NCBI RefSeq assembly: GCF_003173355.1
Contig: NZ_QGMY01000006.1
Coordinates: forward strand, 124,001-188,000
Source: Methanospirillum lacunae
GTDB lineage: Archaea; Halobacteriota; Methanomicrobia; Methanomicrobiales; Methanospirillaceae
Direction: 5' to 3'
Length of the DNA stretch: 64,000 nucleotides
Shown here: piece after piece, positions 1 to 64,000 of the stretch
Numbering within the stretch: the first letter of the stretch is position 1
Layout of the letters: the number at the start of each line of letters is the position of its first letter
Translations under genes and position numbers: made by a program
The notes under the pieces: model-generated
Database searches by the model: none
Seen by the model: only the letters and a program-made list of their open reading frames with translations
What the model was told of the DNA's origin: nothing

Positions 1-708
1 GCGACAGATTTGGTCATTACAAACGCCATGTACTTCAATGATTCGTGGCTTTCAGGGTTTGACAAGGGCCAGGAGCAGGAGTTCAGAGTTGAACCGGGAA
101 AAACGGTTCCGATTCAGATGATGGAAAAGACCGGATCTGATCAGAAGTTCATGTACACAGATACCGGAGAACTCCAGGCTCTTGACATTCCATACCAGTC
201 AGGAAACGGTACCCGGTTGTCAATGCTCGTTCTTCTGCCAAAAGAAGATAATATTACACCAGCTGAAAAAGTCCTGAGAACAGGAAACCTCTCTTCAGTG
301 ACCGGGGCATTACGCCCGACTGATGTTATCATATACTTCCCAAAATTCAGGCTTGAGACAGAATACCAACTCCCGGATCTTCTGAAAAAAATGGGGATGA
401 ATACAGCATTTACACCGGATGCAGACTTTTCCGGGATGGATGGAGCACAGGATCTGTTTATCAACGATTTTATTCACAAGGCCTTTGTAGATGTGAACGA
501 ACAGGGAACTGAAGCATCAGCAGCAACGGTTGTCTCCATGAATGAGATGGCAATCCCTGATAGAAATAAAGAGAGTCCGGTAGTGTTTAAGGCAGACCAT
601 CCGTTTATCTTCATGATCAGAGATGACAAATCCGGGGCCATTCTCTTTATGGGAAGGGTAATGAACCCTGCCGGAGCACCTTTGGAGAATCTGACATCAG
701 ATGCGTAA
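1..708 (+). CDS. Serpin-family protease inhibitor, 3' part (5' end outside window)
   Basis: The reading frame is open to the window edge, so this is the C-terminal ~235 residues of a serpin (usual length ~400). Visible landmarks are the TNAMYFN motif at the left edge, the hinge EQGTEASAATV, and the C-terminal signature around DHPFIFMIRD and GAILFMGRVMNP. The small-residue hinge (T at P14, Ala/Ser at P12-P9) is the pattern of inhibitory serpins, which trap serine or cysteine proteases by loop insertion. Counting from the hinge by the antitrypsin register puts Met-Ala at P1-P1', suggesting an elastase- or chymotrypsin-like target; loop length could shift this. Whether it is secreted cannot be judged because the N-terminus is missing. 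Family assignment is firm; the target is inference. Confidence 0.93.
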   Translation, partial: ATDLVITNAMYFNDSWLSGFDKGQEQEFRVEPGKTVPIQMMEKTGSDQKFMYTDTGELQALDIPYQSGNGTRLSMLVLLPKEDNITPAEKVLRTGNLSSVTGALRPTDVIIYFPKFRLETEYQLPDLLKKMGMNTAFTPDADFSGMDGAQDLFINDFIHKAFVDVNEQGTEASAATVVSMNEMAIPDRNKESPVVFKADHPFIFMIRDDKSGAILFMGRVMNPAGAPLENLTSDA

Positions 709-735
709 ACATCAAAAACTGCTTATATCGCAGTC

Positions 736-892
736 TATACACAATGAGAGAGAGGACACCGAATATATTTTCTTCATTAGGGAAGATCATCAGCAGAATC
801 ACTCCCATCGTATAGATCGGGCTGGTTCCGATGTCTCCAAACACGAGGCCCAAGGATTTCAATACACGAGATGAATCCAGGATATAGGCCAT
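736..892 (-). pseudogene. kup: Remnant of a Kup-type potassium uptake gene (N-terminal ~52 codons)
   Basis: Read leftwards from 892, the first ~52 codons match the N-terminus of Kup/HAK potassium transporters, including LGLVFGDIGTSPIY and a following FGVLSLIVY. Similarity stops at about 736. The frame then runs antisense into the serpin 3' end and stops at 647. Kup proteins are ~600 residues, so everything after the first membrane segment is absent. No good SD lies upstream of the ATG at 892. I read it as a decayed gene truncated by a deletion or rearrangement whose breakpoint lies just beyond the serpin stop codon. Confidence 0.7.
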
Positions 893-1030
893 AATAATCG
901 TTTTTTAACAACAGTTAAATTACTTCTGGTTTAATGGTTATTTATGATGAGTAAAAGAGTGTCTCAACCTTCATTTCATATTGTTATTCAGATGCACCTC
1001 TACAAAACATGAGTTAATACCGGAGTGAAA

Positions 1031-2836
1031 ATGTTCTCAATCCCATCATTTGTCGCACCAACTAAACGGATTTTGATCATCGCTATCGTTGTGGGAATAA
1101 TTGCAGGAATTGGCTCACTCCTCTTTTTTGAAGGCTTAAAATGGGGCACTGCATTTTTCATGGGATATCTGCTGCAGTACACATACCCACAGGAAGGCCA
1201 GACGGTAACGGAGATCAGCCAGTGGTCAGGACCTCATTCCCTCACACTTTTAATCCCAATCCTCTGCTTTGGAAGTTTACTCACAGGAATCCTGGTTACT
1301 AGGTTCGCACCCGAGGCTGAAGGCCACGGAACCGATGCTGCTATCAAAGCATTTCATGGTGAGGGAAAAATCCGCAGACGTATTCCCCTGCTAAAAGCAC
1401 TGACAGCAATTCTTACAATTTCTACCGGAGGAAGTGCAGGAAGAGAAGGACCATCTGCTCAGATATCAGCAGGATTTGGATCACTCGTGGCAGAACTCCT
1501 GCACCTTACTCCGGCAGAACGACGAATAGCACTCACTACCGGAATAGGAGCGGGTATCGGAACAATATTCAAGGCCCCTCTCGGAGGAGCCATCCTCGCT
1601 GCAGAGGTTTTGTATACCCGGGATTTTGAGTCTGAAGCCATTGTTCCCGCATTTCTCGCTTCCATTATCGGTTATTCAATATTCGGGCTTTTTGAAGGAT
1701 ACTCACCAATATTCATTCTTACATCGCAATGGTGGACAATCTCACAAATACCCATGTTCATCCTGCTAGGCATCCTGTGTGCAGGATTCGGACATCTGTA
1801 TATCTTCACATTTTATGGAACTCGTGACATATTTTCAAAATATTTTAAACAAAACAACCTTCCGGCCTTTTTAAAACCGGTATCTGGTGCTATCCTACTT
1901 GGAATAATTGTAATAGTTCTTGCAAGACTTTTCCCTGATGGAGAAATGCTCGGCCTTGCAAGTATGGGATCAAGTTACGGATACACCCAGCTCATGTTCT
2001 ACTCCATGGTTCCTTTGAGTGTCCTGATTCTGCTCCCTTTTATGAAGATCATCGCAACATCATTAACACTAGGATCAGGGGGAAGTGGCGGAGTTTTTGC
2101 ACCCGGGCTGACCATCGGGGCCGCTATTGGTGGAGCACTTGGAACAATCCTGCACATTTTTTACCCGACATATGTCCCGATAGAATCAGTTCCGGTGTTT
2201 GTAGTGGTTGGAATGATTTCGCTTTTCGGGGCTGTGGCAAACGCACCTATTGCTGTACTGATGATGGTTGTTGAGATGGTTGGAAGTGTTACAATATTGG
2301 TACCGGCCATGGCTGCAGTCGCAGTCTCAAATCTTCTAACCGGAGAAAATACCATATTCAGACAACAGGTTCAGACAAAGGCACAATCAGGGGCTCACCG
2401 GGGAGAATATGATCGCGAGACCCTGGAAGGAATTCACGTAAAAGATGCCATGTCATTGGCAGATAACGTGATAACGCTATCCCCAGGAGATCAGGCATGT
2501 CTGGCGAAAAAATTCATGGCAGAGACTGAGCACACCGGATATCCGGTTCTTGACCAGAAACGGCTTGTTGGAATAGTCACAAACCACGATATGAGAAAAT
2601 CCCTGATACATGAAGAGTTATCACAAACGATCAGGGATATTATGACCACTCATTTGCATGTTGTCACCCCCGAAAGTACACTGGAGGATGCTCTGGTGTT
2701 AATGGTTACTCATTCAATCAACCATCTCCCGGTAGTAGACAGAGAGTCATCAGACCATCTTGTAGGTTTTCTTACCCGGACCGATATCCTCAAAGCATAT
2801 TCACGAAACAGTCACGGATGCAGGCATATTTTTTAA
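1031..2836 (+). CDS. ClC-family chloride channel/antiporter with C-terminal CBS pair
   Basis: A polytopic membrane protein of 601 residues. It carries the ClC motifs GREGPSAQ (gating glutamate present), FKAPLGGAILAAEV and GSGGSGGVFAPG, followed by two CBS domains (about residues 465-590) that usually bind adenine nucleotides and gate transport. The classic GSGIP anion motif is replaced by a GHGTDAA stretch, as in some archaeal ClC proteins. At the position of the internal proton glutamate of E. coli ClC (E203) there is Val, while the preceding Glu is kept. A GTG at 1025 is an alternative start, but the GGAG at 1022-1025 overlaps it and sits 5 nt before the ATG at 1031, so I choose 1031. Likely role: chloride/proton exchange or anion conduction in the cytoplasmic membrane. 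A T-run follows the stop codon. Confidence 0.93.
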   Translation: MFSIPSFVAPTKRILIIAIVVGIIAGIGSLLFFEGLKWGTAFFMGYLLQYTYPQEGQTVTEISQWSGPHSLTLLIPILCFGSLLTGILVTRFAPEAEGHGTDAAIKAFHGEGKIRRRIPLLKALTAILTISTGGSAGREGPSAQISAGFGSLVAELLHLTPAERRIALTTGIGAGIGTIFKAPLGGAILAAEVLYTRDFESEAIVPAFLASIIGYSIFGLFEGYSPIFILTSQWWTISQIPMFILLGILCAGFGHLYIFTFYGTRDIFSKYFKQNNLPAFLKPVSGAILLGIIVIVLARLFPDGEMLGLASMGSSYGYTQLMFYSMVPLSVLILLPFMKIIATSLTLGSGGSGGVFAPGLTIGAAIGGALGTILHIFYPTYVPIESVPVFVVVGMISLFGAVANAPIAVLMMVVEMVGSVTILVPAMAAVAVSNLLTGENTIFRQQVQTKAQSGAHRGEYDRETLEGIHVKDAMSLADNVITLSPGDQACLAKKFMAETEHTGYPVLDQKRLVGIVTNHDMRKSLIHEELSQTIRDIMTTHLHVVTPESTLEDALVLMVTHSINHLPVVDRESSDHLVGFLTRTDILKAYSRNSHGCRHIF

Positions 2837-2966
2837 CTAAATCTCATCATCATCTTTTTTCATAGTATACAAAAAGAAGCCCAAGAATAAATTTCTAGGA
2901 TCCGATTACTCATTACTAATTATCAAAGAGCAAAATATATTTATATGAATGAAGTAAAATCCTTGT

Positions 2967-2988
2967 TGTCACATTGAGACGTGTGACA
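2967..2988. promoter_or_regulatory. Inverted repeat TGTCACA-N8-TGTGACA with upstream TATA-like tract
   Basis: Perfect 7-bp arms separated by 8 bp lie about 115 nt before the DUF6544-like gene. An AT-rich ATATATTTATAT tract (about 2935-2946) precedes it. It could be an operator or a hairpin in a long leader; no regulator is assigned. Confidence 0.3.
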
Positions 2989-3102
2989 CATCCAATATTG
3001 TTTCATCAGTTATAACCAGACTGAAATTGAACATGTTGATACTCTGATTAACCCCCCAAGACCATTTTTTTCATACATGAAGAGAACCCATATCCATCAG
3101 AG

Positions 3103-3981
3103 ATGGAAGACAGAAGAATGATAAACGATATTCTTCTTGACATAATCCTTCTTTGGACTATCCTCGCAGGAGGGTTAATTGTGTACGTTCTTATCAGAAC
3201 TTTTCAAATTCCACGTGAATTTCTGACATTATTCAATGAATTAGAAGAACTATATAATCCAAAGCAAAATACCCATTCCCAGATTCTTCTTCCTTTATCT
3301 GTTCATCATTATTTTAAAGAAGCACACATCAGTCAGGGAAAAAGACCTGCCTACGTTCAAGTCAGATATACCGGGTTTCACCGTCTCTCCCCACATTCTG
3401 ATCTACTCCCCATCCATGGAAATATCTACTACTGCCTCTCCATGCCCGGCTTTTTTTCGAAATCAAGAACCAAAATGCACCGGTTTATATGGACTGATAT
3501 CATCCACAGATATTCAGTCAATGATGGTTATCTACTAGGAAAACTATTCTCCATTTTACCTTTTTTATCAGCACGGGGAATTAGGCTCAGCAAATCATGT
3601 TTAATTACTTATTTCAGCGAGGCTGTCTGGTTTCCCTGGGTTTTTAGTTCTTTCAAAAATATTTCATGGGAACCGATTGATGATAAAACAGCCAGACTTC
3701 GTGTATCATATCATCCATTAATTATCACACTCGATGTCCGGTTCAATTCAAAAGGACTGATTCAATCTATTTTATATCCAAGTCAGCCACAAAATAACGG
3801 ACATAGTACTAACACCTGTACAAAAGTTGTTTCATACGAGGAATATAAGATGATTGGTGGGTTTTTTATTCCGCAGAAGATCACAGTGAAACAAAAAAGT
3901 GCCCAACAAGAACAGGTTGAAAAAATTTTGAAGATAGATACGATCATATATCACCCGTACCCTCCATCCTCTTTATTTTAG
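3103..3981 (+). CDS. DUF6544/DUF6920-like protein with N-terminal membrane anchor
   Basis: A 292-residue protein with one hydrophobic segment (about residues 8-30) followed by a soluble domain. The stretch with YFSEAVWFPWVF, then ISWEPIDDKTARL, then a GGFFIPQKITV near the C-terminus follows the pattern I associate with DUF6544/DUF6920 proteins (..E.vWfP..., ..W..id...a.., ..G...P). Function of that family is unknown; many members are membrane-anchored. The start is uncertain: ATG 3103 has no clear SD, and ATG 3118 is preceded by a purine-rich GAAGACAGAAG. It is a single gene with its own promoter region, and the HTH-PAS gene converges on it. Confidence 0.6.
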   Translation: MEDRRMINDILLDIILLWTILAGGLIVYVLIRTFQIPREFLTLFNELEELYNPKQNTHSQILLPLSVHHYFKEAHISQGKRPAYVQVRYTGFHRLSPHSDLLPIHGNIYYCLSMPGFFSKSRTKMHRFIWTDIIHRYSVNDGYLLGKLFSILPFLSARGIRLSKSCLITYFSEAVWFPWVFSSFKNISWEPIDDKTARLRVSYHPLIITLDVRFNSKGLIQSILYPSQPQNNGHSTNTCTKVVSYEEYKMIGGFFIPQKITVKQKSAQQEQVEKILKIDTIIYHPYPPSSLF

Positions 3982-4034
3982 CCAATACCATCCAGCGACA
4001 TGTATAAAAAAGGGGGAGCCTTTCAGTATTTCTG

Positions 4035-6023
4035 TTACAGTATGTTGCCATATATGGCTATCAGTAAAATCATGATAAATGGTATTTGCAAAATACAATT
4101 ATTCGTTATTTGAGGGATAATCCGTGAAACCTGCCTTCCAATTTCCTGAAGTGTTATCTCATCATCCCAAAGAGTTGTCTCTTTCCCTTTCAGCCTGGTA
4201 ATATCCCTGAAGTCAAGAAGAATCTGCATCTCACCTGATACCTCCCTGAAAATTGGAATAAGATAACAATCAAGCCAGATTTCCCGGGAGTCATACGAGA
4301 AAAAGATCTCTACGCGATTGCCTAGACGTGTTTTATTGACCGAATCCAAGGTCACTAACCAGAAGTCCTTATCCCCTGGAAGAGGATTGTCATCGATATG
4401 AGTTCCTTTAAGATCTTTCCCATCGCAACTGAAAAAGTTCTCATAGGCTTTATTGACAAAAACATACTGTCTTTCAGCATTGAGAACCACAATCAGGTCT
4501 TTAGAAGCGTTTAGGATATTTCTGACAAACTCTTCACTTTTTATTAATGAATTTTCAAGATTACGAATGGTAGTGATGTCACGCATCGACTGAATAGCCC
4601 CGATCCTGGTCCCTTTGACATCCATTAAGGGCGATGCCTTTACCCAGAAAATGACCTCTTTCCCATCTTTTCCAATCCCTTTTGTCTCTGCGGTCAGAAC
4701 GCCATCTTCCTGAGTCATATTCTGGAAAAAACTTTTTATCTCCACATTATCAGGATCAAAAACAAAATCGGCAAGAATTGGACGGCTATATCCGAATATT
4801 GAAGGTGTAAAGATGGTCCTCTCTTTTCCAATCACATGTTCTGACCTGACTCCGGTCATCTCTTCCATCGCCTTATTCCACAGGATGACCCGACGATCTA
4901 CATCAATAACAAAGGTGGGATCAGGCAGATGATTGATAATTTCTGACAGATTGTGTTCTGATTCCTTTATTTTTCCCTCTGACAGGACCCGTTCGGTAAT
5001 ATCAGTGCCAATGCAAAGAATTTCTGGGGATGATCTCTCATGGAGCAGAATTTTTTTGAACGTCCATGATATCCAGATGGTCTTGTTTTGAGTTACATAC
5101 TCAATATCTTTCTTCAGGATCAAATCTGGAGTTTTCAGGAGTTCATTAATCAGGGAATCAGCAAACTCCTTCATATCAGGAGTATCAGGTATGCATACGC
5201 CTTTCAGGAAGTATTTCTCATGTAAAGAGGAAATTTCCAGGATTTCAGCAGCAAGTGTATTATAAAAGATTAATTCGCCTTTAGATGAGAATTTGAGGAT
5301 AAGATCGGTGGAATGCTCCACCAGCTGCTCGTACTGATGCCTGCTGAATTCAAGTTCTTCCCTGACTTTTTTATACCTGGCATTCTCTTCTCCAAGTTTT
5401 TTATTGGTATTTTCCATTTCAACAGTCCGATCCCTGACAAGATCCTCCATATGTGCCAGGGTATTTTTGAGCTGAGTGATATCCTCAAGAATGATAATAA
5501 TTCCTTTTGTACCTTGTTCAAAAAGAGTGGGCATGAGCCGGATATAAAATTGAGTGGTGATACCTTCACGGGTTACATCCTCTTCGACAAACATGGGACC
5601 TCCCCCCATTACCTGATTAAGGATCTCTAATCTTTCCTCACTTACGTACATTCCTAGAGGACTGTATCGAATATCCTTTCCAATAAGATCATCTTCTGAT
5701 AACTGGAAGAATTCAAGAAATGATTCATTGACCTGCTTGATAACAAATGTATCATCAAGCATCAGGATAGGATGAGGGAGCAGAGAGAGAATATTATTGA
5801 TAGGAATACGTTCAGCCAGAGTGTATACTTTTGCCGGCCCATAGGGTCGGGATTCAATCTGGCCGGTCTGCTCCATTGCATTCAGGTATTTTGCAGTAGT
5901 TGTTCTGCTAATGGAGAGATGGGTAGAGATCTCTTCAATACTTAATCCTTTGGAGTTTCTTCGAAGCAGATCCCGAATATCGTTCTGAAGTCCCTCTACA
6001 GAGGTCCGTGCCATTCTACTCAC
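4035..6023 (-). CDS. HTH-multiPAS sensor/regulator with C-terminal hydrophobic tail
   Basis: 662 residues. A winged-helix/HTH domain (about 8-68, with IEEISTHLSISRTTTAKYL) is followed by PAS 1 (75-185), a coiled coil (185-228) and three further PAS domains (about 229-345, 355-485, 495-615). There is no histidine kinase, GGDEF or receiver domain. The last ~20 residues (NCILQIPFIMILLIAIYGN) are hydrophobic and could act as a tail anchor, placing a DNA-binding PAS protein at the membrane. I infer a one-component ligand- or redox-responsive transcription regulator. An AT-rich inverted repeat lies upstream at 6065-6089. Domain calls are firm; membrane tethering is inference. Confidence 0.85.
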   Translation of the reverse strand: MSRMARTSVEGLQNDIRDLLRRNSKGLSIEEISTHLSISRTTTAKYLNAMEQTGQIESRPYGPAKVYTLAERIPINNILSLLPHPILMLDDTFVIKQVNESFLEFFQLSEDDLIGKDIRYSPLGMYVSEERLEILNQVMGGGPMFVEEDVTREGITTQFYIRLMPTLFEQGTKGIIIILEDITQLKNTLAHMEDLVRDRTVEMENTNKKLGEENARYKKVREELEFSRHQYEQLVEHSTDLILKFSSKGELIFYNTLAAEILEISSLHEKYFLKGVCIPDTPDMKEFADSLINELLKTPDLILKKDIEYVTQNKTIWISWTFKKILLHERSSPEILCIGTDITERVLSEGKIKESEHNLSEIINHLPDPTFVIDVDRRVILWNKAMEEMTGVRSEHVIGKERTIFTPSIFGYSRPILADFVFDPDNVEIKSFFQNMTQEDGVLTAETKGIGKDGKEVIFWVKASPLMDVKGTRIGAIQSMRDITTIRNLENSLIKSEEFVRNILNASKDLIVVLNAERQYVFVNKAYENFFSCDGKDLKGTHIDDNPLPGDKDFWLVTLDSVNKTRLGNRVEIFFSYDSREIWLDCYLIPIFREVSGEMQILLDFRDITRLKGKETTLWDDEITLQEIGRQVSRIIPQITNNCILQIPFIMILLIAIYGNIL

Positions 6024-6064
6024 TGATTCAGCGTATTATGAGATAAACCATCTGAAGATCAGAG

Positions 6065-6089
6065 GGTCAATTAATAATTATTAATGACC
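6065..6089. promoter_or_regulatory. Imperfect AT-rich palindrome between HTH-PAS and KamA-family genes
   Basis: Arms GGTCA and TGACC enclose a TTAATAATTATTAA palindrome with one extra A. The site lies 42-66 bp upstream of the HTH-PAS start and in the divergent intergenic region. Its core could serve as a TATA region or as an operator for the HTH-PAS protein. Confidence 0.4.
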
Positions 6090-6240
6090 ACCATACTTAA
6101 GAAACTTATTATATTATTGCTCCCAATTATCTGTTTGTCTCATTATCACCAGAATAATGTGACACAAAGCTGCAATACGAGGACCTCGCCATTCTCCAAA
6201 CCCATGAGGTCTATCCTCCTTATATTTTTTGGAGTTACCT

Positions 6241-7365
6241 ATGTCAACCAAATACTATAATTCAGTCCATGAGACATCGTTGAGCGATGTTCTTGATCCC
6301 GATCAGGTATTAAAAATGGAAGATGTTGAACGGGTGTATCCCTTCAGATCAAACGAGTATTATCTGTCCTTGATCAATCATAATAATCCTAATGATCCAA
6401 TCAAAAGGATAATCCTCCCTGATCCATGTGAACTTGCTAATCCGGGATCACTTGATCCATCAGGTGAGGAAGAATATTCCCCTCTTCCCGGAGTTCAACA
6501 TAAATATCCCCAGACAGCTATGCTACTCGTAAGCAATACATGTGGAGGGATATGCAGATTCTGTTTCAGGAAGCGTCTATTTACCGGTGAAAATCCTCCT
6601 CCCATCTGTGACACAAAAAAGGCTGTTGATTATCTGCAGACACAAAAGGATCTGACTGATGTCCTTCTTTCAGGAGGAGATCCCCTGATGCTTGGTGCAT
6701 CTAAACTTGACCAGATACTCAGTATGATACGGGAACTACCCACTAAACCGATCATCAGGATCGGCACCAAAATTCCTGCATATGATCCCCACCGGTTAAC
6801 TGATGACTCTGATCTCCGTGATGTTCTTGCCAAACATACAAGTCCGGAAGAAAAGATATATCTCATCAGTCATTTTAATCACCCACAGGAGATTACGAGC
6901 AGTTCTAAAGCCGCCATCTCTGCCCTGAAAAATACTGGTGCAGAACTCACCAACCAGACACCAATTCTTCAGGGAATTAATAACGAACCGGATATTATGG
7001 CTTCACTTTTTAATATTCTATCAAAATTGGGTGTACCGCCATACTATGTCTTTCAATGCAGGCCAACATCAGGAAACCGGCATCTTACAGTTCCAATTGA
7101 GCAGGCGATGCATGTCATTCATGAAGCACAATCTTGTTGTTCAGGTCTTACGAAGCGGGCACGATATATTATGTCTCATAAATCCGGAAAGATTGAGATC
7201 GTGGGTAAAACAAGCAAGCACATTTTCATGAAATATCATCAGGCTGCATCTCTTTCAGACCTAAACAGCATGCTTGTTTTCAAGCCAAATTCACGAGCAC
7301 GATGGCTTGAAGATTATCAACACCGGCTGACTGATATGGTTCCAAAGATGACATGGTTGTTCTGA
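6241..7365 (+). CDS. KamA-family radical SAM aminomutase-like enzyme
   Basis: A 374-residue radical SAM protein related to lysine 2,3-aminomutase (LAM). The cluster motif is CGGICRFC (CxxxCxxC), followed by DVLLSGGDPLML. The C-terminal half (PYYVFQCRPTSGNRH, SGLTKRARYIMSHKSGK) aligns with the PLP and substrate region. In Clostridium LAM, Asp293 (CDLSEG) and Asp330 bind the lysine side chain. Here the first is Arg (CRPTSG) and the second appears to be absent, while a Lys in HKSGK may be the PLP lysine. It is therefore probably not a lysine 2,3-aminomutase for beta-lysine osmolyte synthesis, and no beta-lysine acetyltransferase gene is adjacent. ATG 6241 is chosen because GGAG at 6231-6234 precedes it by 6 nt; an upstream TTG at 6229 overlaps that SD. 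Confidence 0.85.
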   Translation: MSTKYYNSVHETSLSDVLDPDQVLKMEDVERVYPFRSNEYYLSLINHNNPNDPIKRIILPDPCELANPGSLDPSGEEEYSPLPGVQHKYPQTAMLLVSNTCGGICRFCFRKRLFTGENPPPICDTKKAVDYLQTQKDLTDVLLSGGDPLMLGASKLDQILSMIRELPTKPIIRIGTKIPAYDPHRLTDDSDLRDVLAKHTSPEEKIYLISHFNHPQEITSSSKAAISALKNTGAELTNQTPILQGINNEPDIMASLFNILSKLGVPPYYVFQCRPTSGNRHLTVPIEQAMHVIHEAQSCCSGLTKRARYIMSHKSGKIEIVGKTSKHIFMKYHQAASLSDLNSMLVFKPNSRARWLEDYQHRLTDMVPKMTWLF

Positions 7366-7572
7366 ATCAGTGCATTTCAAAAATTTCAGATTTCATCCTT
7401 TTTTAGAACACATATACAAAAGCATATACAAGTGATGAGGAATCTTGCAGATTTCCCCTAAGGCATACTACCTTTTTTGGTCATATCAAATGTTCTATAT
7501 CTCCATTAGTAACATTATTATATAGAATCCAGGAAGAGTAATTCCGCTTACCCAAAAAATTCGGAGAAATAT

Positions 7573-10104
7573 ATGCAAAACACATTTAATCCTTCCACAA
7601 ATTTACATATCCCGGTCACAAGCCAGGGATCCTCAAAAGAAACCGATGAAAACAAAGCAAGTGAAATCCTTCCCTGGAAAATGCTAGACTTAACCCCTGT
7701 GGCTATCCAGGTTCTCAATGCTGAAGGAAAATATCTCTATTGCAATAAGCGAACATTAGAACTCTTTGGCGCAGATTCGAACCAGGAAATTCAAGGTAGA
7801 ACCCCATCACATTTTTCTCCTCTTATTCAGAAAACAGGTGAGAATTCCAAGGATACATTAGACAATATACTTCGCCAGGCATTCTCACATTCATCAGTTA
7901 CTTCATTATGGGACTATAAACGAACAAACGGGGAAATTTTTCCCACCGAGATGACGTTGCATCATCTTAATTACAACGGAGAAGATTGTCTGATGGTAAG
8001 CATCATTGATATTTCAGATGCGACAAGCAAGATAAATGCAATGTCCACGTTAATTCGTGATTCACCCTTCTCCATCCTGACAGTCTCAAAGGATATTGAG
8101 ATTACACATTTCAATGAGGCTTATTTAAAAGTAACACATTACTCCCCAGAGGAAGCGAACGCTCTCGGATTTAAAGGCCAAACAGTGTTAAGTCGGGAAG
8201 GCGGAACTATCAAAGATGCAATTGCACATAAACAACCGGTCAGAGGTAAATTTGTATGCAATTTTGGTTCAGGTATCAGGCATCTTGAGTACTCATACAT
8301 TCCGGTATTAAATTACCAGGGTGAAGTTAGTCATTTGTATCATGTCATGGTAGACATGACTGACCTCGTTAATAAACTAAATGAATTTGAATCCTTAATT
8401 ACCGGAAGTCCGGCAGGGATTATCACCATGGATCCGGATACCAGGATTCTCTCAGCCAATAAAGCTTTTTCAGATATTTCAGCACTACCTGAATCGCAAT
8501 TAACAACAATGCATGCGAAGGATTTCAAGATCCTTGTAAGAGAGGGTGCATCGGTATCTGATGTAGTTCGTGATAAAAAAACCGGAGGTGGGACATTAAC
8601 CTGCAATTTTGGTCCTGTTACGCGGGACCTTCAATACAGTTATATTCCAATTACTGATACAAACGGCAACGTGGTGAAGATTTACACATTGTACGTCGAT
8701 CTAACACCGGTAACTCACATGATCGAGTACCTCCGGAAATCAGTGAATGTCATGACCGATTATGTTCACTCTCTGTCAGAAGGTAATACTGACTTCTCTC
8801 CTAGACCTTTACCATCAGATGAATACACGGCATCTGCATATGACAGTTTTGTGGAGATTACCACAGCGATAGATCAGGCACGCCATGCCATCGAAAAGAT
8901 GGTAACAGATTCTGAAAAACTTACTGATGCTGCAATCAAGGGAAATCTCACATTCAGGGTCGATTCATCAACTCATGTTGGTAAATTCAAAGAGATCGTA
9001 GAAGGTATGAACAATACTCTTGATACAACACTCATACCTGTCCATGAGGCAATGAGAGTTTCAAAGGAATATTCAAGATATCAGTTTAAAACGAGATTTA
9101 ATTCAGATATCAAGGTTCAGGGTGACTGGGTTGCATTCCGTGATGCACTTGATGAAATAGGAAGAGAGATTTCACGGGTTATATCAGTATTATCCGAAAA
9201 GATACAGGATCTATCCAAAACCATTGAGGAGGCCAATGCCAGTATAGAAGAGATTGCATCAGGTACATCAGAAATTTCATCCACTATGGGGTCAATCAGC
9301 AAGAATAGCGAAAATGGTGATCAGTCCATTGAGCAGATAATCCGGGCGATGAACGATTTAAGCAATACTGTTGGCTCTGTTGCACATAAAGCGGATTCTG
9401 TTGCATCATTAGCCCAGGAAGCAAATAATTTTGCAACCAGTGGTGTTAATTTTGCACAAAAATCCAGCAGTTCCATGAATGAAATAATAAAGTCAAGTGG
9501 TCATGTTGATCTCATTATAAAGGATATTAATGTTCAGATGGGAGAGATCGGCAAGATTGTAAGCCTGATTTCAGATATTGCCAGCCAGACAAATCTCTTA
9601 TCACTCAATGCTGCTATTGAAGCTGCAAGGGCAGGGGATGCCGGGAGAGGATTTGCCGTTGTAGCTGCTGAAGTAAAATCATTATCTCATGATTCAAGGA
9701 AATCTGCAAATGATATTTCAGAGATGATTCACAAACTTCAGACACAAGCAAAATCTGCTGGTGATGCTATGGAGTCTTCTCTCCATGTAGTCCATGAAGG
9801 GAATGAATCATTATCTGAAATGGTTGTCTCCTTCAATCAGATAGCAGAAAAAATTGGAGAGATTAATCGTTATACAATGGATGTAGCAGCAGCTTCAGAA
9901 GAGCAGGCGGCATCAGTTGAGGAGATAACCGCATCAATGCAGGATATTTCATCGTTTACTCATAAGACATCTGAAGAAGTAACGATGACATCTGCTGCAA
10001 TAACGCAGACATCTGCGTCACTAGATCAGATTACTCAGGTTGTTTCAGAGATTGTAGAAATTGAAGACCAGGTCGCACAGGAAATATCCAGATTTTCAGT
10101 TTAG
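7573..10104 (+). CDS. Soluble methyl-accepting chemotaxis protein with PAS domains
   Basis: 843 residues with no transmembrane segment. The N-terminal part holds about three PAS domains (40-145, 155-262, 270-380), the second and third with parallel sequence ([10 protein letters not shown] and [10 protein letters not shown] contexts). A HAMP/linker region with repeated [10 protein letters not shown]-type segments spans about 390-540. The C-terminal coiled coil is an MCP signalling domain with the hairpin-tip region [20 protein letters not shown] near residue 668. It should bind CheW/CheA and report an intracellular signal to the motility apparatus. The start is supported by GGAG at 7563-7566, 6 nt before the ATG. 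No che genes lie in the window. Confidence 0.92.
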
Positions 10105-10122
10105 AGGGTTTCATCCTCTTTT
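10103..10122 (+). terminator. Short hairpin plus T-run after the chemoreceptor gene
   Basis: AGAGG and CCTCT form a 5-bp stem around a 7-nt loop, overlapping the stop codon and followed by TTTT. It is weak but suitably placed; archaeal termination needs mainly the T-run. Confidence 0.35.
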
Positions 10123-10224
10123 CACAGTAAAAAACCTCCATCATTTCAAGACTATCATGCCAAAGATGTATTATATTTAATACTCATCATGAATTGTATT
10201 AAAAAAAGAATTTGGAAATAAGAA

Positions 10225-12090
10225 TTAATATTTCTTTGATATATCTCCCGTTTTCTGAGTTGTTTTGATGTACATGAGTTCATTGCCAGGGGTTGCATTT
10301 ACGGTCTTATTGACATAGACAAGCCCCTGTGTCTTTTCCAGACCCTGGTAATCGTAAATTCTCGGACCATACTGGTATCCGGTCTTTTCAAGCCACCAGT
10401 CCGGATATCCGACATTTGTGCTGGATCCAGTCGAGAGGTTAGTGACCATCAGGTTACTGTATTTAGCAACAAGGGAATCAGAGAGATTCCACCAGTCTGA
10501 TTGAACCTTCTGGCTGTTAGTCAGACTGTAATTCGTCAAGTACTCGCTACAGGCGGCGGTTCCATTAGTCTGGAGAATGGTTACTGCTTTTTTCTCGATT
10601 TCTGACTGTTTCTCCTGTTCGCTCTTCTCTATCTTCTGCTGAGCCTCTTTTATGTCAGCACTTATGAGACGGTAGTTTATTGTTGCCCAGTTAGCAACAA
10701 AGTTAAAGGTCCAGTATGCTGAACTCCGGTTGAACTCTGTCCGGTTGGTTCCAACAAACGACGGAGGGACTGCAGTTCCTCCGGCATAAAACGGCATATA
10801 TACTGTTTCTGATTGTGGACCAAAACCGAACCATACAACACAGCCAACAGGATCAGAAAGCCAGCTCCGTCCCTGGATTACATAGCTGTACCCGGTGAAC
10901 GTCTCAGAGATTGGTCGTGGCCAGGATCCGGGCTTGATCTCTCCGGGGTAGAGGAGATCATGAGCGTCAAACGTTCCTCTCCACCGGTACGGATTGCCGA
11001 AGGGACCGGCTGCCTCTCCTTTTGTGAGATCGAAGACTGTTCCTTCATAATGATCACGGTAGAGTGAAAAAGCATCAGAGAGATTGAGTGGTTTGTCAGG
11101 TTTTACTGAGAACGGATAATCCCGTGTGTACGTATCTGATACAAAGGGGCTGAGATTTAGTGATGGTGCAACCCGGTTGTAGATGCTCCAAATCCGGGAA
11201 AGCGAGTAGTAGGGATGGGAATATTCACCACCACTGACAACCTTGAGCCAGTCGAGTTTTCCTTGAGACGGACTATACCATCCATTTGCAATGGCAGACG
11301 GGAAGAGGTTCTTTGAATAAAGTATATCCGGATTGTTTGGATCTACATCCCTGATCCTGAAAGTGTTCGCAGCCACAAAGACTGTGCCATCGGGTATTTT
11401 TTGTGCAACCCAGAGACCCCCCTTTCCATCAGGAGTTCCTCCCGATATCTCGATCACCCATGCTTCATTGGGATCTGCAATGGGCAGGGTTTCTCCAGTT
11501 CCATAAAATCCGTATGTGTCGATCAGACTACCGATGAGTTTTACAGCATCTCTGGCAGTGGTTGTCCTCTCAGCTGCAATGTTGGATAGTTCAGAACTGT
11601 AAAATATACTTTTGTTTTTATCGAACGATGGTTGAACTTTGGTATAATCAGTGCATTCGGCAAGCATGAGTTGGTGTTCATTCACGATCCCATAAGACCC
11701 GGTATAATATCCATACGTATGGCTTACTTCAGGTATGTAAGCAACAAGATCAGTCTCAAGAGTTTTTTCGCCACTTGGCTCATCTGATCCTGAATTCGGG
11801 TCATACCTAACTGCCCTCATAGATCCCGGGGGATGATCTGCAGGTGGGACATATATCATCTCTGTCATCTCGTTTTCAACCGCAGGTCCGACAACTCCCG
11901 CTCCAAACCCGTCATTTGAATGAGCAACAAAGACAGAACCATCTACCGATGCTCCTTTTGTAACAATAAAATTAGTACAAGCTAGCGACGGGTAGCAGAT
12001 AAACATCAGAATCAGAAAAAAACTAATAAGCCGGGTTTTATGGTGAATTATTACTCCTCCGATAATCGTGGATATGGTTTGGGATATCAT
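10225..12090 (-). CDS. Secreted C69-family dipeptidase (Ntn hydrolase)
   Basis: 621 residues. A hydrophobic signal segment ends in YPSLA and is followed directly by CTNFIVTKGASVDGS, the N-terminal nucleophile Cys and conserved start of peptidase family C69 (PepD-like dipeptidases). Later motifs AHSNDG, GIVNEHQLMLAE and EAWVIEISGG fit the family. Maturation should expose Cys38 as N-terminal nucleophile, with action outside the membrane. A strong GGGGGAG sits 5 nt before the ATG at 12090. The C-terminal part has a short Glu/Lys-rich helix (about 490-515). It is isolated; neighbours are unrelated. Confidence 0.9.
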   Translation of the reverse strand: MISQTISTIIGGVIIHHKTRLISFFLILMFICYPSLACTNFIVTKGASVDGSVFVAHSNDGFGAGVVGPAVENEMTEMIYVPPADHPPGSMRAVRYDPNSGSDEPSGEKTLETDLVAYIPEVSHTYGYYTGSYGIVNEHQLMLAECTDYTKVQPSFDKNKSIFYSSELSNIAAERTTTARDAVKLIGSLIDTYGFYGTGETLPIADPNEAWVIEISGGTPDGKGGLWVAQKIPDGTVFVAANTFRIRDVDPNNPDILYSKNLFPSAIANGWYSPSQGKLDWLKVVSGGEYSHPYYSLSRIWSIYNRVAPSLNLSPFVSDTYTRDYPFSVKPDKPLNLSDAFSLYRDHYEGTVFDLTKGEAAGPFGNPYRWRGTFDAHDLLYPGEIKPGSWPRPISETFTGYSYVIQGRSWLSDPVGCVVWFGFGPQSETVYMPFYAGGTAVPPSFVGTNRTEFNRSSAYWTFNFVANWATINYRLISADIKEAQQKIEKSEQEKQSEIEKKAVTILQTNGTAACSEYLTNYSLTNSQKVQSDWWNLSDSLVAKYSNLMVTNLSTGSSTNVGYPDWWLEKTGYQYGPRIYDYQGLEKTQGLVYVNKTVNATPGNELMYIKTTQKTGDISKKY

Positions 12091-12306
12091 AAATGCTCCC
12101 CCAGGAATCGGAATGTGATATCGTAATATACATTATGGCTATCAGACACAACCCGGTATGAGAGAAATTTTGATATCAATATCCGGTTTGTACATTCATC
12201 TTACAGAGGATATCCATAGATTTGTAAAAAGGGAGTTACCCATCAGCCACTCGTGCTAAAAAAATAGAGAGACAGAGAGAAAGAAATGGATATGAAACGT
12301 TACTTT

Positions 12307-13656
12307 TCACCAGGCGGGTTTTCGCATCCCATTCCATCCGTCTCCTACCCATTCGTCCATGAGTTCTACCCAGTCTTCGCCCACCTGTCCATCAAATATC
12401 GTACCGGTATATTCCTCGTTCCATTCCCTTTTAACTCTCCTCAGTTCTGTGCGGATAAGATATGCCCTGCTTTTCGGGACATCGCCCTTGACTTTAAAAG
12501 CATCACCTATATCGTGTGATTTGAGACCTTTTTCTTTCCCCCTGGTAAAGAGACCTTTCATCTGCCCTATTGCATAAATAAACCCTGATGCCATTGAAGC
12601 TTCAGTTCCCCTTTCTAACAACTTCATGGTATCCGGAATACGGGCAACCAGGGACAGGAGATCTAATACAGGTTTTTCCAGATCCAGTTCAGGATGGTGG
12701 TTACAGAAATCGACGCAGAGAATATGGATTTGAGAATATCGTGTGATAATACTATCAGGGATTGTTTTCGGGAACGGATCTGGATTGTTCTTCAAATTTT
12801 TCACAGGCTTAGAGATTTCATCATCTGTGATAACTTTCATTTTCAGGAGTAGATCTACTAACGGATCTCTTCTTACTGAATAGAGGTCTTCGCGTTTAAA
12901 CCTCCGGACAGATGTTTTCTGTTTGTTTGAGTGAAGATTTTTTCTTTCTGTACTATCGGGATACCAAGGAACTCCATCCTCATCCCCTTTAGTACAGCCA
13001 CATACACCGGCTCTGGGAGAATTAGTCAGGTATGAACAGTACTCATCATCAATGTCGTTCCTTTCAAGACAGGAAGAACAGAAGTACTGTGTTTTTGCAG
13101 CCCTGTCCTTTTTGTATGCATAATCTGCTTCTCCTTTACAATCCATGCAGACATGATGTGCTCTGCTGTTCTGTCCAAGAAGAACAATATGGCGATCAGG
13201 AGGAATAACAGGAACAATTCTCAGAACAGTTACACGCAATATTGTCGTTGATCCGAAATCATACCGATAGAGACATTCATCTCCCGGCTGTAGGACATCT
13301 TTAATATACACATGCATATCCTCATCATTCCCATCACCTGAGAAAAACACCCTGCCGATTTCAAAATCAGAAAGGTGGCCACAGCATTCTACCCATACAT
13401 CCCTGATAAAAGAATCCAAATCTTTGAGTGTTGCTGTGGGTGAAGTCAGGACCGTGAGCCAGAACTTTTTATTGTACTTACATACGATCTGAATCAGAAA
13501 TGATGGTTCATCTCCTTTTAGCCAGTGCAATAATGGGAGACAGGATAACAGGTGTTCCTCAATAGTATCTCCTGATACTTTTTTTTTACAGATAAAACAC
13601 GAGCCCGGAGAAGTGGGAGGTTGAATTATACTTTGAGCGTGTGGATACTTGGTCAT
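12307..13656 (-). CDS. Zinc-ribbon, PRiA4-ORF3-like and DUF6398-like protein
   Basis: 449 residues from ATG 13656; an alternative TTG start at 13725 would add 23 residues, and neither has a clear SD. Near the N-terminus CFIC...HLLSC looks like a C2HC zinc site. Next comes a region resembling plasmid pRiA4b ORF-3-like proteins (LKDLDSFIRDVWVECC, then VLQPGDECLYRYDFGS). A second zinc ribbon follows (CMDC...CSSC, ~20 residues between the CxxC pairs). The C-terminal ~170 residues resemble DUF6398 (CVDFCNHHPEL, then ASGFIYAIGQMKGLF). PRiA4-ORF3-like domains are linked to mobile DNA but have no known activity. It lies downstream of the UPF0158 gene on the same strand after a ~195-bp gap. Function unknown. 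Confidence 0.75.
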   Translation of the reverse strand: MTKYPHAQSIIQPPTSPGSCFICKKKVSGDTIEEHLLSCLPLLHWLKGDEPSFLIQIVCKYNKKFWLTVLTSPTATLKDLDSFIRDVWVECCGHLSDFEIGRVFFSGDGNDEDMHVYIKDVLQPGDECLYRYDFGSTTILRVTVLRIVPVIPPDRHIVLLGQNSRAHHVCMDCKGEADYAYKKDRAAKTQYFCSSCLERNDIDDEYCSYLTNSPRAGVCGCTKGDEDGVPWYPDSTERKNLHSNKQKTSVRRFKREDLYSVRRDPLVDLLLKMKVITDDEISKPVKNLKNNPDPFPKTIPDSIITRYSQIHILCVDFCNHHPELDLEKPVLDLLSLVARIPDTMKLLERGTEASMASGFIYAIGQMKGLFTRGKEKGLKSHDIGDAFKVKGDVPKSRAYLIRTELRRVKREWNEEYTGTIFDGQVGEDWVELMDEWVGDGWNGMRKPAW

Positions 13657-13850
13657 TCGTATATTCACTACATTGGAAGCATATCCTAATAATTGATTAT
13701 ATTTGCGACTGTTTGGATCTTGCAATAACTCAATGGTTCTATATCGTTTCCAATCTCAAAGGGAGTTGTAGTACCCTGATTCGTGGAGATTCAGGTATCA
13801 TTTTCGATATTATACACACGTTAATCCGGATATCACGAGAAAACATCAAT

Positions 13851-14321
13851 TCAATCATCCTTTTTCAGTATCAGTCCTTCTTCCTCCAGCCATTCCAGAG
13901 CACGAAGACTGGCACGCTCGTCTTTCCAGGTGAACCACCTTTTCTCTAATTCAGGATAAAACCTGATAAAATCTTTGAATCTTCTAAATGCCCCAGACCC
14001 TGTGATAGTTTGAACAGCCTCATTTCTAATGAGTTGATCTTCAATAGTTTCAATGAAGAGTTGCATATCTGCATACCCATCTCTTGAATCAGTCCGGATG
14101 GGAAATGGAATATATCTACCGGTTTCATCTTCATCTATCTCTTCAAAAACATCCTGAATTTCGTCATCGGAGATCATATTTTCGGATAATTCAATGATCT
14201 CCTGCTTTTCCAGGTCAAGGATGTACCGGGTATCATAGGTACAATTATCCAGCGCTTCTGCTACATCATCTATCGAAAGATGAACAGGTATACCGTTTCT
14301 TTTTTTCTCATCTATCATCAT
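13851..14321 (-). CDS. UPF0158 family protein
   Basis: 156 residues (159 if GTG 14330 is used). The family pattern is clear: a short N-terminal helix, RYILDLEKQEII, then YIPFPIRTDSRDGYADM, then GSGAFRRFKDFI and a Trp-rich end with KRWFTWKDER. UPF0158 proteins have no established biochemical role. ATG 14321 is preferred because a GTGG-like sequence precedes it. A TATA-containing palindrome (14366-14379) lies just upstream. A ~195-bp gap with a TATA-like TGTATAATAT separates it from the zinc-ribbon gene downstream, so co-transcription is possible but not shown. Confidence 0.85.
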   Translation of the reverse strand: MMIDEKKRNGIPVHLSIDDVAEALDNCTYDTRYILDLEKQEIIELSENMISDDEIQDVFEEIDEDETGRYIPFPIRTDSRDGYADMQLFIETIEDQLIRNEAVQTITGSGAFRRFKDFIRFYPELEKRWFTWKDERASLRALEWLEEEGLILKKDD

Positions 14322-14330
14322 ATTAACCAC

Positions 14331-14784
14331 GTTTAAACCAGACTGAATGTGTAGGATTGAAAAATATAGTATATACTATCTCAATAGGACTCTTTAGATG
14401 ATCCATCTGTTGATATTCCACTGAATATATCCATAAGGTTAGTTAATATACCCCCCCTTTGAGAAAAAGAGTATAAATACTCATTATGCGTAAGGTTGTG
14501 AAAATAAGGGATTTTTAGTTATCCTCTAGAATATTCATTTCAGTGGATTAAGTGGGTGGCATCTTTAATACTTGGAAAAGTCTCTGAAAGAACCATGGTA
14601 CAAATAAGTTATCTATGGTTTTTAGTATGAGAATTCCATAATTTCCTATGAAGAACTAAAACAATTCATTAAAGAAATTGAGAAAGAAATAAATATTAAA
14701 TCATTGATAATTCAAAAAAATAGAACCAGATTAAAAACTTCGATATGATGAATTTTATTTATTGATAAATGAAGAAGAATAAAT
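14331..14784. promoter_or_regulatory. AT-rich intergenic region with promoter-like palindromes
   Basis: Contains a perfect 14-bp palindrome ATAGTATATACTAT at 14366-14379 (a likely promoter region for the UPF0158 gene). A second inverted repeat, GAGTATAAATACTC at 14469-14482, contains a good box A (TATAAATA). A TTTATTTAT tract at 14754-14762 lies about 25-30 nt before the nuclease ATG at 14785, a distance that would fit leaderless transcription. A ~40-codon open stretch (about 14640-14750) has no start and is probably chance or a remnant. Confidence 0.45.
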
Positions 14785-16470
14785 ATGAAACTACGTCATC
14801 TTCACATTCAAAATTTTCGCGGGATTAATAACCTTGAACTTGAACTTTCAAATACTAATGTTCTGGTAGGTGAGAATAATTCTGGAAAAACAGCCGTACT
14901 TGATGCTTTAAGGTTATCATTAAGAGGAGTTCGGTCTCGACGTGGATGCATATTCACTGCTTATGATTTTCATCTTTCTGATTCTTCTTCTGATCCCACC
15001 ACAGCCCCACCAATAGTTATAAAACTTCTTTTCCGAGAGGATGAGGCAGGAGAATGGGATGATGAATTGGTGGCTCGTTTAAATCGCATTAAAATTGCCC
15101 AAATTGATAAAAATGGTCTCACATCTGTGATATTTAAAGTAGATGCGAGATTTGATCCGGTCCAACAGGATTTTGTTCAAAATTGGGAATTTCTAAATTT
15201 AGATGGTGCAGTACTTACAAATATCAATGATTCAGCAATATCTATCCTTCAAAATGAAGTATCATATTATTATTTAGCTGCTCTTCGAGACGCGACTAAA
15301 CATTTTGATCCAAAAGGTACTTATTGGCGGCCTTTTTTAAAAGAATCAGAGTTAACTGAAGAAAACAAAAATGAGATAGAAAAAAAACTTGCGGAAATAA
15401 ATGAATTAATTATTTCATCACATGGAAGTTTCGATAAGGTCATAGAAAAGCTAAAAGAGGTGCAACAAGTGGTACCAATGAAAGGAGGAGACAATTTAGT
15501 ATCAGTTGATGCAATTCCGAGTCGCCTCTTTGATATGCTTGAAAGAGCACAAGTAAATATAAATACAGGAACTGGAGCAAAGATACCAGTTGCTCGTCAC
15601 GGAGAAGGAACTCAAAGTCTTGCAGTACTGACATTATTTAATGCATTTTTACAATCTTGGAATAACGGAGAACCATTTGTTGCATTAGAAGAACCAGAGA
15701 GTCATTTACATCCTTGTGCGATTCGTGCCCTTTGGAGACTAATTGAACGAATACCAGGTCAAAAGATCATTTCTACGCATAGTGGGGATTTACTATCAGA
15801 AGTGCCACCTGAAAGTATCATCCGTTTATACCGTAAATCAAATTGTGTAACATCGGGAAGAATAAAAGATGCAAAATTAGATCAAAAAAAATTGAGACAA
15901 TTCAATTACCACATTCGCACTACAAGAGGGGAACTCCTTTTCTCCAGATGCTGGATTTTGGGAGAGGGTGAAAGTGAGGTGACATTATTTCCAGAGTTGG
16001 CTCGTACCGCAGGAAATTGTATAGAAAAATATGGAATCAGGTGCATTGGGTATAGACAATCGGATATTAGTCTATTTATTCAGGTGGCTGATGCTATGGG
16101 TATTCACTGGATTGCCTTAACAGATAACGACGGACAGGGAAAATCAGATCAGGAAAAAATTCGCAAAGCACTTGAATCAAGAAATGGAGATGTTGTTCAT
16201 TTTTCTATGCCTGAAGATGATATTGAGCAACACCTATGTGTTTCTGGGTTTTCCCATGTATATGAAAGTTTTCTAACTAAAGAATCACTTGCAAATATAT
16301 CTGCAAATCCTACTGATCCCGAATACTATTCACAACTAACCAAAGCGGTATCAAAACACAAAATTTCAGCAATCCACAAAGTAATTGAGGAAATTCAGGG
16401 AGGAGCAATTGCCCCAGAATTACTGATGAATACACTTAAAGCAGCAATAAGATGTGCGGAAATTCCATGA
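14785..16470 (+). CDS. OLD-family ATPase/TOPRIM nuclease (Gabija GajA-like)
   Basis: 561 residues. The N-terminal ABC-type ATPase has Walker A GENNSGKT (29-36), an ABC-signature-like HGEGTQSLAVL (272-282), Walker B PFVALEEPESHLHP (297-310) and an H-loop STHSGDLL. The C-terminal TOPRIM domain has GEGESEVTLFPEL (393-405) with the metal-binding Glu, and LTDNDGQGK (455-463) with the acidic pair. This is the architecture of class 2 OLD nucleases and of GajA from Gabija anti-phage systems, in which the protein nicks DNA and is controlled by nucleotides. It overlaps the helicase gene by 4 nt (ATGA), the expected Gabija partner. Base composition is markedly AT-rich against the neighbours on both sides, suggesting acquisition. 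Confidence 0.85.
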   Translation: MKLRHLHIQNFRGINNLELELSNTNVLVGENNSGKTAVLDALRLSLRGVRSRRGCIFTAYDFHLSDSSSDPTTAPPIVIKLLFREDEAGEWDDELVARLNRIKIAQIDKNGLTSVIFKVDARFDPVQQDFVQNWEFLNLDGAVLTNINDSAISILQNEVSYYYLAALRDATKHFDPKGTYWRPFLKESELTEENKNEIEKKLAEINELIISSHGSFDKVIEKLKEVQQVVPMKGGDNLVSVDAIPSRLFDMLERAQVNINTGTGAKIPVARHGEGTQSLAVLTLFNAFLQSWNNGEPFVALEEPESHLHPCAIRALWRLIERIPGQKIISTHSGDLLSEVPPESIIRLYRKSNCVTSGRIKDAKLDQKKLRQFNYHIRTTRGELLFSRCWILGEGESEVTLFPELARTAGNCIEKYGIRCIGYRQSDISLFIQVADAMGIHWIALTDNDGQGKSDQEKIRKALESRNGDVVHFSMPEDDIEQHLCVSGFSHVYESFLTKESLANISANPTDPEYYSQLTKAVSKHKISAIHKVIEEIQGGAIAPELLMNTLKAAIRCAEIP

Positions 16471-18410
16471 ATTTCAATAATTACTCCCTTAATGAGAATC
16501 AACAACGAGCAGTTGACTGGAATGAGGGGCCCTTGTTAGTACTCGCAGGGCCAGGATCTGGGAAGACTCTTGTCCTCACGTTAAGGGCAACTCGTCTTCT
16601 CCAAGACAATTTTCAAGCCAGTGTTTTGGCTCTTACCTTCACAAATAAAGCAGCAGATGAGATGCGACGTCGCATAGATGAGATTATGGGAGAAAGAGCG
16701 GATAGGATCCATCTTTGTACTTTCCATTCCTTTGCAGGAGATATTCTTCGTCAACATGGTAGCCATGTGGGCATTCAACCCGATTTTTCACTCTTAACCC
16801 TTGAAGAGGATCGTATTGCATTGTTAGATTTTTTACTTTCTGAGAAGCCTTCACATTATTATGAGTACCGTGAATACAGCGAAAAATTCCAATTATTGAA
16901 GGAAAAATTAAAAAACTATACCGCTTCTATTCCAGCAGATCATCATAATCTTCTCGTCTTATTAGACCGGTTATTTGCTGACTCGTATAATTGTGAGTTT
17001 AAGACATCTATAACAGTAAAAACCCCATCATGGATACCAATTTTTTTTGAAGCATACTGTCAGTTGCTTATAGAGCATAATAGACTTGATTATGGCGGAC
17101 TTCTGTATTTTGCAAAAAAATTATTATCAGAAAATAAAGGTGTACTCCGAATAACACGTTTGGCATGGAAATATATTTGTGTAGACGAATTCCAAGACAC
17201 AAATCGTGCCCAATACGATCTTCTTCATCTTCTTGTCGACAGCGATAATCCAAATCTCTTTGTTGTTGCCGATGATGATCAAATCATATATCAATGGAAT
17301 GGGGCAAGTCCAGAAAGATTGCAAGTATTATTGGAAGATTATGAGATGGGAATTGTTCAATTACCTGAAAACTATCGTTGCCCTTCAATTATTATCAAAT
17401 ATGCAAATCATTTAATTAGACACAACCACATAAGAAACAAATACAAAAAACCATTAATTTCACTTAAATCTAATGACAAATCTGACTTTGTAACAATACA
17501 GGAATACTCAGACGAATATGAGGAATATTCTGCAATATCTAAAATAATTATAAAAAATGATTGGAATGTGGATGAATGTGTTGTTTTAGCACGTTCTGGA
17601 AAAATATTAGAAAAAACGGCTCAATCATTAGTTCTCAATGGTTTTACTCCTTATTATCCTCGACGTAAGAATGAATTTGAATGTTCATCGATTAGATTAA
17701 TATATGCTGCTTTACGTCTAGCAAATACACGACATGACAGAGAATATTTACGTAGATTATGTTTAGAGTGGAAAAATTTTACTGAAAGAATAATAGAAGT
17801 CGTAGATGTTGAAGCAGAGGCAGCTCTATGTGGAGGGGATTTTTTACGTGCATGGATTGATATAGCCCTGAATGAAGTAACATGCGACTCTCATAAGGTG
17901 TTATTACAAAAATTTCGTCAATATTTAGTTGATCGCTTACTTGTAATAGAATTTTTAGATTGGTTTTGGAGTATTAAATGGTCAGACGATCCCCTTGAAA
18001 CAGAAGAGAAAGAAACATGGATTGATTTGCATAACGAGGTAATACGAGAGCATTCTTTAGAAAATATTACACTTCACTTATATCTTCAAGAATTAGATTT
18101 AAAATCTAAAATTTGCTTACAGACCCCTGGCTCACTCTCTTTGCTTACAGTTCATGCAGCAAAAGGACTTGAATATAAGCATGTCTTCTTGATTGGGATG
18201 GTAGAAGGAATATTCCCATCGTATCATGCGGTGAGGAAAGGACCTATTTGTCGTGAAATGGAAGAAGAGAGACGAAATTGTTTTGTTGCAATAACAAGAG
18301 TAAAAGAAACATTGTGTATTAGTTGGGCGAAGAATTATGATGGTTATAGTGGGAAAAACCCATCTCGATTCATTAAAGAAATGGATTTTCTAATAGAAAA
18401 TGATTCCTAA
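16467..18410 (+). CDS. UvrD/PcrA-like superfamily 1 helicase (Gabija GajB-like)
   Basis: 647 residues from ATG 16467, which overlaps the nuclease stop as ATGA; ATG 16452 is an alternative. All SF1A motifs are visible: Q motif LNENQQRAV, Walker A AGPGSGKT, Ia LTFTNKAADEMRRRI, II VDEFQDTN, III ADDDQIIYQWNGA, IV LPENYRCP, V TVHAAKGLEYKHVFL, and VI with FVAITRVKETL. It should be an active 3'-5' DNA helicase. Many GajB proteins are shorter (~500 residues), so this is a near full-length Rep/PcrA-type partner. It is AT-rich like the nuclease gene. Together the pair is best read as a Gabija-like defence unit; a repair role is the alternative. Confidence 0.88.
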   Translation: MNFNNYSLNENQQRAVDWNEGPLLVLAGPGSGKTLVLTLRATRLLQDNFQASVLALTFTNKAADEMRRRIDEIMGERADRIHLCTFHSFAGDILRQHGSHVGIQPDFSLLTLEEDRIALLDFLLSEKPSHYYEYREYSEKFQLLKEKLKNYTASIPADHHNLLVLLDRLFADSYNCEFKTSITVKTPSWIPIFFEAYCQLLIEHNRLDYGGLLYFAKKLLSENKGVLRITRLAWKYICVDEFQDTNRAQYDLLHLLVDSDNPNLFVVADDDQIIYQWNGASPERLQVLLEDYEMGIVQLPENYRCPSIIIKYANHLIRHNHIRNKYKKPLISLKSNDKSDFVTIQEYSDEYEEYSAISKIIIKNDWNVDECVVLARSGKILEKTAQSLVLNGFTPYYPRRKNEFECSSIRLIYAALRLANTRHDREYLRRLCLEWKNFTERIIEVVDVEAEAALCGGDFLRAWIDIALNEVTCDSHKVLLQKFRQYLVDRLLVIEFLDWFWSIKWSDDPLETEEKETWIDLHNEVIREHSLENITLHLYLQELDLKSKICLQTPGSLSLLTVHAAKGLEYKHVFLIGMVEGIFPSYHAVRKGPICREMEEERRNCFVAITRVKETLCISWAKNYDGYSGKNPSRFIKEMDFLIENDS

Positions 18411-19794
18411 CTCCCTCCTCTCCCAAATCTCTCTCGGCGAAGACAGTCACCGCCAGTTCAAACAAAATATAACCAACACGGATTCCCTGGCAGCAGAGAT
18501 GGCAGCTTTTGCAAATACAGATGGAGGAGTTATTTATATAGGAGTCGCTGATGATGGTTCAATCGCCGGCCTAACCACTTCAGATGTAACCAGGATCAAC
18601 CAGCTCATAAGTAACACTGCTTCACAAAATATTAAAAGCCCGTTAACCGTCAAAACGGAGAACGTCTCAATTGGGAATGATCGGGTTGTCATCATTCTCT
18701 CAATACCCAAGGGACAGGATAAACCGTACTTTGACCGGAATGGTATCATCTGGCTTAAGACCGGGGCTGATAAACGAAAAATAAACTCCCGAGAAGAACT
18801 CTGTCGCCTCTTTCAGAGTGTAGACCGGTTCCATGCCGATGAATTGCCCACAAAAGCAGGTATCGATAAACTGGACAAACTCCGATTTCGAGAATTTCTT
18901 CAAAAAACCTACAAAATTCCCTTCCCTGATACCCAGGATGATCTTCGGACCCTGCTCCAGAATATGAATCTGGCAACCGAAGAAGGGATGCTCAACCTTG
19001 CCGGAGTTCTTCTCTTCACCGAACGCCCTGAATGGATAAAACCTCAGTTCATTATCAAAGCAGTGAGGTATCCGGGAAATGCTATTCACGTAAGCGAATA
19101 CCTTGACACAGAAGACTTCACCGGACCACTCCCCCGGATATTTATCGATACCTTGGCATTTATCATGAGAAATCTTCACAAGGTACAGGCTGGAAGAGGA
19201 ATCAACGCCCCTGGCCTGCCTGAAATACCAGAAGTTGTTTGTGAAGAACTCCTGGTTAATGCCCTCATGCACCGGGATTACCTGATTAATGCCCCAATAC
19301 GGATATTCGTCTTCGACAACCGTATTGAGATCATCAGCCCGGGATCCCTGCCAAACAACCTGACCGTCGAGAAGATCCTGAAAGGGAACTCCAATATCAG
19401 AAACCCAATTCTTGTCTCGTTCATAGCAAAAGGACTACTTCCTTACCGGGGACTTGGCTCCGGCATCAAACGTGCTCTGGAAGACTGGCCTGATATCGAC
19501 TTTACCGATGACCGGGATGGATGCCTCTTCACCGCTACTATTCACCGAAAAGAGTTGATTAGTTCGGAGGAATCACGCGAAGAGCAAGAAAGTTCGGAGA
19601 AAAGTTCGGAGAAAAGTTCGGAGAAAATTATTGCTCTCATGAGAGAAGAGCCTGGATTGTCAGCTAAGGAGATTGCAAACCGGCTTGAACTGACATCCCG
19701 GGCAATTGAAAAGCAGATTGCAACTCTGAAAAAGAGCGGAAAAATTCAAAGGATGGGTCCGGCCAAAGGAGGGCACTGGGAGGTAATTGATTGA
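18400..19794 (+). CDS. AlbA_2/HATPase_c_4 winged-helix protein
   Basis: 464 residues overlapping the helicase end by 11 nt. The N-terminal AlbA_2 (Schlafen-like) domain spans about 8-130 (EMAAFANTDGGVIYIGVADD and KTGADKRKINSREELCRLF). A GHKL ATPase-like domain (about 230-385) has EELLVNALMHRDY, FDNRIEIISPGSLP and GLGSGIKRAL. A Ser/Glu/Lys repeat linker (about 385-410) leads to a C-terminal winged helix (LSAKEIANRLELTSRAIEKQ). Members are annotated as transcriptional regulators or RecG-like helicase-related proteins and often sit in defence islands. Base composition is close to the genome norm, unlike the two genes upstream. It may be a regulator or effector of the unit, or an older resident gene behind which the nuclease pair inserted. 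Confidence 0.85.
   Translation: MIPNSLLSQISLGEDSHRQFKQNITNTDSLAAEMAAFANTDGGVIYIGVADDGSIAGLTTSDVTRINQLISNTASQNIKSPLTVKTENVSIGNDRVVIILSIPKGQDKPYFDRNGIIWLKTGADKRKINSREELCRLFQSVDRFHADELPTKAGIDKLDKLRFREFLQKTYKIPFPDTQDDLRTLLQNMNLATEEGMLNLAGVLLFTERPEWIKPQFIIKAVRYPGNAIHVSEYLDTEDFTGPLPRIFIDTLAFIMRNLHKVQAGRGINAPGLPEIPEVVCEELLVNALMHRDYLINAPIRIFVFDNRIEIISPGSLPNNLTVEKILKGNSNIRNPILVSFIAKGLLPYRGLGSGIKRALEDWPDIDFTDDRDGCLFTATIHRKELISSEESREEQESSEKSSEKSSEKIIALMREEPGLSAKEIANRLELTSRAIEKQIATLKKSGKIQRMGPAKGGHWEVID
19590..19625 (+). repeat. Three perfect 12-bp tandem repeats (AAGTTCGGAGAA)
   Basis: The repeats lie in frame inside the AlbA_2 gene and encode a SSEK repeat in the linker before the winged helix. Copy number could vary by slippage without breaking the frame. 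Confidence 0.9.
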
Positions 19795-19951
19795 CATTCA
19801 TTGAAGTTGATACAACTGAACAGAAGATCTTCGACTCCACTACGAATGAACGAGAACTCGATCAGGCATAGTGTGTGAATCCTCCTCTAACTGCAAGGAT
19901 CAAGTAAAGAAAACAATATCCAGAATACTTTAATGGCAGAGTTATTGCTTC

Positions 19952-20119
19952 TTGAGTTCTTATCCATTTAAACCCCATATCTTTAATAACCCGGATCTGG
20001 CATATGATGTCATTAAAAAACCTGAAAAAAGAAGCCCAAATGTCGTTTTAATATCGACCCGTAAAGCCTGGATCTCTGCATCAGATACCATTTCTATAGG
20101 TGCGAATTATCGAGCTTAA
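19952..20119 (+). pseudogene. Possible coding remnant without a start codon
   Basis: A 55-codon open stretch with a protein-like translation (HIFNNPDLAYDVIKKPEKR, later VVLISTRKAW), ending in TAA at 20117-20119. There is no ATG and no SD, and the frame is closed upstream by TAA, so it looks like a piece of a lost gene. I do not recognise the family. The rest of 19795-20339 shows only AT-rich sequence before the methyltransferase gene. Confidence 0.25.
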
Positions 20120-20339
20120 TATTACCCCCATATCAAAACGATTATATGAAAGGATTATGAATTTTAACCCCAATAATCAATTGAATTATTAATGCATGAA
20201 TTAAAGAGAAAAATATACCAAATTAGGGTTTAAATGGGGATCTGACTTAAATTTAAGATATAGGTCTTCGTGACAATAGGACACGCCTCATAACAGTTAC
20301 CGGGAGAATTACTAAGAGACATCAAGAGACAGTTCAATC

Positions 20340-21023
20340 ATGATTGACAATACTACTTCTCATCCAGCAAGTCTTTATGACAAGAATATCACATCCACCA
20401 TTCCATATTACCAGGAAATTCAGGAAGAAATTTTAGCATTTATTGAAAGTATCGACATAAAACCGGTATCATGGCTGGACACCGGTTGTGGTACAGGAAC
20501 TCTTGTTTCCAGGGCCCTGTGTAGATTTCCAGATACTACGTTCACAATTGCAGATCCTTCAGCAGAGATGCTCAAACAAGCTGAAATAAAATTATCTCAT
20601 GACCGGGTCAGAATTCTTGGACAGTGCAAAACAGAAGACCTTGATACCAGGACCAGGTTCGATATCATAACTGCCATTCAGTGCCATCATTACCTTGATA
20701 CCGAAACCAGAAAACAGGCAGTTGAAAAGTGTTTTTCACTTCTAAAACAGGGTGGGCTGTATATCACCTCTGAGAACATCAGGCCCCTCTCCCAGGAGGG
20801 AGAACGTAACGGGCTTTTATACTGGGGAAAATTTCAGGAAAGGGCTGGAAAGAACTGCGAAGAAGTTAAGGCTCACCTGGCACGATTTGATAAAGAATAT
20901 CACCCCATTACCATCCCTGAACATCTTGATCTTTACCGGGCAGCAGGGTTTGAAATCGTGGAAATTCTGTGGTACTCCTATATGCAATGCGCTTTTTATG
21001 CGATTAAACCTCGAATCAGGTGA
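20340..21023 (+). CDS. Class I SAM-dependent methyltransferase
   Basis: 227 residues with a Rossmann methyltransferase fold: motif I LDTGCGTGT (about 44-52), the acidic end of beta 2 at FTIADPSAEML, and the post-I region FDIITAIQCHHYL. The C-terminal part (LDLYRAAGFEIVEILW) resembles Methyltransf_25/UbiE-type enzymes acting on small molecules. The substrate cannot be read from sequence. It is a single gene with a long AT-rich upstream region; the start at 20340 lacks a strong SD. Confidence 0.85.
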   Translation: MIDNTTSHPASLYDKNITSTIPYYQEIQEEILAFIESIDIKPVSWLDTGCGTGTLVSRALCRFPDTTFTIADPSAEMLKQAEIKLSHDRVRILGQCKTEDLDTRTRFDIITAIQCHHYLDTETRKQAVEKCFSLLKQGGLYITSENIRPLSQEGERNGLLYWGKFQERAGKNCEEVKAHLARFDKEYHPITIPEHLDLYRAAGFEIVEILWYSYMQCAFYAIKPRIR

Positions 21024-21135
21024 AGAATTATAGACAATCAATATTTCGATACTACTACCCATGACAAAGTCAGAGACTTCATACCAGATCAATAAAATAA
21101 AATAAAAGTGTCTTGAGAAATTCACGAAACCAGCA

Positions 21136-21606
21136 ATGAATTCAAACCTGACATCATTTTGTGGCCTGTGCTGTTCAGATTGCATACCTTCAGATTCAGA
21201 ACTATTTTCCCTGATAGATTCACTGGATAAAAAATTGCAGGATATACAGTTTGAACAGTATGCAGAACTAAAATCAGAAACAAATGAACATTTTAATGAC
21301 TATTCAACGTTTCTTGTCGTACTGGATCAGATCAGAAAACTCAAGTGTAACCGCCCGTGCCAACTTGAAGGGGGCAAACCCAACTGCACCATACGGGTTT
21401 GTGCAGGGGAAAAGGGTTTTTCCGGGTGCTGGGAATGTGAAAACCGCAAAGATTGTACACTTCTTGATCGTCTTCGAACGATTCATCCCCACATCGACGA
21501 ACACCTCGACCTCATAAACCGGGTGGGTCCATCTGATTGGTTTGATATGAGAAAAGAGCATTACCGGTGGCAGGTGGTGGATCGAAGAGATAACCCATCT
21601 GATTAA
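21136..21606 (+). CDS. DUF3795 cysteine-rich protein
   Basis: 156 residues. Cys pairs at the N-terminus (FCGLCCSDC) and in the middle (CNRPC, CTIRVCAGEKG, CWECENRKDC) follow the DUF3795 pattern of small anaerobe proteins thought to bind zinc or an Fe-S cluster. The C-terminal half has a helical segment (LDRLRTIHPHIDEHLDLI) typical of the family. No function is established. It lies 112 nt behind the methyltransferase gene in the same direction, so co-transcription is possible. Confidence 0.8.
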   Translation: MNSNLTSFCGLCCSDCIPSDSELFSLIDSLDKKLQDIQFEQYAELKSETNEHFNDYSTFLVVLDQIRKLKCNRPCQLEGGKPNCTIRVCAGEKGFSGCWECENRKDCTLLDRLRTIHPHIDEHLDLINRVGPSDWFDMRKEHYRWQVVDRRDNPSD

Positions 21607-21783
21607 CTATGATTACCGGATACAAGGCATTCAAAACCAAATTATGATATCAGGAAAGGTGAACTGTAATCCATCTCCAGAATTATACGAACTTAATTTC
21701 GATTCAGGATAATATGATTCAATTTTTGTCAAAATGGATCGTAATTATTTTGTTGAAAAAATGATTAACTCCTGGAATCAGAA

Positions 21784-22392
21784 TTATCCTGAAGGTGACA
21801 TTCCGGTTACCGCCTCAATCGCTTCTACCAATCCTTCCCGGTCATCTGTGCCAATCCGAATCCGCCTTGTCCCGGGAAGAGTAATCTCAACCCCTTCATA
21901 TCCGGAAATATTGTAAAGGGTTCCGTTTTTTATGTACCTGATTCCCCATCCATAATACCATGGAGTATCTACCCTGGAAAAATCCAGAATGTTCTCCAGT
22001 GGAATTTTTTTCCTGATCAGATGAACCGGACCAAACAGGATCCAGATTGCATCACTTCTGACTTCAACAGTAAGTGTTGAGAACAACAGAAGCGATAGAC
22101 CAAGAAACAGTGTTACAATTAAAAATAATGCCAGAATCTCAGGAACAAAGAAACTTGTTGTCATAATAATGACAATTGCAGCGATACTTGCCCAGATCTG
22201 CACACCACCCACCTGGCAATGTGAGTAGAGAACAGAACCACCAGTTCCCTCATGTGGACCTGTTGCCTTAAGTTGTGTAATATAATCCATACATCCATTC
22301 CTCTCTTTCGGTTTCAGTGCAACTCCATTGTTTGGACACCATCCGGTTGTTACCGGGTCTGTTTTCATAGGCTTATCCTGGAAAATTTGCAT
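21784..22392 (-). CDS. Membrane protein with PH-like domain, last gene of SdpI operon
   Basis: 202 residues. An N-terminal ~65-residue soluble segment contains GWCPNNG. Two hydrophobic helices follow (about 68-112), then a C-terminal beta-rich domain (VEVRSDAIWILFG, IPLENILDFSRVD, TRRIRIGTDDREGL) resembling bacterial PH domains. The GWCP motif recurs near the start of the upstream SdpI-like protein and is reminiscent of the N-terminus of Methanosarcina DUF1673 proteins. It starts 18 bp after the SdpI-like gene, so the two are co-transcribed. Role unknown; probably a membrane partner of the SdpI-like protein. Confidence 0.65.
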   Translation of the reverse strand: MQIFQDKPMKTDPVTTGWCPNNGVALKPKERNGCMDYITQLKATGPHEGTGGSVLYSHCQVGGVQIWASIAAIVIIMTTSFFVPEILALFLIVTLFLGLSLLLFSTLTVEVRSDAIWILFGPVHLIRKKIPLENILDFSRVDTPWYYGWGIRYIKNGTLYNISGYEGVEITLPGTRRIRIGTDDREGLVEAIEAVTGMSPSG

Positions 22393-22410
22393 AATTTCAT
22401 GATATCTCCT

Positions 22411-23187
22411 TCACATTACCTGCAGGCGTGACAGTTTGTATGAATCAATAACAACCCATACAGACACACCGATTACAAGAATCAACATCAGAAGTATTGC
22501 CCATAACCCGGCAATCGGACTGAAAACAACCATAATAGCACCTGCAATTACAAACGCCGGTCCTCCCCGCTCATGTGATCTTCTCCAGACCTCATCATCA
22601 GAGAGTGTCCAGGGGAGGCGAATACCCATGACTGGGTTTCTTTTGATATACGGCATAAAACTGCCAAGAACAATAAAAAGCAGTCCAAATAGCATAGGCA
22701 GTACTACCTCAATTCGGATCCCGGTCCCAAGTGCTGTAAGCGTCGTGATCACTTCCATTGCAACGAGAAGCGCTACCACGGAAAAGATTACAATCTGGTA
22801 GATATCTTTTGATTTTTCAAGCCCTGATCTCAATTTTTCAATCCGGGGAAGAACAGAAAGGAAAAGGGTAGTAAGTGTCACCACCACCGGGTACCAGAAA
22901 ACACCGGGGAATTTCCCTTCAAACCGATCTGCGACTCCAAACAGGTTCCAATGTACAGGTATCTGATCAGGAAGATACCTGAGTGCTATCAGAGGTACCA
23001 GATATGACAGCCACACCATGAACCATGTCAGGTATCGAAATAATGTCACTCTTTTTTGCATCGGACCATTTATCCCTGAAGATGGATTATCTTGTGTACT
23101 TGCAGAGCCTCCAGCACTGCCCGTCTGCGTGTCTTTGCGAGGACACCAGCCAGCCCAGGAATTGAGCATCTGAAAAATTCTGCTCAT
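22411..23187 (-). CDS. SdpI/DUF1648 family membrane protein
   Basis: 258 residues, about six membrane helices. LPDQIPVHWNLFGVADRF is the DUF1648 signature. IKRNPVMGIRLPWTLSDDEV followed by RSHERGG is the SdpI signature. In Bacillus subtilis, SdpI gives immunity to the SdpC toxin and controls its repressor SdpR. The N-terminal 50 residues carry a GWCP motif shared with the next gene and a Gly/Ser-rich linker. The start ATG overlaps the regulator stop as ATGA. No SdpC-like toxin gene is visible, so the role here is unknown (membrane signal receiver or stress protein). Confidence 0.85.
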   Translation of the reverse strand: MSRIFQMLNSWAGWCPRKDTQTGSAGGSASTQDNPSSGINGPMQKRVTLFRYLTWFMVWLSYLVPLIALRYLPDQIPVHWNLFGVADRFEGKFPGVFWYPVVVTLTTLFLSVLPRIEKLRSGLEKSKDIYQIVIFSVVALLVAMEVITTLTALGTGIRIEVVLPMLFGLLFIVLGSFMPYIKRNPVMGIRLPWTLSDDEVWRRSHERGGPAFVIAGAIMVVFSPIAGLWAILLMLILVIGVSVWVVIDSYKLSRLQVM

Positions 23188-23630
23188 ATCAGTTTTTTCA
23201 CCTTTTCAAAGAGTTCATCTGCCATTAGTGTAGGATTATCTGTCGTTTCCATGGTAATTCCAAGTTCTTTTGAGTAATCCCAGATCAACTCGATACAGTC
23301 CTTGAAAAGTTGGCATGAATCACAGTCTCCTTCATGTTTGTACCAGACCTGGACACCGTGTTTTTCTGAAACAAAGATGATAGCTTCTGCATTGAAAGGG
23401 ATTGATTTTCCAACAAGGATCCCATGTTCAAGGTTAATTTTCTCAACAACAATCTGATTTGCATCTGCCATCTCCTTAAGTGACAGGTCGATCTTCTTAT
23501 CCATTGTCAAAAGACCACGGGATACCGCCTGCCGTGATATTCCAAGCAGATTGGCAATAGTAATGTTGGGAATACCCCTCCTTCTCATTGCCCAGAATCC
23601 GAACTGTTTGTCATCAGTTGGCAGATGCAT
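23184..23630 (-). CDS. HTH transcriptional regulator heading the SdpI-like operon
   Basis: 148 residues. The N-terminal HTH contains IANLLGISRQAVSRGL. The C-terminal half has a short Cys motif CDSCQLFKDC that could bind metal or sense redox state. It is the first gene of a three-gene operon with the SdpI-like and PH-like membrane proteins (4-nt overlap with the former), parallel in layout to sdpR-sdpI although the HTH is not of the ArsR type. The ATG at 23630 has no SD but lies ~27 nt from a TATA box, so the transcript is probably leaderless. A perfect inverted repeat between TATA box and ATG suggests autoregulation. Confidence 0.75.
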   Translation of the reverse strand: MHLPTDDKQFGFWAMRRRGIPNITIANLLGISRQAVSRGLLTMDKKIDLSLKEMADANQIVVEKINLEHGILVGKSIPFNAEAIIFVSEKHGVQVWYKHEGDCDSCQLFKDCIELIWDYSKELGITMETTDNPTLMADELFEKVKKLI

Positions 23631-23632
23631 AC

Positions 23633-23661
23633 GTCAACATACGAATGTTGACTATAAAATA
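23633..23661 (-). promoter_or_regulatory. Promoter plus inverted-repeat operator of the regulator operon
   Basis: GTCAACAT and ATGTTGAC (23633-23640 and 23645-23652) form perfect 8-bp arms with a 4-bp spacer. They lie between the box A (TATAAAATA on the plus strand, 23653-23661) and the regulator ATG at 23630. A protein bound here would block the start site, as expected for autorepression. Confidence 0.6.
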
Positions 23662-23768
23662 GTATCGTAAGGAGATCAACAGCTGATAAAACCACTTAGT
23701 GAAGTATTCTAATCTAAAAAAAGAGTGCGATTGTTTATAGGTCTGATATCAAATGTGAAATTATCACC

Positions 23769-24281
23769 TCATGAAATCTTTGATTTAATCAGTTTCATCA
23801 TTACATTATCAACAGACACAAATCCTTCTTTCTCATATATGATTTTCCCTGTTTCACTGGCAAAAAGGTATAATCGAATGATATGGTTTTTTTGGCAATA
23901 ATCTATCGCTTCCTTTGTTATTATTCTGGCATATCCCTTGCCCCTCTCTTCCGGTTCAGTATAGATACTATGGAGAAAAGCAATATTTGGTGAAGGATCA
24001 TGAGGAACCGGGACATATGAACAAACACTCAGTGCCCCACTTGAGAGTACCTGTTCATTTCGGCAAATGATCCAGGCATGACAGGACCCGGACCGGAACT
24101 CATCTACCAGTTTTTTAATATAATTGGACTCCATTTTCTCCATCATCACCGGATTAAAGGGTATTTTCCTATTAATCCAAATTTCCTCAAACATTTTCCG
24201 ATGATGCTTTGCGAGATCATCAACATCATCATGTGAAGCAGTCCTGAAAAGTACATCAGAGTTTTTATTCATACAAACCAT
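23769..24281 (-). CDS. GNAT family N-acetyltransferase
   Basis: 170 residues. The acetyl-CoA binding motif A is seen in YTEPEERGKGYARIITKEAI (V/I-x-x-x-x-R-G-x-G-x-A pattern), with the N-terminal FRTASHDDVDDLAKHH typical of the GNAT start. The substrate is unknown. Two starts are possible (24281 and 24272, MNKNSD). It stands alone between the regulator operon and the divergent sensory cluster. Confidence 0.85.
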   Translation of the reverse strand: MVCMNKNSDVLFRTASHDDVDDLAKHHRKMFEEIWINRKIPFNPVMMEKMESNYIKKLVDEFRSGSCHAWIICRNEQVLSSGALSVCSYVPVPHDPSPNIAFLHSIYTEPEERGKGYARIITKEAIDYCQKNHIIRLYLFASETGKIIYEKEGFVSVDNVMMKLIKSKIS

Positions 24282-24575
24282 TACCTGTCCATCAAAAAAA
24301 ACTGTTCGGAGAAGGATAATTGATTGTAGACGATTCCTTACAGAGTAAAGGAATATATTACATTATTATTCAAATAATCTCATCCGGGATATCCTACCAG
24401 TTAATTCAAATGTTTCTCGAATAATGTGGATTTACCGAACTTCACTCACTCAAAAAAATACGTATGAAGCACGATTATCAAGGAACTGCCTAATATTCAC
24501 ACTATTTAGGAGGTGTGCAATCATATTACAAATTATTAATACGATCAATGAAGAATAAACCGATGCGATGAATAT

Positions 24576-24594
24576 GTAACCTCTCACCGGTTAC
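24576..24594 (+). promoter_or_regulatory. Small hairpin before the REC-PAS gene
   Basis: GTAACC and GGTTAC form a 6-bp stem with a 7-nt loop, ending 13 nt before the ATG at 24608. It may affect translation. The rest of the 326-bp gap 24282-24607 is AT-rich with no gene seen; a TTATTAATA tract near 24535 could be box A. Confidence 0.35.
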
Positions 24595-24607
24595 GGGTAG
24601 ATATTGA

Positions 24608-25621
24608 ATGAACAATCATGTCCGAATTCTCGTTGTTGAAGATGAATTTGTAACAGGTCTAGAAATCCGGGCACGTCTTGAAGATCTGAAGTACGAAGTA
24701 TTAGAAGTTCTTGATACCGGCGAAGAAGCTATCCTTCAAGCAGAAAAACTCCTCCCAGATATCATGATCATGGATATCACATTACGAGGGAAAATTAACG
24801 GGATAGAAGCTGCAGAAATAATTCGAAAAAAACTTACCATCCCAATAATCTTTCTTACAGCCCATTCAGATGAAGGTACAATTCAGAAAGCCATTCAGTC
24901 AGAGCCCTTCGGTTACCTTATTAAACCTCTTGATGAGCGGGCACTAAACACGACTATCCAGATGGCTCTTTATAAGTACTCGATGGAAAAAGCACTAATA
25001 GAAAGTGAAAGGCGATACCGGACCATAGCAGAACTAACTGAAGATGCCATCCTTATACTAAACCGGGATAAATCCATAGCATTTCTCAATAACCAAGCAA
25101 AAAAGAAACTTCACTTATCTGATTATACTCCCGGAGTTGAGAATTTTGTCGAAATAGTGCCAGATGAACTCTATGAAATTTTAAAGGAGGATATAGAAGA
25201 GGTTTTTGAAAATAACCGATCAATAAATTCAACGTATCATTTTTTCCTCGACAATGAAGAGGCCTGGTTTGATTGTTCGATTATCCCGATTTCTACAGAT
25301 ATCGGTGTTTTCCAGGTCATTGTCCTGCTCCATGATGTAACCCAGATGATCAAGATCGAAAAAGAGATAGAAAAGAAGGGAATTGTTCAGATAGAACATA
25401 ACATGGAACAATTCCAGATACTAAATGACCGGATAAGAAACCCACTTGCAATTATTATTGCGGCTGCTTCTCTCACTGAATCAAAACAGAATGATGAGAT
25501 AATGAAGCAGGTTATGGTAATTGACAATCTGGTCAGCCAGCTTGACCGCGGATGGGCTCAGTCAGAAGTAGTCCGGAATTTTCTGCTCAAACACTATGGT
25601 CATGGGAAGAAAATCAACTGA
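24608..25621 (+). CDS. REC-PAS protein with His-less DHp-like C-terminus
   Basis: 337 residues. The receiver domain (about 5-120) has VVEDE, phosphoacceptor Asp in MIMDITLRG, T in FLTAHS and K in YLIKPLDE. A PAS domain follows (about 135-250). The C-terminal ~85 residues resemble the dimerisation helices of histidine kinases, but the box reads LNDRIRNPLAII: the position of the phosphoacceptor His is Asp, and no ATPase domain follows. The tail LDRGWAQSEVVRNFL matches the tail of the protein at 59029-60177. It heads a cluster with a solute-binding protein (22 bp on) and a histidine kinase. Likely a signalling partner that receives phosphate from the kinase and dimerises through the pseudo-DHp. 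Confidence 0.85.
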   Translation: MNNHVRILVVEDEFVTGLEIRARLEDLKYEVLEVLDTGEEAILQAEKLLPDIMIMDITLRGKINGIEAAEIIRKKLTIPIIFLTAHSDEGTIQKAIQSEPFGYLIKPLDERALNTTIQMALYKYSMEKALIESERRYRTIAELTEDAILILNRDKSIAFLNNQAKKKLHLSDYTPGVENFVEIVPDELYEILKEDIEEVFENNRSINSTYHFFLDNEEAWFDCSIIPISTDIGVFQVIVLLHDVTQMIKIEKEIEKKGIVQIEHNMEQFQILNDRIRNPLAIIIAAASLTESKQNDEIMKQVMVIDNLVSQLDRGWAQSEVVRNFLLKHYGHGKKIN

Positions 25622-25643
25622 CCATATGTAATTATCAAATAAA

Positions 25644-26504
25644 ATGGATCCCAGGTACCTAATCCCGGTTGTAATCATTCTTTTCACCGCCAGCGTCATC
25701 GGATACATTCAGTATCAGTCAGGAATTGATACCTCCCTGAGTGATCATCAACATAATTGTATCACCATCGGCTATGCTGTGGAACCACCATATGCCTATG
25801 TATCAGGTATCAATATTACCGGTGAATCACCGGAAGTTGCACAAAGAATTGTTGAAAAACTCGGTATACCCTGTGTTACCTGGAGACAGACAGAATTTGG
25901 CTCACTCATATCTGAACTGGAAGCAGGAAGGATTGATGTTATTGCCGCCGGGATGTTCATAACTGATGAAAGGTTGAAACGAATCTCATTTTCATCACCT
26001 TCGTTCAAGGTAAACCAGGGATTACTGGTCAAATCTGGAAATCCTTCAGATATTCATTCGTACAAAGAGGCAGTAGACAAAAAAGATGTTATTATTTCAG
26101 TTCTTGCCGGTTCAGTTGAACAAACCGCATTTCTAGAACTTGGTATGCCTGAAGAGAGGCTAATTATGGTTCCGGATACTCCTACAGGTCGTTCATCGGT
26201 AGAAACTGGGTATTCTACAGGGTTTGCCCTGTCAACCCCCTCCATTCGTTGGCTTGCGTCCCATTCACCCCCGGGAGTCGTAGAAGAAGCTCAGCCATTT
26301 GTTCAGAGTGATATACCAGGGCTCAAATCATACGGCTATGGAGCTTTTGGATTCAGAAAAGAAGATAAAACACTGCTTTCTGCCTGGAATAATGCAATGA
26401 AAGAGTATATTGGGAGTGATAATCATCTTGATCTCGTCAGGAGATTTGGTGTTTTAAGAGATGAAATGCCGGAAAAAGAATTCCTCCTGTATCTCTCGAG
26501 GTGA
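25644..26504 (+). CDS. Family 3 extracellular solute-binding protein, kinase-associated
   Basis: 286 residues. An N-terminal hydrophobic segment (YLIPVVIILFTASVIGYI) acts as signal or anchor. The rest is a type II periplasmic-binding fold of SBP_bac_3: IGYAVEPPYAYV, LEAGRIDVIAAGMFITDER, RISFSSPSF and QGLLVKSGNP, as in amino-acid binding proteins. No ABC permease or ATPase gene is nearby. The stop is only 3 nt before the start of a membrane histidine kinase, so it most likely delivers ligand information to that kinase rather than to a transporter. The ligand is probably an amino acid or similar compound (inference). Confidence 0.87.
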   Translation: MDPRYLIPVVIILFTASVIGYIQYQSGIDTSLSDHQHNCITIGYAVEPPYAYVSGINITGESPEVAQRIVEKLGIPCVTWRQTEFGSLISELEAGRIDVIAAGMFITDERLKRISFSSPSFKVNQGLLVKSGNPSDIHSYKEAVDKKDVIISVLAGSVEQTAFLELGMPEERLIMVPDTPTGRSSVETGYSTGFALSTPSIRWLASHSPPGVVEEAQPFVQSDIPGLKSYGYGAFGFRKEDKTLLSAWNNAMKEYIGSDNHLDLVRRFGVLRDEMPEKEFLLYLSR

Positions 26505-26507
26505 AAA

Positions 26508-29500
26508 ATGACACAATTCCCTAATCTGATAAAAAGAGTGTCCCACTTCGTCACAAGTCCTCGGTTTTGGATATGGGCAGTGATCCTTTTTACCATTTTT
26601 GTCTGTTTTTCCATCACATGGCTTCATTATCATGAACAGGATGAAATTAAACATATAACCAATGATCTGGATCTTTTGGGAACAGCACGTATCGACCTGA
26701 TCAAAGGGTTTTTACATACTACCCAGGGAGAAGAGACTTCTTCTCCATACGATAAATCACAAGGATATGCCCTCCTTGATCAGTCTATTGACTCATTTGA
26801 AGAGACAATCAACGAAATAGAAAAAAACCACCCGCAATATAAGAATGATGAACTTACACACACAGCCCTATTTCGTGACCAGGTAGAGAATTTTAAAAAT
26901 ATACTCAATTTAATGGTGCGTTCTTCTGTTCATGACGATAACCTCCAGATAAAACTTCGCGTTACTCTGTATAATCTTGAACAGCAGGCAAATCTTCTTG
27001 ATCTGGCATTAAGAGAGTCACTTCAGGAACGCACTAACACCTGGAACGGCATTTTTATCCTTATGTTGGGGTTTATTCTGTTTCTATTATCAGGACTCTG
27101 TTTTGCAGTACTCTATTCCATGAACCTTACAGAAACTGCATTTTCACAATTGAAAGATACTGAACAAAAATATCGGTTACTAGCTGAAAATGCGGGAGAT
27201 GTCATATGGACGATGGATCTATTCACAAAAAGAATGAACTATGTCAGTCCTTCGGTTTTTTCTCTTCTCGGATACACACCAAAAGAGACTCTTGTACTGG
27301 CCCCCGAAGATCTTATGACTCTGGATTCTTTTCATTCCATTGATACTCATTTATCAGATCGGATTAAGGCCATGGAGTCTGGAGACCCCTCATCACGGGT
27401 TGAGATCTTTACTGTTGACCTCAAACGAAAAGACCGTACAATCGTTCCGGTTGAAGTTGTAACAACACTCATACAAAATGAAGATGGAGCAGTTTCTGGC
27501 ATGGTTGGAGTCGTTCGTGACATCAGTGAGAGAAAAATAACTGAGTCTGCACTCCAGGAGAGCGAAGAGCGTCACCGCCGGGTTTTAGATACAATGCTAG
27601 AGGGGTTCCAGATATTAACTCCTGATTTTGGATATTTATACCTCAATGATGAAGCAGTAAAACAAAGTGGGTACTCAAGGGAAGAACTTATGAACAGTAC
27701 CCTTTTAGAAAAGTTTCCGGGAATTGAAAATACACCACTCTTTGCAGCGTTAAAAAATTCATTAGAGAACAAAATTCCCCAGATAATAGAGAATGAATTT
27801 AAATATCCAACAGGTGCTTCTTCCTGGTTTACCCTTCGGATTCAACCAATAAAAGAAGGACTTGCAGTATTATCCGTAAACATTACCGATCAGAAGAAGT
27901 CTGAATTTGAGTTGATTAAAAAAAATACCGAACTTGAAGCGGCACTAGAAGAATTATGTGCATCAGAAGAAGAGATCAAACATAACTATGAGGAACTTTT
28001 GAAAAGTCAGGAAAAATTATTCAAAAGTGAAGAAAAGTTTAGAAATTTAGCTGATTACACGTACGACTGGGAATACCTGATCAATCCAGATCTTGAATTT
28101 GAGTATATTACTCCATCAGTTCATCGTATAAGTGGATATAATCCTGAAGATTTTTACCTAAAAAACATAACTCTTGAAGAAATTATCCACCCCGATGACA
28201 GAGATATGTATAACATCCACATTCAAAACTTTACTAATCCAGAAAAAGTTGAAATTTTTTTCCGTATAATCACAAAAGAAAATGAGGTAAAATGGATATC
28301 ACATCATTGTTACCCTGTATATGACAAAGATGGAATCTTTCTTGGTCGGAGAGCAGTAAACCGGGATATAACCGATAAAAAATTGATTGAGGATGAACTT
28401 ATTCATTCTTATGAAGAACTTGAAAATCGTGTCAGGGAACGAACCCACGAATTAACCAGGAAAAATGAGGAACTGGACAAAATAAAAACCATTCTTGAAG
28501 AAAACCAGGAACGACTTGATAGAGCACAGCATGTTGCTCACTATGGAAGCTGGGACATAATCCTGAATACTAATGAATTCCACTGTTCTCCAGAACTTCT
28601 CCGGATATTTGGATACGATCCAGATACGACAACCCCTGATTATGACAGAATCTTAACTAGGGTACATCCTGATGATCGTGAAAAAAGCCTGGACATGATA
28701 AGGAAAACCATTCATGATAAGTCATCGGGATCAGTAACACATCGAATAATTCTGCCAAATGGTGAAACAAGGACTATTTTCGCACAGATAGAATATTTCA
28801 GTGATATAGTAGGAGATTCAAGCAGAATTGTTGGATCTTCTCAGGATATAACTGATATTAACCAGGCAATGGAAGAGAGACAAAGAATTACCAGAGAAAT
28901 TCATGATCTCTACAATAATGCCCCATGCGGATACCATTCACTCGATGGAACTGGATTGATTATCAGAATGAACGATACTGAACTCTCATGGCTGATGTAT
29001 ACCAGAGAGGAAATCATTAACAGGATGAATATCCAGCAGTTACTCACACCGGAAAGTTTCGAGAGGTTTAAAATATCGTTCCCGATTTTTATCAAGACTG
29101 GTAGTTTAGTAGATTTAGAATTGACATTTGTCAGAAAGGATGGGACCACTTTTCCTGTAAAGGTTAATGCATCTGCAATATACGACGAATCTGGGAATTA
29201 TATTATGTCGCGGACAATCATTAGTGATATTACAGAACAAAAGAAATATGATGAAACAATTTTTAAATCTCTCCGAGAAAAAGAGATACTTCTAAAAGAG
29301 ATACATCACCGTGTTAAAAATAATATGCAGGTGATCTCAAGTCTCCTTTTTATGCAGGCACGAAACCTAAAAGATCCTGCTGTCATTGAATTATTAAATG
29401 AGAGTCAGAACAGAATTCGTTCACTTGCCCTTATTCATGAAAAACTTTACCAGTCAGATAATCTTGATCACATAGATTATGGTTTGTACATCAAGAAAAT

Positions 29501-29876
29501 TATCGATTATCTGTTCCAGTCCTATAATGTAACAAAAGATGATATAACTGTTAATCTCAATATTTCGTCAATTTATTTAGATATTGACAAGGCTGTACCC
29601 TGTAGCCTTATCATAAACGAGATGATATCTAATTCACTAAAACATGCCTTTCCCAAAGGAAAAAAGGGCATCATTACAATCGATATGTCAGCAGATGAAG
29701 ACTCATTTCACCTGGAATATGTTGATAATGGAATAGGCCTTCCAGATGATCAAATCCTGGAAAAAAGTAGTTCACTCGGCTTACAACTCATCAAAGGGTT
29801 GAGTAAACAACTGGGAGGAGAACTGGATATTATCCGTGAAGTGGGAACATGTTTCATATTGGTTTTTCCAAAATAA
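26508..29876 (+). CDS. Membrane histidine kinase with five PAS domains (HisKA_2)
   Basis: 1122 residues. TM1 is about 20-40, an extracytoplasmic helical sensor 41-178, TM2 180-204. Then come PAS domains at about 209-345, 355-465, 505-625, 675-785 and 795-915, with coiled coils between. The kinase core is HisKA_2: LLKEIHHRVKNNMQVISSLL (His near 932), then an ATPase domain with NEMISNSLKHAF (~1036), YVDNGIGLP and SLGLQLIKGL. It follows the solute-binding protein by 3 nt with GGTG overlapping that gene's stop codon, so the two are translationally linked. The solute-binding protein probably docks on the 41-178 segment. The phosphate acceptor is likely the REC-PAS protein at 24608. Confidence 0.92.
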   Translation: MTQFPNLIKRVSHFVTSPRFWIWAVILFTIFVCFSITWLHYHEQDEIKHITNDLDLLGTARIDLIKGFLHTTQGEETSSPYDKSQGYALLDQSIDSFEETINEIEKNHPQYKNDELTHTALFRDQVENFKNILNLMVRSSVHDDNLQIKLRVTLYNLEQQANLLDLALRESLQERTNTWNGIFILMLGFILFLLSGLCFAVLYSMNLTETAFSQLKDTEQKYRLLAENAGDVIWTMDLFTKRMNYVSPSVFSLLGYTPKETLVLAPEDLMTLDSFHSIDTHLSDRIKAMESGDPSSRVEIFTVDLKRKDRTIVPVEVVTTLIQNEDGAVSGMVGVVRDISERKITESALQESEERHRRVLDTMLEGFQILTPDFGYLYLNDEAVKQSGYSREELMNSTLLEKFPGIENTPLFAALKNSLENKIPQIIENEFKYPTGASSWFTLRIQPIKEGLAVLSVNITDQKKSEFELIKKNTELEAALEELCASEEEIKHNYEELLKSQEKLFKSEEKFRNLADYTYDWEYLINPDLEFEYITPSVHRISGYNPEDFYLKNITLEEIIHPDDRDMYNIHIQNFTNPEKVEIFFRIITKENEVKWISHHCYPVYDKDGIFLGRRAVNRDITDKKLIEDELIHSYEELENRVRERTHELTRKNEELDKIKTILEENQERLDRAQHVAHYGSWDIILNTNEFHCSPELLRIFGYDPDTTTPDYDRILTRVHPDDREKSLDMIRKTIHDKSSGSVTHRIILPNGETRTIFAQIEYFSDIVGDSSRIVGSSQDITDINQAMEERQRITREIHDLYNNAPCGYHSLDGTGLIIRMNDTELSWLMYTREEIINRMNIQQLLTPESFERFKISFPIFIKTGSLVDLELTFVRKDGTTFPVKVNASAIYDESGNYIMSRTIISDITEQKKYDETIFKSLREKEILLKEIHHRVKNNMQVISSLLFMQARNLKDPAVIELLNESQNRIRSLALIHEKLYQSDNLDHIDYGLYIKKIIDYLFQSYNVTKDDITVNLNISSIYLDIDKAVPCSLIINEMISNSLKHAFPKGKKGIITIDMSADEDSFHLEYVDNGIGLPDDQILEKSSSLGLQLIKGLSKQLGGELDIIREVGTCFILVFPK

Positions 29877-29932
29877 ACCTGATAAAAATTGGGAATACCA
29901 GATATCAAATAATCAGGCTTTTTCAGATCGCA

Positions 29933-31534
29933 TCAATTCTTGTTATCCTCAAGGTACTTCAATGCATACATAAGTTGAACATCTTCTCCTGCCATGCCCC
30001 GGGTGATGGTATCTTCATTCATCGGAACCCTGACATGTGGAGCGATTCCCCCGATGCCTGTTGAATCACTATCTACCTGAATTTTTTTATTTTCATCAAG
30101 AGAAGCACCATCTGGGTATAATATCTCCAGATCTAAAGGAAGGATTGCAGCGGCGGTTACCATACCAAATGCACCATCTGTCCCATACCAGGAGATTATT
30201 TTTCCCCGGGCGGTCTTGTTCATGACCATGGGAACCCCTTCTCCTGAACTGATAGTGTCAGGGCTTACCATCACGACAACAGGTCCTTCATAGATTCTGG
30301 GTCTTGGTTTTGTACAGGCTGCAGAAATAATCGTATCATTATGAAGACCGGGATCGTAGGTTGTCGCAAACTCATAAAAGACAGGTTCCTTTGCGAACCA
30401 CCCGGCAATACAGGAGGCGAGATTATCGTCTCCACCACCGTTAAACCTTAAATCAAGCACAATACCGGGAGTATTGTTGGACATAGCCGAAACCATGGCG
30501 GATTTAAACGGCTGATAGACATCATACGATTCTTCATATAACGCGATGTAAGTATATCCTCCCGGGAGGGTTCTAACGGTTACAGAATCATTGCTGATCT
30601 GCGGTTTAATATCAAACAAGGTATTTTCTATCCCGTAATCATTGATATTTTTTCCAAGGAAAAATGATGACCGGTTTACCGTGTCGTACCGATCATCATA
30701 TCCAGTAAGATGAATAGTCTCTGACCCTTTTTCTGGTGATATAACCGAGATGGTTACTTGAGAGCCAACCGGACCCCGGGTAAGAAATCTCTGCTGGTGC
30801 AGGAAAATACCCTCTGATGTAGAAGGTTTTTTGGTAGCCCAGATGTACGGGGTCTCATTAATTGCATCGTGAATCTCTTTTCCATTCCATGCTGTAACAA
30901 CATCACCGGGCTTGAGGCCCTTTTTTTCTGCCTCGCTGCCATGTGCCACATAACTTATAATGCATTTCCCGGAGTCCAGGAGATTTACTGTAATACCATA
31001 TCCTCCACCAATATCAGTATATCGTGCCCCAAAGTCACCATTTTCAGAGAGAACATTTATATGGCCGTCAGGGATTGAGAAGAGATACTCCCGAATTGTC
31101 CGGTAATACGATGCACTGTCATTTCGTGCTTCAGCATCTACTATTTTAGGTGAATAGGTGTTATACAACCGGTCCCAGTCTACAGCCTTCCTTGAACTAA
31201 AGGCATACCTCTCTTTAAGCAGATTATGAACAGTGAGAAACGCATCAGTCCAGGATTGATTACTGAGATCAGGAACAGGGGTGACATTGGCAGAAACAGA
31301 TGAAAATGCAGCTGTTAATTGTTCATTGTATGCTGTCTCATTATTGGTTTCAAATGGTTCGCATGTATCGCTCCATACCATCCCGCATTCAGGGCAATCA
31401 GGCATTGTGAAGGCAGAGACTGGAGCAGATATCAAAGAAAAAAAGAAAAAAAGGCATGAACAGAATATAACCGGGAATAAATAATATCCGGACTGGGTCA
31501 TACGTGAACTCTTTTTTTCTCCACACTTAAACAT
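29933..31534 (-). CDS. Secreted S41-family C-terminal processing peptidase with PDZ
   Basis: 533 residues. A signal sequence (FPVIFCSCLFFFFSLISAPVSA) is followed by an N-terminal cap, a PDZ-like region (GYGITVNLLDSGKCIISYV, AEKKGLKPGDVVTAWNGKEI) and the S41 catalytic core: IVLDLRFNGGGDDNLA and VMVSPDTISSGEGVPMVM, where a Ser of the SSGE stretch is the likely nucleophile. A CPECGMVW pair just after the signal peptide could bind metal or form a disulphide. It probably degrades or processes exported proteins. Two starts are possible (31534, or ATG 31501 at MTQSGYYL). It converges with the kinase gene, 56 bp apart. Confidence 0.88.
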   Translation of the reverse strand: MFKCGEKKSSRMTQSGYYLFPVIFCSCLFFFFSLISAPVSAFTMPDCPECGMVWSDTCEPFETNNETAYNEQLTAAFSSVSANVTPVPDLSNQSWTDAFLTVHNLLKERYAFSSRKAVDWDRLYNTYSPKIVDAEARNDSASYYRTIREYLFSIPDGHINVLSENGDFGARYTDIGGGYGITVNLLDSGKCIISYVAHGSEAEKKGLKPGDVVTAWNGKEIHDAINETPYIWATKKPSTSEGIFLHQQRFLTRGPVGSQVTISVISPEKGSETIHLTGYDDRYDTVNRSSFFLGKNINDYGIENTLFDIKPQISNDSVTVRTLPGGYTYIALYEESYDVYQPFKSAMVSAMSNNTPGIVLDLRFNGGGDDNLASCIAGWFAKEPVFYEFATTYDPGLHNDTIISAACTKPRPRIYEGPVVVMVSPDTISSGEGVPMVMNKTARGKIISWYGTDGAFGMVTAAAILPLDLEILYPDGASLDENKKIQVDSDSTGIGGIAPHVRVPMNEDTITRGMAGEDVQLMYALKYLEDNKN

Positions 31535-31834
31535 TCTGAAACGTTTTGTGTAGCAGATACTCCTGGTGGTTTTTTTATTTTTTGTCCTAAAATGATAATT
31601 ATTGAGTCATATCAGAGTTTCTTTGATCGATTGTATCAAACCCAGTATACGCTGAACTCATCATATGACCTTACGTATGTGGCATCATAAACCGGAAGAT
31701 CTATATTCCTCAAAAAACTGTTTTGGATTCTGGAGCTCCACTCATACATCATCATGTCAATTCCACTGCCGCGATAGTAATTCAATCACCCACAAATCCT
31801 ATGTAATAGAATTATAATAACTGAAGATCTGATC
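31535..31834. other. Intergenic region, nothing recognised
   Basis: About 300 bp of non-coding sequence between the S41 gene start and the palindrome at 31835. A T-rich stretch near 31575-31590 and scattered AT-rich sequence are all I see. Confidence 0.5.
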
Positions 31835-31854
31835 TGTTGCAACCGGTTGCAACA
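31835..31854. promoter_or_regulatory. 20-bp perfect palindrome upstream of non-coding element copy A
   Basis: TGTTGCAACCGGTTGCAACA is a perfect palindrome. The same 18-bp core occurs at 36949-36966. In both places it begins ~223-224 nt before the TTTATA box of the paired element, so it belongs to the duplicated unit. It looks like an operator for a dimeric DNA-binding protein. Confidence 0.6.
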
Positions 31855-32058
31855 AACAGAACCAAAGATTTCAGGTGTATATCCACGAAGATCAAAGATC
31901 TCATTTCACCTCCAGCTATCTTATACAATCTGATGCAACACAATCAGGAGGAGTCAATTTAGAAGAATAGCCACCAGAAATGTTGCTCATCTCATAATAA
32001 CACAATTATACCAACTAAATGGATTTCTAACTATTCTCCAGCAGTTTTAGCTAGCATG

Positions 32059-32299
32059 TTTATACCCTGTTTCATACAACGAGAGTATGTCACACAGCGA
32101 CCTGATAAACGGGCACAAAAAACCAGGCCCTTACAGTCACTGTGAACTTAGATGAGTAGCGTTCACATGTCCTCCTACAACCGAAACTTCTCATCATCAA
32201 AATCCGGGTCCTCTCCCTTGAGGAGAACACCGGATGCGTTCAGTGCGATGCAACAGTCCGAATTTCAACCAGCCAAAATCAGGCTGGTTCTCCTCCTAC
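32059..32299 (+). ncRNA. Structured non-coding element, copy A (candidate sRNA or leader)
   Basis: A box A-like TTTATA (32059-32064) lies in a block shared with copy B (TTTATACCCTGTTTCA, GTATGTCACAC). Predicted hairpins: GGGC/GCCC (32111-32130); ATCCGG/CCGGAT with inner TCCTC/GAGGA (32202-32235); AACCAGCC/GGCTGGTT with a 7-nt loop (32267-32289). The motif TCCTCCTAC occurs twice outside the stems (32170-32178 and 32291-32299), 121 nt apart. The motif is complementary to GGAGGA-type SD sequences. The element ends ~30 nt before the small HTH gene at 32329, so it may be its 5' leader or a separate RNA. Transcription from ~32087 is inferred, not seen. Confidence 0.6.
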
Positions 32300-32328
32300 A
32301 TTACACAACAAATACTGAGGTATAATTT

Positions 32329-32580
32329 ATGTTCACACCAGCAACCATCACCACAACCTATAATGACAGACAGATGACCCTGATACATTATCTTGAAAGC
32401 CGTTTAAAAGAGGGAAAAAACTTCTTCAAATCCAAGTACATCGCCAGGGACACCGGTCTTTCATCTAAAGAAGTGGGAACAAATATGGGCCTGCTCGCTG
32501 AAAACTGCCCAATGTTTTCAATCCAGAAGTACAGTTACTCAAACAGTACCACATGGCTGATTACACATCCCCAGGTATAA
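32329..32580 (+). CDS. Small HTH-like protein (DUF7123-like)
   Basis: 83 residues. The central part (KNFFKSKYIARDTGLSSKEV, then GTNMGLLAENCP and STTWLI) matches a small archaeal winged-helix family I know from haloarchaea and methanogens as DUF7123. SKEVGTN would be the recognition helix. GAGGT at 32317-32321, 7 nt before the ATG, supports the start. It lies directly downstream of non-coding element A, which may control it. Role unknown; probably a DNA-binding regulator. Confidence 0.72.
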   Translation: MFTPATITTTYNDRQMTLIHYLESRLKEGKNFFKSKYIARDTGLSSKEVGTNMGLLAENCPMFSIQKYSYSNSTTWLITHPQV

Positions 32581-32600
32581 CCACTTTTTTGCTCGTATCT

Positions 32601-33230
32601 TCACTGACCCAGAGACTCCATTAATTTGAAAAAAAACTCAGGTTTCTTAGTCAGATACAGTTGATACCAGGCCTCAAGTGTCTCTTCCCGCATGACTCCC
32701 AGCTTTTTCATCACCTCATATGCAAAATCAACAGATCCAACCCCACTTGCAGTGATGAGATTGCCATCAGAGACTGCAGGTTGTAATTGATAGTATTTTT
32801 CACCAGAATACCCGGGGCAGAATTGCTTCAGGACTTCGAGATCATTGCTCGTATGGGGCCGGTTATTGAGCAATCCAGCATTTGCAATGGCCATGGTCGC
32901 TCCACAGATAGCACCGACAACCATGCCAGTTTCAAGAATATCCCTGACTTTTCCAAGCACAGGCTCCTGGATCGGCTCAAGCCAGGTCATAGCCCCGGGA
33001 AGGATGAGAAGTCTGTCGGGAGCAGCCTCTATCTCATCTATCGTCATATCAGGCACAAGCCGAAGGCCACCCATGGTCGTGATTGGATCACGTGTCCGGC
33101 CGCATAAACGAAGATGATATTTTTTATCAGGAGACTGTAAAAATCTGCCAGATACAAGTTCAGGAAGAAGGAAGGCAGGTTCCCAGTCTGCCATAGTATC
33201 CTGAATATAGAGATAGAGAAGGTTCGTCAT
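32601..33230 (-). CDS. DJ-1/PfpI family protein
   Basis: 209 residues with the class I glutamine-amidotransferase-like fold of DJ-1/PfpI: LLILPGAMTWLEP and the nucleophile elbow VVGAICGATMAIANAG, where Cys is the expected reactive residue, followed by HTSNDLEVLKQ. The C-terminal TASGVGSVDFAYEVMKKLG is typical of the YdeA/ThiJ-like branch. Members act as glyoxalases, deglycases, chaperones or peptidases; the activity here cannot be decided. It is convergent with the small HTH gene and divergent from the GNAT at 33481. Confidence 0.88.
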   Translation of the reverse strand: MTNLLYLYIQDTMADWEPAFLLPELVSGRFLQSPDKKYHLRLCGRTRDPITTMGGLRLVPDMTIDEIEAAPDRLLILPGAMTWLEPIQEPVLGKVRDILETGMVVGAICGATMAIANAGLLNNRPHTSNDLEVLKQFCPGYSGEKYYQLQPAVSDGNLITASGVGSVDFAYEVMKKLGVMREETLEAWYQLYLTKKPEFFFKLMESLGQ

Positions 33231-33480
33231 TTTTACTTATTAGGCATAATCTGATGAAATAATTATCCCAGTATATGAAAGTCACACAGGGAATATCTAA
33301 TTCGTTGAGAATACCTCATTTCTTGAATAGAATTTAATGTATGGAGACTCTTCATAATCTCCAGTCAGGAACCAAATCCCTTAATTTATATCGGGCCCGT
33401 GATCTTTTCATCATAGAGTATTAACTTAAGTAAAACGATAGAACCTATCAATTAATACACTCTCCATCTCTATCCTGTTT

Positions 33481-33996
33481 GTGACAGTTCAGAAAATATC
33501 TACCATCATCCAATATGTGCCGGTTCAGGTGTCTGATCTGGAGCGGATCAATGAGTTATCCAACATGCCAGAATTAGCCGGCCATTTTGAGACCATTCCA
33601 CCGGTATCGATGGAGACAACAAAGAATCTCTACAGGCAGATCGTAAGTGGTATCGTTTCTCTGTGGGGTATTCACGAGGAAGAACAAATAATTGGTGGAG
33701 CAGGATTCTTCGTTTATCCCCCGGGCACCAGGCTTTCACACACGGCAACTTTTTTCCTTTTTCTTGAACCTGATTCCTGGGGAAAGGGCATCGGTACGAG
33801 GACCATTCAGTTTCTTGAGGATGTTATTAGGAGTCGTGGATATATCAGGATGGATTGCATGGTGGTAATCCATAATAACAGAGCAATACGGCTCTATGAA
33901 CATATGGGATTTAAACGGGAAGGAATAAAACAGAAAGCATACCTCTTTGACGGGGAATTTACAGATCTCCTGCTCATGGCAAAAGTCTTTCCATAA
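33481..33996 (+). CDS. GNAT family N-acetyltransferase (RimJ/RimL-like)
   Basis: 171 residues. Motif A is FLEPDSWGKGIGTRTIQFLE. The C-terminal motif NNRAIRLYEHMGFKREGIKQ is characteristic of RimJ/RimL- and diamine-acetyltransferase-like GNATs. The start is GTG 33481 or a later GTG at 33516; no SD is evident. The substrate is not known. It lies alone, upstream of the TPR gene. Confidence 0.87.
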   Translation: MTVQKISTIIQYVPVQVSDLERINELSNMPELAGHFETIPPVSMETTKNLYRQIVSGIVSLWGIHEEEQIIGGAGFFVYPPGTRLSHTATFFLFLEPDSWGKGIGTRTIQFLEDVIRSRGYIRMDCMVVIHNNRAIRLYEHMGFKREGIKQKAYLFDGEFTDLLLMAKVFP

Positions 33997-34218
33997 CCAT
34001 TGAATAGAACCGGTTTTAGGATACAGGCTAGTTCAGTTATCCTAACAAGACCTCCCCATCAAAGAGAATTTTTTGTATCGCAAAATAATGGGACAGGTTC
34101 CCTGATTTCCTTGAAAAAGAAGGTATTGTTCATAATCGGTTACCTTATCTCAATCCCAAAGATTTGTAGTAAAGAACATGGCGACAGAACTATTTCATTT
34201 GAAACGGCACCTTATCAT

Positions 34219-34701
34219 ATGACTGAACGTCCTCTCCTGATATTGCTCGTACTAATACCAATACTCCTTGTGTCCAGCACCCTGGTATGTGCAGAAACAC
34301 CAACTGATCTCTATAAGCAAGGGCTTGCTTATTCAAATCAGGGCAACTATGAAGAGGCACTCAAAGTGTTCAACCAGGCGATACAGATAAATTCAAACTC
34401 AACGTTGTTGTGGCTGAATAAAGGCAATACGCTATCTTCTCTCGGGAGGTATCAGGAAGCACTCGATGCTTTTGATAATGTGACACGGATTGATTTCTCA
34501 AACAAGGATGTATGGTACCCCAGGGGAGTCGCATATTCTGGCCTTGATAATTATGATATGGCTCTTCATGCGTTCAGCAAGGCAATCCAATATTATCCCA
34601 ATAATGCACAGGCCTACAAGAAGAAAGGGGATTTATTCATGGCTCTTGGAAGATATGATGAGGCGATCCTGGCATACGACGAGGTGAGAAGGATTACTTG
34701 A
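34219..34701 (+). CDS. Secreted or lipid-proximal TPR protein
   Basis: 160 residues from ATG 34219, where a signal peptide begins (MTERPLLILLVLIPILLVSS, predicted cleavage after VCA). The frame is open back to 34000, but the extra 73 residues have no domain character, so I reject the longer start. Four tetratricopeptide repeats fill the mature protein: each has the W/Y-G-A-Y/F-A-P spacing, e.g. GLAYSNQGNYEEALKVFNQA and GDLFMALGRYDEAILAYDEV. TPRs form protein-binding solenoids; the partner is unknown. It is short for a TPR protein and ends directly after repeat four. Confidence 0.8.
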   Translation: MTERPLLILLVLIPILLVSSTLVCAETPTDLYKQGLAYSNQGNYEEALKVFNQAIQINSNSTLLWLNKGNTLSSLGRYQEALDAFDNVTRIDFSNKDVWYPRGVAYSGLDNYDMALHAFSKAIQYYPNNAQAYKKKGDLFMALGRYDEAILAYDEVRRIT

Positions 34702-34867
34702 TACTCTCTTCATGCTCATTTTCTCGTCTTCCGACAAGAGAGAGTCATGCCTAAAAATAGATATCACCCGATATTTTCTTATGGTCATAATTTGAATTAG
34801 GATACAGGGCTCATAGATCCAGATAATGCATATCAGCTTGAACAAATCGTAATGCTCTATCAGGAAA

Positions 34868-36793
34868 ATGACAAAAATTCATTCAATTTTATTTATATCC
34901 TCTGATGAATATTCTTACAAGACAGCCAGGGATGTGTTATCAGAAGATGGATACGAGATACTCTCGTCAGATAATACAGAAGTACTAATGAGACCATCAG
35001 GACTGTCTCCATTTTCCCTGATAATTATCGATATCTCTACGGCTGTAGGTACAATAACTCTATTAAGTCAAGAGATTGTTGACCAGTTGCCATTCTCCAT
35101 CCCACTTCTTTTCATCCTTCCAGATACTGACACCTTTGTCCCAGACAAGTTTTCAGAATATTGTGTAGACTTTCTCAAAAAACCTTTTTCCAAAGATGAA
35201 TTACTGTTAAGAGTCAGGAATAGTATTGCTCTTCACCATCTACAAACGCTCACCAAAAACCAGACCGGGATGATAAATCAGGAGTACAACGGTGATACTC
35301 CGGAATTACACCATACATTAAACCAGGAAATGGACTATTCTGACACCAGGGATTTTTATCTGAAGGTGTTGGATGATTTTCCAAATCCTGTCTGGCGCTC
35401 TAATATTTCAGGAAAATGTGACTTTTTTAACCGGAACTGGTTAGAGTTTACCGGGAGAGCAATGGAAGAGGAACTTGGTGATGGATGGGCAGAAGGTGTC
35501 CATCCGGATGACTTTGAAAGATGCCTTAAAATATATATTGATAATTTTGGTAAACAATTACCATTTGAGATGGAATATCGTCTCCGTTTTCATGATGGCA
35601 CATACCGATGGATACTAGACTGTGGAAATCCGTTCTTTGAACCTGATGGAACTTTTAAAGGATATATTGGATCATGTTACGATATTCAGGACCGGAAAAC
35701 TGCAGAAGAACTATTGAATAATGCAAATATTGAACTTGAAAAGAAGATATTAGAAATTAATACCAGCCGGTTTCAGCTGCAGGAGACTAAAGATTATCTA
35801 GAAAAATTGATAGCATCAGCAAACGCTCCTATCATTGTTTGGAACCCATTCTGCATAATAACCAAGGCTAACGAAGCATTGGGAGATCTAATTGGTTTAT
35901 CACCAGCTGAAATTATCGGCAATAACCTTTCCTCAGTTTTTCCCCAGGAATTCCTGGAAAAAATCAAGATCGAAGAGCCAAACCTACATAATCGTGGTCT
36001 CAAAGAGGTTGTTGAGATACCCATAACTCACCAGTCGGGTGAGATGAGGATTGTTCTCTGGAATTTTGCCCCAGTTTTTAGTCATCCAGATGAATGTGTG
36101 GCGGTTATCGCTCAGGGGCAGGATATTACAGACCATATCCAGACAGAAAAGGCATTAAAACAGTTGAATCGGCAACTCAATCTTATGAGTAGTATTACCA
36201 GGCATGACATCCTCAATCAGGTAAATGTAATAAAATTAGTCCTTGAACTCCTCAAACCTTCTGTTCCACAACAACCATATAAAAAATATCTTGATGCAGT
36301 TGAAACAGCAACCGGAAATATCCACACACAGATAGAATTCACAAAAATATACCAGGAACTTGGATCTCATGATCCACAATGGGAGAACCTCTATATCCTG
36401 ATTTGTTCCCTGCAAGTACCGGAAAAAATTTCTTTTTCATGTTCTATTAAAAAGATCGAGGTGCATGCCGACCATCTCCTCAGGCGTGTCTTTGATAATT
36501 TACTTGATAACTCGATAAGACATGGAGAAAAAGTAACAGAGATACATGTATCCTGCTCAAGAAATCCATCAGGAATCACTATAATTTGGGAAGATAATGG
36601 GATCGGGATTAAACAAGAAGAGAAGATCAAAATATTTGATCTCGGCTATGGCAAGAATACCGGTCTTGGACTCTATCTTATTCGGGAAGTTCTTCAGATA
36701 ACAGGAATTACCATTGCAGAAACCGGAGAGGAGGGAAAGGGAGCAAGATTTGAGATCAATGTTCCAAACCAGGGATGGCGGATGTCAAAATAA
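34868..36793 (+). CDS. REC-PAS-PAS histidine kinase (RHDILN type), soluble
   Basis: 641 residues, no membrane segment. The N-terminal receiver-like domain (about 5-125) has SSDE, the Asp in LIIIDIS and K in FLKKPFSKDE. PAS 1 is about 155-285 (VHPDDFERCL, then YRWILDCGNPFFE), a coiled coil follows, and PAS 2 is about 310-425. The phosphoacceptor helix has ITRHDILNQ (His ~448), typical of Methanomicrobiales kinases. The ATPase domain carries LLDNSIRHG, WEDNGIGI and YGKNTGLGLYLIREVL. A likely cytoplasmic sensor in a phosphorelay with its own input receiver. GGAAA precedes the ATG. It stands alone, and non-coding element B follows. Confidence 0.9.
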   Translation: MTKIHSILFISSDEYSYKTARDVLSEDGYEILSSDNTEVLMRPSGLSPFSLIIIDISTAVGTITLLSQEIVDQLPFSIPLLFILPDTDTFVPDKFSEYCVDFLKKPFSKDELLLRVRNSIALHHLQTLTKNQTGMINQEYNGDTPELHHTLNQEMDYSDTRDFYLKVLDDFPNPVWRSNISGKCDFFNRNWLEFTGRAMEEELGDGWAEGVHPDDFERCLKIYIDNFGKQLPFEMEYRLRFHDGTYRWILDCGNPFFEPDGTFKGYIGSCYDIQDRKTAEELLNNANIELEKKILEINTSRFQLQETKDYLEKLIASANAPIIVWNPFCIITKANEALGDLIGLSPAEIIGNNLSSVFPQEFLEKIKIEEPNLHNRGLKEVVEIPITHQSGEMRIVLWNFAPVFSHPDECVAVIAQGQDITDHIQTEKALKQLNRQLNLMSSITRHDILNQVNVIKLVLELLKPSVPQQPYKKYLDAVETATGNIHTQIEFTKIYQELGSHDPQWENLYILICSLQVPEKISFSCSIKKIEVHADHLLRRVFDNLLDNSIRHGEKVTEIHVSCSRNPSGITIIWEDNGIGIKQEEKIKIFDLGYGKNTGLGLYLIREVLQITGITIAETGEEGKGARFEINVPNQGWRMSK

Positions 36794-36948
36794 CCACGCC
36801 AGACGTGTTATTCAACTGGATATGTACATTTGTCTGTAACCACCCGGCCAATCAATTAGTAAAACTCTCAACTCTTTATGCCGCGATGATGACATCAACC
36901 ACTATTCAAAATTACTAACCCAGATAATAAATATCATAATTCATGGCT

Positions 36949-36966
36949 GTTGCAACCGGTTGCAAC
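36949..36966. promoter_or_regulatory. 18-bp perfect palindrome upstream of non-coding element copy B
   Basis: GTTGCAACCGGTTGCAAC, identical to the core at 31836-31853. It begins 223 nt before the TTTATA box of element B. Confidence 0.6.
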
Positions 36967-37171
36967 TGTGTAAACTCATGAAATCCAGGATTTATTATCG
37001 CGAGACATCACAAACTTCAGTACTGAATCCTTTGATTGAAACCAGATGTAACACAAAATAATGAAGTCTGTTCTCGTAGCATACAGATCCAGATGACAAT
37101 AACGGGAGAAATCATCTGCTTTAGAGAGAAAAATTATTTCTAACTATTTTCCATTAGTTTTTGCTATCTGG

Positions 37172-37420
37172 TTTATACCCTGTTTCACACAACGATAGTA
37201 TGTCACACCAAGACCTGCACAAACCTGCCGGAAACCAACCCGGTAGGGAAAAGCAGGAATGTGCACAATAGATGAGCTGCGTTCAACATGTCCTCCTACA
37301 ATCGATGCTTCTCATCATCACCTGGAACGAAAGCTCAATTTCGTTCCCTTCTCTCTTTCTGCTTTCTGCAATGATCCGAACGAATTCAACCAGCCATAAT
37401 ACGGCTGGTCTTCCTCCTAC
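37172..37420 (+). ncRNA. Structured non-coding element, copy B (candidate sRNA)
   Basis: A diverged homologue of the element at 32059-32299. It starts with TTTATACCCTGTTTCA and TATGTCACAC. Hairpins at matching places have different sequence but kept pairing: CCTGCCGG/CCGGTAGG (37224-37247), GGAACGAAA/TTTCGTTCC (37324-37347) and ACCAGCC/GGCTGGT (37389-37409). TCCTCCTAC occurs at 37291-37299 and 37412-37420, again 121 nt apart. No intact gene follows; the next recognisable item is a kinase remnant. Pairing kept while sequence changes argues for a functional RNA structure. A standalone RNA is the simplest reading for this copy. Confidence 0.6.
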
Positions 37421-37629
37421 ATACGAATTCTCTATTGAGACACACGGATCAAAAACCCTTTTAAGGACCACTACCTGGAATAATAGATTTACATGTTCGA
37501 CTATTATCATAACAGAATAATGAGGGTTTTTCGAAGTACATCGAAAGGACGTTGATATCTCCTGAAAAGAGAAGAAATCGATGAAAAAACTGAGAAGGAA
37601 AGAAGATTAATGCTTACTTTAACCTGATC

Positions 37630-37862
37630 ATTATACCAAACACAGGCACCGGTATCAAACCCGAAATAATAGATAAAATCGGGGATGCTCCTTTTTATGG
37701 GAGATTCTTCACTTCATGATCCGCTCTCCAAAGGTTTTGGTCAGGCAATTGTATAAAAGAGCGTTAAATTTCATGATGGAACTATTGAAGTATTAAGTGA
37801 GGGAGAAAAAAGGATCAACATATATCGTCACTCTTCCCCTGGAAAAACACAATGTGTACTAA
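37630..37862 (+). pseudogene. Decayed histidine kinase ATPase domain
   Basis: Reading across frames restores the end of a HATPase_c domain: NTGTGIKPEIIDKI, then (frameshift) DSSLHDPLSKGFGQAIV, an in-frame TAA, KSVKFHDGTIEVLSEGEK, then (frameshift) GSTYIVTLPLEKHN and a stop at 37860-37862. These match the G1 box, G2 box and final strand of sensor kinases. Two frameshifts and one stop in ~80 codons show a pseudogene. Upstream parts (37520-37630) are too degraded to read. It may be the last trace of a gene once driven from the element B region. Confidence 0.72.
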
Positions 37863-37887
37863 ATTATCAGACACATAATCAGACAGG

Positions 37888-38667
37888 TCAGGAGATAACC
37901 AGATGTTCATGTGTATGAGAGAAAAATCCCCCTCTCTGACCAAAACCTGCAATATCAGTTGGGATACCTGTTTCTGCAAAGAAATCACGAATCTGTATTA
38001 GTTCCAATCTCTGAACCGGACATACCCATGGCTCTGTTCCTGGCCGATCCAGTGAGTTCAGTTGTATCAGGTCAGGTCGGATGGATATAATTGTCTCTCT
38101 GCTATGGATCAATTCATCCTTTCCGGTGTTTATCCCGGGAACCAAAAATACTTCAGCCCATAACTGACCTGAAAACTCTTTACGAAGGGCGACTAGTCCA
38201 CTTTTTATGGATGAGACTGAAATGTTGTGATATGGCCGGAAGATCCGATCCTGCATCGCCTGATCTGATGCAGGAATTGTTGGGATGATGAGATCAGCCG
38301 GAAGGAGATCACTTCTGACTTCAGGAAGCATACAGAGAGTCCCGTTTGTCAGAACTGCAACATGATACCAGGGATAGTGCTCTTTTAGATGTCTTATTAC
38401 CGGACCAAGTAACCGGGAGAGCGTAGGTTCACCTGAACCTGCAAACGTGATATAGTCCAGATTAGGTTTCTTTACAAGAACACGATCTAGTTCAGCTAGA
38501 ATATCTTTAAGAGGAAAAAAATCTTGCCTGGTAATGGTAAGATCAGTAGTCGCTCCACATTCACAGTATACGCAATTATAAGAACAGGTCTTGTAGGGAA
38601 GGAGATCAATGCCAAGTGATTTTCCAAGTCTTCTTGATGAAACTGGTCCGAATACGTATCTGTTCAT
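37888..38667 (-). CDS. Radical SAM protein (COG0731-like)
   Basis: 259 residues. N-terminal GPVSSRRLGKSLGIDLLP followed by KTCSYNCVYCECG holds the CxxxCxxC cluster motif. Next come FAGSGEPTLS and VLTNGTL, the usual radical SAM strand motifs. This family relates to wyosine-synthesis TYW1-type Fe-S oxidoreductases but lacks the flavodoxin part; its reaction is not known. The gene starts directly with the conserved YVFGPV segment. It is convergent with the kinase remnant and isolated. Confidence 0.87.
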   Translation of the reverse strand: MNRYVFGPVSSRRLGKSLGIDLLPYKTCSYNCVYCECGATTDLTITRQDFFPLKDILAELDRVLVKKPNLDYITFAGSGEPTLSRLLGPVIRHLKEHYPWYHVAVLTNGTLCMLPEVRSDLLPADLIIPTIPASDQAMQDRIFRPYHNISVSSIKSGLVALRKEFSGQLWAEVFLVPGINTGKDELIHSRETIISIRPDLIQLNSLDRPGTEPWVCPVQRLELIQIRDFFAETGIPTDIAGFGQRGGFFSHTHEHLVIS

Positions 38668-38943
38668 TATGGAATCATCTTTTATAACTGAGTTATCCTG
38701 AGTTTGTTTTTAAGATATGAGAGAATGACGGTACAGGCAATGTCATCGCGTGGACACTGAATGATCCCCCGTCCTAACATATATATCCAGTCTCTTCACT
38801 TGTTGTCTTCTATGTTCAGGAAAATAAAAAAACCGGTATCTTTATGAAAGTAAAAATCAATTCGCTAATATTATGCCCGGATATCACATTGCCGGTGCTC
38901 CTCCCATCATAATAAAGACGCGGATTGAGAAGGTGTTCTTATT

Positions 38944-38970
38944 CCTAATATAAGTTCGGCTTATATTAGG
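38944..38970 (+). promoter_or_regulatory. Perfect 11-bp inverted repeat before the REC-multiPAS kinase
   Basis: CCTAATATAAG and CTTATATTAGG flank a TTCGG loop, ending 21 nt before the TTG start at 38992. It could be an RNA hairpin near the start codon or an operator. The rest of 38668-38943 shows no gene. Confidence 0.5.
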
Positions 38971-38991
38971 GCAGATTCTGATGACAAGAAG

Positions 38992-41900
38992 TTGATATCA
39001 GTCCTTTATGTGGATGATGAAGAGGAACTTCTAAATCTGGGAAAAATTTTTTTAGAACAAACCGGGGTGTTCAGAGTAGATGTTCTCACATCGGCATCAG
39101 ATGCGTTGAAATTTCCGTCACTTTCAGATTATGACGCGATAATATCAGATTACCAGATGCCTGAAATAGATGGGATCTCTTTCCTGCAACAGGTCAGGAA
39201 AATTCATGGAGACATTCCGTTCATACTCTTTACTGGAAGAGGTCGTGAAGAGATTGTAATTGAAGCAATCAATAACGGGGCCGATTATTACATCCAGAAA
39301 GGCGGAGATGCCACTTCACAGTTTGCAGAACTTGGATATAAAATTAAAACCGCAGTTGGAAGAAGGCAAACTGAACTTAAACTCAGGGAATCAGAGAAAA
39401 AGTTCTCTGACATCATTGAATTCCTTCCAGATGCTACGTTCGCAATCGACCAGTCCGGTTTAGTGATAGCCTGGAACAAAGCCATTGAAGAACTCACCGG
39501 GGTATCTTCTGAAATAGTAATGGGAAAAGGAAAAGAGACTTACCGTGCCGTTTTTTATTCTACTGATCGTCCGATTCTCATCGATCTGATTGATGAGCCT
39601 GAAGAACATATCAGGAAGTATTATTCCATAATTCACCGGGAAGAGGGTTCAATAACCGCTGAAGCTGATACGACTCAGCTGAACGGAAAAGGTATTTCTA
39701 TTCTAACAAAGGTCAGCAGGTTATACGATCAGTCAGGAAGGGTTTCAGGTGCCATCGAAACTATCAGGGATATCACACTTGTTAAACAGTCAGATCATGA
39801 ACTGAAGAGAAGTGAGGCGAGATACCACTCTATCGTAGATGATCAGATTGAGATGATCTTCAGGGTTGTACCTGATGGAACGATCACATTCATGAACGAA
39901 GCGTTCCGCCAGTTTACATCTAATCTATCAGGGTTTGCTCCAACAGAAGGAGATAATATTAGGGATTTTCTGCGGGATACCTACGCTTTGTTTGAGAAAT
40001 CTCTCTTTCCACTCAACGAAAAAAAACCGGTGCGTGAGATAGATCAGGAGATAATCCATAACGATGGGAGGAAATCCTGGAAGTTGTGGTCTGTAAAAGC
40101 ACTCTTTGACCGTAATAACGGACTTTATGAATACCAGGTGGTTGGAAGAGATATCACTGACACAAAAAAAGCTGAAGAGGCCCACAGAGAGAGTGAAGAA
40201 AAATTTCACAGATTTGCAGACAATGCCAGGGATATTCTTTACAGGATGACACTTCCAGACAGAAGATTTGATTTTATAAGTAGGGCAGCAACTACACTTA
40301 CCGGATATACCCCTGAAGATTTTTATGCCGATCCAAACCTCCTAAAAACTCTCATTCACCCGGATTCTGTAGATGCATTCAACAAGCGATGGGTTGAAAT
40401 TCTTGAAAACCGTAGTCCTTTGAATTTTGATTTCAAGATAATTAACAGGTATGGCAGACACCGCTGGTTTAACCTGAGAAATTCCATAATCACAGGCAAG
40501 AACGGAGAACTGGTTGCACTGGAAGGGATTGTAACAGATGTATCAGAGCAGAAAGAGATCGAAAATAGACTGAGAAGAAGCGAAGAACGGTTCATTGCAG
40601 TAACACAGAATGCAGGATCATGGGTCTGGGAATTAGACCAGGATGGTGTTTACACCTATGCAAGCCCTGCAGTTTACTCAATACTCGGGTACTGGCCTGA
40701 TGAACTGATTGGTAAAAAACACTTTTATGATCTCTTTGATCCAACAGTCAGAGATGAATTAAAAAATATTACAATGAGTGCCATCTCTACCTTTCAGGTT
40801 TTCAACGATCTGGTAAACTGTAACCGTCACAAGGATGGGAGACAGATTTTTCTCAAAACTAATGGCATGCCAGTTTTTGATCAAAAAGGAGTTTTTACCG
40901 GATACTGCGGTGTAGACCTGGATATCACTACCGAGAGAGAAGTAGAACAGAGACTGGTTGAGAGTGAGGCTAAATTCCGGCTTCTTGCAGAAAATATCTC
41001 TGATGTTATCTGTGTTGTAGATTTTGACAGACGGTTTACATACATCTCTCCTTCTGTTCAGTTGCTGATGGAATTTACGCCAGATGAATTACTACATAAG
41101 AAAGTAGAGGAGGTTTTAGCTCAGGATACAATCAAAAAACTGGAACCGGTTCATAAAAAGTGGATAACTGCGATTTCAGTTGGAGAGGCGACACCCGATA
41201 ATGATATCATTGAGATTGAGTTAAAACACAAAGATGGTTCAACAATCTGGGCTGATATGAAAATTACGACCATCAAGGATCAGAATAAAAAGGTCACCGG
41301 ATTTCTCGCAGTAATAAGGGACAATACAGAACACAGACTGGCTGAAAAAGCCCTAATAGAGAGTGAAGAAAAATTTCGATCGCTTGTTGAGAATGCAAAC
41401 GATGTGGTGTTCTCAATCACACCAGATGGTGTATTCACATACATTTCACCCAAATGGTCCGAACTTCTAGGATATGATGAGAGTGAAGGTATCGGAAAAC
41501 GTATGTTTGCATTTATCCACCCTGATGATATATCGCACATGCAGGAATTTGTCTCAGAAGCCATCTCAAAAGGGAGACGGATGAGCGGGAATATCTACCG
41601 GATACGCCATAAAAATGGGACATGGCAGTGGCATTCTCAAAGTATATCTCCAGTATTTAACGATGAAGGCATAGTTCTTAGTCTCCAGGGAATATGCCAT
41701 GATATTACCAGACTAAAACAGAATAAAGTTGTATTGGAAAGAGCAAACCGTCAACTAAGTCTGCTAACCGGAATCACAAGGCATGATATACTCAACAAGA
41801 TCACGGTAATCCTTGGTTGCGTGAGCGTTGCCCAACTGGATTGCAAAAATGAAGAAATTAACTGGATTTTAAATAAGATACGATCTGCAACAAATGACAT

Positions 41901-42372
41901 CAAAAATCAGATTGAATTCACCAGGATATATGAAGGTCTTGGGGCACAGGAGCCACAATGGGTGGAACTGGAAACAGTTATTCCAACTACGACTATTCCA
42001 TGTGAAATAACCATGAATTCTGATCTAAAAAAGATATCCATCCTTGCAGACCAGATGGTAAAAAGAGTATTTTATAATCTTCTTGACAACTCAGTCAGGC
42101 ATGGACTTAAAGTGAATACCATCACGGTATCAACAAATGAAGACAAAGGAGAACTATTTGTATTATGGGAAGACAACGGGATAGGTATCCCTTTCGAAGA
42201 GAAGGAGAAGATATTTGAGCGGGGATTTGGAAAGAACACAGGCCTAGGTATGTTTCTTGCAAGGGAGATCCTATCTCTTACCGGAATTTCAATTCAGGAG
42301 ACAGGAGAGCCAGGAAAAGGGGCTAGGTTTGTGATCAGGGTTCCTGGAGGAGTCTTCAGGACAAGAACGTAA
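38992..42372 (+). CDS. REC-hexaPAS histidine kinase (RHDILN type), soluble
   Basis: 1126 residues, no membrane segment. The receiver domain (1-120) has YVDDEEE, Asp in ISDYQMPEIDG and K in YYIQKGG. Six PAS domains follow at about 130-270, 275-395, 400-520, 525-650, 655-780 and 785-905, most opening with a SEEKF-type linker and ending in a DIT-type motif. The kinase core has GITRHDILNKITVI (His ~929), NLLDNSVRHG, WEDNGIGIP and GFGKNTGLGMFLAREIL. The start is TTG 38992 (start of conserved ISVLYVDDEE); no ATG is in frame nearby and the SD is weak. The ligand or redox cue is unknown. It converges on the kinase at 42424-44745. Confidence 0.9.
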   Translation: MISVLYVDDEEELLNLGKIFLEQTGVFRVDVLTSASDALKFPSLSDYDAIISDYQMPEIDGISFLQQVRKIHGDIPFILFTGRGREEIVIEAINNGADYYIQKGGDATSQFAELGYKIKTAVGRRQTELKLRESEKKFSDIIEFLPDATFAIDQSGLVIAWNKAIEELTGVSSEIVMGKGKETYRAVFYSTDRPILIDLIDEPEEHIRKYYSIIHREEGSITAEADTTQLNGKGISILTKVSRLYDQSGRVSGAIETIRDITLVKQSDHELKRSEARYHSIVDDQIEMIFRVVPDGTITFMNEAFRQFTSNLSGFAPTEGDNIRDFLRDTYALFEKSLFPLNEKKPVREIDQEIIHNDGRKSWKLWSVKALFDRNNGLYEYQVVGRDITDTKKAEEAHRESEEKFHRFADNARDILYRMTLPDRRFDFISRAATTLTGYTPEDFYADPNLLKTLIHPDSVDAFNKRWVEILENRSPLNFDFKIINRYGRHRWFNLRNSIITGKNGELVALEGIVTDVSEQKEIENRLRRSEERFIAVTQNAGSWVWELDQDGVYTYASPAVYSILGYWPDELIGKKHFYDLFDPTVRDELKNITMSAISTFQVFNDLVNCNRHKDGRQIFLKTNGMPVFDQKGVFTGYCGVDLDITTEREVEQRLVESEAKFRLLAENISDVICVVDFDRRFTYISPSVQLLMEFTPDELLHKKVEEVLAQDTIKKLEPVHKKWITAISVGEATPDNDIIEIELKHKDGSTIWADMKITTIKDQNKKVTGFLAVIRDNTEHRLAEKALIESEEKFRSLVENANDVVFSITPDGVFTYISPKWSELLGYDESEGIGKRMFAFIHPDDISHMQEFVSEAISKGRRMSGNIYRIRHKNGTWQWHSQSISPVFNDEGIVLSLQGICHDITRLKQNKVVLERANRQLSLLTGITRHDILNKITVILGCVSVAQLDCKNEEINWILNKIRSATNDIKNQIEFTRIYEGLGAQEPQWVELETVIPTTTIPCEITMNSDLKKISILADQMVKRVFYNLLDNSVRHGLKVNTITVSTNEDKGELFVLWEDNGIGIPFEEKEKIFERGFGKNTGLGMFLAREILSLTGISIQETGEPGKGARFVIRVPGGVFRTRT

Positions 42373-42423
42373 TAGATACCATCGCTAAAAAAGTATAATT
42401 ACTCTTTTGTACTCTTTTCAGGA

Positions 42424-44745
42424 TCACAGGTCGCTGATCCGCCTCCATACTCCATTCGGAACATGAATCTCAAACCTTACACCACTGTCTGCTTTCCCGG
42501 TTTCAACAATTGATATGCCGGTGATCTGAAGGATCTCATGAACCAGGAACATCCCAAATCCGGTATTTTTACCGAATCCTCTCGTAAATATCAGCTCTTT
42601 TTCATCATCAGCAATACCGATTCCATTATCAGAATACACCAGCACAATTCCTTTCTCTGCAATCTCAATGTTGAACGATATCTGGGTTACTTTCATACCA
42701 TGCCGGAGTGAGTTCTCAATAAGATTAAAGATCACTTTCTCTAACATATTGTCTGCATATATCTCGATATTGGAGACTTCATTGGAGAATTGTACTGTTC
42801 TCTCTCTGAACTGACTGGCTGAACGTCTGAAAAGAACACCAACATCATGCCAGCCAGGCTTTGTAACCCCGACATCCTGATAATCACGGGTGAACTCTAT
42901 CTGAGTCCTCATTTTCTTAAGAACAGAACTCATCATATTCAGGTATAGGGAGTTTTCCTTGTCATCCGGGTTTTCATTGATGATATGTATATACATGATA
43001 ATTGAGGTCATCAGATTGAGCAGATCATGTCTGGTAATGCTTGAAAGCAGGTTCAGTTTAATGTTAGCTTCCTGAATTGCTCCTTCAAGTTTCCTCCGCT
43101 CGGTGATATCAATTCCGACAGAAATGACAGATGTTACAGTCCCGGTATCATCCCTGATTGCACGGTTGGTCCAGAGGATCCAGACAATCTCCCCGTTCTT
43201 TTTTCGGTTTGCGTTCTCACCCTGCTTGGACTTCTCTGAACTTGACTCAAGTTCATGTATAAACTGATTCGTATCTTTGTCATTCCAGGTATCTTCTGGA
43301 ATTATTGTCCCAATGAGGTTCAGTCCTACCAGTTCATCGGCAGTATATCCGAAGAACCGTTCAGCATAAGGGTTGATATACGTGATAACTCCATCAGGAG
43401 TAAAGGTCACCAGAATGTTATGGATATCCTGAACCAGGTTTCTGAACTTTTCCTCGCTTTTTTGAAGTTCCTTCTCCCTGGTAGTGAGAAATTGAATATA
43501 TTCCAGTAATTTTTTCTGTGTTGTACTCAGTTCCTTACTCGCTTGTTCCAGTCCTTGTGTTTTTGCCTCAACAATCATTTCAAGTTTTACACGGGACTCT
43601 GACACTTTCTGCTCTGCCTTGTGTCTCTTCTTAATTAGTATTATATGAACAGCAATGACCAACACCAGGCACATGATGAGAAAAAGGGCTAAAATTATTG
43701 TCCCGGGTTCAACAATGATGGATGCCGGCTTATTGATAACTGTTGATCCAGGAGGGAGAACGGAAGGATTTAGTCCGTATTTAACCATCTCATGATAATC
43801 AAATACAACCGGATTCGAACTATCTTTTCGAACTGGTATTTCTGATGGTGGAGTTCCTTGCAGAATCAGGTCTGCCATCAGGGCTGCATTTCTACCCTGG
43901 TCATATTGGGAGATGAGTGCTCCTCCTACAATCCCATCACCCATTCCATAATACCAGAGATGGAAAAGGGGGACATGCAGGTTCTGCTTTATAAACAGAA
44001 GGCTCTTGTCAAAATCTGTAGTAACCTGGTTTTTATCCTTAAAAGCAGAGAGGAGAAGTACTGAAGAGGACTGATTTATTGCCTGCAGTTTCTGGGCATA
44101 TTCATTCCAGGTCAGGTTAGCAAGTGAAAGAACCGTTAGATTGTATCCGGGGTAGGAGGAGCGATATCCAAGAAATTTTTCAACATCTGCTTTTCCACTG
44201 ATGGTATCATCAGATAAGGCAATTATCGTTCTGGCATCAGGCTGCAATTGAATCATCAGATCAATGGTCTCCTTCACAGACACTTCTTCCATTACACCGG
44301 TGATGAATGGGTTTGTTTCTGGAAGACCTACTCTGCTCTGCTCATTGATTCCAAAGAAAACAATAGGTGTGTTGTTGAATAACTCATGTTGCTTTTCGAG
44401 AACAAGATTCAGGGCACTATCATCTGCAACAAGGATGAGATCATACGCTGGAAGACGTCTGATTTTTTTGGTTAAACGCTGTGAAAACTCATTGATATCT
44501 TCAAGAGATGGAAAACGTTTGGCATCCATGAATTCAATGTCAAGGTCCACTTTTTCAGGGGAGAGAACAGACTTGACACCATCTATCTGATGAAAGACCG
44601 TGGGAAAATCTGGACTATATGAACTAATAAGAAGAATATGAGGATTGGCATGGATCTGATCCGGACTCAGATCACACAAAGACACACTAATACAGCATAA
44701 CAAAACGAACGTTAGTACAAGGAGGAACACTCTGCTTTGGTTCAA
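42424..44745 (-). CDS. Histidine kinase with extracellular ABC_sub_bind-type sensor
   Basis: 773 residues. A signal segment (1-25) is followed by an extracytoplasmic domain (about 35-340) resembling ABC_sub_bind periplasmic proteins (ILLISSYSPDFP, YDLILVADDSALNLVLE, PIVFFGINEQ). One TM helix lies at about 347-370. Then a coiled coil, a PAS domain (430-550), a phosphoacceptor helix with ITRHDLLNLM (His ~577) and an ATPase domain (NLIENSLRHG, YSDNGIGI, GFGKNTGFGMFLVHEIL). Here the binding-protein fold is fused to the kinase, in contrast to the separate binding proteins at 25644 and 55515. The start is TTG 44745, supported by GGAGGAG ~7 nt upstream. G-F-G replaces the usual G-L-G in the ATP lid. 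Confidence 0.9.
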   Translation of the reverse strand: MNQSRVFLLVLTFVLLCCISVSLCDLSPDQIHANPHILLISSYSPDFPTVFHQIDGVKSVLSPEKVDLDIEFMDAKRFPSLEDINEFSQRLTKKIRRLPAYDLILVADDSALNLVLEKQHELFNNTPIVFFGINEQSRVGLPETNPFITGVMEEVSVKETIDLMIQLQPDARTIIALSDDTISGKADVEKFLGYRSSYPGYNLTVLSLANLTWNEYAQKLQAINQSSSVLLLSAFKDKNQVTTDFDKSLLFIKQNLHVPLFHLWYYGMGDGIVGGALISQYDQGRNAALMADLILQGTPPSEIPVRKDSSNPVVFDYHEMVKYGLNPSVLPPGSTVINKPASIIVEPGTIILALFLIMCLVLVIAVHIILIKKRHKAEQKVSESRVKLEMIVEAKTQGLEQASKELSTTQKKLLEYIQFLTTREKELQKSEEKFRNLVQDIHNILVTFTPDGVITYINPYAERFFGYTADELVGLNLIGTIIPEDTWNDKDTNQFIHELESSSEKSKQGENANRKKNGEIVWILWTNRAIRDDTGTVTSVISVGIDITERRKLEGAIQEANIKLNLLSSITRHDLLNLMTSIIMYIHIINENPDDKENSLYLNMMSSVLKKMRTQIEFTRDYQDVGVTKPGWHDVGVLFRRSASQFRERTVQFSNEVSNIEIYADNMLEKVIFNLIENSLRHGMKVTQISFNIEIAEKGIVLVYSDNGIGIADDEKELIFTRGFGKNTGFGMFLVHEILQITGISIVETGKADSGVRFEIHVPNGVWRRISDL

Positions 44746-44828
44746 ATCTCTCTCCTCCTATGACAGAGGTATTCACCATATTGAGGGATAAATCTCACTG
44801 ATAGCAGAGGATAATGGATAGTGACAAA

Positions 44829-44951
44829 GGATATAACTGGAGATGAAAATCCCTCATATTGCTGTTCATTCAAAAAATTTTGATCATAATAATCCAAGCA
44901 AATCTTCTCATAGATGAACATACATCTTCAATTATCAAGCAGGTCATTACC
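44829..44951 (+). repeat. ~123-bp direct repeat, copy 1
   Basis: Runs from GGATATAACTGG to CAGGTCATTACC. It matches 45820-45942 over its full length with scattered substitutions and small indels (roughly 85-90% by eye). It lies in the 392-bp gap before the GNAT gene at 45138; the rest of that gap is AT-rich with a possible box A near 45056-45070. Confidence 0.85.
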
Positions 44952-45137
44952 TGGAATCCCGTCTTTTTTTTGGGGAAAATATATAGATCTATTGGATAAT
45001 TACCCAGGATGTAATATATTTGTTAAAATCTGATAGAAACACAAATAAAATCAAGAAATATATAATTTATCGGAATCCAATACCCAATTTGATGATTTCT
45101 GCTTAACTGAATTCTTGAAAAGAAAAGAGGTTAAAGA

Positions 45138-45707
45138 ATGTGTGATATTATCTATAAGTCTTCAAGAATTAGCATTAGAGAGCATACATCAACGGATCTT
45201 TATGATTTGCATCGATTAATCTCTAATAAAGAAATAATGAATTACATTCCAAAAATTTATTGTGAAACTATAGAAGAGACTAAAAAAAAATTGACAGATG
45301 CAATAATAGCACAAGGGATGGTAGATCGAATACAATACTATTATGCCATTGAATCAATTTTAAACGAATATATTGGTGAAATAGGGGTCACCATCATAAA
45401 AACATCGACAGAAGGAAAAATTGGAGATTTAGGGTATTTCCTATTGAAGGAATATCATGGTGTTGGTATCGCCACTGAAGCAGCACTTGCAATATTAAAG
45501 ATCTTTTTCGAAGAAAAGAATTTCTACAAAATTGAAAGTGGATGTTTCATGGAAAACAGCGCTTCTGAAAAGGTTATGATAAAAATTGGAATGAAGAAAG
45601 AAAAATACCTGATAAAACAAAGTCTTCATAAAGGGATTCTGAAGGAACGAGTTGAATATGGTATATTGTGCGATAGGTGGAAAGATATAAAATCTTTTGC
45701 TAAGTGA
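45138..45707 (+). CDS. GNAT acetyltransferase (RimL-like), AT-rich, flanked by repeats
   Basis: 189 residues. The N-terminus (SSRISIREHTSTDLYDLHRL) and motif A GYFLLKEYHGVGIATEAALA are typical of RimJ/RimL acetyltransferases. The C-terminal ENSASEKVMIKIGMKKEKYL fits motif B. Codon usage is strongly AT-rich compared with the surrounding genes. The gene lies between two ~123-bp direct repeats (44829-44951 and 45820-45942), so it probably arrived by transfer or local duplication. An AGAGG-type SD precedes the ATG. The substrate is unknown; antibiotic or ribosomal-protein N-acetylation are family precedents. Confidence 0.85.
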   Translation: MCDIIYKSSRISIREHTSTDLYDLHRLISNKEIMNYIPKIYCETIEETKKKLTDAIIAQGMVDRIQYYYAIESILNEYIGEIGVTIIKTSTEGKIGDLGYFLLKEYHGVGIATEAALAILKIFFEEKNFYKIESGCFMENSASEKVMIKIGMKKEKYLIKQSLHKGILKERVEYGILCDRWKDIKSFAK

Positions 45708-45819
45708 TTCTATTCGGGACTTGGTATGTAATCTCAACTGGTATATATTGTTCAAGATTTTTTGATGTCAACAATGGTGTAAAATCCCTAACATGGGCAA
45801 AATTTTTGGTAGTGGCCTA

Positions 45820-45942
45820 GGATACAACTGAAATAAAAATCGCTCATATTACTGTTCATTCAAACAATTTTGATCAAAATGATCCAAGCATATCTTCTCA
45901 AAGGATGAACATACATCTTCAGTTATCAAGCAGGTCATTACC
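45820..45942 (+). repeat. ~123-bp direct repeat, copy 2
   Basis: The partner of 44829-44951, in the 404-bp gap after the GNAT gene. No reading frame or clear hairpin explains the conservation. The rest of the gap holds TATA-like sequence (CTATATAATT near 46070) that probably serves the TM2-like gene. Confidence 0.85.
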
Positions 45943-46111
45943 AAAGAAACATGAAGTACAAGTCATAGAGAGTAAAACCCATGTTCCATTCCCCTAATGT
46001 GGCTTTGGATCATTATACGGTTTAGTGAGCGTGACTCTCTTACCTTAACCGATGATATATGAATACCTATATAATTCCTGAACGAAGAACAGAATAAGAG
46101 GATAAAAGAAG

Positions 46112-46321
46112 ATGGCATCACCACTACTTGCAGCAATACTTTCGTTTTTCATACCAGGACTCGGTCAGTTCTATACCGGACAACTCATAAAAGCAATTGT
46201 GCTCTTTATTGCTGCGGTGATATTCGCATTGCTCTCAACAATTATCATAGGGATCCCGTTCTACATTATTGTCCTTGTCTACAGTATCGTTGATGCATAC
46301 ACCGCTGCAAACAAGAACTAA
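46112..46321 (+). CDS. Small TM2-like membrane protein
   Basis: 69 residues. AAILSFFIPGLGQFYTGQ is the TM2-type signature (Pro-Gly-x-Gly-x-x-Y-x-G), followed by two hydrophobic helices and a DAYTAANKN tail. Such proteins sit in the membrane and have no agreed function. GAGG at 46098-46101 precedes the ATG by 10 nt. The next gene starts 14 nt after its stop codon, so they are probably co-transcribed. Confidence 0.85.
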   Translation: MASPLLAAILSFFIPGLGQFYTGQLIKAIVLFIAAVIFALLSTIIIGIPFYIIVLVYSIVDAYTAANKN

Positions 46322-46335
46322 CGAACAATAATGAA

Positions 46336-46860
46336 ATGAATCCTCCCCTTCCCCATAATTTTTCCCGATCTCCTGTTGAGGAGGTCTGCTGTTCTCTTGA
46401 ACTGATAACTCAACCAATTTTGATTACAGTTGCTCCCCCATATCCAGGATGGGGATCAATCAAAACCAGACTTACAGATGAGATTACAGGACTTAGAGAT
46501 ATCAATGAGGTTACAAGATGCAGCCTGCAGTACAGGGATAGATTTCTTCTAGATGAAGATGGATTTTCAAGAATTATCAACGAGATCAAATCAGATCTCT
46601 TTCACATAAACCAGATAACAGGTATAGAATTCATGATAATCCCCATTATCCAGAGGATGGAACATCAGATCAGTGTCAGGACAAGATATGAGGTGGGAGA
46701 TCATCCGTCCTGGATTCTAATCTTCAATCTTCAGACCTATACAAGTTTTAAACCTGAAACCCCGGCTGATATTCTTTCATGGTTTGATAAAGCACATGCA
46801 ATCATCCACACCCTCTTTGATCAGATTGTTCCAGAAGAGATCATTGAACTGATCAAATGA
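46336..46860 (+). CDS. Uncharacterised protein, weakly TIGR04255-like
   Basis: 174 residues, soluble, no signal peptide. The C-terminal third (WILIFNLQTYTSFKPE, then WFDKAHAIIHTLFDQIV) recalls TIGR04255 proteins, where a conserved aH..i...F helix follows a beta strand, but the protein is shorter than that family. Function unknown. It follows the TM2-like gene by 14 nt and ends 6 nt before the convergent peptidase gene. The start lacks a clear SD. Confidence 0.55.
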   Translation: MNPPLPHNFSRSPVEEVCCSLELITQPILITVAPPYPGWGSIKTRLTDEITGLRDINEVTRCSLQYRDRFLLDEDGFSRIINEIKSDLFHINQITGIEFMIIPIIQRMEHQISVRTRYEVGDHPSWILIFNLQTYTSFKPETPADILSWFDKAHAIIHTLFDQIVPEEIIELIK

Positions 46861-46866
46861 GAGAAG

Positions 46867-48729
46867 TCAGGAACATAATCTTGACAGGTCTGATGTTCCA
46901 AGATACTCTGTAATCAGTGAGGATAGGTTTACTGTTCCGGCAGTTTCAAACAGTTGTTTTCGTAAGGCAATACCGTTGCTCTGATTCAGTACACCTTCAC
47001 CTTGAAACCTGGAGAATATGTTATTGGCACAGACCTCATCATACACGTAATGCCAGTATATTCCCGCATTATCTGATACAAAAAATGCCGGATTCAGGAT
47101 CAACGACGAGGGGGCTGATGAAGCCTGATAGCCGGTCATGTTCTCGTACAAACTGTTATACAGGTTTATGAAATCAGGAGTTCCATTTTCAGAGTGGATT
47201 TCAATATCCAAAAGCGAGAGGAAGTACGGATACACACTGATGTATCCCGGACCCCAACCTGCATCTTCTCCATGACAGGCGAGAATCTGGTTATGTATAG
47301 ATGAAGACTGACCTTTCGGAGTGTTTATAGTTGCAAATATGCGATCCAGAACTTCAGGAGTCCATAATAACTTCTCAAAAAATAGCGAGAAAATTTCACT
47401 GAATCCTCCAGAATCTCGTGCACCACTGGAAAGAGCCGCATACCTGCCAGTGGCAAGACTGTGTCTTAAAAGATGTCCATACTCATGAAATAGCACCTGG
47501 ATATCAACTGGAGAGAGAGAGATCTGATCAATGTTCTGAGGTCCCGGAACAGAAATTACCAGAGCTGAAACAGGAGGGACCCATGCACCATTTGATTCAT
47601 GACCGGCACGAAGGTAGTATGTCTTTCCGGTTGTACTTCCTGCACCAGGATCAGATTTTATCCAGAGGTAAAACCAGGCCTGTGTATTTGAAGAACCGGG
47701 ATCTGTGATCTTATACAGGTGTATATCAGAAGGAGCTGACGACGAAACAGATGTTATCGAAATCCCAAATAAATCTGCCACGAGACCATTGAGTCGTTCA
47801 ACCACGATATCTGCATGAACTGCAGTTGAACAAAATGCTGCAGACCTATTTATCTGGTGCGTTGACCGGAGAAGTTGAATTTCATAATCATAAACAACCG
47901 TCGCTCCGGGATCATTTTTCTTCTTTTCATTGAGGAGTTCTGCAGCTTCGATATGCGATGCCTGGTTGAAAGGACCTGATTTATTGGTAAGAAATAAGAG
48001 GAGTTTTGTTCGATCAATTGGGATACCAGACTGTGCAATCTGATAATCCGTAAACGAAGGATACCCGATAAGGGCTGTGATTTGATTCCTCAGTCTAACA
48101 ATATCAGGAATCAGCTGAAGGTTTAGTGTTACATTTCCATCCTGCTGATTTGCATAGTAGACCGAACAACGTTCAGAGAGGTTTTTGCCAAGAATGTTCA
48201 TCTCACTCTTAACCTCAATAGGTAGGAAAGCCAGCCTGAAATCATCAGTGAGCCTTTTGTGAAGCTCTTGATCGTGCTTCTGATCAGGAGTTACCATAGA
48301 GAGGGCATGTGCAATATCCTCACGCAGGTATACTGAATTCAGAAATTCATCTCGTTTGAAGGAGGCCGATTCAGCGTCCTCCTTTACAGCCGAATTGCTG
48401 GTAATATCAGCAACCAGTGAATATTTGAGAGTCTTTTCATCAAAATCGGCAAGGATTGTATCCAGTCTGATATCAGTGTTCGTGACGGTACGGGAAGAAT
48501 CAGGTATTGCAGTGAGATCATCAAGGTTCCGGGTGGTTTCAGTGATGGTCTGGTTGATCTCAAGGGGAATTTCTCCGGGAAGATAGTTTAACCGAACAGG
48601 ATCTCCGGTATTAGGAGATATATGCCCGGTGTGAATGGGATTCTGATTTCCAGAGATCCAAAGTACCGGAATCGATATGAGTACCAGAAAAAGGATCACT
48701 ACTCCTGTCAGGATGATCTTCCGGCCCAT
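46867..48729 (-). CDS. Membrane-anchored M3-like zinc metallopeptidase
   Basis: 620 residues. An N-terminal signal-anchor (IILTGVVILFLVLISIPVLW) precedes a large helical domain. Near residue 410 stands VLFHEYGHLLRHS, then GARDSGGFSEIFSLFFEKLL. HExGH plus a downstream Glu in an S/D-x-x-E helix is the M3 (thimet oligopeptidase-like) zinc site. The N-terminal part (DEFLNSVYLREDI, LRNQITALIGYPSF) also fits M3 proteins, in which this half closes over the substrate. Family members cut short peptides; here it would act outside the membrane. The overall match is divergent, so the exact subfamily is uncertain. Confidence 0.75.
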   Translation of the reverse strand: MGRKIILTGVVILFLVLISIPVLWISGNQNPIHTGHISPNTGDPVRLNYLPGEIPLEINQTITETTRNLDDLTAIPDSSRTVTNTDIRLDTILADFDEKTLKYSLVADITSNSAVKEDAESASFKRDEFLNSVYLREDIAHALSMVTPDQKHDQELHKRLTDDFRLAFLPIEVKSEMNILGKNLSERCSVYYANQQDGNVTLNLQLIPDIVRLRNQITALIGYPSFTDYQIAQSGIPIDRTKLLLFLTNKSGPFNQASHIEAAELLNEKKKNDPGATVVYDYEIQLLRSTHQINRSAAFCSTAVHADIVVERLNGLVADLFGISITSVSSSAPSDIHLYKITDPGSSNTQAWFYLWIKSDPGAGSTTGKTYYLRAGHESNGAWVPPVSALVISVPGPQNIDQISLSPVDIQVLFHEYGHLLRHSLATGRYAALSSGARDSGGFSEIFSLFFEKLLWTPEVLDRIFATINTPKGQSSSIHNQILACHGEDAGWGPGYISVYPYFLSLLDIEIHSENGTPDFINLYNSLYENMTGYQASSAPSSLILNPAFFVSDNAGIYWHYVYDEVCANNIFSRFQGEGVLNQSNGIALRKQLFETAGTVNLSSLITEYLGTSDLSRLCS

Positions 48730-48859
48730 ACTCTTGTATTAGCGTCAGAGAGATATGAAGTTCAAGTCAAAAATGTAATTTAAACTAGATAAAAAAAAGG
48801 ATATGTAGTTAGAAAAACAATTCTATTATTTTGTTTTCTATAATCTAATATTTCCATCT

Positions 48860-50023
48860 ATGCCAATCGGTAAAGGCGAATACCTGCGAACCCTCACCGC
48901 TGCAACGGTGCATATGAAGTCTGTACCGGTAGGTACTGACCTTGCAGGAAGTTCTCCCCCATCAGTATTTATTGGCTCCTCAAACTATCCAAACCTCTAT
49001 GCAGGCCCGATGATTGCACCGGTACATGGTGACACATCAGTCATGGATCGACCTGAAGAATGGATTCCGGGCAACATTCCACAAGAGGAGATCATACGGT
49101 ACCGGCTCAGCCTGGTCAGGGGATTGCACCAGGTTAAAGCAACAGACATTGATTCCAGGTTTGTCGGAAAACTCCAGGAGATAGCACTTTCAGACAATTC
49201 AATAGAGAGTGAGGCTACTTTTTCCACGGCCCCTGCGGGATTTTCATTTAGCGAGGAACACACTCCCTATGGTCCAAGTGCACCGATAAAGAGTCTTGAG
49301 ATAGAAGAGCAGAAATGGAATCATGACCTTGAAAAAGTGTATTATGATACCGATCTCAGGGCTGCAGATGCGGTCGTAGACCTGCACAAGGGGGGTATCC
49401 CATTTTCACACATTCAGAAAGCATTTTCTGTCGGAGTGATGGGTAACAAAAGGGGAAGACATCTGGTGCCTACCCGGTGGTCAATTACCGCATGTGACAC
49501 CATAATCGGAAACAACCTGCTTAAAGAGGTGAAGAAATGTTCAGCTCTTGATACCTGGAAGGTGCATGAGTTTAGCAGTCTCAATAACCGGTACGCTGTC
49601 ATACTCATGCCAACGCCTTGGCAGTACGAGTGGACAGAGGCATTTGTCAGGGTGCTAGGAAGCGAGGAGGTTGTCTTCTCTGACCATGAACTGCATAAGC
49701 CAAAGACCAAGTACTCACACCTTGGCGGATGTTATTACTCCTGCAAAATGGCAGTTCTTGAAGCACTGGCAGAGCAGCAAAAACAGGCAGGAGCAATCAT
49801 TCTCAGGGAAGCAACATCAGGGTATGTTCCGCTTGGGGTATTCAATGTACGGGAAAACGTGCGCAATGCCATGATGCAAAAACCCAGGGAGTTCGAAGAT
49901 GAAAAACAGGTAAAGGATTACCTGTCAGGCACGTTCACACTTCCACTTAAACGGTTCGAGGAGGCAGGGGTCCTCTTTCGTACGCTCGGAAAAAAGAGGC
50001 AGACAACCCTTGGAGAGTTCTAA
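48860..50023 (+). CDS. Nre-family archaeal DNA repair protein with PIP box
   Basis: 387 residues. The conserved Nre core is visible: FIGSSNYPNLYAGPMIAPV, RPEEWI, YGPSAPIKSLEI, GNKRGRHLVPTRWSITACDT and LGGCYYSCKMAVLEAL. The extreme C-terminus QTTLGEF fits the PCNA-interacting motif QxxLxxF known from Nre proteins, which act with PCNA in DNA damage tolerance. No N-terminal Cys cluster, found in some Nre proteins, is present; upstream in-frame sequence back to a TAG near 48786 codes for nothing similar. It is monocistronic, between convergent and divergent neighbours. Confidence 0.88.
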   Translation: MPIGKGEYLRTLTAATVHMKSVPVGTDLAGSSPPSVFIGSSNYPNLYAGPMIAPVHGDTSVMDRPEEWIPGNIPQEEIIRYRLSLVRGLHQVKATDIDSRFVGKLQEIALSDNSIESEATFSTAPAGFSFSEEHTPYGPSAPIKSLEIEEQKWNHDLEKVYYDTDLRAADAVVDLHKGGIPFSHIQKAFSVGVMGNKRGRHLVPTRWSITACDTIIGNNLLKEVKKCSALDTWKVHEFSSLNNRYAVILMPTPWQYEWTEAFVRVLGSEEVVFSDHELHKPKTKYSHLGGCYYSCKMAVLEALAEQQKQAGAIILREATSGYVPLGVFNVRENVRNAMMQKPREFEDEKQVKDYLSGTFTLPLKRFEEAGVLFRTLGKKRQTTLGEF

Positions 50024-50085
50024 TCAATTATAGTGTTTCCATCAGACAGACTGCCTAAAAAAAGGATACGAAAATGAGGCAGGAA

Positions 50086-52806
50086 TCAGGTTTCCTCATT
50101 CTCTTCTTCTTTATTCTCTTCTCTCTCGTCCTCTTCTGGCACATTATCCTCTTCTTCAGTCACATCTTCGGACTCATCATCACCTTTTCGCCGAAGTACG
50201 TAGACCAGAAGAACCACAAGTCCGGCTATGAGGAGGCCGACACCCATTCCGGTTACAAGAGAGAAGATCCGGTCATCTGATTGCTCTGGCACCGGAGTGG
50301 CGACAGGGAGCAGTGTCTGAACCTGTGTTACCAGTGTTACTTGTGGAACCTGTGATATTGTTGGGATCAACTGGGTTGAACTTCTCACCGTTGGAGTTAC
50401 ATTCACCGATTCATTTGAACGATTCGAGGAACCATTTTCAATCTGTGCAGGTGTCTCAGGCTTGATCGTCGGCTGAATCGTGACTACCGGAGTTGGCTCC
50501 GTTATCGTGAGAAGACCGGACGTTGTCGCTTCTGACTCAACAGCCTGCACCAGAACCCTGTACTCTCCGGGAGCTAACTTTCCTTTCGGAACCGTTAGTG
50601 AGAAGTACCGCTCACCTACTCCCTCCTGGATTTCAGCAGTTCCTGAGAAGCCATACGAATCATCACGAATCTCCTTTCGTGTTGGGGCAAATTTATTATC
50701 GCTCACCTCTATCATGAGCCGTTTGCCTGCACCAAGGTTGGTGGTTCCCCAGATTTTTACAGGACCATCTGAATCCTGTCTGAGTGAGGTAGAATTGAGA
50801 GTGATCTTCGGGCTCATGACCCTGATGTCCCATCTGGTATAGGTATCATCGATATATGCACTATTAAGGGCACTAATGAGTGCATTGGCTCCGTCAGATC
50901 CCATGAGGGCTCCGGGACCGCCGACCCGGAATATTGGAGCTCCTGAATACGGATATCTACCAAGGACGAGTTGCCGTTGCCCATCTGGCCAGATATCGAA
51001 CTCTCCGTTTGTCATCGGATGCTGGATGATAACAACGTACTGACCGGCAACCATGTCATTCGTCTGCCATCCTGGAATCTCATACTCAAAGTGTCCATCT
51101 CTCTCAACAGAAGCCTGGTCATACCTGAAGTAATTTCGTCCAAAGATCCAGACTGCTACGGTTCCGCTACCGACACCGGAACTCATCCCGGTAAGAGTGA
51201 GTGAATCTCCTTTCGCAACCTCGGTCTCCTGAGGCATGAGAGACACATAGGGTCTCTTGAGTGTGAGCGAGATTGTCTGGTACGGAACTGACCCCAGATT
51301 GTTCCGGCTTACCGGAGCAGGAACTGCATAAATCGTGTATGTTCCTGCATCTAGTCCGAGTTCACCGGTATAGAGCCGGTAATCCCAGGTCTCACAATCA
51401 CCAGACGCTGTGGTGAACGAAGACGGGTTACCGGTTGTAACAGCCTGACGGGGCCGGTCAAGTCTTCCTCCTGCAGATGGAAGATTCGGACCAGTTATGA
51501 AGAGGTAGGTATCACAAGACTCTGAGTTATGGCCAGAGAGCCTGACCTCCTCTCCAATAGCGTACACATCTTTTCCTGTCGCCACACTGACCGATCCCTT
51601 CTGGACGGTTATTGGGATCTCATCTGTATGAATATTTGATCCACCCGACTTACTCTCAACCTTTAGCGTATACCTCGCATCATCAGTTTGATCGGTGGTC
51701 CTCAGCTCAAGAGTGCGTTTCCCATTCCTGTCAGGCACGATCATCCCGTAATATTTTACGCCATTATATGGCTCACGGGGTACAAGCTCCCTGATGCTTC
51801 TTCCCCCTTCAGATGTCGGGCGGTATGATCCGATCAAGTAGGGACCATCCGGAGAGTCCTGACTGACTCCTTCCTGGGCAAAGAGTATCATCGGTGGCTG
51901 ATCTCCAGGACTGCCGGTCCTTGATCCAGCATCAACCCAGAAGTAGACAGGCACTCCCGGGGTTCCGGAGATGGTTACAGAGAAAGAATGACCCCTGATA
52001 ACCTGATCATCACGGGTTCCGATGGTGGTACGATCTGAACCGAGGGTTATTGAAGCGCCCCTGATGTTATACCCTGCCGAAGTTGATTTAAGATTCTCAT
52101 CTACACGGTTGAACGCAAGTTTTGGTTGAATTGTGTACATACCGGCTGCGTAGAGATAATTTCCACTTCCAACAGCTCCCGTGTCCCATCCACCGGTCTG
52201 GATAGCTGGGAAGACCTGAAGAGAATCCTGTGGAGTGATCCTGGTCAGAGAGATACTGCTTCCGGTTTTCGTCTCCACAGCAGTAAGAGTCCCACCTCCG
52301 GGTGTTGAAATGAGGAGATCAAATATTCCGTCGCTGGCAGGATTGTAACCGGGCCGCTGCGCTACTGATCCAAGGTTCGTATCCATCTGGAACAGGAGAT
52401 CTGATCCCCGTGGCACCGTTCCGGATGAGATATCTTCCATAGTCAGCCGCTGCAGGATTCGAACGCTTACCCTTGGCTCCCGGACATTGAAAGCGATACT
52501 GCCAGGAATTGCCTGCCTGCTGTCCCATTGATACCATGAGCCGGTGCGATCTGAATAGAGGTTTGGACTTACAGAAAAGGAGGACTTTTCCAGGTGCCTG
52601 ATATCAAGAGGTATGTCACGACCCGGTGATGATCCTGGAGGATAAAACGCGATTTCATCATAAGGAGCTGGCACTGCAGCCCTCACGTCAAGCCCTTCTT
52701 CACCAAGAAAGACATCTCCCCCGGGAGGGATTACAACTGATGTGGCTGCTACAAGTCCGGGGATGATCAGAAAGAGTGCGATAAGAATGAGAAACCTGAT
52801 AGTCAT
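50086..52806 (-). CDS. DUF3821 cell-surface protein with C-terminal membrane anchor
   Basis: 906 residues. A signal peptide (FLILIALFLIIPGLVAA) is followed by a DUF3821 domain (VVIPPGGDVFLGEEGLDV onward, to about 240), a domain restricted to Methanomicrobiales surface proteins. Next come repeated beta-sandwich-like modules (VATGKDVYAIGEEVRLSG and PQETEVAKGDSLTLTG contexts), a Thr/Pro/Val-rich stalk, one TM helix (GVGLLIAGLVVLLVYVL) and a very acidic Glu-rich cytoplasmic tail of ~35 residues. A GGATGA SD precedes the ATG. Probably a cell-envelope or S-layer-associated protein. The neighbouring NHL protein gene lies 58 bp upstream in the same direction. Confidence 0.88.
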   Translation of the reverse strand: MTIRFLILIALFLIIPGLVAATSVVIPPGGDVFLGEEGLDVRAAVPAPYDEIAFYPPGSSPGRDIPLDIRHLEKSSFSVSPNLYSDRTGSWYQWDSRQAIPGSIAFNVREPRVSVRILQRLTMEDISSGTVPRGSDLLFQMDTNLGSVAQRPGYNPASDGIFDLLISTPGGGTLTAVETKTGSSISLTRITPQDSLQVFPAIQTGGWDTGAVGSGNYLYAAGMYTIQPKLAFNRVDENLKSTSAGYNIRGASITLGSDRTTIGTRDDQVIRGHSFSVTISGTPGVPVYFWVDAGSRTGSPGDQPPMILFAQEGVSQDSPDGPYLIGSYRPTSEGGRSIRELVPREPYNGVKYYGMIVPDRNGKRTLELRTTDQTDDARYTLKVESKSGGSNIHTDEIPITVQKGSVSVATGKDVYAIGEEVRLSGHNSESCDTYLFITGPNLPSAGGRLDRPRQAVTTGNPSSFTTASGDCETWDYRLYTGELGLDAGTYTIYAVPAPVSRNNLGSVPYQTISLTLKRPYVSLMPQETEVAKGDSLTLTGMSSGVGSGTVAVWIFGRNYFRYDQASVERDGHFEYEIPGWQTNDMVAGQYVVIIQHPMTNGEFDIWPDGQRQLVLGRYPYSGAPIFRVGGPGALMGSDGANALISALNSAYIDDTYTRWDIRVMSPKITLNSTSLRQDSDGPVKIWGTTNLGAGKRLMIEVSDNKFAPTRKEIRDDSYGFSGTAEIQEGVGERYFSLTVPKGKLAPGEYRVLVQAVESEATTSGLLTITEPTPVVTIQPTIKPETPAQIENGSSNRSNESVNVTPTVRSSTQLIPTISQVPQVTLVTQVQTLLPVATPVPEQSDDRIFSLVTGMGVGLLIAGLVVLLVYVLRRKGDDESEDVTEEEDNVPEEDEREENKEEENEET

Positions 52807-52864
52807 GAGTCATCCTTTCAGGCGGAAAGGAGATGAGGCTTCCCATGACAAAAAGTCAAGGAGA

Positions 52865-54136
52865 CTATTCCAGGTAAAGACCCCGTGGAATAGGGTCTGT
52901 TGATCCTGAAAGCACGGTGAAGGCATCATACTTTGTAGCCGAAGAACCATTTGTAATCTTTATACTCATATTGTATACACCTGTAGAGGCCCCCTTGAGC
53001 GGAAGGGTAACGTACATGGTTGAACTTGTATTTGTCTTACCTTTGGTCCAGCTCCCTTTCAGAGTTTTATCCCCTTTCCAGAGTGTCACCGTACCGGATC
53101 CAAGGTTTTTGCCAGTGATAGTAATATTAAGTGGGCCAGTACTATGCCCAAATGCCGGATGAATGATCAGAATTGAGGGGAGAGTACTATTAGACTGGCT
53201 GCTATTGACCGCATACTGGCTGAAGACCTGGACACGGTTGTTGTAGGTATCACAAACATACACAGATCCGCTGGCATTCGCGATGAGTCCTTCAGGGTTA
53301 TTGAATTTTCCGGAGTCTGTCCCGTACCCGCCCCATGATTCTGTCTGGGTTCCATTTGATGTGAACATTCGTATAGCGTTCAGATCGGTATCTGTAACAA
53401 ATACATATCCTGACTCATTCACCGCTACCCCTTGCGGATTGACCATACTTGTCTCTGAACCATTCCATGAACTCTGGTAATACCCGGATGTGTTGGATTT
53501 TACAATCCGTGAATTATACCGGTCAGCGACATACACACTCCCATTTTGTTGTACAGCAATACCAACAGGAGAGTTTAGCTCACTGTTGTTTGTTCCCAAT
53601 GAGCCCCAGGAAGTAATGTACTGTCCGATGGAGTTGAACTTCTGAACACGGTTGTTACCCGTATCAGAGACATATACCGTCCCCACAGCATCTGCGGTTA
53701 TACCTCCAGGCCGAATAAACTGGCTCATGTTAGAGCCATAACTCCCCCACGAGAGAAGATAATCCCCTTTAGGGCTGAATTTCTGAATACGGTTATTCCC
53801 GGTATCTGCAACATACACCCCACCACACTGGTCAGCTGCAATACCAGACATATTTCGAAACTGCCCTGCATTTGACCCGTAACTCCCCCAGGAGAGGAGG
53901 TAATTACCAGTTGAATTAAATTTTTGAATCCGGCTGTTTCCTGTATCTGCCACGTAGATATTGCCAGACTCATCAACAGCAATAGATGAAGGGTTCTCAA
54001 ACTGGCCTGCAGCCGAACCCTGACTTCCAAAGGAGAACAGGAACTGGTAACTTGTATTGACTGCAGAGACCGGCTGGAACAAGCATGCACCTCCCAGGAC
54101 GAAGAGCACCAGACAGAAAGCGGTTACACGTTTCAT
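52865..54136 (-). CDS. Secreted six-bladed NHL-repeat protein with IPT/TIG-like domain
   Basis: 423 residues. After a signal peptide (cleaved near FQPVSA) six NHL repeats form a beta-propeller; each blade has the pattern PxGIAVDxxGxVYVADxxNxRIQKF, e.g. SGIAADQCGGVYVADTGNN. The C-terminal ~100 residues (SILIIHPAFGHSTGPLNITI) look like an IPT/TIG immunoglobulin-like domain. A binding or structural surface protein is likely. GGGTGAGGA directly before the ATG is a strong SD. It sits upstream of and in line with the DUF3821 gene, so both may form an envelope operon. Confidence 0.88.
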   Translation of the reverse strand: MKRVTAFCLVLFVLGGACLFQPVSAVNTSYQFLFSFGSQGSAAGQFENPSSIAVDESGNIYVADTGNSRIQKFNSTGNYLLSWGSYGSNAGQFRNMSGIAADQCGGVYVADTGNNRIQKFSPKGDYLLSWGSYGSNMSQFIRPGGITADAVGTVYVSDTGNNRVQKFNSIGQYITSWGSLGTNNSELNSPVGIAVQQNGSVYVADRYNSRIVKSNTSGYYQSSWNGSETSMVNPQGVAVNESGYVFVTDTDLNAIRMFTSNGTQTESWGGYGTDSGKFNNPEGLIANASGSVYVCDTYNNRVQVFSQYAVNSSQSNSTLPSILIIHPAFGHSTGPLNITITGKNLGSGTVTLWKGDKTLKGSWTKGKTNTSSTMYVTLPLKGASTGVYNMSIKITNGSSATKYDAFTVLSGSTDPIPRGLYLE

Positions 54137-54339
54137 TCCTCACCCGATATAGGAGAATATGGGTCTCTCGTTTATAGATAACAATTGGGAACTGAAGGGT
54201 TGGATATTGCATTCTCACATGCTGAATCGGTTTAAAATTGGATTTGTCTGCTGACGTAAGAAACAATTGGTACACTCGCGGTTACTTTGAATACCATGAA
54301 AAAGAGAATATCAGTATCCACGGAGGTGGAGTATCTATT

Positions 54340-54747
54340 ATGTCACTCTTTACCTGGAATGAGAAATATTCAGTTCATGTTGAAAATATGGACAATCAGC
54401 ATAAAAAACTCTTTGAACTTATCAACCGGCTCCATGAAGCCATGTCAACTGGAAAAGGAAATGCCGAGCTCGGTGAGATCCTAAATGGGCTAAACGAGTA
54501 CACAGCCACCCACTTTGCAGATGAAGAAAAATACATGGAGTCCTTTGGATATACCGGTCTCGCAGAACAGAAAAAGCAGCATAAAATATTCATTGATAAA
54601 ATTAACGAATATGCAAAGGAATTAAGTGAGAAGAGATTAGGGCTTTCGATAGAGGTTCTTAATTTTCTAAAAGATTGGCTGGTGAATCATATCCAGAATA
54701 TTGATACGAAATATACAGAAAATTTCCATGCCCATGGTTTGGAATGA
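54340..54747 (+). CDS. Bacteriohemerythrin
   Basis: 135 residues from ATG 54340. All diiron ligands are present: MDNQHKKLF, ATHFADEEKYM (HxxxE), KKQHKIFIDKI and LVNHIQNIDTKY (HxxxxD). Hemerythrins bind O2 at a non-haem diiron centre, in anaerobes probably for oxygen sensing or detoxification. The frame is open back to 54238, but GGAGGTGGA at 54322-54330 places the start at 54340, where the family N-terminus (SLFTWNEKYSVHV) begins. It faces the Cys-rich PAS gene tail to tail. Confidence 0.93.
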   Translation: MSLFTWNEKYSVHVENMDNQHKKLFELINRLHEAMSTGKGNAELGEILNGLNEYTATHFADEEKYMESFGYTGLAEQKKQHKIFIDKINEYAKELSEKRLGLSIEVLNFLKDWLVNHIQNIDTKYTENFHAHGLE

Positions 54748-54798
54748 ACGAATCATTAATTGACCTAATTAACCTGAAGGAACCATTTTTTTCCTGAT

Positions 54799-55329
54799 TC
54801 ACAGATCCGAGTCGCAGTCTTGAGATGAAACATTCTCCTGGCTCTCTTCAACCTGAAGGAGAACCACATCACCGGTTTTTCTGGTTGAGATGAAGATATT
54901 TACTGGGACACAGTTGCCCTGGATCTCCTTTTCGATTGTTGCAGGACGTTTGTCTACAGATTTTCCAGTCTGGTACGTCTCTTTTACCGAATTTCTTATA
55001 ACACAGCCGGAACAGTGCGTTGATTTTCCACATCCTCCAGGGCACCTTGCATAATCACACTCAAATACTTCGCCCCCGAGATGTCCAATTGCCGAAGTAG
55101 CCTCATTTTGTGAAATTTTATTGATCTCCTGATTTGCACAGAGGATCTGCATATCCTCATCAACAAGCACCACAGGATGGTCAAGCATATTGATATACTC
55201 GCCAATATCGACACCCATACTGGCCTTGATGTGATTATAACAAGACGTACATACACCATGTGATATCTTGTCATTATCTTGGGCATCAGAAGATAGTTCG
55301 TCATTACAGAATGCGCAAATCCGTTTCAA
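54799..55329 (-). CDS. Zinc-finger/PAS protein with inserted Cys cluster
   Basis: 176 residues. An N-terminal zinc ribbon (CAFC...CTSC) is followed by a PAS domain (about 42-165; YINMLDHPVVLVDEDMQILC). Within the PAS domain a Cys-rich segment CDYARCPGGCGKSTHC then CVIR could hold an Fe-S cluster or other metal, giving a redox sensor. No output domain is present, so it must work through a partner. The start is TTG 55329, supported by GGGGAG 7 nt upstream. Its 3' end faces that of the bacteriohemerythrin gene, which also suggests oxygen or redox biology here (inference). Confidence 0.75.
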   Translation of the reverse strand: MKRICAFCNDELSSDAQDNDKISHGVCTSCYNHIKASMGVDIGEYINMLDHPVVLVDEDMQILCANQEINKISQNEATSAIGHLGGEVFECDYARCPGGCGKSTHCSGCVIRNSVKETYQTGKSVDKRPATIEKEIQGNCVPVNIFISTRKTGDVVLLQVEESQENVSSQDCDSDL

Positions 55330-55469
55330 AGTATATCTCCCCGCAGATTCGCGTGGTTGTTCTTTACATATCGACTCCTCAAGGTATGAGACTTAGGAAA
55401 CCGGCCAGTAATATATTTTCTAGAACTGAGTAAAATCAGAGCCAAAGAAACAGGTCCCAAAAAACTAGA

Positions 55470-55478
55470 CTATAAATA
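55470..55478 (+). promoter_or_regulatory. Box A promoter of the second sensory cluster
   Basis: CTATAAATA matches the archaeal TATA box. A start site near 55500 would give a short leader with the SD GGTGA (55504-55508) before the ATG at 55515. Confidence 0.6.
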
Positions 55479-55514
55479 CTGTGACACAAATCTCTGGTTA
55501 CCAGGTGAGCAGGA

Positions 55515-56603
55515 ATGAATACACGTGTAACTGCGATAATGGCCCTTATTCTGATACTGGTTATCATACCATTCCCCGGAGTAGCAGATTCTGATGCAAC
55601 CGGCCCTACTACAAAAGTTACTGATCCCGGAGGGCAGACCATTACAATCGTGGATGACCGGGGTCAGTATATAACCATTCCATATCCGGTAAACCATGTG
55701 GTATTCCTCGTAGAAAACGCAATGAACAGCATGTATGCAGTTGGTGGTGCCGACAAAATTTCAGGAATCGGACCTATCTGGATGTCTGAGAAAAAAGAGC
55801 CATTCTTCCAATCTATCGATCCCGGATATAATGATAAACCAAAAATCACTACAAACGGCGGAACAGTAGACCTTGAAGCACTAAAAAAGGCAGATCCGGA
55901 CCTGGTTGTCCTCTGGTCAGCAGACTGGAACGATGAAGCCACAAAATCTATCAGACAGGCGTTGAATGTGCCTGTATATGGTGTGTATTACACCAAACTC
56001 TCTGACGTCTCGAGAGCGAATAATGTTTTTGCAAAAATTATCGGAAATGAAGCACGAGAAGCCGAGGTGTCAGCGATTATGGGAGAATATACACGCATGG
56101 TAACCGATAAAACCGGAGGCATACCGGATGAGAACCGCCCGAGGGTATACTGGATGTGGAACGACATCTATGGGACAGCAGGGCTGAACAGTGCTACCAA
56201 TGACCTCATCAGACTAGCTGGTGGAAAAAACGTGCTTGAAGAGGCTAACCTCAAAGGAAAGATGCAGGAACACCCAAAAATATCTCTGGATCTTTTAAAG
56301 AAGCTGGATCCTGATGTCATCTATATGTGGTATAATGAGAACGTGGATCCTGCGGACGTATTAAATGGAAACGGTGATTTTGCAGAGTGGAAAAACCTGA
56401 AAGCAGTGAAGACAGGAAAGGTCTTTGAAGTTACTGATCCTTTCATTTATGATTCATTTTCTCCACAGCAGCCACTTGCACTGATGGCTATCGCCAAAGA
56501 TCTTCATCCTGAACTCTTTTCAGAAATTCATCTGGACCAAGTCATCGATTCATTCTTTGTGAAGATGTACAGGGTTCACTACCCGGGATTTTCTCAAGCA
56601 TAA
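55515..56603 (+). CDS. Fe3+/corrinoid-type periplasmic binding protein, kinase-associated
   Basis: 362 residues. After a signal peptide (IMALILILVIIPFPGVA) comes a Peripla_BP_2 (BtuF/FepB-like) fold: ITIVDDRGQYITIPYPVNHV, then LEALKKADPDLVVLW and a second lobe with LKKLDPDVIYMW. These proteins bind siderophores, haem, corrinoids or metals. No permease or ATPase gene is adjacent. Instead a dCache histidine kinase follows after ~110 bp, then a REC and a REC-PAS gene, an arrangement like that at 24608-29876. It may feed a distant transporter or serve as ligand receptor for the kinase. Confidence 0.85.
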   Translation: MNTRVTAIMALILILVIIPFPGVADSDATGPTTKVTDPGGQTITIVDDRGQYITIPYPVNHVVFLVENAMNSMYAVGGADKISGIGPIWMSEKKEPFFQSIDPGYNDKPKITTNGGTVDLEALKKADPDLVVLWSADWNDEATKSIRQALNVPVYGVYYTKLSDVSRANNVFAKIIGNEAREAEVSAIMGEYTRMVTDKTGGIPDENRPRVYWMWNDIYGTAGLNSATNDLIRLAGGKNVLEEANLKGKMQEHPKISLDLLKKLDPDVIYMWYNENVDPADVLNGNGDFAEWKNLKAVKTGKVFEVTDPFIYDSFSPQQPLALMAIAKDLHPELFSEIHLDQVIDSFFVKMYRVHYPGFSQA

Positions 56604-56712
56604 TTTTTTGTTTGAACAGAGGAAACACATCCTATGGCTGAACAGAAGCCAGAAACGGGTAGAATCACAAGTTTCGGAATAATTATATACTATTGGGAGG
56701 CATCCCGAATCA

Positions 56713-58662
56713 ATGAAACTCAGATCCAAGGTTCTTCTTCTGTACTTCTGCATCATGATCCTCGTTTTGATCTGTGTCGGAATACTACTGCCTTCTTCTC
56801 TGCATGAGAAAAACCTTGGAAGGATTCAGACTGATACAACAAATCAACTCAAACACATTGATTTTGCTCTCTCTAATTTCATCAGCGAACTTGAGAATGA
56901 TGTGAGACAACTCAAAGACGATGAAGATGTAAGATATCCGGATGATACTGGTTTTACATCATTTCTCAATGCATCCGAAGACACATTTCATTACTCAATC
57001 ACAAGCCATGAACAGGCCATCATTAATGAATTAAACTCATTCAGACTGACTCATCCGGTGGTCAACTCTGCATACATGGGAAGAGAAACGGGAACATTTG
57101 TCAGATCGCATCCACGCCCGAATTCAACAGCATATGATCCCAGGACAAGACCCTGGTACATCCTGGCAAAGGATCATCCTGGAGAAGTCAGAATAACTGA
57201 CCCGTACCAGTCAGTAACTTCTCCTGATCTAAATATCGGGATCGTCTCGGCATTGACATATCCCAACGGATCAGTGTATGGGGTGATTGGTGCAGACATC
57301 ACCCTTGTTGATTTAACCAAATACATGACCGAATTTGATTTTGGGAGAGATGTAAAGATCATTCTGGTAAATAAGACAGGTACTATTCTTGCTGCTAAAG
57401 ATCCCTCACTCATCTTCAAGAATATCAGCCAGGTTACCGAAGATCATACAGAGACTTTTATGCAATCAGAAGAAGGTATGATGACTCTCCATGATTCATA
57501 CCTGATATACTACACATCCCCGCACCTTGGGTGGAAGTACGGTGTAGTAATTCCTTTCTCACAGATCGAGAGAGAGATGTTTGATTCCATCATCACTATC
57601 CTCATTTTTGTATTTATTGCACTCATCCTGCTCAGTCTTCTCACAATAATAATTCTCGATCGCACAGTCATCAATCCAATCTCAACACTCACCACTGTCG
57701 CACGCAGGATCACAGAGACCGGAGACCTGAATCAGGAGATTATAACAGATACAGGAGGAGAGATCGGTGAATTAGCCCACTCATTCAGTACCATGATTGC
57801 GACAATCCAGGTGAAAGAGGATGCACGACAGATGGCTATCGACGAGTTGTCACAATACCGGGATCACCTGAGTGAGATTGTCAAAGAACGGACACTTCAG
57901 CTCGAAGAGGCAAACATAAACCTGTTACATGCCAAAGAACGGGCTGAGGATGCAGACCGGCTAAAATCTGCTTTTCTTGCGACAATGTCGCATGAGCTCA
58001 GAACACCTCTCAACTCCATCATTGGTTTTACCGGAATACTTCTACAGGGGCTTGCAGGCCCACTAAATGGTGAACAGGAGAAACAACTCGGACTTGTTCA
58101 GTATAGTGCCAGACATCTCCTGGATCTCATAAATGATGTTCTTGATATATCAAAGATAGAGGCTGGTGAACTAAAGATTGCTCATGAACCGGTGGATATC
58201 GCTTCTTCAATTAAATCGGTGGTAAAGACCATTCAACCGATAGCAGCGGGAAAAGGGCTGGAGGTAGTAGTAAACGAACCAGAATTAGCACACGGGATAA
58301 TTATCGGGGATAGACGAAGGCTTGAACAGGTTATCATGAATCTAATCAGTAATGCCATTAAATTCACCGAGACCGGGACAATATCAGTAACAATCAGAGA
58401 TCTGTCTGACCATGTAGAAATTTCTGTGAAAGACACCGGAATTGGAATAAATAAAGAGGATCTTAATACCATATTCAAGCCATTTCATCAGATCGATACT
58501 GGGACGACACGAAAGCATGAAGGGACAGGTCTTGGACTTTCCATAACCAAAAAACTTGTTGAACTTCACGGAGGAGACATTACGGTACAGAGTACCATAG
58601 GGGAGGGGAGTGTGTTCACGATACATCTGCCAACACAAAAGGGAGAAGAACATGGGGTTTAA
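56713..58662 (+). CDS. dCache-HAMP histidine kinase
   Basis: 649 residues. TM1 is about 6-28, an extracellular double Cache domain 30-290, TM2 about 295-318, HAMP 315-370, a coiled coil, HisKA with SHELRTPLNSIIGF (His ~428), then an ATPase domain (NLISNAIKFTETG, VKDTGIGIN, GTGLGLSITKKLVELHGG). The Cache domain has YDPRTRPWYILAK, then DPYQS and GVIGADI, which resembles the R-x-W-Y...D pattern of amino-acid-binding dCache domains; this ligand assignment is inference. It overlaps the receiver gene by 11 nt. Unlike the other kinases here it has the bacterial-type HELRTP box. Confidence 0.92.
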   Translation: MKLRSKVLLLYFCIMILVLICVGILLPSSLHEKNLGRIQTDTTNQLKHIDFALSNFISELENDVRQLKDDEDVRYPDDTGFTSFLNASEDTFHYSITSHEQAIINELNSFRLTHPVVNSAYMGRETGTFVRSHPRPNSTAYDPRTRPWYILAKDHPGEVRITDPYQSVTSPDLNIGIVSALTYPNGSVYGVIGADITLVDLTKYMTEFDFGRDVKIILVNKTGTILAAKDPSLIFKNISQVTEDHTETFMQSEEGMMTLHDSYLIYYTSPHLGWKYGVVIPFSQIEREMFDSIITILIFVFIALILLSLLTIIILDRTVINPISTLTTVARRITETGDLNQEIITDTGGEIGELAHSFSTMIATIQVKEDARQMAIDELSQYRDHLSEIVKERTLQLEEANINLLHAKERAEDADRLKSAFLATMSHELRTPLNSIIGFTGILLQGLAGPLNGEQEKQLGLVQYSARHLLDLINDVLDISKIEAGELKIAHEPVDIASSIKSVVKTIQPIAAGKGLEVVVNEPELAHGIIIGDRRRLEQVIMNLISNAIKFTETGTISVTIRDLSDHVEISVKDTGIGINKEDLNTIFKPFHQIDTGTTRKHEGTGLGLSITKKLVELHGGDITVQSTIGEGSVFTIHLPTQKGEEHGV

Positions 58663-59029
58663 AATTCTCGTGATTGAAGATAACGAGCAGAATATGTACC
58701 TGATGCACTTTCTCCTCAAATCAAAAGGACATATCGTTATCGAAGCAAGAGACGGAGAAGAAGGCATTCATCTTGCAAAAGAGGCAGGTCCTGATATTAT
58801 TCTCCTTGATATCCAACTTCCGGGAATGGATGGATATGAGATAGCTCAGCGGATCAGGAGTTCGCCAGATCTTGTCTCCATTCCGATTATAGCTGTGACA
58901 TCCTACGCCATGGCCGGAGATCGTGAAAAGGCCATGGCTGCAGGGGTGAATGATTACATTGAGAAACCTATCAACCCGGTCACATTTCTCGATCAGATTG
59001 GACAATATTTTCCAAAGGAGGGGGTATAA
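58652..59029 (+). CDS. Single-domain response regulator (DivK/CheY-like)
   Basis: 125 residues from ATG 58652, with GGGAG at 58641-58645. Residues: VIEDNE acidic pair, phosphoacceptor Asp in IILLDIQLPGMDG, T in AVTSYAMAGD and K in YIEKPINP. There is no output domain. Its start lies inside the kinase gene (11-nt overlap), and its TAA shares one base with the next ATG (TAATG). It should receive phosphate from the adjacent kinase and pass it on or bind a partner such as the REC-PAS protein downstream. Confidence 0.92.
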   Translation: MGFKILVIEDNEQNMYLMHFLLKSKGHIVIEARDGEEGIHLAKEAGPDIILLDIQLPGMDGYEIAQRIRSSPDLVSIPIIAVTSYAMAGDREKAMAAGVNDYIEKPINPVTFLDQIGQYFPKEGV

Positions 59030-60177
59030 TGCGAGTACTTGTTGTGGATGATCAATACATCAACAGGTACCTGCTCGAAAAAATTCTCGAGGGGCATGGA
59101 CTTGAAGTCGTTTCTGCAATAGATGGAATTGATGCCTTTGAAAAGGTTCAGGCAGGAGGGATCGATCTCATCATATCAGATGTGCTTTACCCAAGAATGG
59201 ATGGTTTTCAGTTTTGTAGAGAGATAAAAAGTAATCCAGCGTATAAACACATTCCATTTGTCTTTTACACTGCTGCATACACTGAGGAAAAAGATCAGGA
59301 ATTCGCATTCCGCCTGGGAGCTGACCGCTATATTCTCAAACCCACAGATCCCTCTGAATTCATCAATATAATAAAGGGACTGATTGCAGAGTACCCCGAA
59401 CTGTCAGGATTTTCTACAGATCCTGCTCTTATGAAAGAAGAACAATATCTTTCAGAGCACAATAAGCGCCTGTTTCATCAACTTGAAAAAAAACTTATCG
59501 AACTCGAAGAGTTGAACCAAGCCCTTCGTAGATCAGAAGAGCGGTACAGGAACCTTTTTGAGAATGTGAACGATGCAATAATCCTCCACGAAATTCTTCC
59601 TTCAGGTGAGCCTGGAAGGATCCTGGAAGTGAATACTGTGGCATGTAAACGGCTTGGGTATTCCCGTGAAGAGATGCTTGAAAAAAAGATTTCAGATATT
59701 GAAACACCGGAATCTGCTGCACGATACCGTGAGATACAACCTGATGCTGAAACAGCGAGGGTTACTTCTTTTGAAGGAGAACAGGTGGCAAAAGACGGGA
59801 CTGTAATACCGGTAGAGATCAATGCACACCTGTATCATGAAAATGGGATGGGGTTTTGTTTGTCAGTTTGTAGGGATATCACAGTAAGGAAAAAGGCGAT
59901 GAATGAACTCTCGCGTGCTCTTTCCCAGATAAACCGAAATATCTATCAGATGGCAACAATTGGAGATAAAATCAGAAATCCCCTTGCCATCATCGTCTCA
60001 ACCTGTGAAGAGTGTCGTGGGGAGAGAACCGAGGTGGTTCATTCAGTTGTTCAGAACATCGATGAGTTCATCAGTGAACTTGATCAGGGCTGGGTAGAAT
60101 CTGAAAAAGTGAGAGCATTCCTTCAGAAACAATATGGAATCGGGAACCAGGAAATGAATCATACGAAAGCAATTTAG
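59029..60177 (+). CDS. REC-PAS protein with His-less DHp-like C-terminus (second copy)
   Basis: 382 residues. The receiver domain (1-120) has VVDDQ, the Asp in LIISDVLYPRMDG, T in FYTAAYTEE and K in YILKPTDP. A coiled coil (about 140-170) and a PAS domain (about 170-290) follow. The C-terminal ~85 residues resemble kinase dimerisation helices, but the box reads IGDKIRNPLAII, with Asp in place of the phosphoacceptor His, and no ATPase domain follows. The tail LDQGWVESEKVRAFLQKQYG matches that of the protein at 24608-25621. GGAGGGGG precedes the ATG. It is the last gene of the binding-protein/kinase/REC cluster. Confidence 0.87.
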   Translation: MRVLVVDDQYINRYLLEKILEGHGLEVVSAIDGIDAFEKVQAGGIDLIISDVLYPRMDGFQFCREIKSNPAYKHIPFVFYTAAYTEEKDQEFAFRLGADRYILKPTDPSEFINIIKGLIAEYPELSGFSTDPALMKEEQYLSEHNKRLFHQLEKKLIELEELNQALRRSEERYRNLFENVNDAIILHEILPSGEPGRILEVNTVACKRLGYSREEMLEKKISDIETPESAARYREIQPDAETARVTSFEGEQVAKDGTVIPVEINAHLYHENGMGFCLSVCRDITVRKKAMNELSRALSQINRNIYQMATIGDKIRNPLAIIVSTCEECRGERTEVVHSVVQNIDEFISELDQGWVESEKVRAFLQKQYGIGNQEMNHTKAI

Positions 60178-60311
60178 TGCAAAGAAAACCAGGTGGATAA
60201 TGGCCTGATTCCACAACATCCAGGGCAGGAAAGATCTTTTTTCTATCTGGTTTAAAACAGGGCCCAAAGTTTTCTGAATTTTAAAAGGTTAACATAGATG
60301 AAATGAACAGA

Positions 60312-61955
60312 TCACTTCATCACAGCCCCGGTGTCAGCCTGGCCTACACCAACGACATATCTGGCTAGTATTCCATCTAATTCCCGGTATATCGGTTTAA
60401 AGGTCTTTCGGCGTTCATCCAGTTCAGCAGATGAAACCATGAGATCGATCCTTCGTTCATGAAGATCAATTTGGATCTGATCGCCATCCCTGACAAGCCC
60501 GATTGGGCCACCTACTACAGCTTCTGGTGCTACGTGACCAATACACGGGCCTCTCGTACCACCTGAGAACCTCCCGTCTGTTACAAGGACTACCCGGGTG
60601 TACCCAAATCCCATCAGGGCAGATGTTGGTGAGAGCATTTCAGGCATTCCCGGTCCTCCCTTTGGCCCTTCTCCCCTGATAACGATCACTTCCCCTTCAG
60701 TTATTGATCTGGCAAGGATCGCTTTCATTGCTGCCTGTTCCCCGTCAAAGACCCGTGCAGGTCCGGTATGCCGCCACATCTCATCCCTGACTGCACCACA
60801 TTTGACTACCGCACCATCAGGTGCTAGTGACCCTTTCAGAATGCGAAGACCTCCGGCAGCATGCACCGGATTTGTCACAGGCTGAATCACGGATTCATCA
60901 ATGTATGTCACACGGTCTGCAATCTCATGTACAGTTTTGCCTGATACAGTTGTACATGGCTCCAGATGTTCACGAAGTTGTTTAAAAACTGCAGGAATTC
61001 CACCTGCCTTGAAGAGATCATACATTGAATGTGGACCTCCGGGCTGCATGGCAGCAATATGGGGAACCTCGTTTCCGATCTTGTTGAAGTCATCCAATGA
61101 GAATGGAACTCCCGCCTCCTGGGCGACGGCCATCAGGTGGAGTACTGTATTTGTTGACCCTCCAAGAGCCATGTCAACCCTGATAGCATTTCGTAGACTG
61201 ACCGGGGTGATGAGTGACCGGGGTAAGATCTGCTGGTTGACAAGCTCGACAGACCTGACACCGGAGGAGTAGGCGAGCCTGAGTTTTTCTGCAAATACAG
61301 CAGGGACAGCAGCACAACCAGGCAGGGACATTCCCATCGCTTCAGTCATACAGGCCATGGTATTAGCGGTGTACAAACCCTGGCAGCTTCCACATCCAGG
61401 CATTGCTGCTGCCTCGATCTCTTTGAGCTCCTCTTCGCTCATGGTCCCGGCTGCAACCTTTCCGACACCTTCAAAGATATCGGTTAATGAGATCGGACAT
61501 CCATGATGGTAACCGGGCAGCATATTACCTCCGGTTAATATGATTGCCGGGATATTACACCGGGCAGCAGCCATAAGCATGCCTGGAACAATTTTATCGC
61601 AGGTGCAGATGCAGACAATACCGTCGAACCGGTGGGATTTAATCATCAGCTCAACTGAATCTGCAATATTTTCCCGTGAAGGGAGAGAGTACCGCATTCC
61701 CTCGTGGCCCATCGCAATTCCGTCGCAGATCCCGATGGTATTGAACTCAAACGGGGTTCCTCCCCCGGCTGCAACACCTTCCCTTGCACGCTCGGCAAGC
61801 TGGCGAAGGTGTGTGTGACCTGGAACTATAGTATTCCACGAGTTTGCGATTCCGATGAATGGCCGGTTCATCTCTTCTTCAGTGATCCCAAGGGATCTTA
61901 TCAGTGACCGGTTGGCTGCACGGGCGTACCCTTGCTTGACGTCATCGCTGCGCAT
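60312..61955 (-). CDS. ilvD: Dihydroxy-acid dehydratase
   Basis: 547 residues, the normal length. It converts 2,3-dihydroxy-isovalerate and -methylvalerate to the 2-oxo acids in valine and isoleucine synthesis, in the cytoplasm, with an Fe-S cluster and Mg2+. Signatures: [38 protein letters not shown] and [23 protein letters not shown] 61955 ([13 protein letters not shown]) matches the family N-terminus; a GTG at 61964 is an alternative. It is a single gene with no other ilv genes nearby. Confidence 0.97.
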
Positions 61956-62083
61956 TGATACCACTCATGTGATTAGAGGGCAGAGGTAATGAAGATACGC
62001 AGAGTGGTGCAGAGTCAGTGACACACTGCACCAAAAAAGCAGGCTGATGGTGAAAATGAATAGAAGCAGCACCAATACTCAGT

Positions 62084-62557
62084 ATGGGTTTTGAGTGCCG
62101 GATATGCGGTACCTGTTGCATGTATCTGGGTGATTACATCGTTATCGAGAAGCAGACAAGCCAGTACACATTTGACTGTTGCTGTGTCAGTACCGGGACA
62201 GAGTTTTCAGCAGAGGTAGATTCTGACAAACAAAATCTGTTTGATGATCACACGTTTTCTGATCAGAACCCTACTGCCTGCCGGTTTCTCCGTCCACTTG
62301 GTGAAGGAAGGATTGGATGTACCATTCATACAGACAGTCCAGCCCAGTGTAAATATTACCGGTGCAAAATTATGGATATATTTTCGACTGATGGAAATCA
62401 GGCAGGATATATCACCGGAACACTTGCATTACACAGTAGTGATTCACTTCTCCGGGATACCTACAACGGGATTGTTACAGATGTATCAGGACCTGGAGAG
62501 GACTCTGAAGAATATATTAAAAACCAACTCATCAAAGCCGGATATCAGGTACGGTAA
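62084..62557 (+). CDS. YkgJ-family cysteine cluster protein
   Basis: 157 residues. The N-terminal CRICGTCC, a central CRFLRPLG with GCTIH, and the following QCKYYRC reproduce the CxxCxxCC...C...CxIH..P..C..Y.C pattern of the YkgJ/CxxCxxCC family, thought to bind zinc or an Fe-S cluster. Its role is unknown. Its stop is 8 nt before a CheY-like gene, so the two probably form an operon. No clear SD was seen. Confidence 0.87.
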   Translation: MGFECRICGTCCMYLGDYIVIEKQTSQYTFDCCCVSTGTEFSAEVDSDKQNLFDDHTFSDQNPTACRFLRPLGEGRIGCTIHTDSPAQCKYYRCKIMDIFSTDGNQAGYITGTLALHSSDSLLRDTYNGIVTDVSGPGEDSEEYIKNQLIKAGYQVR

Positions 62558-62565
62558 TTATCCAT

Positions 62566-62949
62566 ATGACAGAACAGTTCTGTAATAAGAGACAGATCCT
62601 GATCGTAGATGATGCTGAACTAGCCCGTGAAATTGAAGCCCTATTTTTACACCACGCAGGATGTACGGTAGTGGAAGCTGAAGACGGAGTTCAGGCACTG
62701 CAGAAGTATCTGGAACTCAGGCCTGTTCTTGTTATTCTTGATATCATTATGCCAAACCTCAATGGAATTCAGACCCTTAAGCAACTGAAGAAGGTAGATC
62801 CTGCAGTCAGGGTTCTGATCTGTACAGCAGCAGATGATTACCGGATGATTGACATGGCACTCAAGGAAGGGGCACTCGGATACATCATAAAGCCATTCAA
62901 AGGCGAAGAATTCCTTAAAAAGGTTCATGATATCATCGGGGATATCTGA
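62566..62949 (+). CDS. Single-domain response regulator (CheY-like)
   Basis: 127 residues, receiver domain only: LIVDDAE acidic residues, Asp in LVILDIIMPNLNG, T in LICTAADD and K in YIIKPFKGEE. There is no DNA-binding or enzymatic output, so it acts by protein contact. No kinase gene is adjacent; its partner must be one of the many kinases elsewhere. It follows the YkgJ-type gene by 8 nt. Confidence 0.92.
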   Translation: MTEQFCNKRQILIVDDAELAREIEALFLHHAGCTVVEAEDGVQALQKYLELRPVLVILDIIMPNLNGIQTLKQLKKVDPAVRVLICTAADDYRMIDMALKEGALGYIIKPFKGEEFLKKVHDIIGDI

Positions 62950-62977
62950 TTTCAGAATCTGGCACCTGTCAAATGGG

Positions 62978-63547
62978 TTACCGCTTTAGACAGGACGCAA
63001 TATCTGTAGATCGTATTATTTGCACTCCGATGTTGGCCATATCCCTTACATTATTCTGGTGAATCTCATCATTCTGAGCTGCGGTTGCGTCAGTAGCCAG
63101 AAAAGTATGATAATTGTACGCCATGGCATCAAAGACTGTTGTCCTGATGCAGTTCGGAGTCTGAATACCTGCAACAACGATTGTGTCCACTGCCAGTGTC
63201 CGCAGGGTCAGATCAAGCCCGGTTCCGATAAAGGCACTCATTCTGATCTTGGGAAGCAGGTACTCACACTCCAATGGTGCAAGTTCATGGATCACTGCTG
63301 CACCAGAAGTTCCTTCAACAGCAAACGGGCTTTTTTGGAAGAGTTCTTTGCGCATAATCTCAACATCTGAACCATCAGAACGATGAATACGGACAACATG
63401 AAAAACCGGGAGACCCGCAGATCTGAACTGATCCAGGACATGCCGTATATTCGGAATGATTGAACGAGCCCCTTTGACCTGAAGTGGTTTCCCTTCAAGG
63501 ACAAAGTCATTCTGCATGTCAATGAGAAGGAGGGCGGCTTTTGACAT
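62978..63547 (-). CDS. Isochorismatase-family cysteine hydrolase
   Basis: 189 residues. The catalytic triad of nicotinamidase/isochorismatase enzymes is visible: Asp in LLLIDMQNDF, Lys in LLPKIRMSAF and Cys in VAGIQTPNCIRTT. Family members hydrolyse nicotinamide, isochorismate, N-carbamoyl compounds or peroxyureidoacrylate; the metal-binding DxH set of nicotinamidases is not evident, so the substrate stays open. A 40-codon membrane-protein frame ends 3 nt before its ATG, suggesting coupled expression. Confidence 0.9.
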   Translation of the reverse strand: MSKAALLLIDMQNDFVLEGKPLQVKGARSIIPNIRHVLDQFRSAGLPVFHVVRIHRSDGSDVEIMRKELFQKSPFAVEGTSGAAVIHELAPLECEYLLPKIRMSAFIGTGLDLTLRTLAVDTIVVAGIQTPNCIRTTVFDAMAYNYHTFLATDATAAQNDEIHQNNVRDMANIGVQIIRSTDIASCLKR

Positions 63548-63550
63548 ACT

Positions 63551-63673
63551 CTAGTACCTGACCTGTACCAGTATCATACCAGCTATCCCCACAAGCGTGG
63601 CGCAGAGCAATAAGTTCAGAGACACAAATACCCTGTGAGAAGTATCATCAACACCGGAGACCGGTTTATTCAT
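63551..63673 (-). CDS. Possible 40-residue single-span membrane protein
   Basis: An ATG at 63673 opens a 40-codon frame ending in TAG at 63551-63553. A charged N-terminus (MNKPVSGVDDTSHR) is followed by one hydrophobic helix (VFVSLNLLLCATLVGIAGMI). It ends 3 nt before the isochorismatase-family start, and its ATG overlaps the divergent TauE/SafE ATG by two bases. The size and clean topology suggest a real small gene, but no homologue is recognised. Confidence 0.4.
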   Translation of the reverse strand: MNKPVSGVDDTSHRVFVSLNLLLCATLVGIAGMILVQVRY

Positions 63674-64000
63674 GGATATTATACTCTACCTGCTTTCTCT
63701 GATTACAACCGGATCTGTTGCCGGATTCGCATCAGGCATGGTTGGCGTCGGCGGATGTTTCATCATGGTGCCGGTGCAGTACTGGCTGCTCGTCAGCGAC
63801 GGACTTGACAGTACCCTTGCCATCAGGGTTGCTTTTGCAACCGGTCTTGCAGTCACCCTTCCCACGGTGATGACATCAGCACTCGGGCATCATCGGAGGA
63901 AAGCAGTTGACTGGCAGACTGCAATACCGATGGGAGGTGCAGCAGTGGTTGGGGCTGTCACAGGCGGGACAATTGCAACATTTCTGCCAGGTCAGGTTCT
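63672..64000 (+). CDS. TauE/SafE-family membrane transporter, 5' part (runs off window)
   Basis: The first ~109 codons of an open frame reaching the window end. SVAGFASGMVGVGGCFIMVP is the TauE/SafE N-terminal motif (G..sG..GvGGG in the family). Helices continue through AFATGLAVTLPTVMTSALGH and MGGAAVVGAVTGGTIATF. The family exports or imports sulfur compounds such as sulfite, sulfoacetate or taurine; the substrate is unknown. GGAG at 63656-63659 lies 12 nt before the ATG. Confidence 0.88.
   Translation, partial: MDIILYLLSLITTGSVAGFASGMVGVGGCFIMVPVQYWLLVSDGLDSTLAIRVAFATGLAVTLPTVMTSALGHHRRKAVDWQTAIPMGGAAVVGAVTGGTIATFLPGQV

Follow-up and report, generated by a model that had tools for sequence, protein, structure and literature searches.

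To our knowledge, targets are known for few of the regulatory RNAs of archaea. In Neisseria, the sibling sRNAs NmsRA and NmsRB, two tandem free sRNAs with targets in the TCA cycle, carry anti-Shine-Dalgarno (anti-SD) stretches in a loop and in a single-stranded linker (PMC5362039). In the methanogenic archaeon Methanosarcina mazei, sRNA162 uses an unstructured linker and masks a predicted ribosome-binding site (PMC3510493), and in Caulobacter the Hfq-associated SisA-D form a conserved four-member sibling sRNA family with a known sponge, CrfA (PMC12559287). Here we describe a family of predicted RNAs in Methanospirillum that can be likened to SisA-D as sibling RNAs and that resembles NmsRA and NmsRB in having two exposed anti-SD stretches partly complementary to the SD sequence of the proposed target. 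Unlike the bacterial NmsR pair, the Methanospirillum RNAs are archaeal, dispersed and mostly joined to a regulator-like gene, and, in contrast to sRNA162, they present their first anti-SD stretch (motif 1) in the loop of a predicted hairpin, P2. The gene behind most copies of one locus type (type I) is a member of DUF7123 (PF23438), a family whose core gene, present once per genome, lacks this leader throughout the genus.

The window, a stretch of 64,000 nucleotides from Methanospirillum lacunae, contains two copies of the element, A and B (Table 1). An initial annotation had described a promoter-like block, a second block and twin TCCTCCTAC motifs whose spacing is exactly 121 nt in each copy, and all of these were found where it had placed them. 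Its hairpins, with stems that have diverged between A and B yet still pair, are likewise real, and the small helix-turn-helix gene that it saw behind copy A is an intact DUF7123 gene; behind copy B, where it had seen no intact gene, a tblastn search for DUF7123 gave no significant match. The TCCTCCTAC motif has six occurrences in the window where 0.37 would be expected, a count reached in 0 of 100 shuffles; the remaining two occurrences (43921 and 44152) are without a leader.

Table 1. Features of copies A and B, in positions of the window.
Feature	Position	Strand	Basis or remark
Putative operator, copy A: palindrome GTTGCAACCGGTTGCAAC	31836-31853	+	-249 from GTATGTCAC; distance constant in most copies
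Half-site ATGCAAC, copy A	31933-31939	+	about -151; distance constant in most copies
Promoter, copy A: TTTCTAACT, GTTTT, TATA box TTTATA (32059-32064)	32024-32064	+	29-copy ungapped alignment; TTTATACCCTGTTTCA begins at 32059
Structured RNA, copy A	32085-32299	+	predicted start is the conserved GTATGTCAC; GTATGTCACAC starts at 32085
Hairpin P2, copy A (GATGAG/CTCATC), motif 1 in loop	32151-32195	+	family model; covariation, 18 copies
Motif 1, copy A: UCCUCCUAC	32170-32178	+	TCCTCCTAC starts at 32170
Variable hairpin P3, copy A	32202-32235	+	stem ATCCGG/CCGGAT seen directly
Hairpin P4, copy A, directly 5' of motif 2	32267-32289	+	covariation; fold
Motif 2, copy A: UCCUCCUAC	32291-32299	+	TCCTCCTAC starts at 32291
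DUF7123 (PF23438) small helix-turn-helix gene behind copy A	32329-32580	+	intact
Palindrome GTTGCAACCGGTTGCAAC, copy B	36949-36966	+
Half-site ATGTAAC, copy B	37046-37052	+
Promoter, copy B, TATA box 37172-37177	37137-37177	+	29-copy alignment; TTTATACCCTGTTTCA begins at 37172
Structured RNA, copy B, gene lost	37198-37420	+	GTATGTCACAC starts at 37198
Hairpin P2, copy B, motif 1 in loop	37271-37316	+	fold; spanning-pair count
Motif 1, copy B	37291-37299	+	TCCTCCTAC starts at 37291
Variable hairpin P3, copy B: GGAACGAAA/TTTCGTTCC	37324-37347	+
Hairpin P4, copy B	37389-37409	+	fold
Motif 2, copy B	37412-37420	+	TCCTCCTAC starts at 37412
DUF7123 gene lost from copy B, possible remnant (weak)	37490-37560	+	visual comparison with the likely orthologue in G007

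Comparison across the genus showed that A and B are members of a multicopy family of predicted structured RNAs, and with many copies in Methanospirillum the reading as a single pair was rejected. Family loci were present in 12 of 12 Methanospirillum genomes when searches for motif 1 and for DUF7123 were combined; the motif pair alone was found in 10 of the 12 genomes, at 23 places, and two of these places (L029 and L047) lay inside a coding gene and were dropped. The genome of the window holds four family loci besides A and B, the third locus identified by DNA search, the fourth by the motif pair, and the fifth and sixth by motif 1 with the promoter. For type I, 29 distinct copies were compared, 25 of which are followed 21-67 nt downstream by an intact DUF7123 gene, and UCCUCCUAC usually recurs immediately 3' of hairpin P4. 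Type II loci have the same promoter and motif 1 ahead of a different small ORF, motif 1 lying within a longer reading frame (MSSYTDA) in the hungatei group. At least three loci (L195, L196 and L198) make up type III, with motif 1 and no ORF assigned; in L196 a hairpin is followed by six T (CAATGG..CCATTG-TTTTTT). Among lone motif 1 matches, a few lie in coding sequence (L197).

Absence outside the genus was judged by DNA similarity, which found the family in 0 of 49 genomes, and by an exact scan for the motif 1 pattern in ~85,000 species genomes, which matched Methanospirillum, one Methanomicrobiales MAG and Pseudomonas; the Pseudomonas matches were taken as chance. The family did not occur in viral contigs. 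The RNAs are members of no described RNA family tested: a covariance-model search of the window with Rfam 15 gave no family at gathering score, matches in 31.8-37.6 kb were exclusively far below the cut-off, and nothing was found up to an E of 1 in six family and target loci. A known Rfam RNA was therefore rejected.

The promoter common to the family consists of the GTTGCAAC palindrome, a putative operator, at about -249, a half-site at about -151 and a TATA box at -28. In the 29 type I copies, the 330 bp upstream, including the palindrome, the half-site, TTTC..ACT, GTTTT and TATA, align without gaps, and the promoter ranks among the most conserved parts of the copies; the palindrome is degenerate in some copies, and two contigs stop short of its position. 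The constant spacing of these elements, with the sequence between them unconserved, suggests a nucleoprotein assembly. By comparison of coordinates, the strict palindrome TTGCAACNNGTTGCAAC was confined to the RNA loci in five genomes, and the reversed control gave 0. As judged from sequence, the RNA has its own promoter and is tied to no single gene, as would befit a trans-acting anti-SD sRNA.

Single-sequence folds of the RNAs gave a long P1, then P2, whose loop holds motif 1, followed by the variable P3 and by P4 just 5' of motif 2. Pairs spanning motif 1 numbered 17.4 in type I (29 copies) compared to 9.2 in flank shuffles, and 15.0 compared to 7.5 in types II and III, the P2 pairs being retained in type II copies despite the position of motif 1 in a reading frame. 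No spanning pair formed when copy A, G007_1 or L196 was folded locally; for copy A, P2 was absent from the local fold of this copy alone and present in the whole-leader fold. Both P2 and P4 covary among the Methanospirillum copies. P2 scored 0.267 compared to 0.145 in shuffled alignments (18 copies; reached by 0 of 500 shuffles; shifted versions at most 0.125) and P4 scored 0.296 compared to 0.212 (1 of 500 shuffles), in MAFFT alignments of short segments whose related copies are not independent. RNAalifold predicted no pairs on the MAFFT alignments, probably because stems of unequal length misalign, and support was counted on named structures in its place: 76.6% of cells were paired in P2, with 17 double-change cells, and 81.6% in P4, with 16 double-change cells (0 of 500 shuffles for each). 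In the resulting structural model, UCCUCCUAC is unpaired in the apical loop of P2 in each RNA. Prediction and covariation together indicate an exposed C-rich anti-SD segment in the P2 loop and after P4, the arrangement looked for in a trans-acting anti-SD sRNA.

The 83-aa product of the gene behind copy A matched DUF7123 with 44.6 bits against a cut-off of 27; a literature search found no paper on this family. No leader was seen at DUF7123 genes of the other Methanomicrobiales genera examined, and, the core gene lacking it as well, the element was rejected as a leader of all DUF7123 genes. The absence of the leader from the single-copy ancestral gene indicates that the duplicated gene spread jointly with its leader. 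Some 5 kb separates copies A and B, similar to G007_1 and G007_2, and order, spacing and sequence likeness make these pairs likely orthologues. In G007_2, the likely orthologue of copy B, the DUF7123 gene is intact, and comparison shows that copy B kept its predicted RNA and lost its gene. Of 62 conserved positions, copy B departs from 1, compared to a mean of 1.24 for intact copies, and G009_3 is similar, with conserved blocks kept and the gene gone; gene remnants are still present in G006_1 and G010_1. Because the blocks of copy B match those of intact copies though its gene is lost, the RNA probably works without that gene, and the continued conservation of orphan copies favours a function in trans. 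Motif 1 has been lost in the pseudogene L140, indicating that relics are not all kept. The initial annotation had offered two explanations, each of them right in part. Paralogous trans-acting anti-SD sRNAs draw support from the conserved orphan copies and from the module elsewhere with another ORF or none, but the set is larger than a pair and forms a putative genus-wide regulon of many copies. The alternative, a leader still present at copy B, describes A and B as type I DUF7123 leaders with the gene of B lost.

Target prediction with the motif led to the mRNA of the sheath gene mspA, which the initial annotation had not mentioned. The exact complement of the RNA motif, UGUAGGAGGA, occurs in the mspA 5'UTR of eight genomes. 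This 5'UTR, which includes AUGUAGGAGGA, hardly differs between M. hungatei, G001, M. stamsii and the genome of the window, and GTTGATGCTGAGAGTATCAGCATGAAATGTAGGAGGAAA is common to M. hungatei, M. stamsii and the genome of the window. The mspA ORF of G003 has 377 aa, the published length of MspA (PMC6242892), which is a reason for taking this genome as that of M. hungatei JF-1. A scan of the 12 genomes for TGTAGGAGGAN{3,9}RTG found mspA or a close paralogue nine times in eight genomes, although these members count as about one event since the mspA family leader is shared by descent. The other matches were the RNA loci, one other structured RNA, interiors of long frames and a few unclassified, and no other protein gene start site was as consistent as mspA in the 12 genomes. 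The second recurrent complement match, an unrelated structured RNA with UGUAGGAGG, was rejected as a sponge because its motif is predicted to be paired. In the genome of the window, GTAGGAGG start sites (GTAGGAGGN{2,10}ATG) showed no excess over the reversed control; L161, a real gene among them, belongs to the sheath protein family MspA. The site was absent in many sheath-family members outside the mspA group.

The pairing length of motif 2 with mspA averaged 11.6 nt compared to 10.0 nt for shuffled flanks (p 0.006, with copies not independent), and pairing of motif 1 beyond the nine-base core was borderline against shuffled flanks (p 0.06). In predicted duplexes, mspA outranked every one of the 43 control leaders when its partner was B motif 1, type II or type III. 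It was third or fourth of 44 with both motifs of copy A and with B motif 2, where two to three of the controls paired equally well. From these sequence comparisons, mspA, encoding the major sheath amyloid, is the best candidate target.

We propose tentatively, with a probability of roughly 0.4 for the explanation as a whole, that the sibling RNAs act at least partly in trans and mask the mspA ribosome-binding site under a shared promoter. The RNAs would be transcribed from this one, unusually elaborate promoter, and the exposed UCCUCCUAC(A) would pair with the ribosome-binding site UGUAGGAGGA of mspA and close paralogues, GUAGGAGGA being the counterpart of UCCUCCUAC in the proposed RNA-mspA pairing. 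Pairing would block mspA translation, resulting in repression in trans, and a transcription factor on the GTTGCAAC palindrome would act as a common switch for all of the siblings. Transcription, trans action, mspA repression and a single regulator for all are what we infer, and if the inference holds, the mode of action would be like that of NmsR and sRNA162. We entertain still more cautiously a sheath regulon with one private operator, in which the module would serve as DUF7123 leader, as leader of another small protein and as free sRNA masking the ribosome-binding site of mspA and close paralogues.

The main rival is a cis-acting leader, by which the RNA would control its own DUF7123 mRNA at the level of translation or stability, perhaps through a protein (DUF7123 itself may be one) or motif 2 acting on the local SD sequence, with the gene-less copies as relics. 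Given that a DUF7123 gene so closely follows most copies, cis control would be natural, and the joint spread of leader and gene speaks for it too. The probability of pairing between motif 2 and its own SD sequence reached 0.5 in some hungatei-group copies; however, about half of the copies gave a value close to 0, and the probability for motif 1 was 0.14 in one copy and at most 0.03 elsewhere. Absent or partial as it is, own-SD pairing is unsupported as a general function. Weakened further by copy B and G009_3, which retain the conserved blocks without a gene, and by the type II and III loci, where the module occurs without DUF7123, cis control of DUF7123 is possible but rather unlikely. The control leaders that equal mspA for three of the motifs would also be compatible with a general anti-SD RNA that lowers the translation of many GGAGG mRNAs and has no special target, as UCCUCCUAC complements any strong SD sequence and one clade has a third UCCUCC, located in P3. 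Nevertheless, UAC and the next A are conserved outside the SD core, and among conserved protein genes the ten-base complement is found almost exclusively at mspA start sites, making such a broad action decidedly improbable.

Two other readings place the function outside RNA pairing. Nearly every copy has an AUG ahead of motif 1, such that a short upstream ORF (AUG UCC UCC UAC, MSSY...) could be translated into a leader peptide; type III loci read MSSYIRAV-stop in three genomes, and the motif lies within the longer ORF of hungatei-group type II. In type I, however, the frame after MSSY is unconserved and coding by the conserved blocks, a possibility that the initial annotation had raised, is unsupported; AUC replaces AUG in L070, L072 and L178, motif 2 has no AUG, and hairpin pairing is kept across locus types, leaving a peptide with little likelihood. 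If the RNA had no role and the locus were conserved as DNA alone, for its promoter and operator, the rank of the promoter among the most conserved parts would agree with this. This reading, which we consider very improbable, is already disfavoured by covariation, in view of the compensatory changes in P2 and P4, and by conserved motifs located ~110 and ~230 nt 3' of the TATA box.

A literature search found nothing on regulation of the Methanospirillum sheath, an amyloid shell. Because the exposed sequence of the sibling RNAs fits the mspA translation start, these RNAs may control sheath making. The family offers a defined promoter, a structure, a putative operator and a specific candidate target, and suggests that, within one regulon, mRNA leaders and free-standing RNAs may have an RNA module in common.

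Apart from the leader family, a second conserved and structured RNA of about 216 nt contains the complement of the leader motif. Its UUGUAGGAGG is predicted to pair with the RNA's own 5′ end, and its terminal hairpin shows compensatory changes. An Rfam search with this RNA, which is apparently non-coding, returned no match.

Among the leaders themselves, one clade carries a third UCCUCC-like segment, in the variable hairpin P3 of L009, L011, L038 and L081 and also in L016. In L140, a decayed copy, motif 1 is broken and so is the DUF7123 gene. Upstream of the palindrome, the putative operator, many leader copies share an additional recurrent element, CCGCG(A/T), at about −315. The proteins of the type II loci, in which the leader precedes a different small ORF, have in common a C-terminus resembling LxDLVxSDxxFLxxLExxHYLxF; a Pfam search with two of them gave no match. 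At motif 1 of the type III loci L195, L196 and L198, a short frame reads MSSYIRAV-stop in all three genomes. Two further TCCTCCTAC occurrences in the window lie on opposite strands, both without the leader.

Features discussed in the text and their positions
Feature	Locus or contig	Position	Strand
TCCTCCTAC	window	43921	
TCCTCCTAC	window	44152	
~216-nt RNA	L351	around 1500	-
~216-nt RNA, own genome	L158		
~216-nt RNA, orthologues	L332, L335, L340, L344, L345		
Type II, shared C-terminus	L164	about 2670	-
Type II, shared C-terminus	L175, L177, L179, L190, L194, L199, others		
TGTAGGAGGA site, 309-aa ORF (G004)	L341	1500	
Similar site (G007)	G007:C1	2181358	

The start codon of the sheath amyloid gene mspA, itself a candidate target, is GTG in the hungatei group and ATG in the group of the window genome (L235, L236, L249). 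Another Methanospirillum genome, G004, encodes a 309-aa ORF with TGTAGGAGGA near its start, and G007 has a similar site; these possibly represent a further target.
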